Shown piece by piece: positions 1 to 45,737 of a stretch of 45,737 nucleotides of DNA (position 1 is its first letter; the number at the start of each line of letters is the position of its first letter). The notes below the pieces were generated by a model, which was not told the DNA's origin, did no database searches, and was given only the letters and a program-made list of their open reading frames with translations. Position numbers and translations under genes: made by a program. Origin of the DNA: a virus; IMG/VR virus record IMGVR_UViG_3300029922_000118, positions 1 through 45,737 of that record; one strand, written 5' to 3'.

Positions 1-244
1 TCAGAAATGAGGTTAATAAAAAAATGACGCCAGAGCGGAAAGAGATGGTTGAATTGTTGAGAACTGCTAGATACCATTGGCCGTATCCAGCAGCAGAGAG
101 CGATCTGATGGCGAGAATCACTCCAGAACTGGCCCAGAAGATAACTGAAGCTGGAAATTCTCTGGATTCCGCTGATGACGGAGAACGCGTTGCTAAGGCA
201 TTGCAGGGCGTGGATGATGGTTGCACATTCATCCAGTTAGAGCC
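1..244. repeat. Terminal direct repeat, left copy
   Basis: Bases 1-244 recur at 45494-45737 with an offset of 45493. I find one difference: A at 128 versus G at 45621, which is synonymous (GAA/GAG, Glu) in the gene at 24. The repeat covers the last codons of the J-domain gene and the first 221 bases of the gene at 24, so it is not a separate element. It indicates a circular or circularly permuted genome, or a true short terminal redundancy. Confidence 0.95.
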
Positions 245-377
245 ACCCATAAACTACGAAGCGGATGTGAAGAAGCGATTTAAAGGCGCTCACGAAGTTG
301 AGTTTGGAATAGTTGACAAGAATCTAATTTGGCTCGGCGAAGATTGGAAGTCCGCCTACGAGCGCATAGGAGGTTAA
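24..377 (+). CDS. Hypothetical early protein, 117 aa
   Basis: I do not recognise this protein. It is soluble, mixed-charge, without membrane segments or cysteine clusters; the C-terminal third is rich in acidic and aromatic residues (WLGEDW near residue 105). The ATG follows GAGG by about ten bases. The leader GAGGTTAATAAAAA is nearly identical to that of the next gene. Its codon use is more GC-rich than its neighbours, for example GCG and GGC codons. It is the first gene after the J-domain gene on the circular map, 13 bases downstream of that stop, so the two are probably co-transcribed from the promoter at 44865. Confidence 0.7.
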   Translation: MTPERKEMVELLRTARYHWPYPAAESDLMARITPELAQKITEAGNSLDSADDGERVAKALQGVDDGCTFIQLEPPINYEADVKKRFKGAHEVEFGIVDKNLIWLGEDWKSAYERIGG

Positions 378-382
378 TAAAA

Positions 383-685
383 ATGCAAAAATCCACAATC
401 AGATACCTCCCTCAAAATAGATACTGGAACCTTAACTATCAAGGCTTTACAGATATCCCGTTCTGTACTTTTGAAGGTGCGTTGCATTATCTTCTGAAGA
501 ATTCAGAACAAGATATTAGAACTCAGAAAGCAGTAGCTAGAATAAACAATGAGTTAAGCTGGGCACTTTTATCTATAGCTGAGGATAAAATGCTTAAGAA
601 GATTGTAAAAAATAACTGTCGAAGTATTACTAAGAAACAATATGGATGGCTTGTAGGGATTATAGAGAGACAGAGAGTTAATTAA
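383..685 (+). CDS. Hypothetical protein, 100 aa
   Basis: The start at 383 is chosen because AGGAGGT lies about ten bases upstream; an in-frame extension back to 329 would overlap the preceding gene and lacks such a site. The protein is unrecognised. The C-terminal part contains SITKKQYGWLVGIIERQ, a helical pattern often seen at the end of small phage DNA-metabolism proteins, but no family can be named. The gap to the gene before is five bases, so it belongs to the same transcription unit. Confidence 0.7.
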   Translation: MQKSTIRYLPQNRYWNLNYQGFTDIPFCTFEGALHYLLKNSEQDIRTQKAVARINNELSWALLSIAEDKMLKKIVKNNCRSITKKQYGWLVGIIERQRVN

Positions 686-700
686 AAAAGGAGAATTATT

Positions 701-811
701 ATGGGTCAATGGTGGTATCTGTTCTGGCATGATGCTCCAACATTCTTAGTAACAATAATTATATTTACATTTTTAATCTGCATTATAAAAATTGTTTGTG
801 CTTTAACTTAA
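701..811 (+). CDS. Small membrane protein, 36 aa
   Basis: A short open frame starts at ATG 701 behind AAAGGAG with suitable spacing and fills the gap between its neighbours. The N-terminus is Trp-rich (MGQWWYLFWHD) and is followed by one hydrophobic segment of about 20 residues (roughly 14-34, TFLVTIIIFTFLICII). It is predicted to be a single-span inner-membrane peptide. A holin, an inhibitor of host membrane functions or an exclusion protein are all possible; nothing in the sequence decides. Confidence 0.6.
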   Translation: MGQWWYLFWHDAPTFLVTIIIFTFLICIIKIVCALT

Positions 812-823
812 AAGGAGTTAAGA

Positions 824-1567
824 ATGAACCCAGCATTTACTATAAAGCCTATTGGTCTAGCGGCTTTGAAGGCTAAAGCTACTGCTGCACAGGCAGAGGC
901 TGGAGCCTTAGCACTTTTACAGCCTAAGCCTACCCCTGAAAAAGTAGAAGAGAGACTAGGAATAGTCTTTGATGATTCAGGTTCTATGGGCGGAGAAAAG
1001 ATTAAGGATGCTCATGAAGGCGTAGAAGAATTTCTACGTTCTTGTGCTAAGGATAAAACTTCTGTAGCTATTTATCCTATGAACGCGCAGCCTTTGCACC
1101 TTTCCCTTAATCTCCCAGCTCTAGCACTTCTTACGAAAGAGATAGAGGCCACTGGAGGAACACCTCTTGTTGAGGTCTCTAAAAGACTTCTAACAGAGGA
1201 ATCCCTTACCAGAATGATTATCTTCTCCGACGGCGAAGCGGGTGATAACTATGCTACTGGCGGATATCTCTATGATCGAGACACTTCTGAAAAAGAGCGC
1301 TCCGAGCCTATAGACGAGGTTATTACTCTAGCGGTTTCTAAGAAACTATCCATTGATACTGTCTACATCGCAGATCAATATGATGAGCCTGATAATAAAG
1401 CAGAGCTTTTGTTGAAGAAAATCGCGTCGAGAACAGGTGGAATCTATCTCCGATTCGAGCGTGGGAAGAGTAACTTCAGAACAGCTTTTAAATACCTCGC
1501 ACCTACTTACCGAGCCATGCTTGCGGATAAATCTTTTGTAGAGAAGCTGCAAGAAGGCAAAGTCTAA
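824..1567 (+). CDS. vWA-domain protein with intact MIDAS
   Basis: Residues 1-42 form an Ala/Lys-rich leader. From about residue 44 there is a von Willebrand A domain of about 190 residues. The metal-binding site is complete: DDSGSM gives D50, S52 and S54; GGTPL gives T113; FSDGE gives D136. Proteins of this fold mediate metal-dependent protein-protein contacts and often work with AAA ATPases. The ATG follows AAAGGAG. It lies two genes upstream of an FtsK-like motor, and a partnership is only an inference. The domain call is firm; the role in infection is unknown. Confidence 0.85.
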   Translation: MNPAFTIKPIGLAALKAKATAAQAEAGALALLQPKPTPEKVEERLGIVFDDSGSMGGEKIKDAHEGVEEFLRSCAKDKTSVAIYPMNAQPLHLSLNLPALALLTKEIEATGGTPLVEVSKRLLTEESLTRMIIFSDGEAGDNYATGGYLYDRDTSEKERSEPIDEVITLAVSKKLSIDTVYIADQYDEPDNKAELLLKKIASRTGGIYLRFERGKSNFRTAFKYLAPTYRAMLADKSFVEKLQEGKV

Positions 1568-1583
1568 TCTACAGGAGTCCTAA

Positions 1584-1856
1584 ATGGCAACCCCAAACTC
1601 TATTCCAGGAATGCCGGAGAATCGAAGGCATGGAAGACCTCTTCAGAGATTTCTAAAGAAAAAGGATAAGTCTTATAGAATAGACAAAGCCCAAAAAAAG
1701 AAGTTTTATAAAGAGAATATTCTCCGTAGGTCTTATTCCTACGGAGAGTTCTTTATTTCACAAGGGAATCACGTGCATCCTTCTTATGTAGAGCTATATG
1801 CTCTAACCGAAGAAGAATACGAACAAGTTCTAGCAGAGAGGAAAGAGATTATATAA
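1584..1856 (+). CDS. Small basic protein, 90 aa
   Basis: No family recognised. The first half is strongly basic (FLKKKDKSYRIDKAQKKK near residues 23-40) and the C-terminus acidic (EEEYEQVLAERKE), a charge split typical of small nucleic-acid- or protein-binding factors. The ATG follows CAGGAG. Its stop overlaps the start of the FtsK-like gene (TAATG), so the two are translationally coupled, which suggests they may act together. Confidence 0.65.
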   Translation: MATPNSIPGMPENRRHGRPLQRFLKKKDKSYRIDKAQKKKFYKENILRRSYSYGEFFISQGNHVHPSYVELYALTEEEYEQVLAERKEII

Positions 1857-3013
1857 TGACACAAGAGAAAAATCTTTTCGAAGCTGCTTCTGAGACAGAA
1901 AAAACCAGAGCCATGCTAGTCCTTAAACTAGGTGGCCTCGGCATAAAAGCCGCGTTCTCAAAAGTTGAAGAAGGGCCAATAGTAACGACTTATTATTATA
2001 GACTAGCTCATGATTTTCCTATCGCTAGGATTCTTAAAGCCGAGGAAGATGTAGCCCTCGGCTGTGGAGTTGATTCAGTCCTTATCTCAAGAGAAGGAGG
2101 TGAAATTGCAATTGCAATCCCTAATAAACATAAAACCACAGTCTCTTTCGACTCTTGCTTGCATTCTTTATTCACTGAGCCTAAGTATTCTAGCTTTAAG
2201 CTCCCTATTATTCTTGGAGTTAACACTCGTGGAAATCCAGCAGTTTTGGATTTATGGGATGCGCCTCATATTCTCATAGCTGGGAGTACAGGAGCTGGGA
2301 AGAGTGTTCTCCTTAATTCTATAATCGCTGGTCTAGCCTGTAAGAATAGCCACAGAGATATGAAGTTAATTCTAGTAGATACTAAGCAACTAGACCTTAC
2401 TTTATTCTCTGACCTCCCTCACACAGTAGAGATGGTTGATACTGTGGATAGATTCCATGCTACCTTTGATCGTCTTATGGCTATTGTGAGACAAAGAAAA
2501 GCACAGCTTAAGGGAGTGGCTAGGAATGTAGCTGAGTATAACAGCCAGATGAAAGCTATGGGAGGTTCTACACTTCCTTATTATGTTGTTATAATTGATG
2601 AGCTAGCAGATGTTATTGCTGAAGATGCTTCAAGAGCTAAGACAGATTCAGAGATAAAGTTCTTCGCTAGAGTTCCGGCTAGAATCAAGAACCTTATTCA
2701 AGTATGCCGTGCTCTTGGAATTCACGTCATAGCTGCTACTCAAAGAAGCTCGGTAAAGATTATAGACGGAGATATTAAAGCTAATCTCCCAACTCGAATC
2801 GCGCTTAGACTTCCTTCAGTCCATGATTCTATGACGATCTTAAATACAGGAGGAGCAGAGAATCTTTTAGGCCAGGGAGATATGCTTTTACAGTCGCAAA
2901 ACAGTGCAAATCTCCAACGTTATCATGGGCCTTATATAGACCTAGACCACATCGCTAATGTCTTAGTTAATTGTGATTCTATTAGAGACTCATATGCTTC
3001 TATGAACTTCTAA
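1856..3013 (+). CDS. FtsK/SpoIIIE-like DNA translocase
   Basis: The 385 residues match the FtsK motor core. Residues 28-135 resemble the region before the motor, with GPIVTTYYYRLA at 40-51 where FtsK proteins have a GP-V-T-YE motif. The RecA-like motor follows: Walker A GSTGAGKS at 143-150, Walker B YVVIIDEL at 243-250, ATQR at 294-297, then the family signature IKANLPTRIA at 307-316 and NLLGQGDML at 336-344. FtsK pumps double-stranded DNA as a hexamer. The N-terminal membrane part and the C-terminal winged-helix gamma domain of cellular FtsK are missing. This is unusual in a phage that also has its own TerL. Its function here is unknown: DNA partition, host interference or exclusion are possible. 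Confidence 0.88.
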   Translation: MTQEKNLFEAASETEKTRAMLVLKLGGLGIKAAFSKVEEGPIVTTYYYRLAHDFPIARILKAEEDVALGCGVDSVLISREGGEIAIAIPNKHKTTVSFDSCLHSLFTEPKYSSFKLPIILGVNTRGNPAVLDLWDAPHILIAGSTGAGKSVLLNSIIAGLACKNSHRDMKLILVDTKQLDLTLFSDLPHTVEMVDTVDRFHATFDRLMAIVRQRKAQLKGVARNVAEYNSQMKAMGGSTLPYYVVIIDELADVIAEDASRAKTDSEIKFFARVPARIKNLIQVCRALGIHVIAATQRSSVKIIDGDIKANLPTRIALRLPSVHDSMTILNTGGAENLLGQGDMLLQSQNSANLQRYHGPYIDLDHIANVLVNCDSIRDSYASMNF

Positions 3014-3035
3014 TAAGTAGACTCTAGAAAGACCC

Positions 3036-3064
3036 TTGACAAAGCCCTCAACCGCGTATACACT
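3036..3064 (+). promoter_or_regulatory. Sigma70-like promoter, near-leaderless
   Basis: TTGACA at 3036-3041, a 17-bp spacer, and TACACT at 3059-3064; TATACA at 3057 with a 15-bp spacer is an alternative. The sequence after the -10, TACACTAAAACA, closely matches that after the promoter at 44865 (TACAATAAAACA). Transcription would begin at about 3070-3072, right at the ATG of the next gene, implying a leaderless message; that gene also lacks a Shine-Dalgarno sequence. Confidence 0.6.
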
Positions 3065-3070
3065 AAAACA

Positions 3071-3295
3071 ATGCCCACCCCTATCTATTCTTCTAGCAAA
3101 TCTACAGGCCGCAAAACAGCTATAAGAGGAGTTCGTTTGTACGAGACACAATTGCAGAAGCTAAATTCCCCAGAATATAGTGGTAATGCTAGTGTCTTAG
3201 TTCGCTTGCTTCTCGAAGAGTTTTTTGCTGATCGTATTCCTTCGGTTAAGATGCAGTTTCATAAACTTTTGAATGAATCAGAGTCAAAAACTTAA
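3071..3295 (+). CDS. Putative ribbon-helix-helix DNA-binding protein
   Basis: 74 residues. A basic N-terminus (GRKTAIRG) leads into a strand-like segment VRLYETQ, then two predicted helices (QLQKLN and SVLVRLLLEEFF), the order expected of CopG/Arc-type dimers that bind DNA through a paired beta ribbon. The fold call is by pattern and is moderate. No ribosome-binding site precedes ATG 3071 and a promoter ends seven bases upstream, so it may be translated from a leaderless message. It follows the FtsK-like gene and could be an autoregulator or a DNA-recognition partner; neither is shown. Confidence 0.55.
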   Translation: MPTPIYSSSKSTGRKTAIRGVRLYETQLQKLNSPEYSGNASVLVRLLLEEFFADRIPSVKMQFHKLLNESESKT

Positions 3296-3947
3296 ACTGT
3301 ACCAAGAGGAGCTATCCCTAGCTATGAGATACGAAGCTAGTATAATCCCAGTCTGCCCTGACTGTGAACAGGAGCATGAATTAAATACTAAACAATGTGA
3401 GGGATGTGGGATAATATATTGCCATCATTACTCCTCCCCCACAGATACCAGATTCTGTGGTAATTGCTTAGCTGATTTTCATGTTTTAGAAACCATAGAG
3501 ACTAAAACAACAGTACATACTAACGACGCGGGGGAGATTACCTACACCCGCAGACAGACGGCTAAAAACTTGAAATTAGAAGGCACAGATTGGCTTTTTT
3601 CAGCAGCTAAGATTCCTACTCTTACGGATGAAGAGCTTCTTGCGACGATAGAGTATCATGGGGCTATAAAGTCCATGATGCTTCAAGAGCGCGAGGCTCG
3701 GCATGTGGAGCGGTATAGGAAACTTGCGGCTATAAAGATTATAGGCCCGCCAAGGCATGTACTTGAGCAAGATGAGCTAGATGCCCAAAGAGCTGGGAAG
3801 CCTATGCCTAAACATAGGAAGGCTACAGCTGTAAAAACTGTTACAGCACCAGCCACCGCAGAGCAAGCTGTAGATATGCTGAAGAAACTTCAAGCCGCTG
3901 GATTCACAGCAGAGATGCTTAAGGCTTTAATCAGAGGTAAAAAGTAA
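3273..3947 (+). CDS. Zinc-finger protein, 224 aa
   Basis: The N-terminal 75 residues carry three Cys pairs, CPDC, CEGC and CGNC, and a CHH motif, enough for two zinc sites. The middle is helical and charged (QEREARHVERYRKLAA). The C-terminus has an Ala-rich linker and a helix EQAVDMLKKLQAAGF. It overlaps the preceding gene by 23 bases. A later start at ATG 3324 has an AGGAG about eleven bases ahead, and the Cys pairs survive with either start. No exact family is recognised; a DNA- or RNA-binding role is inferred from the fingers. Confidence 0.68.
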   Translation: MNQSQKLKLYQEELSLAMRYEASIIPVCPDCEQEHELNTKQCEGCGIIYCHHYSSPTDTRFCGNCLADFHVLETIETKTTVHTNDAGEITYTRRQTAKNLKLEGTDWLFSAAKIPTLTDEELLATIEYHGAIKSMMLQEREARHVERYRKLAAIKIIGPPRHVLEQDELDAQRAGKPMPKHRKATAVKTVTAPATAEQAVDMLKKLQAAGFTAEMLKALIRGKK

Positions 3948-4411
3948 TGGGATCTTATAGAGATGATAAAGGTAATTTTCATCATGTGAATGATGTTCAG
4001 GATATTCCGGTAAGATTTCAAGGTCCGGAGTTCATGGGGCAGACGGCAGGAACAGCTAATGCTATGACTGCTCAGGAAGTAAAAGAGCAATATGAGAAAG
4101 TAGCTGCGGATACTGAGAAATATAAAAATCCTATCCTAAACGAGCGTGAGAAGACTCATGGATATTTTAATTCTGTGGCCGAGACTTCACAAGAGATTCG
4201 CATAGCCATGCAGAGGGCGCAGTGCAAAGTTGCAGAAGTGCAAGGAAGTAAATCTTCAAGACTAATTAATACGGTGCAAGCTGAAGCACTAACAATGATG
4301 GCTACTAAGATAGCAAGAATTGTTAATGGCAATTCTAAAGAGCTAGATCATTGGCGAGATATCGTAGGCTATGCAGAGCTAGTGATTAAAGATTTGGAGT
4401 CTCAGCCATGA
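3947..4411 (+). CDS. DUF6378-like phage protein
   Basis: The C-terminal half carries the pattern ILNEREKTHGYFNSVAET followed by EALTMMATKIARIVNG and DHWRDIVGYAEL. This matches the small phage domain in which an EREKTHG motif precedes a helical core ending in DHW-DI-GYA. The biochemical role of this family is not established; it is common beside replication and recombination genes, as here. The N-terminal 60 residues are variable. The start overlaps the previous stop (TAATG) and the stop overlaps the nuclease start by four bases, so the three genes are tightly coupled. Confidence 0.75.
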   Translation: MGSYRDDKGNFHHVNDVQDIPVRFQGPEFMGQTAGTANAMTAQEVKEQYEKVAADTEKYKNPILNEREKTHGYFNSVAETSQEIRIAMQRAQCKVAEVQGSKSSRLINTVQAEALTMMATKIARIVNGNSKELDHWRDIVGYAELVIKDLESQP

Positions 4412-5430
4412 CCCTAGAAGAAGCCCTATCAAAATATCACTTTCTCCAACGTAATCCTGAGACTGGTGGTCTAGAGATGTTTCTAGATCATCATTCTATG
4501 GCTTCTTTCAGAATGTGCCAAGCGAAGTTTGAGCTTGAGATTCTTAATAATGTTCGCGGGAAAGGTCGTGAGTGGTCTTTAGATTTTGGTGTAGTCTTTC
4601 ACACTATGGTTGAGAGGTTTTATATCCTTAAGCGCGATAATGAATTTGAAGCCCGCCCTTGGGTAGAGTCTGGGATAGAACTATGGCATTCTAAAAATCT
4701 TGATTCTTTTTCAGAACATAAAACCTATAAAGCTCTAGGTGGGCTTCCTGGATTCATGGCACTTCTTCTGCAATATTCTGAGTTTTATGAGAGTGAGCTT
4801 GATAGACTTAGGCCGATAGGGATTGAGGTTCCTTTTGGGAAAAAGAGAGAGGTTCCTCTTGGAACAGTCTATTTTTATGTGTCGGCTACTAATGAAGTAT
4901 TATTGTGTCATTGCTACCTCACAGGTCGTATAGATTTTTTAATGGACTCAGGAAATGCTATCGGCCCCCTGGATCATAAGACCGCAGCATGGTTTTCCGG
5001 TGATATGACAGAGAACCATGATCCACAAGAAGGCATGACAGGATATGTCTATGCGACTTCGCATATTATAAAAGCTAATTTCCCAGACCTCTTCGCAGGT
5101 CGTAAATGCGATAGAGTTTGGATGAATTATGTCCAAGTCAAGGGGGAGGAAGATTTTAACAAGCGCTTTAAAAGAATACCGATCTTCAAAACCGAATGGC
5201 AGCTTGAAGAATATAGGCTACGTCAACTTCAGACGATGAAGGGAATTCTGGAACTTATTCTCTCAGGCGATAGACCTACTATGAACACTAGTGTTTGTAA
5301 TAATGTCTATCATAAGAAATGCCCTTTTCATAGGCTACATCGTCAGAACTCACCTGCGAATATGTTAACAATTCTACGAAATGACTACGAGGTTGCTCCA
5401 ATATGGGACCCAGAAGATATGAGGGATTAG
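4408..5430 (+). CDS. PD-(D/E)XK exonuclease, Cas4/RecB-like
   Basis: 340 residues with the RecB-type nuclease motifs in order: SMASFRMCQAKFE near residues 30-42, VVFHTMVERFY with the motif I His near 68, GRIDFLMD with the metal-binding Asp near 175, PLDHKTA with Asp-x-Lys near 188, and the QEGMTGYVYA helix near 210. A Cys at the start of the domain and CNNVYHKKC near the C-terminus could form part of an Fe-S cluster as in AddB and Cas4, though fewer cysteines are visible than expected. It probably resects DNA ends for the Sak4-like annealing system downstream. Confidence 0.82.
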   Translation: MTLEEALSKYHFLQRNPETGGLEMFLDHHSMASFRMCQAKFELEILNNVRGKGREWSLDFGVVFHTMVERFYILKRDNEFEARPWVESGIELWHSKNLDSFSEHKTYKALGGLPGFMALLLQYSEFYESELDRLRPIGIEVPFGKKREVPLGTVYFYVSATNEVLLCHCYLTGRIDFLMDSGNAIGPLDHKTAAWFSGDMTENHDPQEGMTGYVYATSHIIKANFPDLFAGRKCDRVWMNYVQVKGEEDFNKRFKRIPIFKTEWQLEEYRLRQLQTMKGILELILSGDRPTMNTSVCNNVYHKKCPFHRLHRQNSPANMLTILRNDYEVAPIWDPEDMRD

Positions 5431-5432
5431 TT

Positions 5433-5627
5433 TTGCATTGGGTTATTAGAAAAATACTAAGATGGTTTTGTGCCAAGACAAAACAACAATGTTCTGGTAA
5501 GATGCGTTCTGGGTATGCTGATATGTATTGCTCAAAGACAGCATTTCATGTCGATACCTGCACAGATTTTAAAGGTAATGTTTTTAAAGATATTAATTTT
5601 GACTGGAGTAAGTTTAATGATAAATAA
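5433..5627 (+). CDS. Small Cys/His protein, about 64 aa
   Basis: The C-terminal part contains CSGK, MYCSKTAFHVDTC and a final aromatic segment, a spacing found in short phage zinc-binding peptides of unknown role. The start is uncertain. TTG 5433 has GAGGG about eight bases ahead and lies just after the nuclease stop, and I prefer it; ATG 5403 is in frame but lies inside the nuclease gene without a clear ribosome-binding site. It overlaps the next gene by eleven bases. Confidence 0.5.
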   Translation: MHWVIRKILRWFCAKTKQQCSGKMRSGYADMYCSKTAFHVDTCTDFKGNVFKDINFDWSKFNDK

Positions 5628-5889
5628 TCGCTGCCATATTATACTACCTAATAGTCTGCAATGTGCTGCTGAAGCAGCTGCTATTGTGGATGGGGTAAGA
5701 CAATGTCTTCTACATCTTGGATATCTTGCTGCAAGAATCAAGACTGATCCTTCGGTAGCTATTCCAAAGACTATTTATGTGTTTGATCCCTCAAAGAAGG
5801 ATTCTATATCAGCACTTTTTGAGGATGCTGAGGTTCCTAAAACAAATGTAGTAAAACCAGCAGTAAAACAAGTAATTGCTCAAAAATAA
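5617..5889 (+). CDS. Hypothetical protein, 90 aa
   Basis: The start at ATG 5617 is chosen for GGAG nine bases upstream; an in-frame extension to 5470 would run through the preceding gene in another frame. The N-terminal half is Cys- and Ala-containing and helical (NSLQCAAEAAAIVDGVRQC); the C-terminus is Lys/Val-rich. Not recognised. It sits between the nuclease and the Sak4-like ATPase, so a part in recombination or replication is plausible only from position. Confidence 0.55.
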   Translation: MINNRCHIILPNSLQCAAEAAAIVDGVRQCLLHLGYLAARIKTDPSVAIPKTIYVFDPSKKDSISALFEDAEVPKTNVVKPAVKQVIAQK

Positions 5890-5937
5890 AACTAAAAAAT
5901 CCTAATCCTTATCTTAGCTTATCACAGAGGTTACTAA

Positions 5938-6732
5938 ATGTTTGAATTCATATCAGGTCTTTCAGAGGCGGCGGCAATGCCTACGGAGAAGAAGTTAAAG
6001 ATAGCCATAGTTGGAGAACCTAAGACGGGTAAAAGTTGGTTTGCCTCTACAGCTCCAGGTCCGGTTTATATTGCGGACTTTGACGATAGAGCAGAGAGTC
6101 TTAGAGGAAAGAAAGATGTCTTTGTAAAGACTTATGTAGATCGAAATCTTGATTCTCCAAATGCTATTCAGAATCTTGAAGTTGATCTTGCGGCGTTTAA
6201 GTATGCCAAGTCTAAGGGAGAACCTATCCCCTCTTCATATGTCCTAGACTCCGCAACTTATATGCGTAAGATGTGTGAGAACCAGCTTATGTATTCGGAG
6301 AAGTCTTTATCTCGGGTGATTCGGGTAGGTTCTAAGACTATTAAAATTGCTAGTGGTTGGGATGTTATAAATGCCAATAGGTCATATATGGAATACTTCA
6401 TTGGTGAGTTCTCGCAGCTTGGGCATTTGATAATGGTGTTCCACGAGCAGGCAGAGAAAGATAACATTAAGTCTACTAAAGATACTAAGGCATACACTGG
6501 AAGATATACTATCCAACCCCAGTATCTTAGTTCTATTCTTTCTATCTTTAATGAGATTTGGCGTATAAAGATTCTATACGATGGCTCTTACTCCGTAGAA
6601 GTAAAGCCCTCAAATGAGTTCTTAGCATCCACGACTTTGAAACTGGATGCTAATGAAAAACCCTCGATTATTGATATGCTTAAGAAGCATGAGTCAAGGT
6701 CGATGGCAGCAGTACCAGCACTTACAAAGTAA
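5938..6732 (+). CDS. Sak4-like RecA-fold ATPase
   Basis: 264 residues. Walker A GEPKTGKS lies at 26-33. A Walker-B-like strand SSYVLDS lies near residue 100, followed by the long helix and HLIMVFHEQ strand seen in phage AAA_24/Sak4 proteins. Sak4 is a minimal RecA/Rad51-type annealing protein that works with a phage SSB. The next gene encodes an SSB-like protein, and a RecB-type nuclease lies upstream, completing a typical phage recombination set. The ATG follows GAGG by eight bases. Confidence is high for the ATPase and moderate for the Sak4 assignment. Confidence 0.8.
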   Translation: MFEFISGLSEAAAMPTEKKLKIAIVGEPKTGKSWFASTAPGPVYIADFDDRAESLRGKKDVFVKTYVDRNLDSPNAIQNLEVDLAAFKYAKSKGEPIPSSYVLDSATYMRKMCENQLMYSEKSLSRVIRVGSKTIKIASGWDVINANRSYMEYFIGEFSQLGHLIMVFHEQAEKDNIKSTKDTKAYTGRYTIQPQYLSSILSIFNEIWRIKILYDGSYSVEVKPSNEFLASTTLKLDANEKPSIIDMLKKHESRSMAAVPALTK

Positions 6733-6768
6733 CGATCATATCCTAAAACTGAAAAGAGAATAAATAAA

Positions 6769-7227
6769 ATGGCTTTTAAATTTGCAGTTTCTAAAGAAGC
6801 AATCGCAGGTCAAGACGTTGTGCCAGCCGGGATTTATGATGTTAAGCTTATTGGATTCAAGCCGCAGCTTTCAAAGAAGGGTGATAGTCTTAATTACAAT
6901 CCAATGTTCGAGATTGTAAATCATCCTGATTACGCAGGACGGAAGCTTTTTGATTCTTTGAATACCGGAGCAGGCTGGCTTTTTGAACCATTCGTCCAAT
7001 GCTTTGGTCTTGCTCTGGAGACAGAGGATGGTGAAAACTTCAATCTCCCCGGCAAATGGGACGGTGATCCACAGACTTATAAGGAAGATGATCCTTCGAC
7101 GTATAAGTATGTTGGGCCGCTTCTTGGTCGGACTGGTAAGGTTGAGGTTAGCATTGATTCTTATAATAATAAAGATAAGAATATCATTGCTAAGAATGGC
7201 TATTTGAAGAATGTTTCTTTGGGTTAG
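6769..7227 (+). CDS. ssb: SSB-like / DUF669-type protein
   Basis: 152 residues starting with a strand-rich domain: VVPAGIYDVKLIGFKPQLSK, then PMFEIVNHPDYAGRKLFDSL, the pattern of phage DUF669 and OB-fold proteins that bind single-stranded DNA. The aromatic GAGWLFEPFVQCFGL helix follows, and the end (GRTGKVEVSIDSYNNKDKN) is also typical. It directly follows the Sak4-like ATPase, the usual partner. It lacks the acidic C-terminal tip of cellular SSB. A terminator follows at 7272. Confidence 0.72.
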   Translation: MAFKFAVSKEAIAGQDVVPAGIYDVKLIGFKPQLSKKGDSLNYNPMFEIVNHPDYAGRKLFDSLNTGAGWLFEPFVQCFGLALETEDGENFNLPGKWDGDPQTYKEDDPSTYKYVGPLLGRTGKVEVSIDSYNNKDKNIIAKNGYLKNVSLG

Positions 7228-7271
7228 GCTGACGTGCTGTCCTCCTTATGGGCAGATCGATGAGCCTAAGG

Positions 7272-7306
7272 GTGGGAGTGCTTCTACAGGCTCCCACTAT
7301 TTTTTA
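7272..7306 (+). terminator. Intrinsic terminator after the SSB-like gene
   Basis: GTGGGAG at 7272-7278 pairs perfectly with CTCCCAC at 7291-7297 across a 12-base loop, followed by TATTTTTTATTTT. It lies 45 bases after the SSB-like stop and before the next ribosome-binding site, so it may partly uncouple the recombination genes from the polymerase genes. Confidence 0.8.
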
Positions 7307-7325
7307 TTTTCTAAAGGAGATAGCT

Positions 7326-7445
7326 ATGGCTATTGAGACTTCAGATATATGTGAATACTGCGGCATGCCTTTGGATGGGTGTATTTGCACTGATTTTGAC
7401 GAAGATGATGAAGACGAAGACGAGGATGCAGAAGAGGATATCTAA
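7326..7445 (+). CDS. Mini zinc-ribbon with acidic tail, 39 aa
   Basis: The start is ATG 7326 behind AAAGGAG; a longer in-frame reading would run back across the terminator. Residues 8-20 hold CEYC and CIC, a probable single zinc site. The last 17 residues are almost all Asp and Glu, a DNA-mimic-like or charge-repelling tail. Its stop overlaps the start of the UDG/exonuclease gene (TAATG), so the two are made together. No family is recognised. An interaction with the polymerase complex is a guess from coupling. Confidence 0.6.
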   Translation: MAIETSDICEYCGMPLDGCICTDFDEDDEDEDEDAEEDI

Positions 7446-8545
7446 TGGCTTTTATTCAAAACAAAGGTAATCCATCTTCAAAAGTATGGGTCATAGTCAA
7501 TGAACCTCTAAGCGGGGATAAGGATAAAGGCTTTCTTTATTCTGCCCCGCTTGGCTGGGTTTTTGACAAGATGATGAAAGAGGCTGGGATTCCTGATTAT
7601 TATGTCTTTTCTCGAAGAACTGATCCTGAGAATGGGGCAGCTTATAGAGATACTCTAGGAGAGCTTAATAAACATCAGCCTCCGATTATTATAGCTCTTG
7701 GTAACGCCAGCGCATACCTCTGTGATGAGCTTATTCCTAAGAGAAAAGGCCCAAAATATAATCCCGATAAGGATTCTGAGATATCAAAGTATGCTGGTTC
7801 TTTGCTTCAGTGTAAACAACTACCATATCCCCATTATGTAATCCCTACATATGAGCCTATGGATATAGTAAGACAGTGGAAGCAACGTGATATTGTTATC
7901 AATTGTGATCTTGGCAAGGCCGCCACAGAGCTTGAGTACCTTAAGATTAATGGAGTCCTTCAACCTTTACCAAAGAGAACTCCTAAAATAGACTTTGAAT
8001 CCTTTGATGAGCTTCTCTCTTTACTTGAGAGTTTTAAAAACTATCCCTACGTGAGTAACGACATTGAGACAATTTATCCAAAGACGGGTTCTATCTTTAA
8101 AAAGATTCATCCAGGATATCCTATTACGATTGGTCTTGCGCCCAGTAAAGAATTTGGCATTTCTTTTGATCTATTTAGAGAAGATAATACAGAAACTATC
8201 AAACTCTGGAGAACCTTGAATTCCTTGTTATCTACTGTACCATCAGTCGGACAGAACTTCTTCAATTTTGACTCGTCGTTTTATGAAGCCTTAGGATTTA
8301 CTATTCCCCTAGCCCTCTGTCGAGACACGATGATCCAACATCATCTCCTTTGGCCAGAGTTACCTCATAAATTACAATTCTTAGCTCGCCAATATACTAG
8401 GGAGCCCTTTTGGAAAGATGAAGGTGCTGGGTGGACTATAAAGAACATGCGTGGGATGAAGATTTACAACTGCAAAGACGTTATGGTTACTATGGAAATC
8501 TTTGAAGAACAACAGAAGGAATTTAAAGACCGAGGAATATTATGA
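7445..8545 (+). CDS. DNA polymerase part 1: UDG-like plus 3'-5' exonuclease
   Basis: 366 residues. Residues 1-165 resemble the uracil-DNA-glycosylase-like domain fused to some phage family A polymerases (VIVNEPLSG near 17, PPIIIALGNASAYL near 79-92). Residues 185-366 form a DEDD exonuclease: SNDIET gives D206 and E208; VGQNFFNFD gives D276; CRDTMIQHHLL at 292-302 is the PolA-exonuclease hallmark; YNCKD gives Y341 and D345. All four acidic ligands are present, so proofreading should be active. The polymerase domain is absent and is encoded separately at 9696. It overlaps the next gene by four bases (ATGA). Confidence 0.85.
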   Translation: MAFIQNKGNPSSKVWVIVNEPLSGDKDKGFLYSAPLGWVFDKMMKEAGIPDYYVFSRRTDPENGAAYRDTLGELNKHQPPIIIALGNASAYLCDELIPKRKGPKYNPDKDSEISKYAGSLLQCKQLPYPHYVIPTYEPMDIVRQWKQRDIVINCDLGKAATELEYLKINGVLQPLPKRTPKIDFESFDELLSLLESFKNYPYVSNDIETIYPKTGSIFKKIHPGYPITIGLAPSKEFGISFDLFREDNTETIKLWRTLNSLLSTVPSVGQNFFNFDSSFYEALGFTIPLALCRDTMIQHHLLWPELPHKLQFLARQYTREPFWKDEGAGWTIKNMRGMKIYNCKDVMVTMEIFEEQQKEFKDRGIL

Positions 8546-8889
8546 TTGATGTATCGAAGTTAACCGGTTGGCAGATAGAGAATGCCGTGAAGGCTTACCG
8601 AGTTGGGGCTTCCGTAAGAAGCCAAGAAGATTCTCTTCGTAGCGCCGCAGTCTACCTACAGCTACCGATTGAACCGCCAACGGAAGCTGAGATTGATTAT
8701 GCCTTTACTGAGTCGCTGAGTTATGGCGTTACCGGAGTATTAAAGGATTTTGTCAACCGCCGCAACGCCGCCAACTTCCTCAAGCCAGACCCGCGCAGAG
8801 AGATAATCTCACGCGTCTTACGTGAACCTTGGACGAACGAAGAAGATCGAATTACTCGAATACTGCAAAATCTTGACGAGGTAGAATAA
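8542..8889 (+). CDS. Hypothetical protein between polymerase parts, 115 aa
   Basis: Not recognised. It is a soluble, mostly helical protein (QIENAVKAYRVGASVRSQ near 11-28; EIISRVLREPW near 87). Its codons are more GC-rich than those of its neighbours (CCGCCAACG, GCCGCC), like the gene at 24. It starts by ATGA overlap with the exonuclease stop and its own stop abuts the next ATG, so it is fully embedded in the replication operon. The base-composition shift hints at later insertion. Confidence 0.62.
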   Translation: MIDVSKLTGWQIENAVKAYRVGASVRSQEDSLRSAAVYLQLPIEPPTEAEIDYAFTESLSYGVTGVLKDFVNRRNAANFLKPDPRREIISRVLREPWTNEEDRITRILQNLDEVE

Positions 8890-9234
8890 ATGTGCGAATT
8901 CTGTGGAGCAAAGAAGAAATTTTCTAAAGAGGCTATCGAGAGTCAAGATTTTCAAGAGATGAAGAAGGCTTCAGAAATGATCCAAGAGCTTCATAAACTC
9001 TGTGAGAAGAATAATTTTCCTTATATTTTTATCATAAAGAGCGAGCATTCTATTATCACTGACCTTGCAGATTCAAAGCATCTTTTGAATCTTATAGGGA
9101 TGAATAAGTATATTGGGACTAGACTCGAAACTCTAACACATGTCCAACAAAGACTTCTTGAAGTAATGCCTTCTCTTATAGAAGAAGAACAAGAACAATA
9201 CGCGGCCTTGGTGACTAAAGGGCCAGCTAATTAA
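8890..9234 (+). CDS. Hypothetical CxxC protein, 114 aa
   Basis: It begins MCEFCGAKKK, one Cys pair at residues 2 and 5, followed by a helical charged segment and a hydrophobic strand YIFIIKSEHS near residue 46. With only one clear pair, zinc binding would need dimerisation or His ligands. The end is acidic (IEEEQEQY). The ATG follows the previous stop directly. No family is recognised; it lies between the two polymerase parts. Confidence 0.6.
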   Translation: MCEFCGAKKKFSKEAIESQDFQEMKKASEMIQELHKLCEKNNFPYIFIIKSEHSIITDLADSKHLLNLIGMNKYIGTRLETLTHVQQRLLEVMPSLIEEEQEQYAALVTKGPAN

Positions 9235-9243
9235 GGAGATTTT

Positions 9244-9684
9244 ATGCAGATTCAAAAAGAAGTTTTTGATCCAAAGATGCTTGCAGATTTTGACCTCCAA
9301 AACTTTGAAGAGAATCATCGTATGGATTATGAAGAGTGGCAGAGTATGTTCAAGACTGGTGAAGTAGTTGTTTACTCTGCTAGGACAGAACAACTTGAAT
9401 TAGCTGCTTTAATGGTATTAAAGACCACACTAATTGATTGTGGGATGTGGTATTTTTATTCTATAGCTGTAGCTGAGCAATATCGAGGCATGAGTTTTGG
9501 AACTAGATTATTTAATAAGGCTATAGAATCTGAAATAGCTACTGGGATTATTACATCCCATTGCCACATTGAAAATGTAGCTTCAATAGCCTTTCATAAA
9601 TCTCTTGGCTTTAGAGCTATAGAATATGTGCCTGATTTTTATGGTGATTATGAAGATGCTATCATGTGGTCACGGCCAAGATAA
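9244..9684 (+). CDS. GNAT-family N-acetyltransferase
   Basis: 146 residues with the GNAT fold. Strand 4 is WYFYSIAVAEQYRG, then the acetyl-CoA loop QYRGMSFGTRLF near residues 80-91 (Arg/Gln-x-x-Gly-x-Gly/Ala type), and the C-terminal NVASIAFHKSLGF near 118-130 with a following strand. This resembles RimI-like enzymes that acetylate protein amino groups. The substrate is unknown; modification of a host or phage replication factor is possible given its place between polymerase parts. TAAGGAG lies before the ATG. Confidence 0.82.
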   Translation: MQIQKEVFDPKMLADFDLQNFEENHRMDYEEWQSMFKTGEVVVYSARTEQLELAALMVLKTTLIDCGMWYFYSIAVAEQYRGMSFGTRLFNKAIESEIATGIITSHCHIENVASIAFHKSLGFRAIEYVPDFYGDYEDAIMWSRPR

Positions 9685-9695
9685 TTGAGGATTAG

Positions 9696-11216
9696 ATGGA
9701 ACCTAACAAAATATCAAACGAGTATCTTCATAGGCTACAGGCTGTGTATCACGAGATTTCTAAGAGAGGAATCCTTGTATCTCCTGAGCGAATAGCCAAA
9801 GCACAAAAAATAGTGGCAGAAGATATAGAGAAACAACTGGCTATAGCCTCTAAAAGCTGGGGATGCCGGTGTTATCTCGGAGGCGCTAATGCTAATAAGG
9901 CTGATAAGACAGAAGTAAATCTTAATGCCTCTAGCGGCTCTCGAACGCCTTTAGCTAGACTTAAAGAACTAGGCTATACTATACCAAAGATCGGAGTCCG
10001 TGATGAAGATGGGAATTATGTATCTAAAGAATCTCTGGCAGAACTCACACTACAAAAGATGTATGCTGCCAATCAATTTGGCGTCTCTGGTGGTGAGCCT
10101 TCTTTGCGTGCTCTCTTACGCATTAGGGAGCTTTCAACCATTGACTCTCGTTATCTTAGGGCTAATTTTTATAATCGGAATGGCCAGCTTCTTTTCCTCT
10201 CTAACTATAATGTTGCTGGGACTGTAACTGGAAGAAGAGCTTCTAGGAAACATATCTTTGGATATGGGAATAATGCACAAAACTTTCCAAAGCATGGAGT
10301 CTTAGCATCTTTATTCCGTTCTTGTCTCATAGCCCGGCCAGGAAAAATATTCCTCTCTGTAGACCAAATGCAGGCTGAAGATTGGCCGGTCTCAGCTTTA
10401 GCGAATAATACTGAAGCTCTTAAAGACCTTGAGCATGGAGTAGACCGACATACAAAACTAGCCTCTATGATCTTTAACATCCCTATAGAATCTCGAACCG
10501 AAAAGGAGTGGAAGGATTCAATTGAAAGATACCTCGGAAAGAAAACTCGTCACGCTAATAACTACGGAATGCGTGCTAATACCATGTCCGATACCTTGGC
10601 AAAAGAAGGCCATGCTGTTAGTGCAGAGGCTTGTAAGCAGATTCTTACTCGTGTTAATCAAATTGACCCCAGTGTGGATTCTGTGTTCCATGAATATGTG
10701 CGGCAATGCTTGTACAAAGACCGCACTCTCACGACACCCTTTGGAAGATCCAGAATCTTTCTTGGGTTAAGAGCGGGAGATGCTGGTGGGAATAATAAGA
10801 TTTTTAACGAGGCTTATTCTTATATTCCACAGTCTACAGTGGGAGATAATACAGCTTTAGCACTATATGAGCTTGAAACAAAGTATCCTGATTCCTTCAT
10901 AACCCATGAATGCCACGATAGCATTATGGAGGAAATAGATGATTCCTTAGATACTATATGGGAACATGTGCAGAGAATAAGAGATTCTTTTAAAAGAACT
11001 ATAACATTTCATAATGGTTTATCTGTAGATATTCCTGTAGAGGCGGAGTTAAGTTTTAACTTTAATGACTCTACAGGGATAAAATCAAAACTCAAAGGAA
11101 CTAAAAAACTCGACGACGTTACATATCAAGATGTCTCAGATTCTTATCACCGTCTTAAAGAAGAAGCAGAGAAAAAAGAGCAAGAGGGTTCTATAAATGC
11201 CAAGGCTGCTGAATAA
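9696..11216 (+). CDS. polA: DNA polymerase part 2: family A polymerase domain
   Basis: 506 residues containing palm, fingers and thumb only. TGRRASRKH near 179 corresponds to the PolA TGR motif. Motif A is SVDQMQAE, with catalytic D223 and E228. Motif B R278-YLG-K282 ... NYG gives the spacing R-x3-K-x7-YG of Pol I, with His at the position of Pol I Phe762. Motif C is CHDS with H407-D408, Ser replacing the usual Glu. The residues for catalysis are present. The exonuclease is on a separate protein at 7445, three genes upstream, so the holoenzyme must assemble from two chains. GAGG precedes the ATG. Confidence 0.9.
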   Translation: MEPNKISNEYLHRLQAVYHEISKRGILVSPERIAKAQKIVAEDIEKQLAIASKSWGCRCYLGGANANKADKTEVNLNASSGSRTPLARLKELGYTIPKIGVRDEDGNYVSKESLAELTLQKMYAANQFGVSGGEPSLRALLRIRELSTIDSRYLRANFYNRNGQLLFLSNYNVAGTVTGRRASRKHIFGYGNNAQNFPKHGVLASLFRSCLIARPGKIFLSVDQMQAEDWPVSALANNTEALKDLEHGVDRHTKLASMIFNIPIESRTEKEWKDSIERYLGKKTRHANNYGMRANTMSDTLAKEGHAVSAEACKQILTRVNQIDPSVDSVFHEYVRQCLYKDRTLTTPFGRSRIFLGLRAGDAGGNNKIFNEAYSYIPQSTVGDNTALALYELETKYPDSFITHECHDSIMEEIDDSLDTIWEHVQRIRDSFKRTITFHNGLSVDIPVEAELSFNFNDSTGIKSKLKGTKKLDDVTYQDVSDSYHRLKEEAEKKEQEGSINAKAAE

Positions 11217-12468
11217 AAATTGGATCACAGCATATGCCGAGGCCATAGCTCCAGTAACAGAGGCTCCTGAAGCATTCGTGATATGGAGTGCTATCTCGGT
11301 TATATCTAGTGTTCTTAAAAAGAAAGTGTGGATAAAACGTGGGACATATAAAGTCTATCCTAATCAATACATTGTACTGGTTGGCCCTCCCGGAGTGGGC
11401 AAGGGAACTGCAATACATCCGGCACATTCTTTTCTCAAAGAATCAAAGCCCCCACTTACAAACTATATCTCTGACAGAGTTACCGCGCCTAAGATAATTG
11501 AGAAGTTACACACAGGCTTCGCGACTGTAGCAGCTTCAGGCGGGACTATAGTTCAAGGGATGGAGTCTTCATGTACTCTTATGAGTACAGAGCTTCCTAC
11601 TCTTCTAACTTCTTCCGACTGGATGCTTCAATTCCTCTGCGATGCTTGGGATAGAAATGAGTTTGAATATGATACACGTAATAAGGGAACTTTCATCATC
11701 AAAGATATGTGTGTGTCTCTTATTGGTGCTTGTGTTCCTGAGTACATACGTAGACTCAATAAAGATGCGACTTCCGCTATCAGTGGCGGCTTTACTGCTA
11801 GGACTATCTTTGTTTTTGCTGGAAATAAATCTAAGTCTCTCGCTTGGCCTACTGCTCTTGAAGACTCTGCTAAAGGACTAGAGCTTAAAAATAAGCTGAC
11901 TCAAGATATTAAAGCAATCGCTCGTCTAAACGGTGAATTTACTTTTACCCAAGACGCAGCATATAGATGGGAGATGTTTTACAACACCATAAAACAATCA
12001 GATGATGATTCTGATGTAGTAATGGCCTTCAAAGCTCGACAAGGTGTTCATGTAATGAAGGTCGCTATGTGTCTAAGCGCGGCTGGGAGTGACAGTCTCA
12101 CGATAGGATTATGGGAACTTCAAACTGCAATTGGGCTTGTGGCATCTGTTCTCTCCACTCTCGACGTAACCTTTAGAGGTGTGGGAGAAAGTCCTCTAGC
12201 TGAAGCGACGGCAAGGATTCAAAGCATCATAGAGAAAAAAGGAATTATCTCTCGCGGTGAGCTGCTTAAAATGACTCACCGTCATGTTACGCCAGAGGAT
12301 TTGGATAGGATTATGAGAGTCCTAGAATCTATCGACTTCTGTAAATCCTACACCCAACAAGGTCGTCTTTACTATGAACATAAAAATCCAGCTTTAAAAA
12401 CTAAGATCAAACCGAAAGGAATAAATATCAATGTCGGAACTAGAGCAGCCAACGGAGTCAATCCATAG
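11197..12468 (+). CDS. DUF3987-like replicative helicase/primase-type ATPase
   Basis: 423 residues. After an N-terminal helical part typical of DUF3987 (APEAFVIWSAISVISSVL near 24-41), the Walker A GPPGVGKGT lies at 63-71. An acidic, aromatic WDRNEFEYDT segment and conserved SLIGACVPEYIRR follow. The last 80 residues look like a winged-helix module (ISRGELLKMTHRHV). Such proteins are phage and plasmid helicases thought to work at the replication fork. No separate primase was seen. It overlaps the polymerase gene by 20 bases and is preceded by GAGGG. Confidence 0.75.
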   Translation: MPRLLNKNWITAYAEAIAPVTEAPEAFVIWSAISVISSVLKKKVWIKRGTYKVYPNQYIVLVGPPGVGKGTAIHPAHSFLKESKPPLTNYISDRVTAPKIIEKLHTGFATVAASGGTIVQGMESSCTLMSTELPTLLTSSDWMLQFLCDAWDRNEFEYDTRNKGTFIIKDMCVSLIGACVPEYIRRLNKDATSAISGGFTARTIFVFAGNKSKSLAWPTALEDSAKGLELKNKLTQDIKAIARLNGEFTFTQDAAYRWEMFYNTIKQSDDDSDVVMAFKARQGVHVMKVAMCLSAAGSDSLTIGLWELQTAIGLVASVLSTLDVTFRGVGESPLAEATARIQSIIEKKGIISRGELLKMTHRHVTPEDLDRIMRVLESIDFCKSYTQQGRLYYEHKNPALKTKIKPKGININVGTRAANGVNP

Positions 12469-13039
12469 TCTTAGTTTCATTGCTAAGAAACAAGATGGTG
12501 ATATAGCAACTCAGAAAGAATCAAACACAGTCTTCATAGTCCAAGGAAAAATAGCTCTTGAAGCGGTCGAAGATAAGATTCTAGTCCTTCTTGATAAGTT
12601 TAAGAGTGGCTATGAATGTAAGACCTGCAATGAGACAGGAGTCCTAGAAACTTGTCCATGTATCAACACAGACCATGAGAGTTATAAATATAAAGGATCT
12701 CCCATCCCATGCAGTTACTGCGGCGGAGAACCTTCGCTCTTTACAAAAAGAACCTGCCCAGACTGCAAAGGAGAGGGCACAACTCTCATAATCCCTGAAA
12801 CATCTAAGGGGATTCCCACATCAGGAGTGATATGTTCTGTGGGACCGCTGTGCAAAACAAGACACATAGGAGAGAGAGTAATCTTCGGCCCTCATGTAGG
12901 CTATTATCTTCCCTTCAAAGGCAATGTTCGTATCCGAGTCATGAGAGAATTTGAGCCTATGTGTAAGATTCATGCCCTTGATAATAACCTAGCTCTTGGT
13001 GATTTTATGGCCTTCGAAGAGCCACAGAGGAATGATTAA
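12431..13039 (+). CDS. GroES-like co-chaperonin with inserted DnaJ-type zinc finger
   Basis: 202 residues. A Cpn10 fold is visible in two pieces. The first strand is ALEAVEDKILVLLDKF (42-57, compare PLHDRVIVK of GroES). After an insertion the fold resumes with TTLIIPETSKGIPTSGV (117-133), where LII takes the place of the GroEL-binding IVL, then IGERVIFGPHVGYYLP and a last strand MREFEPMCKIHA. The insert (61-116) holds four Cys pairs, C63/C66, C75/C77, C94/C97 and C109/C112, two in the DnaJ style (CSYCGG, CPDCKGEG). It therefore sits in the mobile loop arm that contacts GroEL. It probably acts with host GroEL on phage proteins. AAGGA precedes the ATG; overlap with the helicase is 38 bases. Confidence 0.82.
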   Translation: MSELEQPTESIHSLSFIAKKQDGDIATQKESNTVFIVQGKIALEAVEDKILVLLDKFKSGYECKTCNETGVLETCPCINTDHESYKYKGSPIPCSYCGGEPSLFTKRTCPDCKGEGTTLIIPETSKGIPTSGVICSVGPLCKTRHIGERVIFGPHVGYYLPFKGNVRIRVMREFEPMCKIHALDNNLALGDFMAFEEPQRND

Positions 13040-13040
13040 T

Positions 13041-13259
13041 ATGCAAGCAGAAGATCTTAAATATAAAGGCTACGTAATACAACCAGAAGTTCTTGATGAC
13101 TTAATAGAATCTGCAAGTCATAGAGATGGTAAAATCTGTATAGTGGCTTCAAGAATTCAAAATAGCACAACACATGCAGAATCCCAGTGCAATCGAATGT
13201 CCTTAGAAGATCAACAAAGACTTTATATAGGAAGTGCCACAGGCATTCATAAGAACTAA
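13041..13259 (+). CDS. Hypothetical protein, 72 aa
   Basis: The start at ATG 13041 follows GAGG by ten bases and comes one base after the previous stop; the ATG at 13032 is too close to that site. The protein reads YKGYVIQPEVLDDLIESA then GKICIVASRIQ, a compact alpha/beta pattern without a recognisable family. It is the last gene of the rightward operon, right before the bidirectional terminator. Confidence 0.62.
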   Translation: MQAEDLKYKGYVIQPEVLDDLIESASHRDGKICIVASRIQNSTTHAESQCNRMSLEDQQRLYIGSATGIHKN

Positions 13260-13263
13260 AAAT

Positions 13264-13298
13264 AAAACCCACTCTCGATTTAGGAGAGTGGGTTTTTT
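13264..13298. terminator. Bidirectional intrinsic terminator between convergent operons
   Basis: AAAACCCACTCTC at 13264-13276 pairs perfectly with GAGAGTGGGTTTT at 13284-13296 over a 7-base loop, with T6 on the plus side and an A-rich flank that gives U-rich RNA on the minus side. It lies between the last plus gene (ends 13259) and the last minus gene (ends 13346), ending both transcription units. Confidence 0.93.
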
Positions 13299-13345
13299 GC
13301 TGTGCTTTTATTAATTTTAATGTGGAGCAGCAGAGATGCTGCCGC

Positions 13346-16042
13346 CTATGGTTTGCATGAGTAATTCACGGTCACCGTAGCCGTTGCAGGATTTACGCCA
13401 ACCGTAATGTTCATCCCCGTCGCGGTCGCTACATCGTTGCCGATGCCGAGGAACCCAGTGCCGCCGTTCATCGTCGCGGTGCAGACGTAGGCGGTCGTTG
13501 TTGTCGGCCAGACCAGCGTAAGGAAGTTACCCGTCGTGAATGTGCCTCCCGCTACCGAGTAGGAGCCGCGAAGATTGGTGCAGGTAGCCGTCAGGCAGGT
13601 AACCGTTCCCGTTCCAGATCCTCCTGTTGCTGAGGTAATGGGGAATCCATAACTTTCGGGAATGGCGCTAGATCCTACGGTTGTCCAGTAGTTTCCACCA
13701 GCACTCGCAGAGACCAACGTTGATCGCAGGCCGAGACACGTCACGGGCGGAACAATTATCGATGTAGTTCCTGATGCGTTAATGTACTCTCCGCTGGCCG
13801 CTGTTATTGTCAAAGAGTTAGTTCCGGTAGTGCTTACATTGCACGCATAGACAATGCGATTCGTGTACCCAATAGACGTGTACAAGGTGTACGTGATGTT
13901 GTTCGACCCAGTGTTAAACTGCTTACACCCATCCACATCCGCTGCCGTATATGTGCTCGCTGTGATTATCGTCGGATCGCAGTTCGCGTAGTTGCTTCCA
14001 AAAAACATATTCTCCGCGTGCGTCCGCAGATTTCCAACCAACGTGTATCCGGTTGGCGTTAGATGGGTTCCATCGGACTGAAAATATGTAAGATTTGAGT
14101 ATGCCCCATCCGCTCCGAGAACCGGGAGTGCCGCCGGATCGACCAACATGCTAATGTTTGACCCTGGTACTCCAGCATTTTGCGCTCTAAGGTACGTATT
14201 GAGTGCGTTCTTGTTGGTGTCTTGCCCTGTTCGGCTAATCATCGTGCTAAGAAATACCGCAGCCTTGTATGACTGTTTAGTTACGTGAGAAGCCCACTGC
14301 GACAAGTAGTTGTACGTGTTTGCCGGAGTTAAGCTGGCAACTGAAACATCATTTGTTCCCGCCCATAGCTGAAGAACGTTTTTCACTGCGTTATTACTGA
14401 ATACGGCATCTTCTCTAGCCTGGGGGAAGGCCCTCATATTAGAAGCAAGCTGCCCGGAAAGTCCGTAAATCGAAGTTTGGTATGTATCGTTTGAGGCTGT
14501 GAGATTTGAGGCAGCGCATGGGCTAATAGCAAGTCCGGTAGGAGTGCCAAACGTAAGCGAGTCACCTACGCACACTCTCTGATTAACGGTAGATAGAGAT
14601 GGCCTTACCGTTGTAGCTACACCCCGCTGACTAAGCACTCCAGAAATAGCCGCATAGTTTTGAGCAGCCTGTTGCTGCGTCAACTCCGTCGTATAAAACA
14701 AGGCATACAGTATGATGGGGGACCATGCACTAAGTCCCGCATTGATGGCGCACCCATATCCAGTTTGGTAGGTGTCAGTGACAAACAAGCTCGACGATGC
14801 CCCGGATGGGCTGAACGATACAGGTAGACCGTCAAGATACGCCGTGTCTGCCGTTGCGTCCAGGTTGTAAACAAGAAAGTGTGTTCCGGCCAATGGAGTA
14901 ACAATGATTGAATTTGCGGTATAAGACCACAAAAACGGTATCCCGATAGCCGCCCCATCCTGGTTGAGTATGCCAGAAGATCCAATGAGTTGTAGGTGAG
15001 CAGAATTCCCGGTAGCGCAGAAAAACGCCGGATATCCCACAGGGTCACTTCCAACATTAACCGCTGGAGGTGGGTCAGCGTAGAAGATCTGTACGGACTT
15101 AACTGTAGTGGCAATAGCGGAAGGCCAGATGATGTACTGGGAACTCCCGCTGAGAGGTAATCCACCACCAGATATTGTTGCCGACGCGTGCAGCGTTGCG
15201 TTGTTTCCATTACCCGACGTGTCCGGCAAAGTTGTACCCGAAGCATCCACCATCTGATATTGCGCGTAGAGATTGGCTGTTACGATGCCTGCCTTTAAGG
15301 CACTATCTACGTATAGCGTAGTAGCCAGCTTTCCGCTTCCATCCAACGCTGTCTGCGTTGTTGCTGTAGTCCCGTTCGGAAGTGCTGGAGTACCGCTTAG
15401 ATTTGCTGCGGTGCCTGTCGTGTTGGCGGCGTTGTTAGGAATATCAGCACTGACCAGCGCACGAAACGTAGGCGCATTTACTCCACCCGACACCGGCCCA
15501 GCAAGTACGGTATTTGCGATCTGATTTTTTATCGTGGCCGTAACCGTGCCCGAGTTAGTTACCGCAGTGCTCGGAGTAGACGAGTCAACTACCCCATCGC
15601 CTGTAAAGGTGACAGAAGTGACCGTTCCAGATCCAGATGGGCATACGCCATTTGATGCCGTGCAAAATTCTGATCCGTTGTACTGCGCCTTCCCCCCACC
15701 ACTTGTAATCACATTAAGGTCAGTCGCTCCGGGCTGCGTAACCGTCTGGCTGGTAGTAGGGGAAGTCTGCACATAGGCACTTGAATTAGTTATGAACGGT
15801 GCCGTATTCGTGCAGTTCACATTCCCCGTAGTGGGCGAGCAGTTCACGCCGGAGGAGCCTGTGATGGAAGATACCCCAGCTACAAAATTAGCCCATGAAG
15901 TAACTCCGTAGACAGTAGACAATACTTGACCGTTAGCACCCGGGCGAATTTGTGAAGGATTAAAAGTCTGACCTCGCATAAGGCCGCTAAGACTTGCAAG
16001 GATGCTTAAAAGCATAAAAGACCTAAGCAAATAGAAACGCAT
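13346..16042 (-). CDS. Tail fibre/spike with LamG-like and SGNH esterase domains
   Basis: 898 residues. The N-terminus has signal-peptide character: a basic start, a hydrophobic core FMLLSILASLSGLM, then a polar stretch. Residues about 25-255 are low-complexity Thr/Ser/Val/Gly-rich repeats such as GTVTSVTFTGDGVV. Residues about 260-470 look like a laminin-G-type lectin fold (DTSGNGNNATLHA). An SGNH hydrolase follows: VGDSLTFG with S495, AGTND with N564, SDGTHLTP with D657 and H660. The C-terminus is a beta-rich tail. It probably binds and deacetylates host surface glycans. Its DNA is visibly more GC-rich than adjacent genes. AGGAGA precedes the ATG. Confidence 0.85.
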   Translation of the reverse strand: MRFYLLRSFMLLSILASLSGLMRGQTFNPSQIRPGANGQVLSTVYGVTSWANFVAGVSSITGSSGVNCSPTTGNVNCTNTAPFITNSSAYVQTSPTTSQTVTQPGATDLNVITSGGGKAQYNGSEFCTASNGVCPSGSGTVTSVTFTGDGVVDSSTPSTAVTNSGTVTATIKNQIANTVLAGPVSGGVNAPTFRALVSADIPNNAANTTGTAANLSGTPALPNGTTATTQTALDGSGKLATTLYVDSALKAGIVTANLYAQYQMVDASGTTLPDTSGNGNNATLHASATISGGGLPLSGSSQYIIWPSAIATTVKSVQIFYADPPPAVNVGSDPVGYPAFFCATGNSAHLQLIGSSGILNQDGAAIGIPFLWSYTANSIIVTPLAGTHFLVYNLDATADTAYLDGLPVSFSPSGASSSLFVTDTYQTGYGCAINAGLSAWSPIILYALFYTTELTQQQAAQNYAAISGVLSQRGVATTVRPSLSTVNQRVCVGDSLTFGTPTGLAISPCAASNLTASNDTYQTSIYGLSGQLASNMRAFPQAREDAVFSNNAVKNVLQLWAGTNDVSVASLTPANTYNYLSQWASHVTKQSYKAAVFLSTMISRTGQDTNKNALNTYLRAQNAGVPGSNISMLVDPAALPVLGADGAYSNLTYFQSDGTHLTPTGYTLVGNLRTHAENMFFGSNYANCDPTIITASTYTAADVDGCKQFNTGSNNITYTLYTSIGYTNRIVYACNVSTTGTNSLTITAASGEYINASGTTSIIVPPVTCLGLRSTLVSASAGGNYWTTVGSSAIPESYGFPITSATGGSGTGTVTCLTATCTNLRGSYSVAGGTFTTGNFLTLVWPTTTTAYVCTATMNGGTGFLGIGNDVATATGMNITVGVNPATATVTVNYSCKP

Positions 16043-16841
16043 ATAAAATATCTCCTGTCACGGTAGTAAAATCGGTGGTTATTGTTGTTCCAACTAAAGT
16101 ATAATCTGTCCGAAGCTGCCCATTGTAGAAAAGCATCATTGTAGAAGGAGTAAAAGGAATTGTAAAAGTATTAGCATTATCCACAGGCTGTCCTGCGAAA
16201 GGCCATTTAGTTATAGTAACACTAGATGCTAGAGTAGCTGTCGCTGCATTACCAGAGGTATTGTTAGTAATGTCCCCAACGCCATTAACATCTGCAGCTA
16301 AAAGTGTAATAGCCCCTGTTCGAGTATTGAACGAAGTTACTGCTGCCCCAGAATTTGATTCTACAATAGCCCAATTAGTACCATCCCAGAACATGAGTTG
16401 GTTGGTCGTGGTATTGTAGACTAAGGCACCCTGATTCAAGGGAAGGATAGTCTCAGCAGTAGGATTATAGCTCAATGGCACTGGTGTTGCCGCTATCTGT
16501 GTTGAGAATACATTCTGAGCTATTTGAAAATTTAAAGTCATCATACTACCTGTTACAGTAGCAGAGAAAACAGAAGCTGGCATTGTGGCATTTGGACTTA
16601 TGATAAAAGTCCATTGGCTACCAGAAGGAGAGATAGTGTTATTATCTGGAAGAACTATACTAAACTGACCTAGTGTATTTGCTTGCACAGCTATTTGGAT
16701 AGTTGTTAAAGCGCCACCCAGCCAAATAACATTTTGAGAGGCATTAGGATTGGGACGAAAAATAGCTAAGATAGTGGCCTTAGACCATATCTGTCCTAGA
16801 TTATCTACAACAGTTCCAGTAACTGTGGTTGTGTATGGCAT
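16023..16841 (-). CDS. Tail fibre / minor tail protein
   Basis: 272 residues, beta-rich. The first part (TVTGTVVDNLGQIWSKATI) is a carboxypeptidase-regulatory-like sandwich pattern. The middle has NQLMFWDGTNWA, and AVTSFNTRTGAITL is a motif common in phage tail fibres before collagen-like or adhesin modules. The C-terminus (MLFYNGQLRTDYTLVGTTI) resembles fibre tip domains. It begins by one-base overlap with the ATP-grasp stop and overlaps the SGNH fibre start by 20 bases. It probably links the fibre to the tail. Confidence 0.72.
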   Translation of the reverse strand: MPYTTTVTGTVVDNLGQIWSKATILAIFRPNPNASQNVIWLGGALTTIQIAVQANTLGQFSIVLPDNNTISPSGSQWTFIISPNATMPASVFSATVTGSMMTLNFQIAQNVFSTQIAATPVPLSYNPTAETILPLNQGALVYNTTTNQLMFWDGTNWAIVESNSGAAVTSFNTRTGAITLLAADVNGVGDITNNTSGNAATATLASSVTITKWPFAGQPVDNANTFTIPFTPSTMMLFYNGQLRTDYTLVGTTITTDFTTVTGDILYAFLFA

Positions 16842-18118
16842 TAGCGTAGCAACCCCATTCTTTCTATTTCGTTATAACGTTTGGTTGTGCATTTCTCAAT
16901 ATCGGTTCTGATTTGCATGTTAGGGATATGGATGTTCTCTATCTTAGAATCACATCTTGCAAAGGCTTCACCAATGCTATTCCCGCCACCCATAGGAACC
17001 GCGATAAAACCTGAGTAGCCAGCGGTAACAAGACTATCTTTTTTATCAAGCATCACATCATAAAGATAGCATTCATCTAGATCATCAGGTTCTATTCCTT
17101 TAACCGGAACTCCTGAAGGATGCTTGCCTTTGAACTCCGAGGGATATGGGGGAATAGAGAGCCTTATTCCAGCAGCGAATTCATGTTTCCAAGAGATGTC
17201 TGGGACTTGGCCAGTGGCTATTTTATATAGCATCTCCCCATAATTACCACCATAGCAGAGCATTTCTGCCGCACTGGAATCATAACCGAATCGAGGAGTC
17301 CACTCAAGTCCCCACAGACCTTGATCGTTAGCTATGGTATTAAGATCAATCATACCAGTATACTGGATACTTTTTAAATATTTTGTTAACTTTTTAAGTC
17401 CTTGTTTATATAACTCAGAACCCTCATTAAGAGGAAAGATCAGATTCCCGGCGCAGCCAGTATTAGGGCCATTTCCCTCATTCATAAATTTCTTTTCTTC
17501 CAAAGTTACTAGAGGCAAATAAAAATCAAAGCCATTAAAAAAAGCATTGACACTGACTTCGGTTCCTTTAATAACTTCTTGTAGGATGAATGGAGCACCC
17601 TTAGTAAGTGCATTCACCTTCTCAAGATACTCTAACATATCTTCTGCACTAGAAGAGACATAAGTAGTCTCGCAATCTTGCTCCTGCCCACCATCTGGTT
17701 TATAAACATATCTTTTACCAGTCTTCTTTATAAAAGATCTAGCACTTGATACTTCAGTGAATCTCTCATAAGGAGGAACTTGAACTCCAGCCTCTTCCAT
17801 TACTTCTATACCAAAGTTCCTATCATCTTCCGCGGCACAGTTAAAAGCCCCGTCTCCTAGAGTAGGGCAGTATTGAGCAGAATACTCTGCCTGTTTCTCT
17901 CTCCCCGTTAGATCAAAAAGAGAAAGATCATACTTCTTATACGGAGGAAAAGGATCTCCCTTAGCCTTAACTAAGGGAGGAGGGATTATACCGCCTAGGA
18001 TGTTAGCATATTCAGGGTTCTCAAGATAAATATCTACCTTATGACCCTCAGAGAGTAATCTCTCGCAGAGCCAGCCCCCATACATACTATAAGTTGACAT
18101 TGCAATCTTCAGCGGCAT
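16841..18118 (-). CDS. PurD-like ATP-grasp enzyme
   Basis: 425 residues. The N-terminal Rossmann-like part (KIAMSTYSMYGGWLCERLL) resembles the PurD N domain. The ATP-grasp core shows KRYVYKPDGG (135-144), the hinge FILQEVIKGTEVSVNAFFNG (178-197 region), GPNTGCAG (217-224, compare the GPNTGGMG signature of PurD), and GLEWTPRFG (270-278) with the metal-binding Glu. These enzymes couple ATP to amide or peptide-like bond formation; PurD joins glycine to phosphoribosylamine. Context is tail and ejection genes, not purine synthesis, so modification of a virion or surface component is possible. GGGAG precedes the ATG. Confidence 0.78.
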   Translation of the reverse strand: MPLKIAMSTYSMYGGWLCERLLSEGHKVDIYLENPEYANILGGIIPPPLVKAKGDPFPPYKKYDLSLFDLTGREKQAEYSAQYCPTLGDGAFNCAAEDDRNFGIEVMEEAGVQVPPYERFTEVSSARSFIKKTGKRYVYKPDGGQEQDCETTYVSSSAEDMLEYLEKVNALTKGAPFILQEVIKGTEVSVNAFFNGFDFYLPLVTLEEKKFMNEGNGPNTGCAGNLIFPLNEGSELYKQGLKKLTKYLKSIQYTGMIDLNTIANDQGLWGLEWTPRFGYDSSAAEMLCYGGNYGEMLYKIATGQVPDISWKHEFAAGIRLSIPPYPSEFKGKHPSGVPVKGIEPDDLDECYLYDVMLDKKDSLVTAGYSGFIAVPMGGGNSIGEAFARCDSKIENIHIPNMQIRTDIEKCTTKRYNEIERMGLLR

Positions 18119-18148
18119 AATCTCCCTTTCCTCTTTTCTTCTCTCTTC

Positions 18149-18274
18149 TTACTTCTTTTCCAGCTTCTTTGACTTCTTTGACCCACTCTTACCAGAGTGC
18201 TGTGTATTACATTCAATGCTCTTGATCTTAGAAGCTACTTCACTACGTGAGAGCAAAGCTGATTGTCCGGCCAT
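18149..18274 (-). CDS. Small Lys-rich protein, 41 aa
   Basis: A short open frame fits exactly between the ejection-type gene and the ATP-grasp gene, with AAGGAG and good spacing before its ATG. The protein starts MAGQSALLSRSEVASKIKS and ends in a Lys/Ser tail (SGSKKSKKLEKK). Such basic peptides may be packaged with DNA or cover other proteins. No family is recognised. Confidence 0.6.
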   Translation of the reverse strand: MAGQSALLSRSEVASKIKSIECNTQHSGKSGSKKSKKLEKK

Positions 18275-18288
18275 TTTGGTTCTCCTTT

Positions 18289-20094
18289 TTATTCATCATC
18301 TGATGGTAGATATTCGGGTGGAATATCATACCAGTTAGAGTTATTCTTATTCCTTCTATGTGTATGTCTTCCAGAGTGTTTCTTTTCTTTAGGAGGTAAT
18401 AACTTACGCTGTGCAAATCTTCCTGGGGCTCCAAAATCTCCAAGAAGATCACGCTCTATAGGTCTAGGATTCTTTCCAGCGACTGCATGAAGTGCATCTT
18501 CTACATGTTCTGCCGGGGAGCTAATCATAGGGCCAGAGAGAGTATTAAGAAGATGATATCTCATAGCACCATTAGCAGCGTTAGAGTAAATTCCAAAGCC
18601 TAAGATATGAGAGACTGATTCTATATTAGCAAGGATAGCTCTTACAGAATGAGCCTTAGAATCAAAATCATACATCTGTGTAGTACGGTTCTTTAATCTT
18701 TCCGAAGCATCTGTTTTACCAGAAGCATTATCAGCTATGAATTGGATCAGATTACCAACATTAGGAGCAAGAAGTCCAAGGGTTGTAAGAGTCTTTAGCA
18801 TACCTCCTATATTAGTTATGCCCTTATCATAGAACTCTTTCTTCAAACAATCAGCAATGAATCTTGACTGGTTGATTGGGTAGTTATGATACATAGTAAG
18901 AGTCCTACCCCAAACTGTATTCTGCGAGTAGATAGAACGATTAAAGATATTCTCTTTAAAATTAAGCTGTTTATCCACCGCTCTGTACATTGCCTTTTCA
19001 TAATCCTCAGGAAGCGGCTTACCTCTCTGTTCGATTAATTTCTCCGGTTCGATCCCTAATCTTTTTAGCTCTGCTAAAGCATACTGCCTATGGCGTGATG
19101 ATTCACCTACAAGATCAGTAGCAGCTTGTTCAAGAGTATAACGAGATGCTTGAGCTGAGATAGCGATCTGATGAAATCTAACATCTGACAATCCAGGAAT
19201 AGCCCAATTCTTATGCAGCATCTCCCCAAGTGAGCCAGGGAGATGCTTTAGAATAGGGTTATTCTGAGAAGCAAAATGTGCTGCAAAATCACGTCCATAG
19301 ACTTCTGCCATAGCTCCTGATTGGGCTATAGTCTCTAAAGCCTTAGCTCTACTATCTGTATAAGGAAGCAAGTCCATCATAGCTTTAGCTACAGTAGTAT
19401 AGTTATTAGCCTGAATGACATTGAGAATCTGCCCCGTATGCTTGAGCCCCGCCATAGGTGCAAAGGCGAAGTTAGTAGCTTTCTTTACAGTGCTCTCGAA
19501 AGAGCCCGGCCTATGATATATAGAGGGATGTGAAGCAGTATAGTTAGCTTGATTTTTAGACCCTTTTGATTTACCAGCAGCATTTTTATCCCATTCAGAG
19601 CCTTCGATTCCACGGGCCTCGTCTTGTAGAGCTACGTTAGTAGCATCATGGAGCGCGTTTCTAAAACCAACGCCTTTCTCAGCTTCAGCATTATGATGAA
19701 TATAAAGCATAAGTTCATCATGCGGGCCAAGAATCTCAGTGCGAGCCAATCTCTTAGCCGCGCTTGAGACTATACCTTCGTTTAAGGCTGTGTGGTGGAT
19801 TGGGGTATTAAGAGCATTACTTACTTCTTCTGCCACTGCCGGAGCATTAGTCTTGGCATTCTGTATAAGCCTTGTCTTATGTTTTGCCGCTGCTTGATTC
19901 AGTTCCATCATAGTATCTTTCCAAGCAGCCCCTGAAACTGAATCCCCCAACATATGATTTATAGGGGAGGCATGATTAGTGATCTCTTCTACAGATCTAC
20001 CAAGCCTTGTAGTTCCTTTAGCCTCTATCCCTACTTCCGACCCCTTAGTCATTTTCGCAATAGCCCCACCGAGATCAGCTAAGAATCCACCCAT
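18289..20094 (-). CDS. Probable ejection (internal virion) protein, 601 aa
   Basis: A large, mostly helical protein with Gly/Ala-rich N-terminus (MGGFLADLGGAIAKMTKG) and a hydrophobic stretch MLKTLTTLGLLAPNVGNLI near residues 430-448. The C-terminus is basic and Pro/His-rich (PPKEKKHSGRHTHRRN), fitting DNA contact. Size, place after the tail adaptor genes and lack of a tape measure gene suggest an internal protein ejected into the host as in T7-like phages. It starts at the base after the 801-frame gene ends. No sequence family is firmly recognised. Confidence 0.6.
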   Translation of the reverse strand: MGGFLADLGGAIAKMTKGSEVGIEAKGTTRLGRSVEEITNHASPINHMLGDSVSGAAWKDTMMELNQAAAKHKTRLIQNAKTNAPAVAEEVSNALNTPIHHTALNEGIVSSAAKRLARTEILGPHDELMLYIHHNAEAEKGVGFRNALHDATNVALQDEARGIEGSEWDKNAAGKSKGSKNQANYTASHPSIYHRPGSFESTVKKATNFAFAPMAGLKHTGQILNVIQANNYTTVAKAMMDLLPYTDSRAKALETIAQSGAMAEVYGRDFAAHFASQNNPILKHLPGSLGEMLHKNWAIPGLSDVRFHQIAISAQASRYTLEQAATDLVGESSRHRQYALAELKRLGIEPEKLIEQRGKPLPEDYEKAMYRAVDKQLNFKENIFNRSIYSQNTVWGRTLTMYHNYPINQSRFIADCLKKEFYDKGITNIGGMLKTLTTLGLLAPNVGNLIQFIADNASGKTDASERLKNRTTQMYDFDSKAHSVRAILANIESVSHILGFGIYSNAANGAMRYHLLNTLSGPMISSPAEHVEDALHAVAGKNPRPIERDLLGDFGAPGRFAQRKLLPPKEKKHSGRHTHRRNKNNSNWYDIPPEYLPSDDE

Positions 20095-22479
20095 TTAATT
20101 TCCTGCCTTTCTAGCTTTCTTAGCTTTAGCTTCTTGTGCCTTGAGATACTTAATATTCTCTCTACTCTGAGAATTAAAAATCTGGCTCTTAAACTCATTA
20201 TCTATAGCAAGCCATTCTTCAGGAGTCTTGGCTTCGAGGATAGATTTATGGATATAAGTTGCCCATGATTGCATTCCCTTAAGAGCCTCTGGATGCCTAG
20301 CGAGAGCCTTCTCATAAGGCCTCATTAGTCTTTGAATGTGCTCTTGCAGAAGCTGTCCTTGCCATTGTGATTGCTGTCCAGCAGGCAAGAAGCGCGAGGA
20401 TGCAAAGACCGGTTCACCATTAACAAGCTGACCTTCTTCTGCAAGAAGACTAAGATGTGTACCAAACCATCCAGCAGTCTGGTCGAGGACTGATTTACGA
20501 ATCCCTTTAGATCCTACACCATACCATTCCATCTTCTGAGCTTCTCTCAGAAGCTTCGCCTGTACTTCCACAGGAAGATGTTCTTTCATAGCCCAGTTAA
20601 AAAGAATACGGTGGTGTGGAAGTTCGAACTGAATAAGATCACCATTCATGCCCTTGAGGAAATCATAGAACTCATTAAAGTTATCCTTGGCAATATTACC
20701 AACCCCAGCCTTAAAATCAGCTCTGCTTCGGGGAGAACGAAGATAAGATTTAAAGTTCTCGGCTATAGAAACAGTATGTGAGGCATAACCTCTAGGAGTG
20801 TTAATTTCTTCAAGCTCTCCTATAGAAACATCGCGGCCTATTTTCTGGCTGAGGGTCTTTGCAAGAGTAGCCTTTTGCTGGAAAGGAAGCTCTTCAAACA
20901 TCTTCTTCGCGGTTCCACGGGTAGAGGTAATTCCATTCTCTAGCTGATTTTGTTTTACCTCAACCTTAGCAACTACATCTGACACCTTATTTCCAAACAT
21001 CTTCTCTAGCTTCGCCGCTTGAGCATTAAAGACCGGATTACTCTTTCGGGTCTCTTCAATATCATGCTCGACTTCTAGTTTATGAAGCTCTGGAAGATGA
21101 GAAGGTGCTTCTTCTCCAGCTTGGTCTAGAAGTTCAAGATACTTTGCTCCTACAAGAGCGCGCTTGGATTTTGTAATATCCCTCAGATTCTTCCCATCAA
21201 ACATCTGACGGGAGATGGAGTTCATGGAGATAGCTGTGCCTTTGTGTAACTTATCTGAGACAGGATCAACAACATCTCTGTTAATAGTCTTAGGATGTAC
21301 TACTCCTTTTTCTACCTCATGTTCTACTTCAGCAACATGGCTTTGCATCAGGTCTTCTGCTAGAGGTCTCCCACCAATAGAAAGAACATTAGCCAGCCAT
21401 TTCTTAATCAAAGGCGCTGAAGCTACGACATCTCCGGAAGCTCCAAGAGCTGTAAAAGCTATAGCGCCTTTATTAGCTTCGGAGGTATCTCCAGAAGATA
21501 TAGCGAGGCTTGTGAGATAGCCATCAAGAGCATTCTCAGTCCTATTGATAACAAACTTACCAACTGCTGTTTTAGCAAGTTCTTTTGTAATGCTTTTAGT
21601 TCCTTCAGGAAATAAAGCCCCACCTTCTAATCCTACGCTTTTTAATATCTTAGCCCCCGGCAAAGCTTCATAAAGAGGCAAAGTAGCAAGAGTCTCTCCA
21701 AGCCACCAAGAGGCTTTATTCAGAGTCCCGACTCTAGGATGCGTGCCATGGAAGAATAAGTTACTCTGGATATTATCATATAGTCTAGCTTCTAATCCAG
21801 AGGTCAAAGTCTTAGGCGGCGTTTTAGATTTCTCAATATTAGCAAGCCTTAAGAACTCATCATTAGCATGACTATGGATTCCATCTACACCCACAGCTTT
21901 AGCAAGGATCTTATTAGTAGTCTGAATCCCCCGGAGAAGAATATACTCTGCGCCAGTTTTAATCCCTGTTATAGTATCAAGCTCTCTAGAAGCAGGAGCA
22001 GAGGCGGCATAGGTTTTAGCCAGATTTACATTCTCTGAAGGTCCATTACCAAGAGCACCGCCTTTAATATTATAGTGATGATCTTTTCCAGACTCAGCTA
22101 CCCAGTTTGAGGCATCAGGAATAGGTAATTTGGAATTAGTATATGCAGGAACTACATATTTTTTATAGATCCCAAATCTCACAGCCGCCTTCTGCTTTTC
22201 ATCGAGTTTCTGATATGCTGGATTATTCCTTACTCTATCGAGCTTTCCGGCAATAGAAACTCCCCTCTCCGCAAAAGAAGAAAGAAGAAGCGGATTACGC
22301 TGTTCGTAAGCACGATTAAACTTGGCCCCTTCTACAGGGCCAAGTTTATTTAGCATCTCGGTGTCTTGAAGAGTAGGCACCTTATTGCGGATCGTAGGAG
22401 TCGCCACCGTCTTGGACGAGTGTGCCGAGGTCGTCGGGAGAATCTGACTCGTCTGCTCCTGCTGCAATTGGTCTGGCAT
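20095..22479 (-). CDS. Probable ejection (internal virion) protein, 794 aa
   Basis: A long helical protein with Gln-rich start (MPDQLQQEQ). The ATG at 22479 is chosen because AAGGA lies ten bases upstream; a TTG at 22500 is in frame but without such a site. No catalytic lysozyme motif was seen. A moderately hydrophobic stretch (ETLATLPLYEALPGAKIL) lies near residue 270. It overlaps the preceding gene by 98 bases in another frame. Position among three large helical proteins after the tail adaptor supports a role as channel-forming ejection protein. Confidence 0.6.
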   Translation of the reverse strand: MPDQLQQEQTSQILPTTSAHSSKTVATPTIRNKVPTLQDTEMLNKLGPVEGAKFNRAYEQRNPLLLSSFAERGVSIAGKLDRVRNNPAYQKLDEKQKAAVRFGIYKKYVVPAYTNSKLPIPDASNWVAESGKDHHYNIKGGALGNGPSENVNLAKTYAASAPASRELDTITGIKTGAEYILLRGIQTTNKILAKAVGVDGIHSHANDEFLRLANIEKSKTPPKTLTSGLEARLYDNIQSNLFFHGTHPRVGTLNKASWWLGETLATLPLYEALPGAKILKSVGLEGGALFPEGTKSITKELAKTAVGKFVINRTENALDGYLTSLAISSGDTSEANKGAIAFTALGASGDVVASAPLIKKWLANVLSIGGRPLAEDLMQSHVAEVEHEVEKGVVHPKTINRDVVDPVSDKLHKGTAISMNSISRQMFDGKNLRDITKSKRALVGAKYLELLDQAGEEAPSHLPELHKLEVEHDIEETRKSNPVFNAQAAKLEKMFGNKVSDVVAKVEVKQNQLENGITSTRGTAKKMFEELPFQQKATLAKTLSQKIGRDVSIGELEEINTPRGYASHTVSIAENFKSYLRSPRSRADFKAGVGNIAKDNFNEFYDFLKGMNGDLIQFELPHHRILFNWAMKEHLPVEVQAKLLREAQKMEWYGVGSKGIRKSVLDQTAGWFGTHLSLLAEEGQLVNGEPVFASSRFLPAGQQSQWQGQLLQEHIQRLMRPYEKALARHPEALKGMQSWATYIHKSILEAKTPEEWLAIDNEFKSQIFNSQSRENIKYLKAQEAKAKKARKAGN

Positions 22480-23947
22480 TTGATACCGTTCCTTTCCCAA
22501 ATGAACCGACTAAATCAGTAAGTGCTGGGTTGCCGTTAAGACCGTTAGAACCAAAGCTAAGGTTCGTAGAACCACCTGCGGTTGAGGCTTTGTTATTAAG
22601 CTGTGTTAAAGCATCATTGGCATACTTGACTTGTATATCAAGATATTGAAGATCTGACTGTGCTTTTGAGATGGCTGCTTGATCTGGTTTAGTATTTTGT
22701 TTCATTAAATCAATCTTACTCTGCAAAGCCGTTCTTTGTCCCACGAGCTTAGAATAGTTAGTAGTAGCAGAGGCTATAGTAGCATTAAGAAGCTTTTGAT
22801 TAACAGGAGCATCTGTAATTCTCTCTCCGGTTTTTGGATCCCAGCCGTTTACTTTTAGATAAGCTCCCCAATGTAAAGAGGCTTCTCGTTCTCTAGCAGC
22901 TACTAGCATACCAGCAATTCTTTGTCTAGTTTTATCTGCTGCGACTCGATCATTAGAGGCTCTTTGAGAGGCTTGATCTCTCTGAAGAGCTTGAATCTTT
23001 GTTCTCCCAGTAGCCATCTCTTGAGTCAAGGCATTCCTATCTTTAAGTCCTTGTTCAGTGAGCAGCTTAGGAACTACATACTGCTCTAAGAGCTGCTGCT
23101 TTTTTTGCTCTTGCTGCTGCCACTGGACATATTGAGGATTTATATTAAGTCCTTCAGTTCCAGCTTTCTTCAAGAATTGATCTGCATATGGGGTCTGGGA
23201 CTTAGGCTGCGCTTGTGCATTTTGGCCCTGTTGAGATTGCTGAGGCTGTTGCTGATTAGGAGCTCCTTTATCCTTAGAAGCCATTTCTGCAACTTTAGCC
23301 TCCGTAGGATTAGCAGCATTATATTGTCCAGCCTTGGCTACCTCCTGCTTCGCGGCCATCATAGCCTTAATCTCAGGAGTATTATTAGCCTCTGGATCAG
23401 TATAAGAAACATCAAATGCTTTCTGTAGCATCTTAGCATGTTTAGGATCTGAGAGAATATCGTTCATCTGTTTCTTATTAGACTCTAAAACTCCCTGAGC
23501 TACTTTCTTATCTTCTGGAGAAGCATTAGGATCATTCACCACAGTCTGTGCATTCTGGATATTCTCATTAGACTGCATTACTTTAGTAATAACTTCTTTG
23601 TGCTGCTCGATCTTCTTATTCTTAATTGTAGCAACTGCCCCAGTAATCGCATTCACAAGATTAGAAGTCGCATTAGATCTACGAGCGGCTGTTATAGAAG
23701 TAGCCTGATTAGACATAGGACGTTTCTCTTGTATTTGAGTCCCTTGTGCTTGCTTCTCTTCCTTAGGATGCAGAGTCTGGGTCTTAGAAACCATAGGAGG
23801 AGCTTGTGTAGGCGTGCTAATTTTAGCAAGAAGCTCGTTCAAAGATGTTCCGGTTCCTGAGGTTTCAGCAGGCGCAGAGCTTCCTGGAACACTTGCTGAA
23901 GCATCAGGATTAGCGATATAATACGGGATTGTAGAAGAAGTAGCCAT
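22382..23947 (-). CDS. Gln/Ala-rich internal virion protein, 521 aa
   Basis: Residues 1-100 are Ser/Thr/Pro-rich and disordered. Residues about 100-200 are helical. A Gln-rich linker (PNQQQPQQSQQGQNAQAQ) lies near 230-250, and long coiled-coil segments follow. The composition matches ejection proteins that travel down the tail. AGGAAAGG precedes the ATG. The C-terminal 33 codons overlap the next gene in another frame. No enzyme motif is seen. Confidence 0.58.
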   Translation of the reverse strand: MATSSTIPYYIANPDASASVPGSSAPAETSGTGTSLNELLAKISTPTQAPPMVSKTQTLHPKEEKQAQGTQIQEKRPMSNQATSITAARRSNATSNLVNAITGAVATIKNKKIEQHKEVITKVMQSNENIQNAQTVVNDPNASPEDKKVAQGVLESNKKQMNDILSDPKHAKMLQKAFDVSYTDPEANNTPEIKAMMAAKQEVAKAGQYNAANPTEAKVAEMASKDKGAPNQQQPQQSQQGQNAQAQPKSQTPYADQFLKKAGTEGLNINPQYVQWQQQEQKKQQLLEQYVVPKLLTEQGLKDRNALTQEMATGRTKIQALQRDQASQRASNDRVAADKTRQRIAGMLVAAREREASLHWGAYLKVNGWDPKTGERITDAPVNQKLLNATIASATTNYSKLVGQRTALQSKIDLMKQNTKPDQAAISKAQSDLQYLDIQVKYANDALTQLNNKASTAGGSTNLSFGSNGLNGNPALTDLVGSFGKGTVSNARPIAAGADESDSPDDLGTLVQDGGDSYDPQ

Positions 23948-23963
23948 TTTTATAAAACCTTTC

Positions 23964-24419
23964 CTAGGCTAAAAGAGCAGCCCCTTCTATAATAGGTGTT
24001 GCGATACTTGAGATCTTAGAGAACGTAGACTCATCTGCTCCATGCTCAGAACCAGCAGTTTGCAGCGAATTAATAAGAGTGTTCTCTTCCGAAAGCTCCA
24101 TATTAGCATCAGTAGAATTTAGATTAGTATCAAACTGTGCCCAATAATCAGAGCCTTCAAGAGCTGAGGAAGAGCTATTAGGACTAATCCCCGCTGCTGC
24201 TTGTTGGCCTTGTAGAGTATTAAAGCCTTCTTTACCAGTTGTCATGGCGGCATTATTAGTGGTCGTTACAGCATTTGAAGTGGATGTTCCAAGTCCTGAG
24301 AGAGCTGTGCTTAGAGCTGTACCAATGCCTTTACCATAAGTCTCATCAAGAGCAGAGGTAGTAGAACTTGAGATCGCTGTAGATGTTGGAACTGTACCTG
24401 AAGAAGTAGAAGTAGCCAT
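23964..24419 (-). CDS. Hypothetical virion protein, 151 aa
   Basis: Ser/Thr/Ala-rich with a starting MATSTSSGTVPTSTA, a glycine-rich middle and a C-terminal hydrophobic end IATPIIEGAALLA. It lies between the tail adaptor and the ejection proteins and has AGGAGA before its ATG. T7-like phages often encode a small internal virion protein at this place; that role is inferred from position only. Confidence 0.55.
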   Translation of the reverse strand: MATSTSSGTVPTSTAISSSTTSALDETYGKGIGTALSTALSGLGTSTSNAVTTTNNAAMTTGKEGFNTLQGQQAAAGISPNSSSSALEGSDYWAQFDTNLNSTDANMELSEENTLINSLQTAGSEHGADESTFSKISSIATPIIEGAALLA

Positions 24420-24420
24420 T

Positions 24421-25182
24421 TTAATATCTCCTAATCTGCGGCCTAAGTTGGCGCATTTGTGAGGTTGAATCTGATTCTATTTGTGTGACTCTGCGAGCTA
24501 TAAGTCCGGGTTGTCCAGTTCCACCAGAGCTTCTTTGAAATTCAGGATCTCCAAATAGAATAGTATGATACTGCGCAGCGTAGTCTAGCATTCGTAATTT
24601 AATCGCCCCACGCATTGCAGCCGCATATTCTACAATCTCTCTCCACTCATCAGGCATGAGATAAGGATCAGTAGCTATTGGAGGAGAAGAGAAAGGACTT
24701 TGTTTCTGATACCTCATATAGCCATAGTAAGCCTGTATAGGTACTGGGGCAATCCAAATCTTATTCTCAAACCTACTCCAGTAAGCCGGAGTCCCAGGAG
24801 TATTAAACATAAGCTCAAGAGAATCTATCGTTTTATACTGAAGAACCGTCCCCGGATTATTATTAATACTCGTAGGAGGATAAGGCTCGTAGTAAATATA
24901 AAAAGAAGGAACAAGATTCGGTATATCTTTAGAAGCCAAGATGGTGAAATAAGAATAGTCATAAGATGCCTGCCCGGCGATTAAAGATACTAGGGGTCCA
25001 GTTTTCTCAAGGAGATTAAATCTATAGTCACGACTTAATTCTAAGATCGAATCCGCAATCCATTGATAGATCTTAGGCTCTAGGTCTTGTCTCTGTGTCA
25101 GGCAATCCCATACTCCTCCCGTAGGAGCACCAGAAGTAGCCCCTATCCCCCACGCTAAATCTTGCAAAGTTAAAAGCGCCAT
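24421..25182 (-). CDS. Head-tail adaptor (tail tubular A-like)
   Basis: 253 residues. The protein has the helical N-terminus (QRQDLEPKIYQWIADSIL) and later WSRFENKIWIAPVP and LMPDEWREIVEYAAAMRGA patterns seen in podoviral adaptor proteins of the gp4/gp11 type. Such proteins form a dodecameric ring joining portal to nozzle. Its neighbours, the 902-aa nozzle candidate upstream and internal proteins downstream, agree. Confidence 0.7.
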   Translation of the reverse strand: MALLTLQDLAWGIGATSGAPTGGVWDCLTQRQDLEPKIYQWIADSILELSRDYRFNLLEKTGPLVSLIAGQASYDYSYFTILASKDIPNLVPSFYIYYEPYPPTSINNNPGTVLQYKTIDSLELMFNTPGTPAYWSRFENKIWIAPVPIQAYYGYMRYQKQSPFSSPPIATDPYLMPDEWREIVEYAAAMRGAIKLRMLDYAAQYHTILFGDPEFQRSSGGTGQPGLIARRVTQIESDSTSQMRQLRPQIRRY

Positions 25183-25196
25183 TATCTTATTCCTTC

Positions 25197-25601
25197 TTAA
25201 GAAGCACTATAGGCTATTGTAGTTATTCTAACTATCACTGTAAAAGAATTACTTGTAGCATCTATATTAGCAGGATTAGTAAATGTTAAATTTATAGTAT
25301 TTAATGTGAGGTCTATAAAAGGTAATCCTAAAATTATATTATCTCCAGGATTACCTGTCACAGAGGCTTCTATAAAATGCTTGGAAGTCAAAGTCCCATT
25401 TGGATAAGTAATATTCTTAACACCACTAGAATTACGTGCTAGGCCAAAAGGAGTTATAGACCATTGATAATCAGAGAAAGCTAATTGTATACTATTATTA
25501 ATAGCTTTAGCAAAAGAAGAATTCTGAATCTTCTGGTCTGTAATCCCAGCCGGATTCTGAACTACTTGTCCAGAGGTTGTAGAACCTGAAGTAAGAGCCA
25601 T
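25197..25601 (-). CDS. Hypothetical structural protein, 134 aa
   Basis: Beta-rich, Asn/Thr/Ser-rich sequence with YPNGTLTSKHFIEASVTG and repeated strand patterns towards the C-terminus. It starts by one-base overlap (TAATG) with the stop of the large tail protein, so the two are coupled and probably act together. Possibly a tail-tip or fibre-attachment component; no family is recognised. Confidence 0.55.
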   Translation of the reverse strand: MALTSGSTTSGQVVQNPAGITDQKIQNSSFAKAINNSIQLAFSDYQWSITPFGLARNSSGVKNITYPNGTLTSKHFIEASVTGNPGDNIILGLPFIDLTLNTINLTFTNPANIDATSNSFTVIVRITTIAYSAS

Positions 25602-28309
25602 TAGTCATACTCTCCTTCTGAGAACTTACCATTGAACATAGCCTTTACAATGATTCCTTTATAAGCATCAGAGCTAAGAGTAAGCTGCGGACATTCTCCT
25701 GTAAAGACGCCGCTGGAAGTATAAGTCTTTACTTGAGTAGAGTCGTTTACTACTATGGGAGTAAAGGTTCTATTTCCTACCTGAACATTAATAGTTCCTT
25801 CTCCTCTAGCTTTTACAACAACTCTAACTGTTGAAGGCTTGGCTCCAATCTTAAACTCTTCTTGTTTAAAGACTACTGTAAAAGGAGTGGCTGGGGTATA
25901 TTGAAAAAGGCTATTAAACTCATTCCCAAGAGTAAGAACTATAGGGAATGATATTGGAATAGCATTAGCTTCCGCAGTATTATAAGTTCCTTTAAAATTA
26001 ATATAAGCAAAAGGAGCTAGATACATATCTGGGATAGCATTATCAATAACCTTCTCCAAAGCCTGCCAAGTCACTGGCTCTATTCCATTTTGTTGTGTTA
26101 TAACCTCAGTCGTTGAACCAGTAGCATTCTCGGAAATAGTTACTGTTGTTGATCCTATAGCTGTAATTCTAGTATTATCTGGGATATATAAAGTAGCAGT
26201 AACTATATGTCCAACTACAAGTCCAGCTATAGAAGACACAGCAGTTATAATATTACTCCCTGTAGTAAGTGTTCCTGTAAAGGCCACATTTGTAGCTTGA
26301 TCTAAAGCAGTAGCACCAGCCGCACTTGCGAAAGTTGGCTCTACTTGCCCAGAGGAACCACAAGAAAGCGGACTTGTAGAGATGTAATTATTATTCTCAT
26401 ACGGTCTTTGTGACCAGCCATTAGAACCTTCTATAATTCTATCGGTAGATAGATATAAAGGAGCTAAATTAGCTATAACATTAGACCATCTCTGTGAAGC
26501 CCCCGGTGTGTGATCTTCTGCCCAAAAGCCAATATTATTAGCCGTGCATGTCCATATAACAGAACCATCTGTTATTGTTCCGTATATACCAGGTGTTGAA
26601 GGACATAAAGTGCCACTTGTCCCAGCTTGTGTGCATTCGTAAACAAGAGCATTGTTATAAATATCTGAACCTAAAGTCAGAATAATATCACCAAGAGCAT
26701 AAGCTGTGGAAGGAAGCCAACTAGTATTAAAAGCTACTCCCGGAGTAAAAGGAGTTGTTGGTTTAAGACATTCCCAAACAGCATCACCATCATTAGTAGT
26801 ATTACCCGGAGTAAAATCCCAAGTGGGTTCGGAAGTGCCACACATTCCAGAAGTCACTAATTTAAAAGGATAGTAATTTCTGAACTCACTAACTTGCCTA
26901 TTTAAAATGCATAGAGAGGCACTATAAAATGTATTAGCTCTCCAGTTAGGATAAGGAGATACTCCATTTAGAGCGTGCTCAGAGTAATTAACTGTGACAA
27001 CTTCTACAGAGCCTGAGCAACTTGTAACATCAACTTGAGCAATATTGCTTAGCATTAATAGCAGCTGTTCATTTGTTATAAGCACTCTTGTCCATCTTTG
27101 ACGCTCAATAGAATATTGCCAGACAATAATCTGATCTGTGTTTGTTGGTGAGCTGGGGGCGATGATTCCAGTCGTGAAGGCCAAAAGATAATAAAGATCA
27201 GCCTGAGCATTAAACCCACTCACATAATATGCAGGAGTAGGATTATAATAGTTATATGAAGCAACATCTCCACTTAGAAAAGGAACAGAATCATCAACAG
27301 CAGTGTTGATTGCTACCCCATAGGTGTTAATATCATTAAAGATCGCTGCTTTAGCAGTCCCACATATACCCTGTGGCGCGGCTCCAGAAAAGACAAAGAT
27401 ATCAGATTCTGAGACAAAGAATCCAAAATTACCGAATTGAGCTACTGTAGAAGAGAAATTAGAACCTACACCAAACTTAGAAGTCCAGAGTGTAGTAAAA
27501 TCAAAAGGCTGTACAGAAACAGCCGTAGGAGTCATCTGAGTAAGACCTTCTGTTCTAAGAAGGTACATAACATTACCCATAGAGAATGATCCTACTATTT
27601 CCGTGGAGGAATCAGTAAGAGTGTTATAGCCAGCCCCAGTCCTAGTAGGTGCTACGACTTCTGGATTAAACTGCGTATAGCCATAAGGAGCACTCCATGA
27701 GACTCGGGCCGGCGAATATCCATCAACCTCTTGGTATACATTAAGATGGATAAGATAACCAGAAATCACATTCATATGCAAGCCGACTGAGTAGCCAACT
27801 TCTCCAGCTACATAACTAAGACCTGGAGTATAAACAGCATATTGGTAAACTGCGGTAGCCACATCTAACATAGGGATATACGCAATGCTATTAATTACCT
27901 GTACAGGTCGATTCCCATAAGGAATTGCTGGCGTCAAAGGATTTACAAAGTCATAGACAAAAGAAAATACTCCGGAATTATTGGTGTAGGTATAAGTATT
28001 ACCAAACTGATCTAGCGCACAGAGATAGTTACCACAGTTGAAGACATAGAGAATATATGCCCCTTCAACATGGCCATCAAGTACAAACACATAAGTCCCA
28101 TCAGGTCTAGTGGGGCAATTAGGACTTACAGTGACTAAAACTCCATTCTGCACTACTAGATTATCACACTGGACAAAATCATTCGCCGGAATATCAGTAG
28201 GATATTGACTCGAATTTACCCCACCCCACGGAGATTCATAAACAGCCCGGAATGCTAATCCAGAAGGATTCTGAGGAGTAGGTTGGCTTTGTATAATTCC
28301 GCTTGGCAT
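25601..28309 (-). CDS. Tail nozzle / tubular B-like protein, 902 aa
   Basis: Beta-rich, with the N-terminal pattern of podoviral nozzle proteins: ESPWGGVNSSQYPTDIPAN then CDNLVVQNGVLVTVSPN, comparable to the start of gp12 of T7 and gp10 of P22. The middle contains repeated short modules with Trp and Cys (TSEPTWDF, GDAVWECL, DGSVIWTC) that look like internally duplicated carbohydrate-binding-like insertions. The C-terminal part returns to long beta strands. GGAG precedes the ATG. The tail call is firm from context; the exact homology is moderate. Confidence 0.7.
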   Translation of the reverse strand: MPSGIIQSQPTPQNPSGLAFRAVYESPWGGVNSSQYPTDIPANDFVQCDNLVVQNGVLVTVSPNCPTRPDGTYVFVLDGHVEGAYILYVFNCGNYLCALDQFGNTYTYTNNSGVFSFVYDFVNPLTPAIPYGNRPVQVINSIAYIPMLDVATAVYQYAVYTPGLSYVAGEVGYSVGLHMNVISGYLIHLNVYQEVDGYSPARVSWSAPYGYTQFNPEVVAPTRTGAGYNTLTDSSTEIVGSFSMGNVMYLLRTEGLTQMTPTAVSVQPFDFTTLWTSKFGVGSNFSSTVAQFGNFGFFVSESDIFVFSGAAPQGICGTAKAAIFNDINTYGVAINTAVDDSVPFLSGDVASYNYYNPTPAYYVSGFNAQADLYYLLAFTTGIIAPSSPTNTDQIIVWQYSIERQRWTRVLITNEQLLLMLSNIAQVDVTSCSGSVEVVTVNYSEHALNGVSPYPNWRANTFYSASLCILNRQVSEFRNYYPFKLVTSGMCGTSEPTWDFTPGNTTNDGDAVWECLKPTTPFTPGVAFNTSWLPSTAYALGDIILTLGSDIYNNALVYECTQAGTSGTLCPSTPGIYGTITDGSVIWTCTANNIGFWAEDHTPGASQRWSNVIANLAPLYLSTDRIIEGSNGWSQRPYENNNYISTSPLSCGSSGQVEPTFASAAGATALDQATNVAFTGTLTTGSNIITAVSSIAGLVVGHIVTATLYIPDNTRITAIGSTTVTISENATGSTTEVITQQNGIEPVTWQALEKVIDNAIPDMYLAPFAYINFKGTYNTAEANAIPISFPIVLTLGNEFNSLFQYTPATPFTVVFKQEEFKIGAKPSTVRVVVKARGEGTINVQVGNRTFTPIVVNDSTQVKTYTSSGVFTGECPQLTLSSDAYKGIIVKAMFNGKFSEGEYD

Positions 28310-28338
28310 ATCTATGAATCTCCGTCTGAGGTTAGAGG

Positions 28339-28611
28339 TTATTTATGTACTACGACTGTCACAATACCGGAGCTGATTAATGTGATATGAAAACCCTCGA
28401 CCCACCGAAAGTCTCCAAAATCCATAACATCCCCAGTAGTATTAGTCTTGCTATTGATAATTGTTCGTCCGGCATTATCAAGGATTGTCAATGTATCAGT
28501 CCCGTTCGCTGTAAAATCCTGCCAGACTAGAGATTTTACATAAACTGGAAAAGTAGCAATAACCCCAGCAGTGTCTAGACTCCAAGGATTACCAGTAGTA
28601 TTATTCGCCAT
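28339..28611 (-). CDS. Small beta-rich structural protein, 90 aa
   Basis: The sequence has alternating strands (VIATFPVYVKSLVWQDF, GFHITLISSGIVTVVVH), typical of small virion head-completion or decoration proteins. AAGGAG precedes the ATG. It lies between the 223-aa structural protein and the tail nozzle gene. No family is recognised. Confidence 0.55.
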   Translation of the reverse strand: MANNTTGNPWSLDTAGVIATFPVYVKSLVWQDFTANGTDTLTILDNAGRTIINSKTNTTGDVMDFGDFRWVEGFHITLISSGIVTVVVHK

Positions 28612-28622
28612 TCTGGTTCTCC

Positions 28623-29294
28623 TTAGTTATAGTTATAAGACACTAGAAGTTCAACGCCGTAGATTACTGCTGAGCCAGTCGCAGAACCAGTTACTGTCCA
28701 GACCAGAGGATAGCACGCATTTAGAGCAGTAAGAAACGCTGGAGTAGTAACAGCCACTGGAGTTACAGAAGGGCCAGTGGTTTGGACGGCCAGGGACAAA
28801 GCTCCTGTGAGAGGAATCGCAGTAGTAGCCGGAGCCACATTATTTGCAAATACTACCTTATTAAGGGCCACAGAATTAGCAGTAATAGTTGCCGTCAGAT
28901 TCTTGTAGATGAAGTTCATCCCATTAATCTGAATCCCTTTAGGACGAGAGGTAAGATTATTAAACTGCGTAGCGCCAGTAAAAGGAGGATTACCGTTACT
29001 ATTAAAAGGAGCAGTAAAAGTAGCTGGGGGAGTTGGCAAGAAATTAGCTCCACCCGCTGCTGTAGAACCCCATTGCTCTTGCGAATAATCCTGCACACCA
29101 TACCGAGCTAGGATTCGGGCCGCGAGGTCAATATAGAAAGTCGCTGTAGCAGTAGCCGCCACAGTCGCAGTCACAACACCGCTAGTTACTGAAGCCGTTG
29201 CAGAGGCCGTAGTATCCATAGCTGCTGTAACTGGAATAAAAAGAATCCCATCCGGCACTGGCGTATCTTGCTGGTAAACACCTTGAGTACGCAT
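28623..29294 (-). CDS. Hypothetical virion protein, 223 aa
   Basis: Thr/Ala/Val-rich, beta-type, with an early segment of alternating TATVAATATATFY strands and a later RPKGIQINGMNFIYKNL. The C-terminus is VIYGVELLVSYNYN. Its place after the major capsid and endolysin genes suggests a head-surface or head-tail protein. No enzyme motif or known family is visible. Confidence 0.55.
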   Translation of the reverse strand: MRTQGVYQQDTPVPDGILFIPVTAAMDTTASATASVTSGVVTATVAATATATFYIDLAARILARYGVQDYSQEQWGSTAAGGANFLPTPPATFTAPFNSNGNPPFTGATQFNNLTSRPKGIQINGMNFIYKNLTATITANSVALNKVVFANNVAPATTAIPLTGALSLAVQTTGPSVTPVAVTTPAFLTALNACYPLVWTVTGSATGSAVIYGVELLVSYNYN

Positions 29295-29352
29295 ATATTA
29301 TATCCTTCTCCCTAGAGTGCAGTGCGCTAGGTCGCGGTTAGAGGATTAAGAC

Positions 29353-29622
29353 TTAGATAAATATGTCGTTATTCTCAATATCTAAGGTTGGTTCTGTGAG
29401 CTTAGGGTCAGGTTTAAGATCTGGGTCTTGGACTATAGTAGCCATATACTGAGCTTCTGCGAGGGCTATCTCACCGATAAGAGGAAAAGAATCAAAATCA
29501 TCCGAACACTTCAAAACTCCCCGCTGCCATTGCAGTTCGGAGAGCTTAGTCTTTTCACCACACACACCACAGAAATGCCACGGGCCTTCTTTATAAGTAT
29601 GTCTTATTCCGTATTGAGGCAT
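29353..29622 (-). CDS. Zinc-ribbon head-region protein, 89 aa
   Basis: The N-terminal 45 residues have HFCGVCGEKTKLSELQWQ and RGVLKCSDDFDS. This is the short zinc-ribbon pattern found in many tailed phages next to capsid and tail genes; the fourth Cys is replaced here by Asp or Phe, so the site may use another ligand. AGGAGG precedes the ATG. Its function is unknown in all these phages. Confidence 0.62.
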   Translation of the reverse strand: MPQYGIRHTYKEGPWHFCGVCGEKTKLSELQWQRGVLKCSDDFDSFPLIGEIALAEAQYMATIVQDPDLKPDPKLTEPTLDIENNDIFI

Positions 29623-29633
29623 CTTTATACCTC

Positions 29634-30047
29634 CTACTTATAAAAAGTGTGATGGCCTATGATTCCTGTAGATGGATGTTCTGTAGGTTTGCGAATGATA
29701 TTATCTACAAACCAGCCGCTAGTAGTTGCAGCTACGTTAGCATAATAAAGTGCGCCACCTGTAATATCCTGTGTCCCGATATTAAGAATCTTAGTGGAAA
29801 TATCTTGTGCTGATTTCCAGGCCGCGTCTGCTACAGGAGGCCAGAGAATAGTCTCTGGATCGCTGTGGACAGTCATAGAAGTGAACTGATTCTTAGCTGT
29901 GCAAATCTCATAGATGCTCTTATTATAGGTTATAGCCCTATTCCTAATAACACATCCTACTCCAAGCATCCCTTGCTCACCTTCTCCACGAGCTTCTCGA
30001 TAAAGAGTAAGTGCTAGAACTGTAAAATCTGAGTTAGTATAAATCAT
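29634..30047 (-). CDS. SleB-type cell wall hydrolase (endolysin)
   Basis: 137 residues from ATG 30047, which has AAGGA nine bases ahead; a TTG at 30077 is in frame but less likely. The motif LYREARGEGEQGMLGVG near residues 18-34, with its catalytic Glu, and VIRNRA are diagnostic of the SleB/CwlJ hydrolase family. NQFTSM and GALYYAN match the rest of the domain. These enzymes cleave peptidoglycan glycan strands. There is no signal peptide, so release needs a holin. It probably serves as endolysin and lies within the virion operon, right after the capsid gene. Confidence 0.87.
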   Translation of the reverse strand: MIYTNSDFTVLALTLYREARGEGEQGMLGVGCVIRNRAITYNKSIYEICTAKNQFTSMTVHSDPETILWPPVADAAWKSAQDISTKILNIGTQDITGGALYYANVAATTSGWFVDNIIRKPTEHPSTGIIGHHTFYK

Positions 30048-30086
30048 CTTTATAATCCTTTTTAAAATCTTAATCAAGAGCGGGAG

Positions 30087-30180
30087 GAGAAGAGGGTCAT
30101 AACTCCTCTTCTCTACTCCGGCTTCTTGATATTATACTCAGAGCCTCACATCGCATAGCGAGGAGGTTATAGAGTATAAT
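30087..30180 (-). other. Two hairpins downstream of the capsid gene
   Basis: In the 140-base gap between capsid and endolysin, ATTATACTC at 30131-30139 pairs with GAGTATAAT at 30172-30180, with an inner CCTC/GAGG helix. GAGAAGAGG at 30087-30095 pairs with CCTCTTCTC at 30105-30113. On the minus-strand message both lie after the capsid stop. There is no U-run, so they are probably mRNA-stabilising or attenuating structures rather than a full terminator. Confidence 0.6.
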
Positions 30181-30187
30181 CTTTTAA

Positions 30188-31150
30188 TTACGGCCCATTT
30201 GAACCCCAGGTTCCTAGCCAATCAGTAGCACCCGCGCTCATTCTCATAGTGGTCTTCTGTTTAATAGCGTCGGTATCAAAATCATCATCGAAAGAATCCT
30301 TAGGCGCACGGCGCATAAAGACATTAAGAGAATGATTCTTCTTACCCGATACCATAAACCAAGCGCTCTGAGAGGTAAGATAATGACAAACCATGAAGGT
30401 GAGATCTTCACCAATCAAGGAGTTAATATCATTATCTCCGGTTCCTGGTTTACCAGAGCTTCCGAGAAGCTCACGGGCAATGAACTTAAGCTCCGGTGGA
30501 ATCACAATCTTCTCAGGACGAAGAGTGATAGGGAGTCCTTGCGAATCAACCATGCGCTCAAACTGAATTGAAGCAAGCTGAATAGCAGTAAAACTCAAAT
30601 CAAGAGCCGTCGAAGGACTATTGGGATAAGTACCAGCAGCATAAATCACATTGCTGAGAGCACTCCACTGCGCAGTAGCAGCAGGGCCGCCAAGAAGCGG
30701 GTGCTGGCTGTTAAACAATGGAAGCCCATCTGTAGTAGTAACATTGCTAGAGAACCCCTGATTAAAAGTATTCCATGCAACGATTTCCTTGGTATAACGA
30801 ATAGAACGAGCAAGGGACTTAGGTGCCTGATTGATTATCCCATACTTATCATCTTCCATCAACTCAGCAGAGGTACGAACTCCGAGAGCATAGGTAAGAT
30901 GAATATACCGCTTATCGCCACCTTGAATCATTGACGTATAAGCTACGGGAGTATTCTCTGGCTTCTCCTGCAATGGCCCAAAACCGGCCATTTTAAGATC
31001 CTGCTCATATTCTGAATCCGAGGTCATTACATTAAAAACGCTAGGATATTCTTCAGCACGCTGTTCTGTCTCCTGCGCATCAACATAAATCTTATGCAAC
31101 CCCGGAGCCATAAGTTTTGGATATGCTCCACGAACCTGTGTTCCAGCCAT
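30188..31150 (-). CDS. Major capsid protein
   Basis: 320 residues, with features of an HK97-fold head protein: early SVFNVMTSDSEYEQDLK, then TYALGVRTSAELMEDDKYG and the helix LARSIRYTKEIVAWNTF that resembles Mu-like gpT capsid proteins. PLFNSQHPL near 145 and PEKIVIPPELKFIARELL near 207-224 follow in order. Context agrees: decoration protein, scaffold, portal and terminases are upstream. AAGGA precedes the ATG. The call is confident for role and moderate for subfamily. Confidence 0.88.
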   Translation of the reverse strand: MAGTQVRGAYPKLMAPGLHKIYVDAQETEQRAEEYPSVFNVMTSDSEYEQDLKMAGFGPLQEKPENTPVAYTSMIQGGDKRYIHLTYALGVRTSAELMEDDKYGIINQAPKSLARSIRYTKEIVAWNTFNQGFSSNVTTTDGLPLFNSQHPLLGGPAATAQWSALSNVIYAAGTYPNSPSTALDLSFTAIQLASIQFERMVDSQGLPITLRPEKIVIPPELKFIARELLGSSGKPGTGDNDINSLIGEDLTFMVCHYLTSQSAWFMVSGKKNHSLNVFMRRAPKDSFDDDFDTDAIKQKTTMRMSAGATDWLGTWGSNGP

Positions 31151-31180
31151 AATTATGGTTCCTTTCTTTTAAAAGTTTAA

Positions 31181-31813
31181 TTAATTAGGAAGCTGCCGAG
31201 CTGATGCAAGGACAACAAAACGAACCCGAGCATTTACAATAAGCCCATCGATAGGATTAATCCCTACGACTGTAACTACTGTATTAGTCCCCGGAGTTAC
31301 TTTACCAGCATCGACATACCATTGACCATTAGCATCAATAGTAAGTCCATACTGAGTTCCGATAGAAGCCTGTGTAGGAGTATAATCCGCTGCTACAGTA
31401 CCAGCACTGTTATCAAACTGACCTTCAAAGATAGTATTTCCGACCGCCTGTTCGAAAAGCGTCCGACCATCTGTGATGGGAGTACCCTCTGCAATATTTA
31501 CTGCAGAAGCCTGATAAGGTACATTCCCATAAGTCTGAATCGCGCCCGGAGGTCCGATCTGCCCAAAAGGAGTAGGCGCCCCCTTACCAGAGGAAGCCAA
31601 GTTAGAAGCAGGAATCAAACTAAATCCAGCAATACCCGCTGCGACAGTAGTCCCATCCCAAGCCTGTACAAAGCCCCCAGAAAGTTGCACCGGAGTACCA
31701 ATTTTAAACGTCTGTGACAATTTCTCAGGAATAGATGCAGTAAGAGGAGTGCTATTAGAAGTTGACTCCACTGACCCAATCTGTTCGTGATATGTAAGAT
31801 TTGGACCCGCCAT
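31181..31813 (-). CDS. Capsid decoration-like protein, 210 aa
   Basis: The sequence has TFKIGTPVQLSGGFVQAWDG and GIAGFSLIPAS. This resembles the beta-barrel proteins encoded directly before many phage major capsid genes, which stabilise the capsid surface. The C-terminus has DANGQWYVDAGK and a Val-rich strand. There are 30 bases between its stop and the capsid ATG. It could also be a minor capsid protein. Confidence 0.65.
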   Translation of the reverse strand: MAGPNLTYHEQIGSVESTSNSTPLTASIPEKLSQTFKIGTPVQLSGGFVQAWDGTTVAAGIAGFSLIPASNLASSGKGAPTPFGQIGPPGAIQTYGNVPYQASAVNIAEGTPITDGRTLFEQAVGNTIFEGQFDNSAGTVAADYTPTQASIGTQYGLTIDANGQWYVDAGKVTPGTNTVVTVVGINPIDGLIVNARVRFVVLASARQLPN

Positions 31814-31847
31814 ATTTTTAATCCTTTCTTAAATTAAGAATCTGTTA

Positions 31848-32651
31848 TTAAACCTCAATGCCTGGGGTATAGAATTCCATCTTTCCTTCTCTACGAGCTG
31901 CCTCATAGTCAGAACTAAGGCCCGCCTCACGAAAAGTTCCGGCTGCAACATCCATACCTTTCTTAGCAGCATTTGTTTGTTTTGTAGCATTAATCGCTCT
32001 CATATAAGCATGACGAAGTGCTTGAAAATAAGTTGCTTTGTCAATCTTCATACATACTACATCATAGTATGAGTAGTGGCCTTCTGAGTCTTTGGCTACT
32101 TCGTGAGAGAGGTTGTTGATAAGATCTTCCTCTTCTACATAAGTAAAGCCCTTAGCAATACATCCTCCAAGACGCTGAGGATGCTTATTTACCCAGCGAG
32201 CTTCATAGTTCTTATCCCTAAGATCAACCTTAAGAATATCAGCATCCATAAAAGGCTTTGCTGCGATTGGGATGTCGAGGTTAAAGATATCTTCCTGAGT
32301 AAGTTCAGAGAAGTTAATAATTGGAGCTGCTTCTTTACTTAGAACCTGGCCAGCTTTTGAAGAATCAAACTTAGCTTCTTTAATCTTCTTAACTGTTTGA
32401 GCTTCCATAAGTTTTGAGAAGGCTATAATCTGTTCAGGAGTAAAAACTCCTGAAGCTGCTTCTGTAGCCTCAGCCACCTTCTGTTCATCGTGACTTAGGG
32501 GAATTACTGGCTTTACCTTAAGTTTAGGACGCACATAAGGTGCTGGGGCTGCTTGAGGAATAGCCTCGACTTTAAGATCAAAAGAATCCTCAGAACTAAG
32601 ACTCTCTGTACCCACGATCGGACCATTATCTATAAGAGGATTATTAGACAT
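31848..32651 (-). CDS. Hypothetical head-morphogenesis protein, 267 aa
   Basis: The N-terminal 100 residues are Pro/Glu/Lys-rich and probably disordered. The C-terminal half holds a compact domain: VDLRDKNYEARWVNKHPQR, GGCIAKGFTYVEEEDL and YYDVVCMKIDKATYFQALRH. This domain recurs in phage genes near the capsid, but its function is not known to me. It begins with an eight-base overlap with the scaffold-like gene upstream. It may be a scaffold or capsid-associated regulator. Confidence 0.6.
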   Translation of the reverse strand: MSNNPLIDNGPIVGTESLSSEDSFDLKVEAIPQAAPAPYVRPKLKVKPVIPLSHDEQKVAEATEAASGVFTPEQIIAFSKLMEAQTVKKIKEAKFDSSKAGQVLSKEAAPIINFSELTQEDIFNLDIPIAAKPFMDADILKVDLRDKNYEARWVNKHPQRLGGCIAKGFTYVEEEDLINNLSHEVAKDSEGHYSYYDVVCMKIDKATYFQALRHAYMRAINATKQTNAAKKGMDVAAGTFREAGLSSDYEAARREGKMEFYTPGIEV

Positions 32652-33351
32652 ATTGCACTTCCTTACGAGCAGCAGCCCATTCTTTCTTGTTCATTCCGAA
32701 TTTACCAGCAATAATCTCTTCTTGAGCTGTGAGAACATCTTCCTCTTCCTCAGCCCCACGACCAGAATGGCCACCTGTTCCCTTGGAATCAAAGGTCGCA
32801 GCTTGTGCCCGCGTCTTTAGCTTACCTTCATTAATCTCAGTAATATGATCTGCTAGAACTACTTTATAGCAATTCTCAATAGCTTGAACATCACACTGAT
32901 TCTTCAAAGGCTGTTGTGCAATAAGAGCATCTACCTTGGATTTAAAATCCCCATGATAATACTCTTTTTCATTGAGAACATCCTGCTTAGTTGCACGTGC
33001 CGCCATGACTAGCAAGGCTTGATTAGTAGGCTGTAGGAGCTTCCGAGTAGCCCCCTCTGGGTCATCAAGCCAATCAGTAGCATCTATATTCGCCTCTGCT
33101 GCTCTACGCTCGTCTGCAATCTTCTTAGCTGCAGCTGCTTTCTCAGCACTCTGTGAAGCAATAAAGTCTATCACAGGCTGCATCTTAGCATCGAAAGAGG
33201 TCTGCATCTCGCCGAACTTAGTCTCGATAGAATCAATCTTCTCAAGCTTCGATTTCACTTCCGAAGGCTTAAGTTCAATATCATCTGTCCCACCGTCATT
33301 ACCACTCTTATCTTCTCTCTGCTGCTGTGCTTCCTTATTAAACCATCCCAT
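32644..33351 (-). CDS. Probable scaffolding protein
   Basis: 235 residues, acidic and helical, with coiled-coil stretches (SEVKSKLEKIDSIETKF; AEKAAAAKKIADERRAAEA) and a Lys/Arg-containing C-terminal helix NKKEWAAARKEVQ that could bind the capsid, as in other phage scaffolds. Its place between portal and capsid agrees. GAGGG precedes the ATG. No protease motif was seen. Confidence 0.68.
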   Translation of the reverse strand: MGWFNKEAQQQREDKSGNDGGTDDIELKPSEVKSKLEKIDSIETKFGEMQTSFDAKMQPVIDFIASQSAEKAAAAKKIADERRAAEANIDATDWLDDPEGATRKLLQPTNQALLVMAARATKQDVLNEKEYYHGDFKSKVDALIAQQPLKNQCDVQAIENCYKVVLADHITEINEGKLKTRAQAATFDSKGTGGHSGRGAEEEEDVLTAQEEIIAGKFGMNKKEWAAARKEVQYV

Positions 33352-33385
33352 ACTAATACCCTCTTTCAGTTTATGACTCTGAATT

Positions 33386-33703
33386 TTAATCCTGATCTTT
33401 TAACTTATATTGCTTAAGAATCCTTGAAAGTCCGAATAAATCATCAAGGGCTCTTGAATAACCAGAGGCTCTACTAAGAGCCAAGGCAGATGCTTCTGTA
33501 GTGTCATACTTTTTTTCAAGTACTTCATCTACCAGAAGCATCTTATTGCTAATTAGGAACTCGGCCACCAGCTTGAACTCCGCCGACTGGAATAGCGCCT
33601 CCACCTTCTGCTTGCTGTGGAACAGCCGCTCCACCGCCTTGCTGTTCTCCACCAGCTCTATTTGTGGGTTGAGTTCCTGCGCCATTGCTAGGAGGTTGTC
33701 CAT
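33386..33703 (-). CDS. Small head protein overlapping the portal 3' end
   Basis: 105 residues, helical and mixed-charge (AVERLFHSKQKVEALFQ; ASGYSRALDDLFGL). The ATG at 33703 follows GAGGA by eight bases. Its first 155 bases overlap the portal gene in another frame, where the portal C-terminus is only Gly/Gln/Pro-rich. An internal ATG at 33541, just past the portal stop, would remove the overlap but lacks a ribosome-binding site. The overlap appears real, with the portal tail as the less constrained frame. Confidence 0.58.
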   Translation of the reverse strand: MDNLLAMAQELNPQIELVENSKAVERLFHSKQKVEALFQSAEFKLVAEFLISNKMLLVDEVLEKKYDTTEASALALSRASGYSRALDDLFGLSRILKQYKLKDQD

Positions 33704-35516
33704 TACCGAGTCCTCGATTATTCTTAATTCTTGAAGGTACAGGAATCAGACGGTTATAATCAGCATGTCCGAAATTCTGTACGATCGTTTTCATCAAAGC
33801 GTTCTTTGCTTTTAACATCTCAGTATAATATTCAGCAAGCTCTGCATTAATCCCAGGAGTCGTCAGAGCCTGAATAATCTGAGCATCAGCAGCATAGAAT
33901 TGCTGCATTGTTTGAGCTAGAAGAATATCATTCTGCTTCTCAACCTCTTTGTTAAGAGATGCTGAGGCTGGCCGAATTGCTAGTCCTAACTTTCCAGATT
34001 TGACATTATCAAATGCTTGTTTAAGGACTTCGGCGTTGTCACCAAATTTCCGCAACTTAGGACCAATCCCAAAATACGAATACATAGCAGCAAATTTGCG
34101 TCCTGCCCTTGCGTGGGCAGAACGCATGTCGGAGATTCTGAGAGAGGTTCTATTATTTTGCTGCTGCATTACTGCAAAAGTTCCTTGTGCAGAATAGATG
34201 CCTCTCTTTTGATTTACTAGTCCTCCACCTGCACCACCGATGGCTGGATCAATACCAGAGCGTTCTTTGGCTAAGGACAGAGTTAGTTGCTCACCATTCG
34301 TATCCATAGCGGCGCGGTTTGAAGTATCAAGACGCTCGATCTCATCCTTATCAGCTGGAACTAGGACACCGGGATAGAAAGTAAGAATGCTATGAAGTTT
34401 AGAATTCTTATTAAGTCTAAAGGCTGTTGAGTTAGCAAGAGTCCCAGCATCTATACGTTGGTTATGTGATGTTGAGACTTCTTCCTGATATGCCTTAAGC
34501 ATCTCGGCAAAGCCGTAGCCATAATAATTATCATCATCATATGCTAGTTTTGCGTCTGTAAATACTTCCATGTTCTTAGGATAGTAGTTATAGAACGAGA
34601 GTAGCTTAGTCTTAGAATGTGGATGATGTGTACATACGATAGAGAAATCTTCTCCATTATGCTGATACTTTACCCAGCACTCATATAGATCATATTCAGC
34701 AGCATAATCACTAAGCCCTAGTCCTGTAGAAAGACCCTGCTTCTGTTCCATATATTCTTGCAGAACATCCGGGCCATCTCTATCGGGAGAGGCTATGATG
34801 TGGTCTATATCAGCATTATCATAGAGCTTTGCTGCTTTAAGATTCTCAAGTTCATGTCTCTTGAGGGTTATGATACGAGCCTTGAATCGAGCTGAATCAA
34901 TATCTTGGCAATTAGTATCAATAAGAAATTTATTAAGAGGGACTACTTCAGGCCTTGGGCCATCTTTAGTAGTTACAGTATCAAAATTAATATCTCTCGC
35001 AGCTTCAGAGCGATCTAACCCATAAACCTCAGGAAGAGCTTTCTCCGTATGATAAATCCAAGGGGCCGCAATAATACCTGTGCCATTCCTAATAGTTCCG
35101 GAAGACCAAGATTCCTCTACACGATAAAAATCAAGCTCATCAGGATCAAGAGCTACAGAGGATAGAAAATTCTCAAGTGCTGCTCTTTGATCCTCTCCTT
35201 GGCCATTATCTATGTCTCCATAGATCTTTGCCGCCCATAGTGGATCAGTCATGTATATCGCCATCACACGAGATAGTAGATCATCACTATGCGTAGCAAT
35301 AAGCTGAACTATAGTATTAGCTGCATTTGGCCAAGGAGTGTTCTTTACTTCTGACAAAGGAGTTCCTTTATAAAGCCGCGCCCACTCTTTAAGCTTATTC
35401 TCCCGAAAATTACGAGTCCGCTGAAACCAGTATTCAGTCGTCTCTTCGACAAACTTCCACATAGCATCAGTGCCGTCTTTTCCGAATTGAGTCTTAACTA
35501 TCCGAGCTGCTGGCAT
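33549..35516 (-). CDS. Portal protein
   Basis: 655 residues. The N-terminus (TEYWFQRTRNFRENKLKEW then TPWPNAANTIVQLIATHSDD) is characteristic of podoviral portal proteins, with the WPNA element near residue 63. A wing/stem-like helical core follows (GYGFAEMLKAYQEEVSTSHN near 340). The C-terminal 60 residues are Gly/Gln/Asn/Pro-rich and disordered. The dodecamer would form the DNA channel at the capsid vertex. AAGGA precedes the ATG. Terminase genes upstream and scaffold downstream agree. Confidence 0.85.
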   Translation of the reverse strand: MPAARIVKTQFGKDGTDAMWKFVEETTEYWFQRTRNFRENKLKEWARLYKGTPLSEVKNTPWPNAANTIVQLIATHSDDLLSRVMAIYMTDPLWAAKIYGDIDNGQGEDQRAALENFLSSVALDPDELDFYRVEESWSSGTIRNGTGIIAAPWIYHTEKALPEVYGLDRSEAARDINFDTVTTKDGPRPEVVPLNKFLIDTNCQDIDSARFKARIITLKRHELENLKAAKLYDNADIDHIIASPDRDGPDVLQEYMEQKQGLSTGLGLSDYAAEYDLYECWVKYQHNGEDFSIVCTHHPHSKTKLLSFYNYYPKNMEVFTDAKLAYDDDNYYGYGFAEMLKAYQEEVSTSHNQRIDAGTLANSTAFRLNKNSKLHSILTFYPGVLVPADKDEIERLDTSNRAAMDTNGEQLTLSLAKERSGIDPAIGGAGGGLVNQKRGIYSAQGTFAVMQQQNNRTSLRISDMRSAHARAGRKFAAMYSYFGIGPKLRKFGDNAEVLKQAFDNVKSGKLGLAIRPASASLNKEVEKQNDILLAQTMQQFYAADAQIIQALTTPGINAELAEYYTEMLKAKNALMKTIVQNFGHADYNRLIPVPSRIKNNRGLGNGQPPSNGAGTQPTNRAGGEQQGGGAAVPQQAEGGGAIPVGGVQAGGRVPN

Positions 35517-35530
35517 TTAAAGAATCCTTT

Positions 35531-36076
35531 TTAAGCAGTTGCTACAGGAGTAGAAGTTACTACAGTAGTTGTGGTGGCAGGAGTCTGATTTACAGACTGT
35601 GCTACTGCAATAGTCTGTGCAACTCCAATAGCAGTATTAATAGCACCAGCTACGACTGTAGATGCAAAAGCACCAGTTCCCTGTGCCTTAGCCGCTGCTA
35701 CAGAATTATCAATAACTGAAGATGCTAGAGAAGATGCGGCAGTAGCAATAGCCTGGTTCGACGAAGATAGAACAGAATTAACTCCGCCTGTCAAAGCTGT
35801 AAGAGCCTGCTGCGCCATAGCCTGTTTAGATACGCCACTAACCGTCTGGCCATGAATAACCTCAATCTCATTAACAATCGACGGAATAGCAGTAAGTGCT
35901 TTAAGAAAAATAGACCAATTCATATCTGTTGCCACCTTTGTAAGTATAGGAATAATTGTAGGTAATTCAGCTTCTACAACTGGAAGCTCTTTCTTTACAC
36001 AAACCTCAACCTTAGTGAACAAGGCCTTTAAAATAATCCAATGCGAAACCAGCCAACTTACCGAGGAATCCAGCAA
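35531..36076 (-). CDS. Hypothetical Ala/Val-rich protein, about 181 aa
   Basis: The likely start is TTG 36076, five bases after GGAGG; a GTG at 36082 is too close to that site. The protein overlaps the end of the previous gene by 65 bases. The first 25 residues are hydrophobic with Trp (SWLVSHWIILKALF), and the second half is long Ala/Ser/Val/Thr-rich (AIATAASSLASSVID; GAINTAIGVAQTIAVAQ) with weak membrane character. It may accompany the coiled-coil membrane protein just upstream in lysis or in packaging. Not recognised. Confidence 0.5.
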   Translation of the reverse strand: MLDSSVSWLVSHWIILKALFTKVEVCVKKELPVVEAELPTIIPILTKVATDMNWSIFLKALTAIPSIVNEIEVIHGQTVSGVSKQAMAQQALTALTGGVNSVLSSSNQAIATAASSLASSVIDNSVAAAKAQGTGAFASTVVAGAINTAIGVAQTIAVAQSVNQTPATTTTVVTSTPVATA

Positions 36077-36347
36077 TAACACCTCCCGCAGCGGCGTAGA
36101 GAAGGATTTGTTTAATCTTCATCCTTAACTCTCCCTGCTCATTTCTAAGTTCTTGCATTTCTGTCTTTATAGCTGAGATGCTTACTTGATTCTCTTTATG
36201 CTTCTCCGTCATCTCTACTCGAATTGCGGCTGCATCGGCGCGATATTCTATAATGCGGTCTTTCAAGGCATCCACCGATGCTGTTAGACTAGCAAGCCCC
36301 ATTGCTATAGAGACTAAGCTAACTTGTTCTGTTTTAACAGCTACCAT
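36012..36347 (-). CDS. Coiled-coil membrane protein, XhlA-like holin candidate
   Basis: 111 residues: a short N-terminal segment, a charged coiled coil (about 25-75; EMTEKHKENQVSISAIKTEM), then one hydrophobic segment (about 80-100; ILLYAAAGGVIAGFLG) and a short tail. This order is the same as in XhlA-type phage lysis proteins. It lies between TerL and portal, four bases from the TerL stop. A holin or lysis accessory function is inferred from layout only; no spanin pair was found. Confidence 0.5.
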   Translation of the reverse strand: MVAVKTEQVSLVSIAMGLASLTASVDALKDRIIEYRADAAAIRVEMTEKHKENQVSISAIKTEMQELRNEQGELRMKIKQILLYAAAGGVIAGFLGKLAGFALDYFKGLVH

Positions 36348-36350
36348 AGA

Positions 36351-38183
36351 TTAATATCCTGTCTGCGTGAGTCTTAGATTTCTTCTGTAAACAGCCTCAC
36401 GCCTAAGAACTTCATTTTCAAGATCATCATCTTCCGCTTCAAACGGCCATACTGAAGGGCCGTAGCCTAAGGTATCAAGAACATCTATGAGTTTGCCAGA
36501 GGGATAAGATTCAAACTCTTCTTCGAATTCTTTCTGGCCTCTGCTATTAACCCAAAACTCTCCACGTTCAAAGATAGGGCCTAGAGAATCAATACGCATT
36601 TTCTTAGCATTTGCGGTTCGAGGAGTTTTAAGTTCTCGAATCTTAAGCTTTGCGTATTCTGGGTGATCTCCTTTTTCAGCATTGAGTTTGTATTCTAGAT
36701 GATACTTAAGATATCTCTGGGCTGCGATTGTCTCAACCCATATCTCATCTAGCTTCCAAGAAACAGTAGCTAAGAAAAGCATTGTCTCTATAAACTCACC
36801 TATAGAACAAGCCTTGGCCCATACATCAAGAAGGTATATTCTGCGAGGATCTTCTGCAATCCCAGTCACTGTTATAGCATGTCGGCATCGTCCTGTATTC
36901 TCAGCGTGGTTAGGGTCTACGATCATATACCGCTTGAGATTGCGGGGGGCGATATCTTCTATAACATCTCCTTCTTTAACATGATGTCTAATGAGGACTT
37001 TCTTTCTCTGCCTACTTCCAGGCTCTGCTAGAGTATTAACATCTGCATAAGTAAAGTCACTGTCTTTTATAAACTCATAGTAATTAAGATCAGCTTTTTT
37101 AAACTTTACTTCATTCGGATTCACAGGACTGTTAAGGAACTGACAAGAGAAAAGATAAGTTCCTAATCTACTCTTCCATCTTGATAACTTCTCTGCTGAT
37201 TGCTCCTCGGGAAATATAGGAGTCCCATAAGGGTGCATTTCGCAGCACCCACCAAGAGCAGAGTGAGTAGTGAAATTAAAATAAGGCTCGTTAGTACGGA
37301 TGTAAGAATTAAGATCATTATAAGACCACCTATTACCTACGACAATCTCATCGTTATCACGACCACCATTACCATTCTCAGCATCCATTACACCGACAAG
37401 AAGTTGATGATATTCAATCGTCTTCTTCATTTCAGTCTCTGAGGAATAAGCATCTCGACCTACGAGATCATCCTGAATAAGCATATCATAGTGGCGAGAC
37501 TGAAGTGCAGCTCCTACGCCAATAAGATCAAAGGTTCCTTCTCCGTGCATCTTACCTTCAGCAGTTCTCTTCTGATGATAAGACTCATCCTTCCAGGTAC
37601 AAGAGCTGTCAGGAATAATCTCTGGGAATAAGAACTTAAAAAGGTTATTAGACTCATAAGGAGTCCGAACTTTGATTCCGAGCTTTACAGCATTGACCTT
37701 AGTCTCTGAGATGATAAGAGTTCTAAGATCTTGCTTGTGTGCTCTACGCATCCAGAGAATGAAGTTATCGTTATAACCCAAAGTCCTCATATGAATCTCG
37801 TCTATCTCAGTAAAGGGAAGTGCTCTCCATATAGGAAAGCATTCTGAATAAACAGAGGATTTAAAATGATCTCGTGGGATTTCAATAACTTCCTTCAGCC
37901 CATCTTTTTCCACGACTCTGCACATTTGAAAGTGTAGATTCTTAATAGGATCAGGATTAGTCTGAAAGCGTTTCTTACCAAGAACTACTTTCGAGAAATA
38001 AAAGAACGAACCTAGAGAATTAAGCCTATGTACTTGCTTAAAAAGATCCTCTGAGGAACCCGCTAGGGGTTGGGGGATAATACGCCAACTCTGAGTTACG
38101 GCATTAGGAAGATAAAGCGCCCCTGTCTCAGATACAAGCTGGTCTTCATTTATCAAGTGAAGGTCTTGTACTGAGTAGGCCAT
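36351..38183 (-). CDS. terL: Terminase large subunit
   Basis: 610 residues. The ATPase has a variant Walker A IPRDHFKSS near residue 100 and Walker B YDMLIQDD near 235. The RNase-H-like nuclease follows with YMIVDPNH near 425, IWVETIAAQRYL near 490 and DVLDTLGYG near 570, giving the three acidic ligands. It packages DNA through the portal. AAGGA precedes the ATG. The divergent Walker A is common in podoviral TerL. It follows the small terminase gene by twelve bases. Confidence 0.9.
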   Translation of the reverse strand: MAYSVQDLHLINEDQLVSETGALYLPNAVTQSWRIIPQPLAGSSEDLFKQVHRLNSLGSFFYFSKVVLGKKRFQTNPDPIKNLHFQMCRVVEKDGLKEVIEIPRDHFKSSVYSECFPIWRALPFTEIDEIHMRTLGYNDNFILWMRRAHKQDLRTLIISETKVNAVKLGIKVRTPYESNNLFKFLFPEIIPDSSCTWKDESYHQKRTAEGKMHGEGTFDLIGVGAALQSRHYDMLIQDDLVGRDAYSSETEMKKTIEYHQLLVGVMDAENGNGGRDNDEIVVGNRWSYNDLNSYIRTNEPYFNFTTHSALGGCCEMHPYGTPIFPEEQSAEKLSRWKSRLGTYLFSCQFLNSPVNPNEVKFKKADLNYYEFIKDSDFTYADVNTLAEPGSRQRKKVLIRHHVKEGDVIEDIAPRNLKRYMIVDPNHAENTGRCRHAITVTGIAEDPRRIYLLDVWAKACSIGEFIETMLFLATVSWKLDEIWVETIAAQRYLKYHLEYKLNAEKGDHPEYAKLKIRELKTPRTANAKKMRIDSLGPIFERGEFWVNSRGQKEFEEEFESYPSGKLIDVLDTLGYGPSVWPFEAEDDDLENEVLRREAVYRRNLRLTQTGY

Positions 38184-38195
38184 TTTTTAAAATCC

Positions 38196-38894
38196 TTAGT
38201 TTACTGGAAGCTCTGCTGTATCAATCTCATCAAGAGTCTTTTGATCTATAGTGTCTCTCATCTTAGTAGCCTGTACAGAAGCATCGGTGGCATTCATAGT
38301 AAATGAGCCATTAGTAGTAACTTCGATCTTCTGTGCTTCTGTCGGGGCTGCACTTTGAAGAAGGCTTAGAAGTGATTGACCTGTTATAGATGCTTGCGAC
38401 ATATCAGGTTTAGATTCGAGAGATACTGAAGTACGAGATACACGAGATAGAGTTCCTTCTCTATCCATAACCTCAGTGATAGCTCGCATCTTGATTTGCT
38501 CATTCTTAGAAAGCAATGCCGATCTAAGTCCAAGAAGCGCCATAGGTACCATAGCTCTTAATTCTGCTCTAGAGTTCTCAATATCTTCTCTGAGATCTTT
38601 ATCGTAAGAACTTATAACTCCAGTAGCGAGTTCAAGCATCTTAGATTGAAATTCTTTAGTTTGCTTGAGAAGGATTAGGGTCTGCTTATTTATACCAAGA
38701 TGATTAGAGATCTCTTCGTTAGAGAATTGTCCAGAGGAACATAATCTAGCAGCCTGCTCAATTCTAAGCGCCCGGCGCCAAGTACGCCCAGGGGCAAACT
38801 TAGCAGACTGTACTCCTGCTATAGGAGTCTTTGAAGCATTGGGAGTCAGAGGAGTTACTGCAGGAGTATCTTTAGGATCAAGAGGATCACTCAT
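38196..38894 (-). CDS. terS: Terminase small subunit-like protein
   Basis: 232 residues. The sequence after a Pro-rich leader has a helix-turn-helix: EQAARLCSSGQFSNEEI then SNHLGINKQTLILLK at about 46-78. A central coiled segment (MVPMALLGLRSALLSK) is fit for ring assembly, and the C-terminal part is acidic. Together with its place directly upstream of TerL, this fits the small terminase that recognises the packaging site. It starts by one-base overlap (TAATG) with the preceding small gene. Confidence 0.72.
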   Translation of the reverse strand: MSDPLDPKDTPAVTPLTPNASKTPIAGVQSAKFAPGRTWRRALRIEQAARLCSSGQFSNEEISNHLGINKQTLILLKQTKEFQSKMLELATGVISSYDKDLREDIENSRAELRAMVPMALLGLRSALLSKNEQIKMRAITEVMDREGTLSRVSRTSVSLESKPDMSQASITGQSLLSLLQSAAPTEAQKIEVTTNGSFTMNATDASVQATKMRDTIDQKTLDEIDTAELPVN

Positions 38895-39079
38895 TAAGCC
38901 GCCCCTTCTTGCTCTGCTCTAAAGGCTGCAATAGGATCAAAGTGCTCAATCTTTATAGAGGGCTTACATAAAGCAGAGGCTGACTGAGACGTAAGGGATT
39001 TATCCCAGGCATATCTTTCCTTAAACTCAAGCAGGACGCTATGTATCTTAGGAGTCGTAGATATTTTAGATTCAGCCAT
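38894..39079 (-). CDS. First gene of the virion operon, 61 aa
   Basis: The start at ATG 39079 follows GGAG by eight bases. A longer in-frame reading back to 39142 would begin inside the promoter at 39114-39142 and is excluded by it. The protein (MAESKISTTPKIHSVLLEF...) is charged, with AWDKSLTSQ and a C-terminal HFDPIAAFRAEQE. Not recognised. It is coupled to the small terminase and may be a packaging accessory. Confidence 0.6.
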   Translation of the reverse strand: MAESKISTTPKIHSVLLEFKERYAWDKSLTSQSASALCKPSIKIEHFDPIAAFRAEQEGAA

Positions 39080-39113
39080 AAATTCTCCGTGAAGGAAGCC
39101 CTCTATGAATATT

Positions 39114-39142
39114 ATTATGGCCCTATCTATATAAGGAGTCAA
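39114..39142 (-). promoter_or_regulatory. Sigma70-like promoter of the virion operon
   Basis: On the minus strand TTGACT (39142-39137), 17 bp, CATAAT (39119-39114). Transcription would begin near 39107, leaving a leader of about 28 bases before the ATG at 39079. It is the best-placed promoter for the 26-kb leftward block. Confidence 0.65.
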
Positions 39143-39403
39143 GATTTTTATCCTCGTGCACGTTAAGTTTCAGGGCTAAAATCTACTGTACACAGCCCTA
39201 ATTATAAGGTGTACGCTTCTCCCTCGCGGCCCCGGCATCGGCTAAAAGCATAAGAGCCTCTTAGAGCTATAGCTCATACTACTTCTACAACTGTTCCTTA
39301 TCATATTATCTCATCCTTAATTATTAAGGAAATGGATTTTTGTAAAAATTTATTTCAGGTCTCCCCGGCACCACAATCGCGCGCGCCGATTTTTGCCCCT
39401 CCC

Positions 39404-39433
39404 CCTATAGCATAATCACTATTAGGTTGTCAA
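39404..39433 (-). promoter_or_regulatory. Second minus-strand promoter with extended -10
   Basis: Minus strand TTGACA (39433-39428), 18 bp, TATAGG (39409-39404), with TG one base upstream of the -10 (TGcTATAGG). The -35 is perfect and the -10 weak but extended. The leader to the first leftward gene would be about 320 bases. It may provide a second, differently timed start for the virion operon. Confidence 0.5.
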
Positions 39434-39555
39434 GTAAAAGCTGTGGAAAACTCAAGATATAAAGTGTGCGATTACCGCACGATAAGGGCATTTAGATGTT
39501 TCAATACTTGACTACTCGAGTATAATTAAGACAAGCCACAGAACAGCAGTGGTGC

Positions 39556-39599
39556 TCTATAGAGAGTTTTCCTATATGGAATATATCTATAGAGAGTTT
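39556..39599 (+). repeat. Direct repeats TCTATAGAGAGTTT, 30-bp spacing
   Basis: The 14-base TCTATAGAGAGTTT occurs at 39556-39569 and 39586-39599, exactly 30 bases apart, and a partial third copy (TATAGAGG) follows at 39602. Each contains the palindrome CTATAG. They precede the gene at 39617 and lie about three helical turns apart, consistent with operator or activator sites. Confidence 0.65.
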
Positions 39600-39616
39600 A
39601 TATAGAGGTGATAAAG

Positions 39617-39898
39617 ATGGAAGTCAAAATGATTTTGAGCGATAAGCAGATTGCCGTATTGACCATGATGGATAAGACGCATGAGCATGAGATTGTGGAT
39701 ACGCTTCAATCTACAGTCGATGCCCGAATCAAGGGTATGCTTGCGGGCGCCAAGAAGTCCTGCGCTGACAAGGCCGGGAAAGTCTACGATGGCTCTGTGA
39801 AGAATAAGAAGATTGCAGAGGCGTTTGAGATGGCCGGAGTGTCAAGGGAGTCTTTCATTGCGGATGCTATCTTTGAGTTGGAGAGCATCAAGCTGTAG
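39617..39898 (+). CDS. Hypothetical early protein, 93 aa
   Basis: The ATG at 39617 follows GAGG by nine bases; a GTG at 39608 is also in frame. The sequence is helical and Lys/Ala-rich (ARIKGMLAGAKKSCADKAGK), and ends FEMAGVSRESFIADAIFELE, which could be a helix-turn-helix-like segment. It reads rightward from the control region and is therefore a candidate early regulator. No family is recognised. Confidence 0.6.
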   Translation: MEVKMILSDKQIAVLTMMDKTHEHEIVDTLQSTVDARIKGMLAGAKKSCADKAGKVYDGSVKNKKIAEAFEMAGVSRESFIADAIFELESIKL

Positions 39899-39916
39899 TA
39901 TTGCTATCCTGCTGAT

Positions 39917-39969
39917 TAGGCTAGGACGAGTAGTGGTTTTGGCGGCGCGCCCCCCACAAGCCTAGCCTA
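39917..39969 (+). other. Long-range hairpin downstream of the 39617 gene
   Basis: TAGGCTAGG at 39917-39925 pairs perfectly with CCTAGCCTA at 39961-39969. Inside are GTGG/CCAC and the palindrome GGCGCGCC. There is no T-run after it. It may be a terminator of the Rho-assisted type or an RNA stabiliser. Confidence 0.55.
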
Positions 39970-40014
39970 TGAATGGAGTATAGGAGTCTATAGTTATGAT
40001 AGGGGGTCTTGGAA

Positions 40015-40329
40015 ATGAAACCAATGCCAGAGTATAAGGACTACGATACACGCAGGGAGTTTGTTCAGGCATATAATCAATGGTATCAAGATGTTCAAGC
40101 GCTGAATAAAAAAACCTGCGCGCAGATAGATGCCGCGGACTCAGGACTTCGCAGAGGGAATAAGCTAGAGCATAAAATCATCTCTAGGCAGTCTAAAGAA
40201 AATCAGAAAACTATCCATGATGCCGCGCTTACTAATCCTGTTCTTCGCTATATCCTAAGGCGTGAAGAATTCTATGCAAAACAGCAGTTTTTATTCGCGG
40301 AAGCTCAAGAGAGGATTTTACATGCCTAA
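40015..40329 (+). CDS. Hypothetical protein, 104 aa
   Basis: The ATG at 40015 is preferred to a TTG at 40009, with GGGGG and GGA upstream. The sequence is charged and helical with many Tyr, Gln and Arg (YDTRREFVQAYNQWYQDV; LRYILRREEFYAKQQF). It may bind nucleic acid but has no known motif. It overlaps the next gene by eight bases. Confidence 0.58.
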   Translation: MKPMPEYKDYDTRREFVQAYNQWYQDVQALNKKTCAQIDAADSGLRRGNKLEHKIISRQSKENQKTIHDAALTNPVLRYILRREEFYAKQQFLFAEAQERILHA

Positions 40330-40510
40330 TAAGTATAAATATGAAGTAAAATTAATTCCTAGCTCTGGTTATCTGGCAAGAGTGCCAGATGTGGAATTTA
40401 TCATAATAACTCTACAGGCTTTTGATCTAGCAAAAGCTATAGACTTTTCACACACACTTTATCCTGATTGTGAGATAATCTCTGCGCATTTAGTTTATAT
40501 AGTGAACTAG
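40322..40510 (+). CDS. Hypothetical protein, 62 aa
   Basis: The start at ATG 40322 follows AGAGGA; it overlaps the preceding gene by eight bases. The protein is an alpha/beta type with strands KYEVKLIPSSGYLARVP and VEFIIITLQAF and a helix, a pattern similar to compact HicB-like or other small beta-alpha folds. No family is certain. It is followed by the long noncoding stretch. Confidence 0.55.
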   Translation: MPNKYKYEVKLIPSSGYLARVPDVEFIIITLQAFDLAKAIDFSHTLYPDCEIISAHLVYIVN

Positions 40511-41125
40511 GGCGCCCGCGCTCAGGGCTAGCCCTAACGGTCTTAGGGCGCTAAGACTCAGGTTCTAAGACCGTTCCGGCCACAGAGACTGGACTCTCTT
40601 AGAATCTTTATTCTCTGTACTCTCTAAAGCGCCGTAGGCGCTCGGAGAGCGAGGGCTGTCCCGGCGTGTACCGCGTAGCTTCTTTAGAATCATAGACTTA
40701 GGCCTTTCGGAACACGGTAATCCCGTGTACCGCTCTCTACCCCCCCTTGGAGCGATCTCGACGCTTGGACGCTTCGGCGCTGCTAATCATAACGCGCTCT
40801 AATTATCATCGCTTGCTTACGCATTAGCGCTTATATATATTCTTAAAAAAAAAAAAAATTTATAAAAAATATAAAGACTTATAATAATTAACGAAGGCTT
40901 ATTGCTAGGAGCTTTGGTTAATTAGTATGAAGTCAGAGCTTCGAAGGGCCAAAGGCCCCTGCGTCGAAGACGCTCGAAGGGGGTATGTGGGGAGGGACAA
41001 GGGAATACGGTGTACCTAGAGCATATGTCTTTGATTCTAAAGGACTTGAGTGGTACACGTCTTTCCAGTCTTTGGCCTCCTAGCCATAAGCAGCCTTAGA
41101 TATATAAGGACACAGCCCATAACTC
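40511..41125. other. 615-bp noncoding region of dense hairpins and an A14 tract
   Basis: No gene with a proper start is seen. There are many perfect short inverted repeats: AGGGCTAGCCCT at 40524-40535, arms at 40536-40546/40565-40575, AGCGCC-GTA-GGCGCT at 40628-40642, ACACGG/CCGTGT at 40712-40728, GGGCC-AAA-GGCCC at 40946-40958 and GCGTC-GAA-GACGC at 40961-40973. In the middle is an AT-rich stretch (A14 at 40845-40858, then TTTATAAAAAATATAAAG). A structured RNA, a replication origin with an unwinding element, or both, would fit. Confidence 0.6.
40536..40575 (+). other. 11-bp stem with alternative pairing
   Basis: AACGGTCTTAG at 40536-40546 pairs perfectly with CTAAGACCGTT at 40565-40575. The CTTAG of the left arm can instead pair with the CTAAG at 40551-40555 in the loop (CTTAG-GGCG-CTAAG). 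The two structures exclude each other, as in attenuators. There is no T-run after it. Confidence 0.6.
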
Positions 41126-41146
41126 TTGACAGCCTTAGAGATAAGG
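41094..41146. repeat. Tandem inverted repeats CCTTA-N-TAAGG
   Basis: CCTTA-GATATA-TAAGG lies at 41094-41109 and CCTTA-GAGA-TAAGG at 41133-41146. Both are preceded by CAG or ACAG and followed by AC. The second lies within the spacer of the promoter at 41126-41154 and the first starts 32 bases before its -35. A third copy, inverted, is at 43953. This is the layout expected of a repressor operator. Confidence 0.6.
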
Positions 41147-41154
41147 ACTATGAT
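41126..41154 (+). promoter_or_regulatory. Strong sigma70-like promoter
   Basis: TTGACA at 41126-41131, 17-bp spacer, TATGAT at 41149-41154. The -35 is perfect and the -10 has one mismatch. Transcription would begin near 41161, giving a leader of about 52 bases before the ATG at 41213. It probably drives the right-hand cluster of small genes. The spacer carries one CCTTA-TAAGG palindrome. Confidence 0.75.
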
Positions 41155-41212
41155 TTATATATCAGGCGCTAGAGCACGGCCCTGAGAAGATTAGATTCTA
41201 GGAGAATTAAGA

Positions 41213-41551
41213 ATGCCAAGAGAGATAAGAGCGTTTGAGTATAGTATAAGGCTAAGAGTTCTAAGCTCCTCTGCTTTAGGAGCTACTCAGCAGATGAATA
41301 GGCTGGTAGAGAATCTACCTCTACCAGAGAAGATAAAGATTCTTCAAGTTATTCAAGAACTCGGCCTCTCCGAGATTGAGACAACTGAAGTAACTGAAGT
41401 ATTTGAAGTAACTGAGCCACTAAGATCGGCCTCTCCGAGAGAAAAACATCTCGACGAGGATACCGTACTACAGCTAAAAAAAGATATGGGCCTTATGGAA
41501 GAAAAGGCTCTAGAAACTTCAACTTCACTAGATGATTTAAAAGGAGAATAA
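41213..41551 (+). CDS. Hypothetical early protein, 112 aa
   Basis: The first 60 residues are helical (NLPLPEKIKILQVIQELGL). The middle has a short repeat, ETTEVTEVFEVTE, matching a DNA repeat GAAGTAACTGA at 41385 and 41408. The C-terminus is acidic. AGGAG precedes the ATG. It is the first gene after the strong promoter at 41126 and therefore probably one of the first made. Function unknown. Confidence 0.6.
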   Translation: MPREIRAFEYSIRLRVLSSSALGATQQMNRLVENLPLPEKIKILQVIQELGLSEIETTEVTEVFEVTEPLRSASPREKHLDEDTVLQLKKDMGLMEEKALETSTSLDDLKGE

Positions 41552-41553
41552 AG

Positions 41554-41769
41554 ATGGGAACTGAAGAAGTCCTTAGCTATAATGAGCGTCTAAAAACCTT
41601 CACCCGCCTACAGGCCATAACAGAGTATTTAGAGACGATTCAGAAACTCGCGCTCTTGGTACAGAAAGAGGAGATTCAAGATTTTCTACCAGCAGAAGAA
41701 ATAACAGAATCATTCCTATCGAATGCTATTCTATCATTATCAGAAATCGAAGCTCAACTCTGGGATTAA
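41554..41769 (+). CDS. Hypothetical early protein, 71 aa
   Basis: Acidic, helical (LQAITEYLETIQKLALLVQ; EITESFLSNAILSLSEIEA). AAAGGAG precedes the ATG, and two bases separate it from the preceding gene. It resembles small acidic host-takeover proteins in composition only. Not recognised. Confidence 0.58.
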   Translation: MGTEEVLSYNERLKTFTRLQAITEYLETIQKLALLVQKEEIQDFLPAEEITESFLSNAILSLSEIEAQLWD

Positions 41770-41777
41770 GAATCCTA

Positions 41778-41900
41778 AGAACACAAGCCTAATAACTTGT
41801 GTGTTCTACATAGGCTCTTTGAAGAGATTGAGTATTTGTCGTAAGCATATATTCTCTCTTCAGCGAACAAAAGACGCGTATGTAGAACACAGAGGTTATT
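41778..41900 (+). ncRNA. Candidate structured RNA with two competing folds
   Basis: In a 153-base gap, TGTGTTCTACATA at 41800-41812 pairs perfectly with TATGTAGAACACA at 41879-41891. After three non-matching bases, AATAAC (41791-41796) pairs with GTTATT (41895-41900). A second helix inside pairs TGAAGAGA (41820-41827) with TCTCTTCA (41855-41862). The central arm can instead pair upstream: AGAACACAAG at 41778-41787 with CTTGTGTGTTCT at 41796-41807, with a two-base bulge. The folds exclude each other. It lies just before the ribosome-binding site of the gene at 41923, so it may be a cis-regulator or a small RNA. Confidence 0.6.
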
Positions 41901-41922
41901 AAAGCTCTAGGAAGGAGGATAT

Positions 41923-42045
41923 ATGAATCCTACAGAAAGACAACACAGTGCTGTCAGCTTAGCTCTTTGGTTAAAAAACTCAGATCTAGCAGCTTGGCTT
42001 ATGGTCTTATATTATTTTAATCATCGCTACGGCACTCCATGCTAA
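41923..42045 (+). CDS. Small protein, 40 aa
   Basis: A short open frame with a very strong ribosome-binding site (GAAGGAGGAT) before ATG 41923. The sequence has a moderately hydrophobic middle (VSLALWLKNSDLAAWLMVLY) and ends HRYGTPC. It may be an amphipathic or membrane-surface peptide. It lies downstream of the structured RNA candidate. Not recognised. Confidence 0.58.
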   Translation: MNPTERQHSAVSLALWLKNSDLAAWLMVLYYFNHRYGTPC

Positions 42046-42118
42046 CCCGCCGAAGGCGTTCTATAGCATCTTGGTTCTTAGAATCTATAGTCTCTACAGA
42101 GACTAGAAAGGAAAAATT

Positions 42119-42241
42119 ATGCTTACGCATTACGTCATCAAAGGCATTATCTACTATCTCTGCGCTGTTCCTTTTATCTCAATCTTTGTCTTTGCACTTA
42201 TGCAAATGACCTCAGAACACTTAAAAGAAAGTAATTTCTAA
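42119..42241 (+). CDS. Small membrane protein, 40 aa
   Basis: A short open frame with AAAGGA before ATG 42119. One membrane segment covers about residues 8-30 (GIIYYLCAVPFISIFVFAL), followed by a charged end (TSEHLKESNF). Its stop overlaps the next ATG (TAATG), so it is coupled to the coiled-coil protein. Predicted to be a single-span inner-membrane peptide of unknown role. Confidence 0.6.
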   Translation: MLTHYVIKGIIYYLCAVPFISIFVFALMQMTSEHLKESNF

Positions 42242-42729
42242 TGACCAAAGCCCTACGAACCCGAATCGCAGAGATAGATTCTAAAATCTCTACCCTTGAA
42301 ATAACTCTGGCAGCAGAGTTAGTCTATGAAGAGAGTATAAAGAAGAAGACTCTTTTACTCTCCAAAGGCTATAAAGCTCAGATAAAGCATCTTCTTTTAT
42401 CTAAGGCTTCTATCATAGCCAAAACGAATGCTAGGAAGAGAAAGAATCCTCTTCAAGAAGAGCATGAGCAGCTTAAAAATGCTATTATTCTCACAGAGAA
42501 TAAAATAAAGCTTTTAAAAAGCTCTCTAATCTCAAACGCTTATATACTAAGCGAAGCGAGTCAGCATCAGCCTCGAAAGAATACTTTTATATCCATTAAA
42601 GAAATTCTCGAAGAACAGGAAAAGATTCAGCGAGAGATTCAAAAGAATAAGTCTCTACTAAAGCGCCAGCATCATGCTTTAGCATCTTTCTTGGAAAGGA
42701 ATAAAAATGCCAAAAAGAATTTTGTATGA
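42241..42729 (+). CDS. Coiled-coil protein, 162 aa
   Basis: Nearly all helical, Lys/Glu/Leu-rich, with heptad-like runs (RIAEIDSKISTLEITLAAE; ILTENKIKLLKSSLI; EEQEKIQREIQKNKSLL). It starts in overlap with the membrane peptide gene. Such proteins often act as scaffolds or in membrane complexes. No family is recognised. It overlaps the next gene by 23 bases. Confidence 0.6.
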   Translation: MTKALRTRIAEIDSKISTLEITLAAELVYEESIKKKTLLLSKGYKAQIKHLLLSKASIIAKTNARKRKNPLQEEHEQLKNAIILTENKIKLLKSSLISNAYILSEASQHQPRKNTFISIKEILEEQEKIQREIQKNKSLLKRQHHALASFLERNKNAKKNFV

Positions 42730-42901
42730 ATGTGACAAATGCGGAATGATTATAGAACTAGATGCTTTACCTCGGATTTGGGTTTCTGCTGAAATTAGAC
42801 AACCATTTTATGCTGGTGATGATGAAGAATTTAATCGAATCTGGTGTGCTAAATGCTGGGTAGAGATAAATACAAAAGTTTCTAAGAAAGCCAAATCATG
42901 A
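42707..42901 (+). CDS. Zinc-ribbon protein, 64 aa
   Basis: CDKCG at residues 9-13 and WCAKCW at 46-51 give four Cys ligands for one zinc, with 33 residues between. AAAGGAA precedes ATG 42707. It is similar in design to small phage or bacterial ribbon proteins, but no function is known. Confidence 0.65.
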   Translation: MPKRILYECDKCGMIIELDALPRIWVSAEIRQPFYAGDDEEFNRIWCAKCWVEINTKVSKKAKS

Positions 42902-43152
42902 CCGAATGCTTCTTCTGCGCTAAGTTTTATCTCCCTTCTACTTCTACCGCCTCTGAAGATTTTAAAGATACCTTCTGCTCCTCTCTCTGTGAGAATATCT
43001 CCTTAGAGAATATGGAAAAATCAAAAATAGAATCTTCAGAAGAATCCGCAACCCCTAACGACCGTGCCACTGATGAGAAGACGATAGAAAAAACCATCGG
43101 TGGATTCAAGATCAAGATTCCTGAATCTTTAATCAAAGAAATAAAATCCTAG
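42898..43152 (+). CDS. Cys-rich small protein, 84 aa
   Basis: CFFC at residues 4-7 and CSSLC at 27-31 may bind zinc. The rest is acidic and Ser-rich (SKIESSEESATPNDRATDE), ending GGFKIKIPESLIKEIKS. It begins by ATGA overlap with the preceding gene. The CxxC-type N-terminus resembles a truncated ribbon or MYM-like finger. Unknown function. Confidence 0.6.
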   Translation: MTECFFCAKFYLPSTSTASEDFKDTFCSSLCENISLENMEKSKIESSEESATPNDRATDEKTIEKTIGGFKIKIPESLIKEIKS

Positions 43153-43173
43153 GAAGAAAAGAGAAATAGAAAA

Positions 43174-43374
43174 ATGGCACAGAGATATTTCGTAGTCCCT
43201 ATGTATACCGTTCGTGATGGCGCTTCAGTCTACAACACTCAAATCAGCACTAACTTTAACGACGAAGCAACTGCTACAAAGTTCGCAACAGAACTAAATA
43301 ACGCCTACGCAGTAGGTCAAGAGGATAAAGTCAAAGAACTAAAGAAGCAAAAAGAAGAAGCTAGGGAATTGTAA
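43174..43374 (+). CDS. Hypothetical protein, 66 aa
   Basis: Starts MAQRYFVVPMYTVRDGA, a strand, then FNDEATATKFATELNNAY, a helix, and a charged tail (KELKKQKEEARE). It is a small alpha/beta protein with no family recognised. Its stop overlaps the next start (TAATG). Confidence 0.58.
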   Translation: MAQRYFVVPMYTVRDGASVYNTQISTNFNDEATATKFATELNNAYAVGQEDKVKELKKQKEEAREL

Positions 43375-43694
43375 TGTCTAAATCCACAGAGATTTATCCA
43401 AACTCCCACATGACCCTATCTCCGGAGAACAACCCGGAGACGGTCATAGCTAAGATGTCCTTACTTTCTAAAGGACTAAATTTTCTATCTTCTCTAACCT
43501 GCTCGCATAAGCATACTATGCTTATTAAGTTTGATATTCGACACAATGCCAATCCCAAGTTCCGTGGAACTCGGCATGAATATCAGACGATAAGACTGCA
43601 TCCTAACAGTCAGTATTATAGATGCACCGACTGCCGGCAAAAGATTCCTTCAACATATATGCAATCCACGATTCAGAAGACAAATCCTTCTTAG
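43374..43694 (+). CDS. Hypothetical protein, 106 aa
   Basis: The middle part has TCSHKHTMLIKFDIRHNAN and the end YYRCTDCRQKIP. The Cys and His pairs suggest one zinc site joining the two halves. The N-terminus is flexible. It is coupled to the gene before by one-base overlap. Not recognised. Confidence 0.58.
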   Translation: MSKSTEIYPNSHMTLSPENNPETVIAKMSLLSKGLNFLSSLTCSHKHTMLIKFDIRHNANPKFRGTRHEYQTIRLHPNSQYYRCTDCRQKIPSTYMQSTIQKTNPS

Positions 43695-43704
43695 GAGATT
43701 TAAG

Positions 43705-43950
43705 ATGAGCAAAAGAGTTGAGCTTCAGGTTGGAGATATCGTAAGGATAAATAAAAAATCTTGCTTCTCATTTTCAAACGTCTATGGTAAAATAGTAGCT
43801 ATCAGATTAGAAGCATCATCTTTTAATTATGATATTTTTTTACTTAAAAACCCATACAAAAAAGATAGAAAACCTCTTGATACGATATGGCCTATGCCCA
43901 GAGAGATGTTAGTGAAAATTCCTACTCACATGCTCAAAAGAACAAAATAA
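43705..43950 (+). CDS. SH3/KOW-like small protein, 81 aa
   Basis: It begins with VELQVGDIVRINKKSC, then VYGKIVAIRLE and a strand DIFLLKNPY, the layout of small SH3-like barrels such as KOW domains, which may contact RNA or ribosomal proteins. AGGAG precedes the ATG. The fold assignment is by pattern only. Confidence 0.58.
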   Translation: MSKRVELQVGDIVRINKKSCFSFSNVYGKIVAIRLEASSFNYDIFLLKNPYKKDRKPLDTIWPMPREMLVKIPTHMLKRTK

Positions 43951-43952
43951 GC

Positions 43953-43964
43953 CCTTATCTAAGG
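43953..43964. repeat. Third CCTTA-TAAGG inverted repeat
   Basis: CCTTA-TC-TAAGG lies at 43953-43964. Read on the minus strand it continues the copies at 41094 and 41133: CTTGACAGCCTTAGATAAGG there matches CTTGACAGCCTTAGAGATAAGG. It lies 20 bases before the promoter at 43984. Confidence 0.55.
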
Positions 43965-43983
43965 CTGTCAAGGTCTTTTCTAC

Positions 43984-44012
43984 TTGACATTCGCGCCTTT
44001 CGGAGCTATCCT
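43984..44012 (+). promoter_or_regulatory. Sigma70-like promoter with structured leader
   Basis: TTGACA at 43984-43989, 17-bp spacer, TATCCT at 44007-44012. It is followed directly by TATAAAA. Transcription would begin at about 44019, giving a leader of about 188 bases before the gene at 44207. A CCTTA-TAAGG site lies just upstream. Confidence 0.6.
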
Positions 44013-44018
44013 TATAAA

Positions 44019-44206
44019 AGGTCAAGCCCCTAAAGACCCGAATGTGAGATAGAAACCACTATCTCGCCTAAAGCTCCTAGAGCTTTATAAAGAGTACAAT
44101 GTACAAGCACTCTTTATTCTAACAACCGGAGGAGTCATAAACCTCCCATCACCTAGAGTCTTAGCAGACTCTTTTAAAACTTAATCCTTGAAAGGTAATA
44201 ACTACT
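44019..44206 (+). promoter_or_regulatory. Long 5' leader with five hairpins
   Basis: The leader holds in order: GAGATAG/CTATCTC at 44046-44065, AAAGCTC-CTA-GAGCTTT at 44070-44086, ATAAAGAGT/ACTCTTTAT at 44087-44117, GGAGG/CCTCC at 44128-44146, and AGAGTC/GACTCT at 44155-44172 followed by TTTT. All stems are perfect. The GGAGG in the fourth stem is sequestered, and the last stem with T4 resembles a weak attenuator. The gene itself uses AAAGG before ATG 44207. Confidence 0.6.
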
Positions 44207-44734
44207 ATGTCCACATCCGCTGTAGTTCCTTCTGAGACTCCGGTCTCTATCGCTGTATCCCCTGAGCTTATCACCTTTGCGGTTTATACCGTAGAGACTG
44301 AAATCAAGAATGCTGACAATACTGTTTCTAAAGCCGTGGCTCTGAAGCATACGTCCTCGGATAAGGAAATTACCAAGTCCAAGGAAGATGGTACTTTTCT
44401 TTTCGAGCAGAGCGTTACTGCCTATCGCGTAGGTTCTTTGGAAGGCCTTACTGAACTTGTGCCTGATGCTGAGGAAGCGGTTAATATCATCAACCGTGGT
44501 ATTCAGCAGAAGTTTAACCAGAAGGTCAAGGCTTTCCTTACAGAAGTTGACGCTGAAGGTAATCCTGTCTTTCAGCAGGTTGAAGGAGCTTTTGATTCTA
44601 AGGATTGGATTCAGGCTGAGACAAAGCGTCGTAATCTTTCCGATACTGAGAAAGCTATGAAGTTTGTTAATAATCTTGATCCTGCGTTGAAGGCTATGCT
44701 TGCTCAGATGCTTGCTGCGCAGCCTACCGCTTAG
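44207..44734 (+). CDS. Hypothetical protein, 175 aa, own promoter and terminator
   Basis: 175 residues, acidic, alpha/beta: VAVSPELITFAVYTVETE-like opening strands, a middle helix (DAEEAVNIINRGIQQKFN) and an Ala/Met-rich tail (DPALKAMLAQMLAAQ). No family is recognised. It stands alone, with promoter 43984, a structured leader and terminator 44767. Its codons favour CTT, GGT, GCT and AAG, unlike its neighbours, which suggests high expression. AAAGG lies twelve bases before the ATG. Confidence 0.68.
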   Translation: MSTSAVVPSETPVSIAVSPELITFAVYTVETEIKNADNTVSKAVALKHTSSDKEITKSKEDGTFLFEQSVTAYRVGSLEGLTELVPDAEEAVNIINRGIQQKFNQKVKAFLTEVDAEGNPVFQQVEGAFDSKDWIQAETKRRNLSDTEKAMKFVNNLDPALKAMLAQMLAAQPTA

Positions 44735-44766
44735 GTTGGTTCAATAATTGAATAATTGTCCTTCTC

Positions 44767-44804
44767 AAAAGCCCTTAGAGCCTAAAAACTCTAAGGGCTT
44801 TTTT
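44767..44804 (+). terminator. Intrinsic terminator
   Basis: AAAAGCCCTTAGAG at 44767-44780 pairs perfectly with CTCTAAGGGCTTTT at 44789-44802 across an 8-base loop, followed by TT and a T-rich stretch. It ends the 44207 transcription unit before the next promoter. Confidence 0.92.
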
Positions 44805-44864
44805 CTTTTCAAGACGAAGCCTATAGAATATAAAATCTTTATTCCTCTAGGCACTTTTTATCCC

Positions 44865-44893
44865 TTGACACTCGACTTCGCCGGTGTTACAAT
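44865..44893 (+). promoter_or_regulatory. Strong sigma70-like promoter
   Basis: TTGACA at 44865-44870, 17-bp spacer, TACAAT at 44888-44893; one mismatch in twelve. It resembles the promoter at 3036 in -35, spacing and following AAAACA. Transcription would begin near 44900 and run through the J-domain gene across the circular junction into the gene at 24. Confidence 0.8.
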
Positions 44894-44930
44894 AAAACAT
44901 TAGCCTACTTACTAAGGTGAGCCTTAAAAA

Positions 44931-45503
44931 ATGACTACGATCTTCATTACCGGAACACATCCTATTACTCCGCGAGGAGTAGATTTTAGTATCTATAAAT
45001 TAAGATTTAAGACCTCCTCTAGAGGTGACTGGGCTAATACTGTAACTCCAGTCCTTACTCTTATAAAAGGCTTAATCCCAGCATCTGATAGAGCTTTTAA
45101 TCCTTCGACTAAAGAATGGGAAATCTCCGCAGCTAAATGGCCTTCTTTAGAACAAATTCTAAAAGCCATGCCTTCTTTATACCTATCTTATGTAGATTCC
45201 TCATCCTCTACAAGCTCTAACAAAGCCGAAGAAAGAGTTATCGTGGATAAAGAATATGCTGAATCTTTTTATCAATCTTCTGAGAGTGTTCAGACCTCTT
45301 CGAGTATTTCACAAAAGGGTATTCAAGAGGCACTTTCAGATATATTAAATATCAAAATGTCTGAACTAAGGTCAATGAGTGATATAGATTTAAAAAGAAT
45401 ATATCGTAAAACAGCCCTTATCCTCCACCCAGATCGTAATAATGGAGATGGTTCTAAGATGAGTGAGCTTAATATGTATTATAATCTTTATATTCAGAAA
45501 TGA
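44931..45503 (+). CDS. J-domain protein (DnaJ-like co-chaperone)
   Basis: 190 residues. The N-terminal 85 residues are a separate domain with DRAFNPSTKEWEISAAKWPS near 53-72. A Ser/Thr linker follows (SSSSTSSNK), then a C-terminal J-domain from about 128: helix II DLKRIYRKTALIL, HPD at 166-168 (LHPDRN), and helix III MSELNMYYNLYIQ. The HPD motif that activates DnaK is intact. There is no Gly/Phe region or zinc domain; a DnaJ-type zinc finger is found instead in the GroES-like protein at 12431. AAGGTGAG precedes the ATG. Predicted role: to direct host DnaK to phage substrates. Confidence 0.85.
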   Translation: MTTIFITGTHPITPRGVDFSIYKLRFKTSSRGDWANTVTPVLTLIKGLIPASDRAFNPSTKEWEISAAKWPSLEQILKAMPSLYLSYVDSSSSTSSNKAEERVIVDKEYAESFYQSSESVQTSSSISQKGIQEALSDILNIKMSELRSMSDIDLKRIYRKTALILHPDRNNGDGSKMSELNMYYNLYIQK

Positions 45504-45737
45504 GGTTAATAAAAAAATGACGCCAGAGCGGAAAGAGATGGTTGAATTGTTGAGAACTGCTAGATACCATTGGCCGTATCCAGCAGCAGAGAGCGATCTG
45601 ATGGCGAGAATCACTCCAGAGCTGGCCCAGAAGATAACTGAAGCTGGAAATTCTCTGGATTCCGCTGATGACGGAGAACGCGTTGCTAAGGCATTGCAGG
45701 GCGTGGATGATGGTTGCACATTCATCCAGTTAGAGCC
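45494..45737. repeat. Terminal direct repeat, right copy
   Basis: This copies bases 1-244 with one mismatch (G at 45621 versus A at 128). It contains the last ten bases of the J-domain gene and the start of the gene at 24. It shows that the contig closes on itself. Confidence 0.95.
45517..45737 (+). CDS. Partial second copy of the gene at 24, cut by window end
   Basis: The ATG at 45517 is the same start as at 24, and the frame stays open to the last base. It covers 73 codons of the 117 and carries only the synonymous difference. It should not be counted as a separate gene; on the circle it is the gene at 24. Confidence 0.85.
   Translation, partial: MTPERKEMVELLRTARYHWPYPAAESDLMARITPELAQKITEAGNSLDSADDGERVAKALQGVDDGCTFIQLE

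Follow-up and report, generated by a model that had tools for sequence, protein, structure and literature searches.

A phage Cpn10-like protein whose mobile loop carries a conserved domain that probably binds zinc

In GroES, the mobile loop acts as the switch that lets the lid find GroEL and leave it again, and a conserved folded domain within this loop would show a tolerance far beyond a change of length. A stretch of viral DNA of 45,737 nucleotides (IMG/VR record IMGVR_UViG_3300029922_000118; hereafter, the window) contains an open reading frame of 202 amino acids at 12431..13039 (features are on the + strand unless given otherwise), which an earlier reading of the sequence, here called the original prediction, took to encode a co-chaperonin whose Cpn10 fold is split by a DnaJ-type zinc finger. 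The locus raises the question of whether a Cpn10 lid can carry such a domain in its mobile loop. The coordinates of the reading frame and the peptides quoted in the prediction were all exact.

Conservation and genomic setting of the gene

The reading frame at 12431..13039 is a real, conserved gene: Its homologues on ten viral contigs, found in one conserved gene order, place it beyond chance. Metagenomic phages, to which the original prediction looked for relatives, did contain them, and three queries to IMG/VR, with the protein, the family alignment, and the C-terminal half alone, returned the same ten contigs, which encode seven distinct proteins with 45 to 55% identity to the window protein. 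No family member free of the insert was found among the IMG/VR matches to the Cpn10-like C-terminal half. In a genome collection, neither the co-chaperonin-like protein nor polA as a query gave relatives; named phages gave none beyond one weak match to ordinary GroES, and the comparison with PHROGs yielded no useful match.

In all ten loci, the gene order is Sak4, a small gene, UDG/exonuclease, polA, DUF3987, and the co-chaperonin-like gene. The two conserved neighbors, a family A DNA polymerase (polA, 9696..11216) and a DUF3987 protein (11197..12468), were assigned by Pfam matches and synteny, and the latter gene overlaps the start of the gene under study. This position suggests expression together with the replication genes, and it leaves room for roles other than that of a lid. 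No GroEL and no second Cpn10 were found within the window, and a lid made by this phage would therefore depend on the GroEL of its host.

More distant phages that share the polA–DUF3987 pair (loci L043, L045, L046, L047, and L048) have unrelated small proteins after DUF3987 and before convergent genes, and the slot is a variable one. The genes following DUF3987 in Desulfofustis phage, Mel-JY34, vir526, ctLwi270, and VS-ABTNL-3 were considered as insert-free ancestors and rejected, as they encode unrelated proteins. Other genes of the window deserve mention in their own right. A protein encoded at 7445-8545 (+), kept in all ten relatives, joins a part resembling uracil-DNA glycosylase (UDG; residues 7-147) to a PolA-type 3'-5' exonuclease part (residues 189-359), and the polymerase at 9696-11216 matches the polymerase domain only; PolA is thus split, with its exonuclease joined to a UDG-like domain. 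A translocase of the FtsK/SpoIIIE type with an FtsK alpha domain (3.3e-30), unusual in a phage of this size, is encoded at 1856-3013 (+). On the opposite strand lie a long protein, probably of the tail or a fiber, with a stretch resembling GDSL/SGNH hydrolases (13346-16042, -) and, among the late genes, a phosphoribosylglycinamide synthetase-type ATP-grasp protein (16841-18118, -), which is 64 to 68% identical in the relatives and exceeds most of their other genes in this respect.

Cpn10 assignment on the two sides of the insert

Comparisons with profiles support the Cpn10 fold that the original prediction had proposed. All eight family members matched Pfam Cpn10 (PF00166; best value 1.2e-4) and the NCBIfam GroES models (best value 5.3e-6), with matches present outside the insert. 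Alone, the window protein reached only 0.1 and 13.1 bits against Pfam Cpn10, below the curated cut-off of 21.1 bits, and standard annotation would therefore miss it; that split Cpn10s drop below such cut-offs is a warning. The Cpn10 strands that follow the mobile loop occupy residues 118-181 (12782..12973). With hhalign, residues 117-202 matched ordinary Cpn10s at a probability of 97.4% and the protein with the insert removed at 97.3%; the latter scored approximately 62, in comparison with at most 27 in 300 column shuffles, among which the probability did not exceed 45.7%. When the family profile was compared with PDB, the first eight of the nine matches were co-chaperonins, the best of them chloroplast Cpn20 (7ekq). 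A phmmer search of PDB with the single sequence returned Pizza design proteins for the most part, which we set aside as an artifact of repeats. The computed profile comparisons show that the part after the insert belongs to Cpn10 (GroES).

The stretch before the insert, LEAVEDKILVLLDKF (residues 42-57, 12554..12601), falls at the position of GroES strand 1. It was placed opposite IRPLHDRVIVKRKE by hhalign after removal of the insert and, across the gap, in three MAFFT regimes, and excision of the insert widened the Pfam Cpn10 match to profile positions 3-84. As an independent sequence match to Cpn10, the strand was not significant: ALEAVEDKILVLLDKF brought a small gain in score, and 9 to 40% of the shuffled N-terminal parts scored equally well. 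By sequence, its identity with GroES strand 1 is thus consistent but not proven, and we place it there because of the consistent position in the alignments and the structure model.

The model came from AF2. Given the eight family rows alone, the program produced no usable fold (pLDDT 41), and after the addition of 30 rows of ordinary viral Cpn10s the mean pLDDT was 75.7, with 92 on the pre-insert strand (residues 42-51) and 87 to 95 on the C-terminal part. In the latter monomer model, the pre-insert strand joins a Cpn10-like barrel, and the flanks are predicted to form one barrel, as originally proposed; since Cpn10 rows were in the alignment, the model counts as support and not as an independent test. 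In Foldseek searches, it matched the Cpn10 of Mycobacterium tuberculosis and T4 gp31 at a probability of 1.00 over approximately 150 columns, a length that necessarily spans the insert, with gp31 (1g31) the third-best match among solved structures, and it also matched viral co-chaperonins in BFVD. Outside the barrel, the protein has an N-terminal extension (residues 1-38, 12431..12544), which shows little conservation in the family alignment up to residue 31, and a C-terminal tail past the end of GroES (residues 182-202, 12974..13036), which carries a conserved motif of the LGDF type and is modeled at a pLDDT mostly near 53.

The cysteine-rich insert and the triplet that follows it

The insert (residues 58-117, 12602..12781) lies, as had been claimed, in an arm of the mobile loop, and this arm is the N-terminal one. 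Counted from the Asp conserved in strand 1 (D9 in GroES, D48 here) to the start of the hydrophobic triplet (I25 and L119, respectively), GroES has 16 residues and the window protein 71, and the net gain of approximately 55 residues falls entirely within this arm, directly before the triplet. The alignments also bear out the placement of LII (residues 119-121, 12785..12793) at the site of the GroEL-binding IVL of GroES. Across the family the triplet reads LII, IIM, LAL, LKI, LVL, or LIV, the middle residue being Lys or Ala in two members, and Pro follows it in all eight; the resulting pattern [LI]-x-[ILMV]-P matches the IVIP or IVLP of ordinary Cpn10s. The family has a shorter roof hairpin than GroES, a trait also seen in a few of the ordinary viral Cpn10s (L110 and L117).

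The four Cys pairs of the prediction were all present, and every member has exactly eight cysteines in the insert. Pair 1 (C63-x2-C66, 12617..12628), pair 2 (C75-x-C77, 12653..12661), and pair 4 (C109-x2-C112, 12755..12766) are invariant. In pair 3 (C94-x2-C97, 12710..12721), C94 is invariant and its partner is shifted: The spacing is C-x2-C in the window protein, L012, L015, and L016 and C-x5-C in four relatives (L014:8001-8564, L018:7923-8507, L019:7998-8567, and L020:7926-8504), and a ligand of the second metal site thus seems to have moved within the family. The insert also changes fast, its dN being about twice that of the C-terminal part or more in comparisons with the window protein; synonymous changes were saturated in most pairs, and hence no dN/dS ratios are given for the parts of the protein.

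Whether this domain is of the DnaJ type, as first described, received a mixed answer. Pfam DnaJ_CXXCXGXG (PF00684) matched seven of the eight members (best value 1.1e-3), with the window protein itself below the cut-off, and NCBIfam DnaJ matched five (best value 7.3e-4). The insert scored 30.1, at a probability of 76.5%, in a comparison with DnaJ domains taken from eight sources, and the maximum among 150 shuffles with the cysteines held fixed was 25.5; more than the cysteine spacing is therefore shared. For the poor family-only model, BSD2 and the DnaJ zinc domain made up structural matches 1, 2, and 5, all of them low in probability. On the other side, the four CXXCXGXG motifs are lacking, pair 4 being the only complete one in most members, and the best profile alignment with DnaJ was out of register by one motif; zinc fingers of the FmdE and anti-TRAP types also scored against the insert. 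The DnaJ-type label is supported in part; we call the insert DnaJ-like and not DnaJ, and the domain probably binds zinc.

The prediction had also named phage replacements of GroES but none known to be built in this way, and what we found agrees with it. No insert occurred among 31 nonredundant ordinary viral Cpn10s, a sample that was gathered with ordinary Cpn10 queries and is thereby biased against odd ones, and we found no paper on a Cpn10 with such an insert in a literature search that covered subscription journals only in small part. The structural matches in BFVD include longer co-chaperonins, such as A0A8S5S075 (200 aa) and A0A8S5RQD3 (174 aa), and these could hold inserts too.

Possible functions and comparison with known systems

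The protein is, in our view, a genuine split Cpn10 whose mobile loop houses a conserved domain that probably binds zinc, and it is likely to function as a co-chaperonin. On balance, we favor the reading that it is a phage co-chaperonin of the Cpn10 type in which the mobile loop has its N-terminal arm replaced by a small domain with four Cys pairs. It would form a seven-membered lid, the [LI]-x-[ILMV]-P triplet would bind host GroEL as IVL does in GroES, and the inserted domain, most likely with two zinc ions, would be present seven times next to the site of GroEL contact. There it would most likely serve as a folded module for docking or holding and alter the way in which the lid engages the apical domains and the client that enters. 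If it is produced along with the polymerase and the DUF3987 protein, such a lid may allow phage proteins to be folded in a phage-modified cage. Against this reading, two members have Lys or Ala in the middle of the triplet; moreover, flexibility of the unbound mobile loop is important in GroES, and a folded insert could impair it. If the favored reading holds, the insert is a naturally occurring tool for studying what governs lid affinity and the entry of clients, and it points to a group of phages that seem to have rebuilt the lid instead of bringing a cage of their own.

A more specific form of this proposal, with seven DnaJ-like fingers along the lid rim that capture phage proteins and pass them into the GroEL cage on closure, is rather unlikely; if true, a single protein would both capture clients and encapsulate them. 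We consider it unlikely that the Cpn10 fold has been repurposed and that the protein is not a chaperonin lid but a zinc-bearing accessory of the adjacent replication genes. The overlap with DUF3987 and the position after polA, constant across the ten loci, fit such a role, as do the fast change of the insert and the unrelated small proteins that fill the same slot in more distant phages. However, the GroEL-binding triplet, its Pro, and the following stretch are among the best-kept Cpn10-like features, which a repurposed fold need not keep, and a co-chaperonin adjoins the DNA polymerase in other phages too (Flavobacterium phage immuto). Less probable still is a decoy that attaches to the GroEL of the host, or joins the host's GroES rings, and so blocks or redirects the folding machine of the host instead of aiding the folding of phage proteins. 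It would account for the retention of triplet and barrel beside a heavily altered loop, and for a window without a phage GroEL, but the barrel surface is strongly conserved throughout, which, together with the fixed place by the replication genes, looks more like housekeeping, and no sequence feature specific to inhibition was seen. That the protein is not a Cpn10 but a relative of the GroES-like domain found in zinc alcohol dehydrogenases (PF08240), which is also cysteine-bearing, is highly improbable: ADH_N matched four of the eight members (best value 0.028) and dehydrogenases appear lower in the Foldseek list, but Cpn10/GroES models scored far better in every member, Cpn10s stood above dehydrogenases in each search, and the 202 residues hold no Rossmann domain.

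The phage co-chaperonin favored here shares with Cpn10/GroES (PF00166) the barrel strands after the mobile loop, the hydrophobic triplet with its Pro, and likely strand 1, and differs from it in the addition of approximately 55 residues, with eight Cys, to the arm of the mobile loop, an N-terminal extension, a C-terminal tail, and a shortened roof hairpin. Chloroplast Cpn20/Cpn23 (7ekq) is likewise an enlarged Cpn10, but its enlargement consists of two joined Cpn10 units, without a domain in the mobile loop. T4 gp31 (1g31) is also a phage-made Cpn10 fold with very low sequence identity and an enlarged mobile loop, of 22 residues in comparison with 16 in GroES (PMC6318259), although that loop holds no folded domain; gp31 replaces GroES at 14% identity and is required for the phage capsid protein (PMC6318259). 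With the DnaJ cysteine-rich domain (PF00684), the insert has in common four Cys pairs within approximately 50 residues, a last pair of the form CXXCXGXG, and weak profile matches, whereas its pairs 1 to 3 read CXXCXXTG or CXXCXGTG, CXC, and CXXC or CX5C, and a J-domain is absent. BSD2 and ZnJ2 likewise use a DnaJ-like zinc domain apart from DnaJ, as stand-alone plastid proteins outside any chaperonin lid, and ZnJ2, a DnaJ-type zinc domain without a J-domain, holds unfolded clients (PMC5818400). In view of the precedents of gp31 and ZnJ2, it is reasonable to suggest by analogy that the insert may hold clients or serve in docking.
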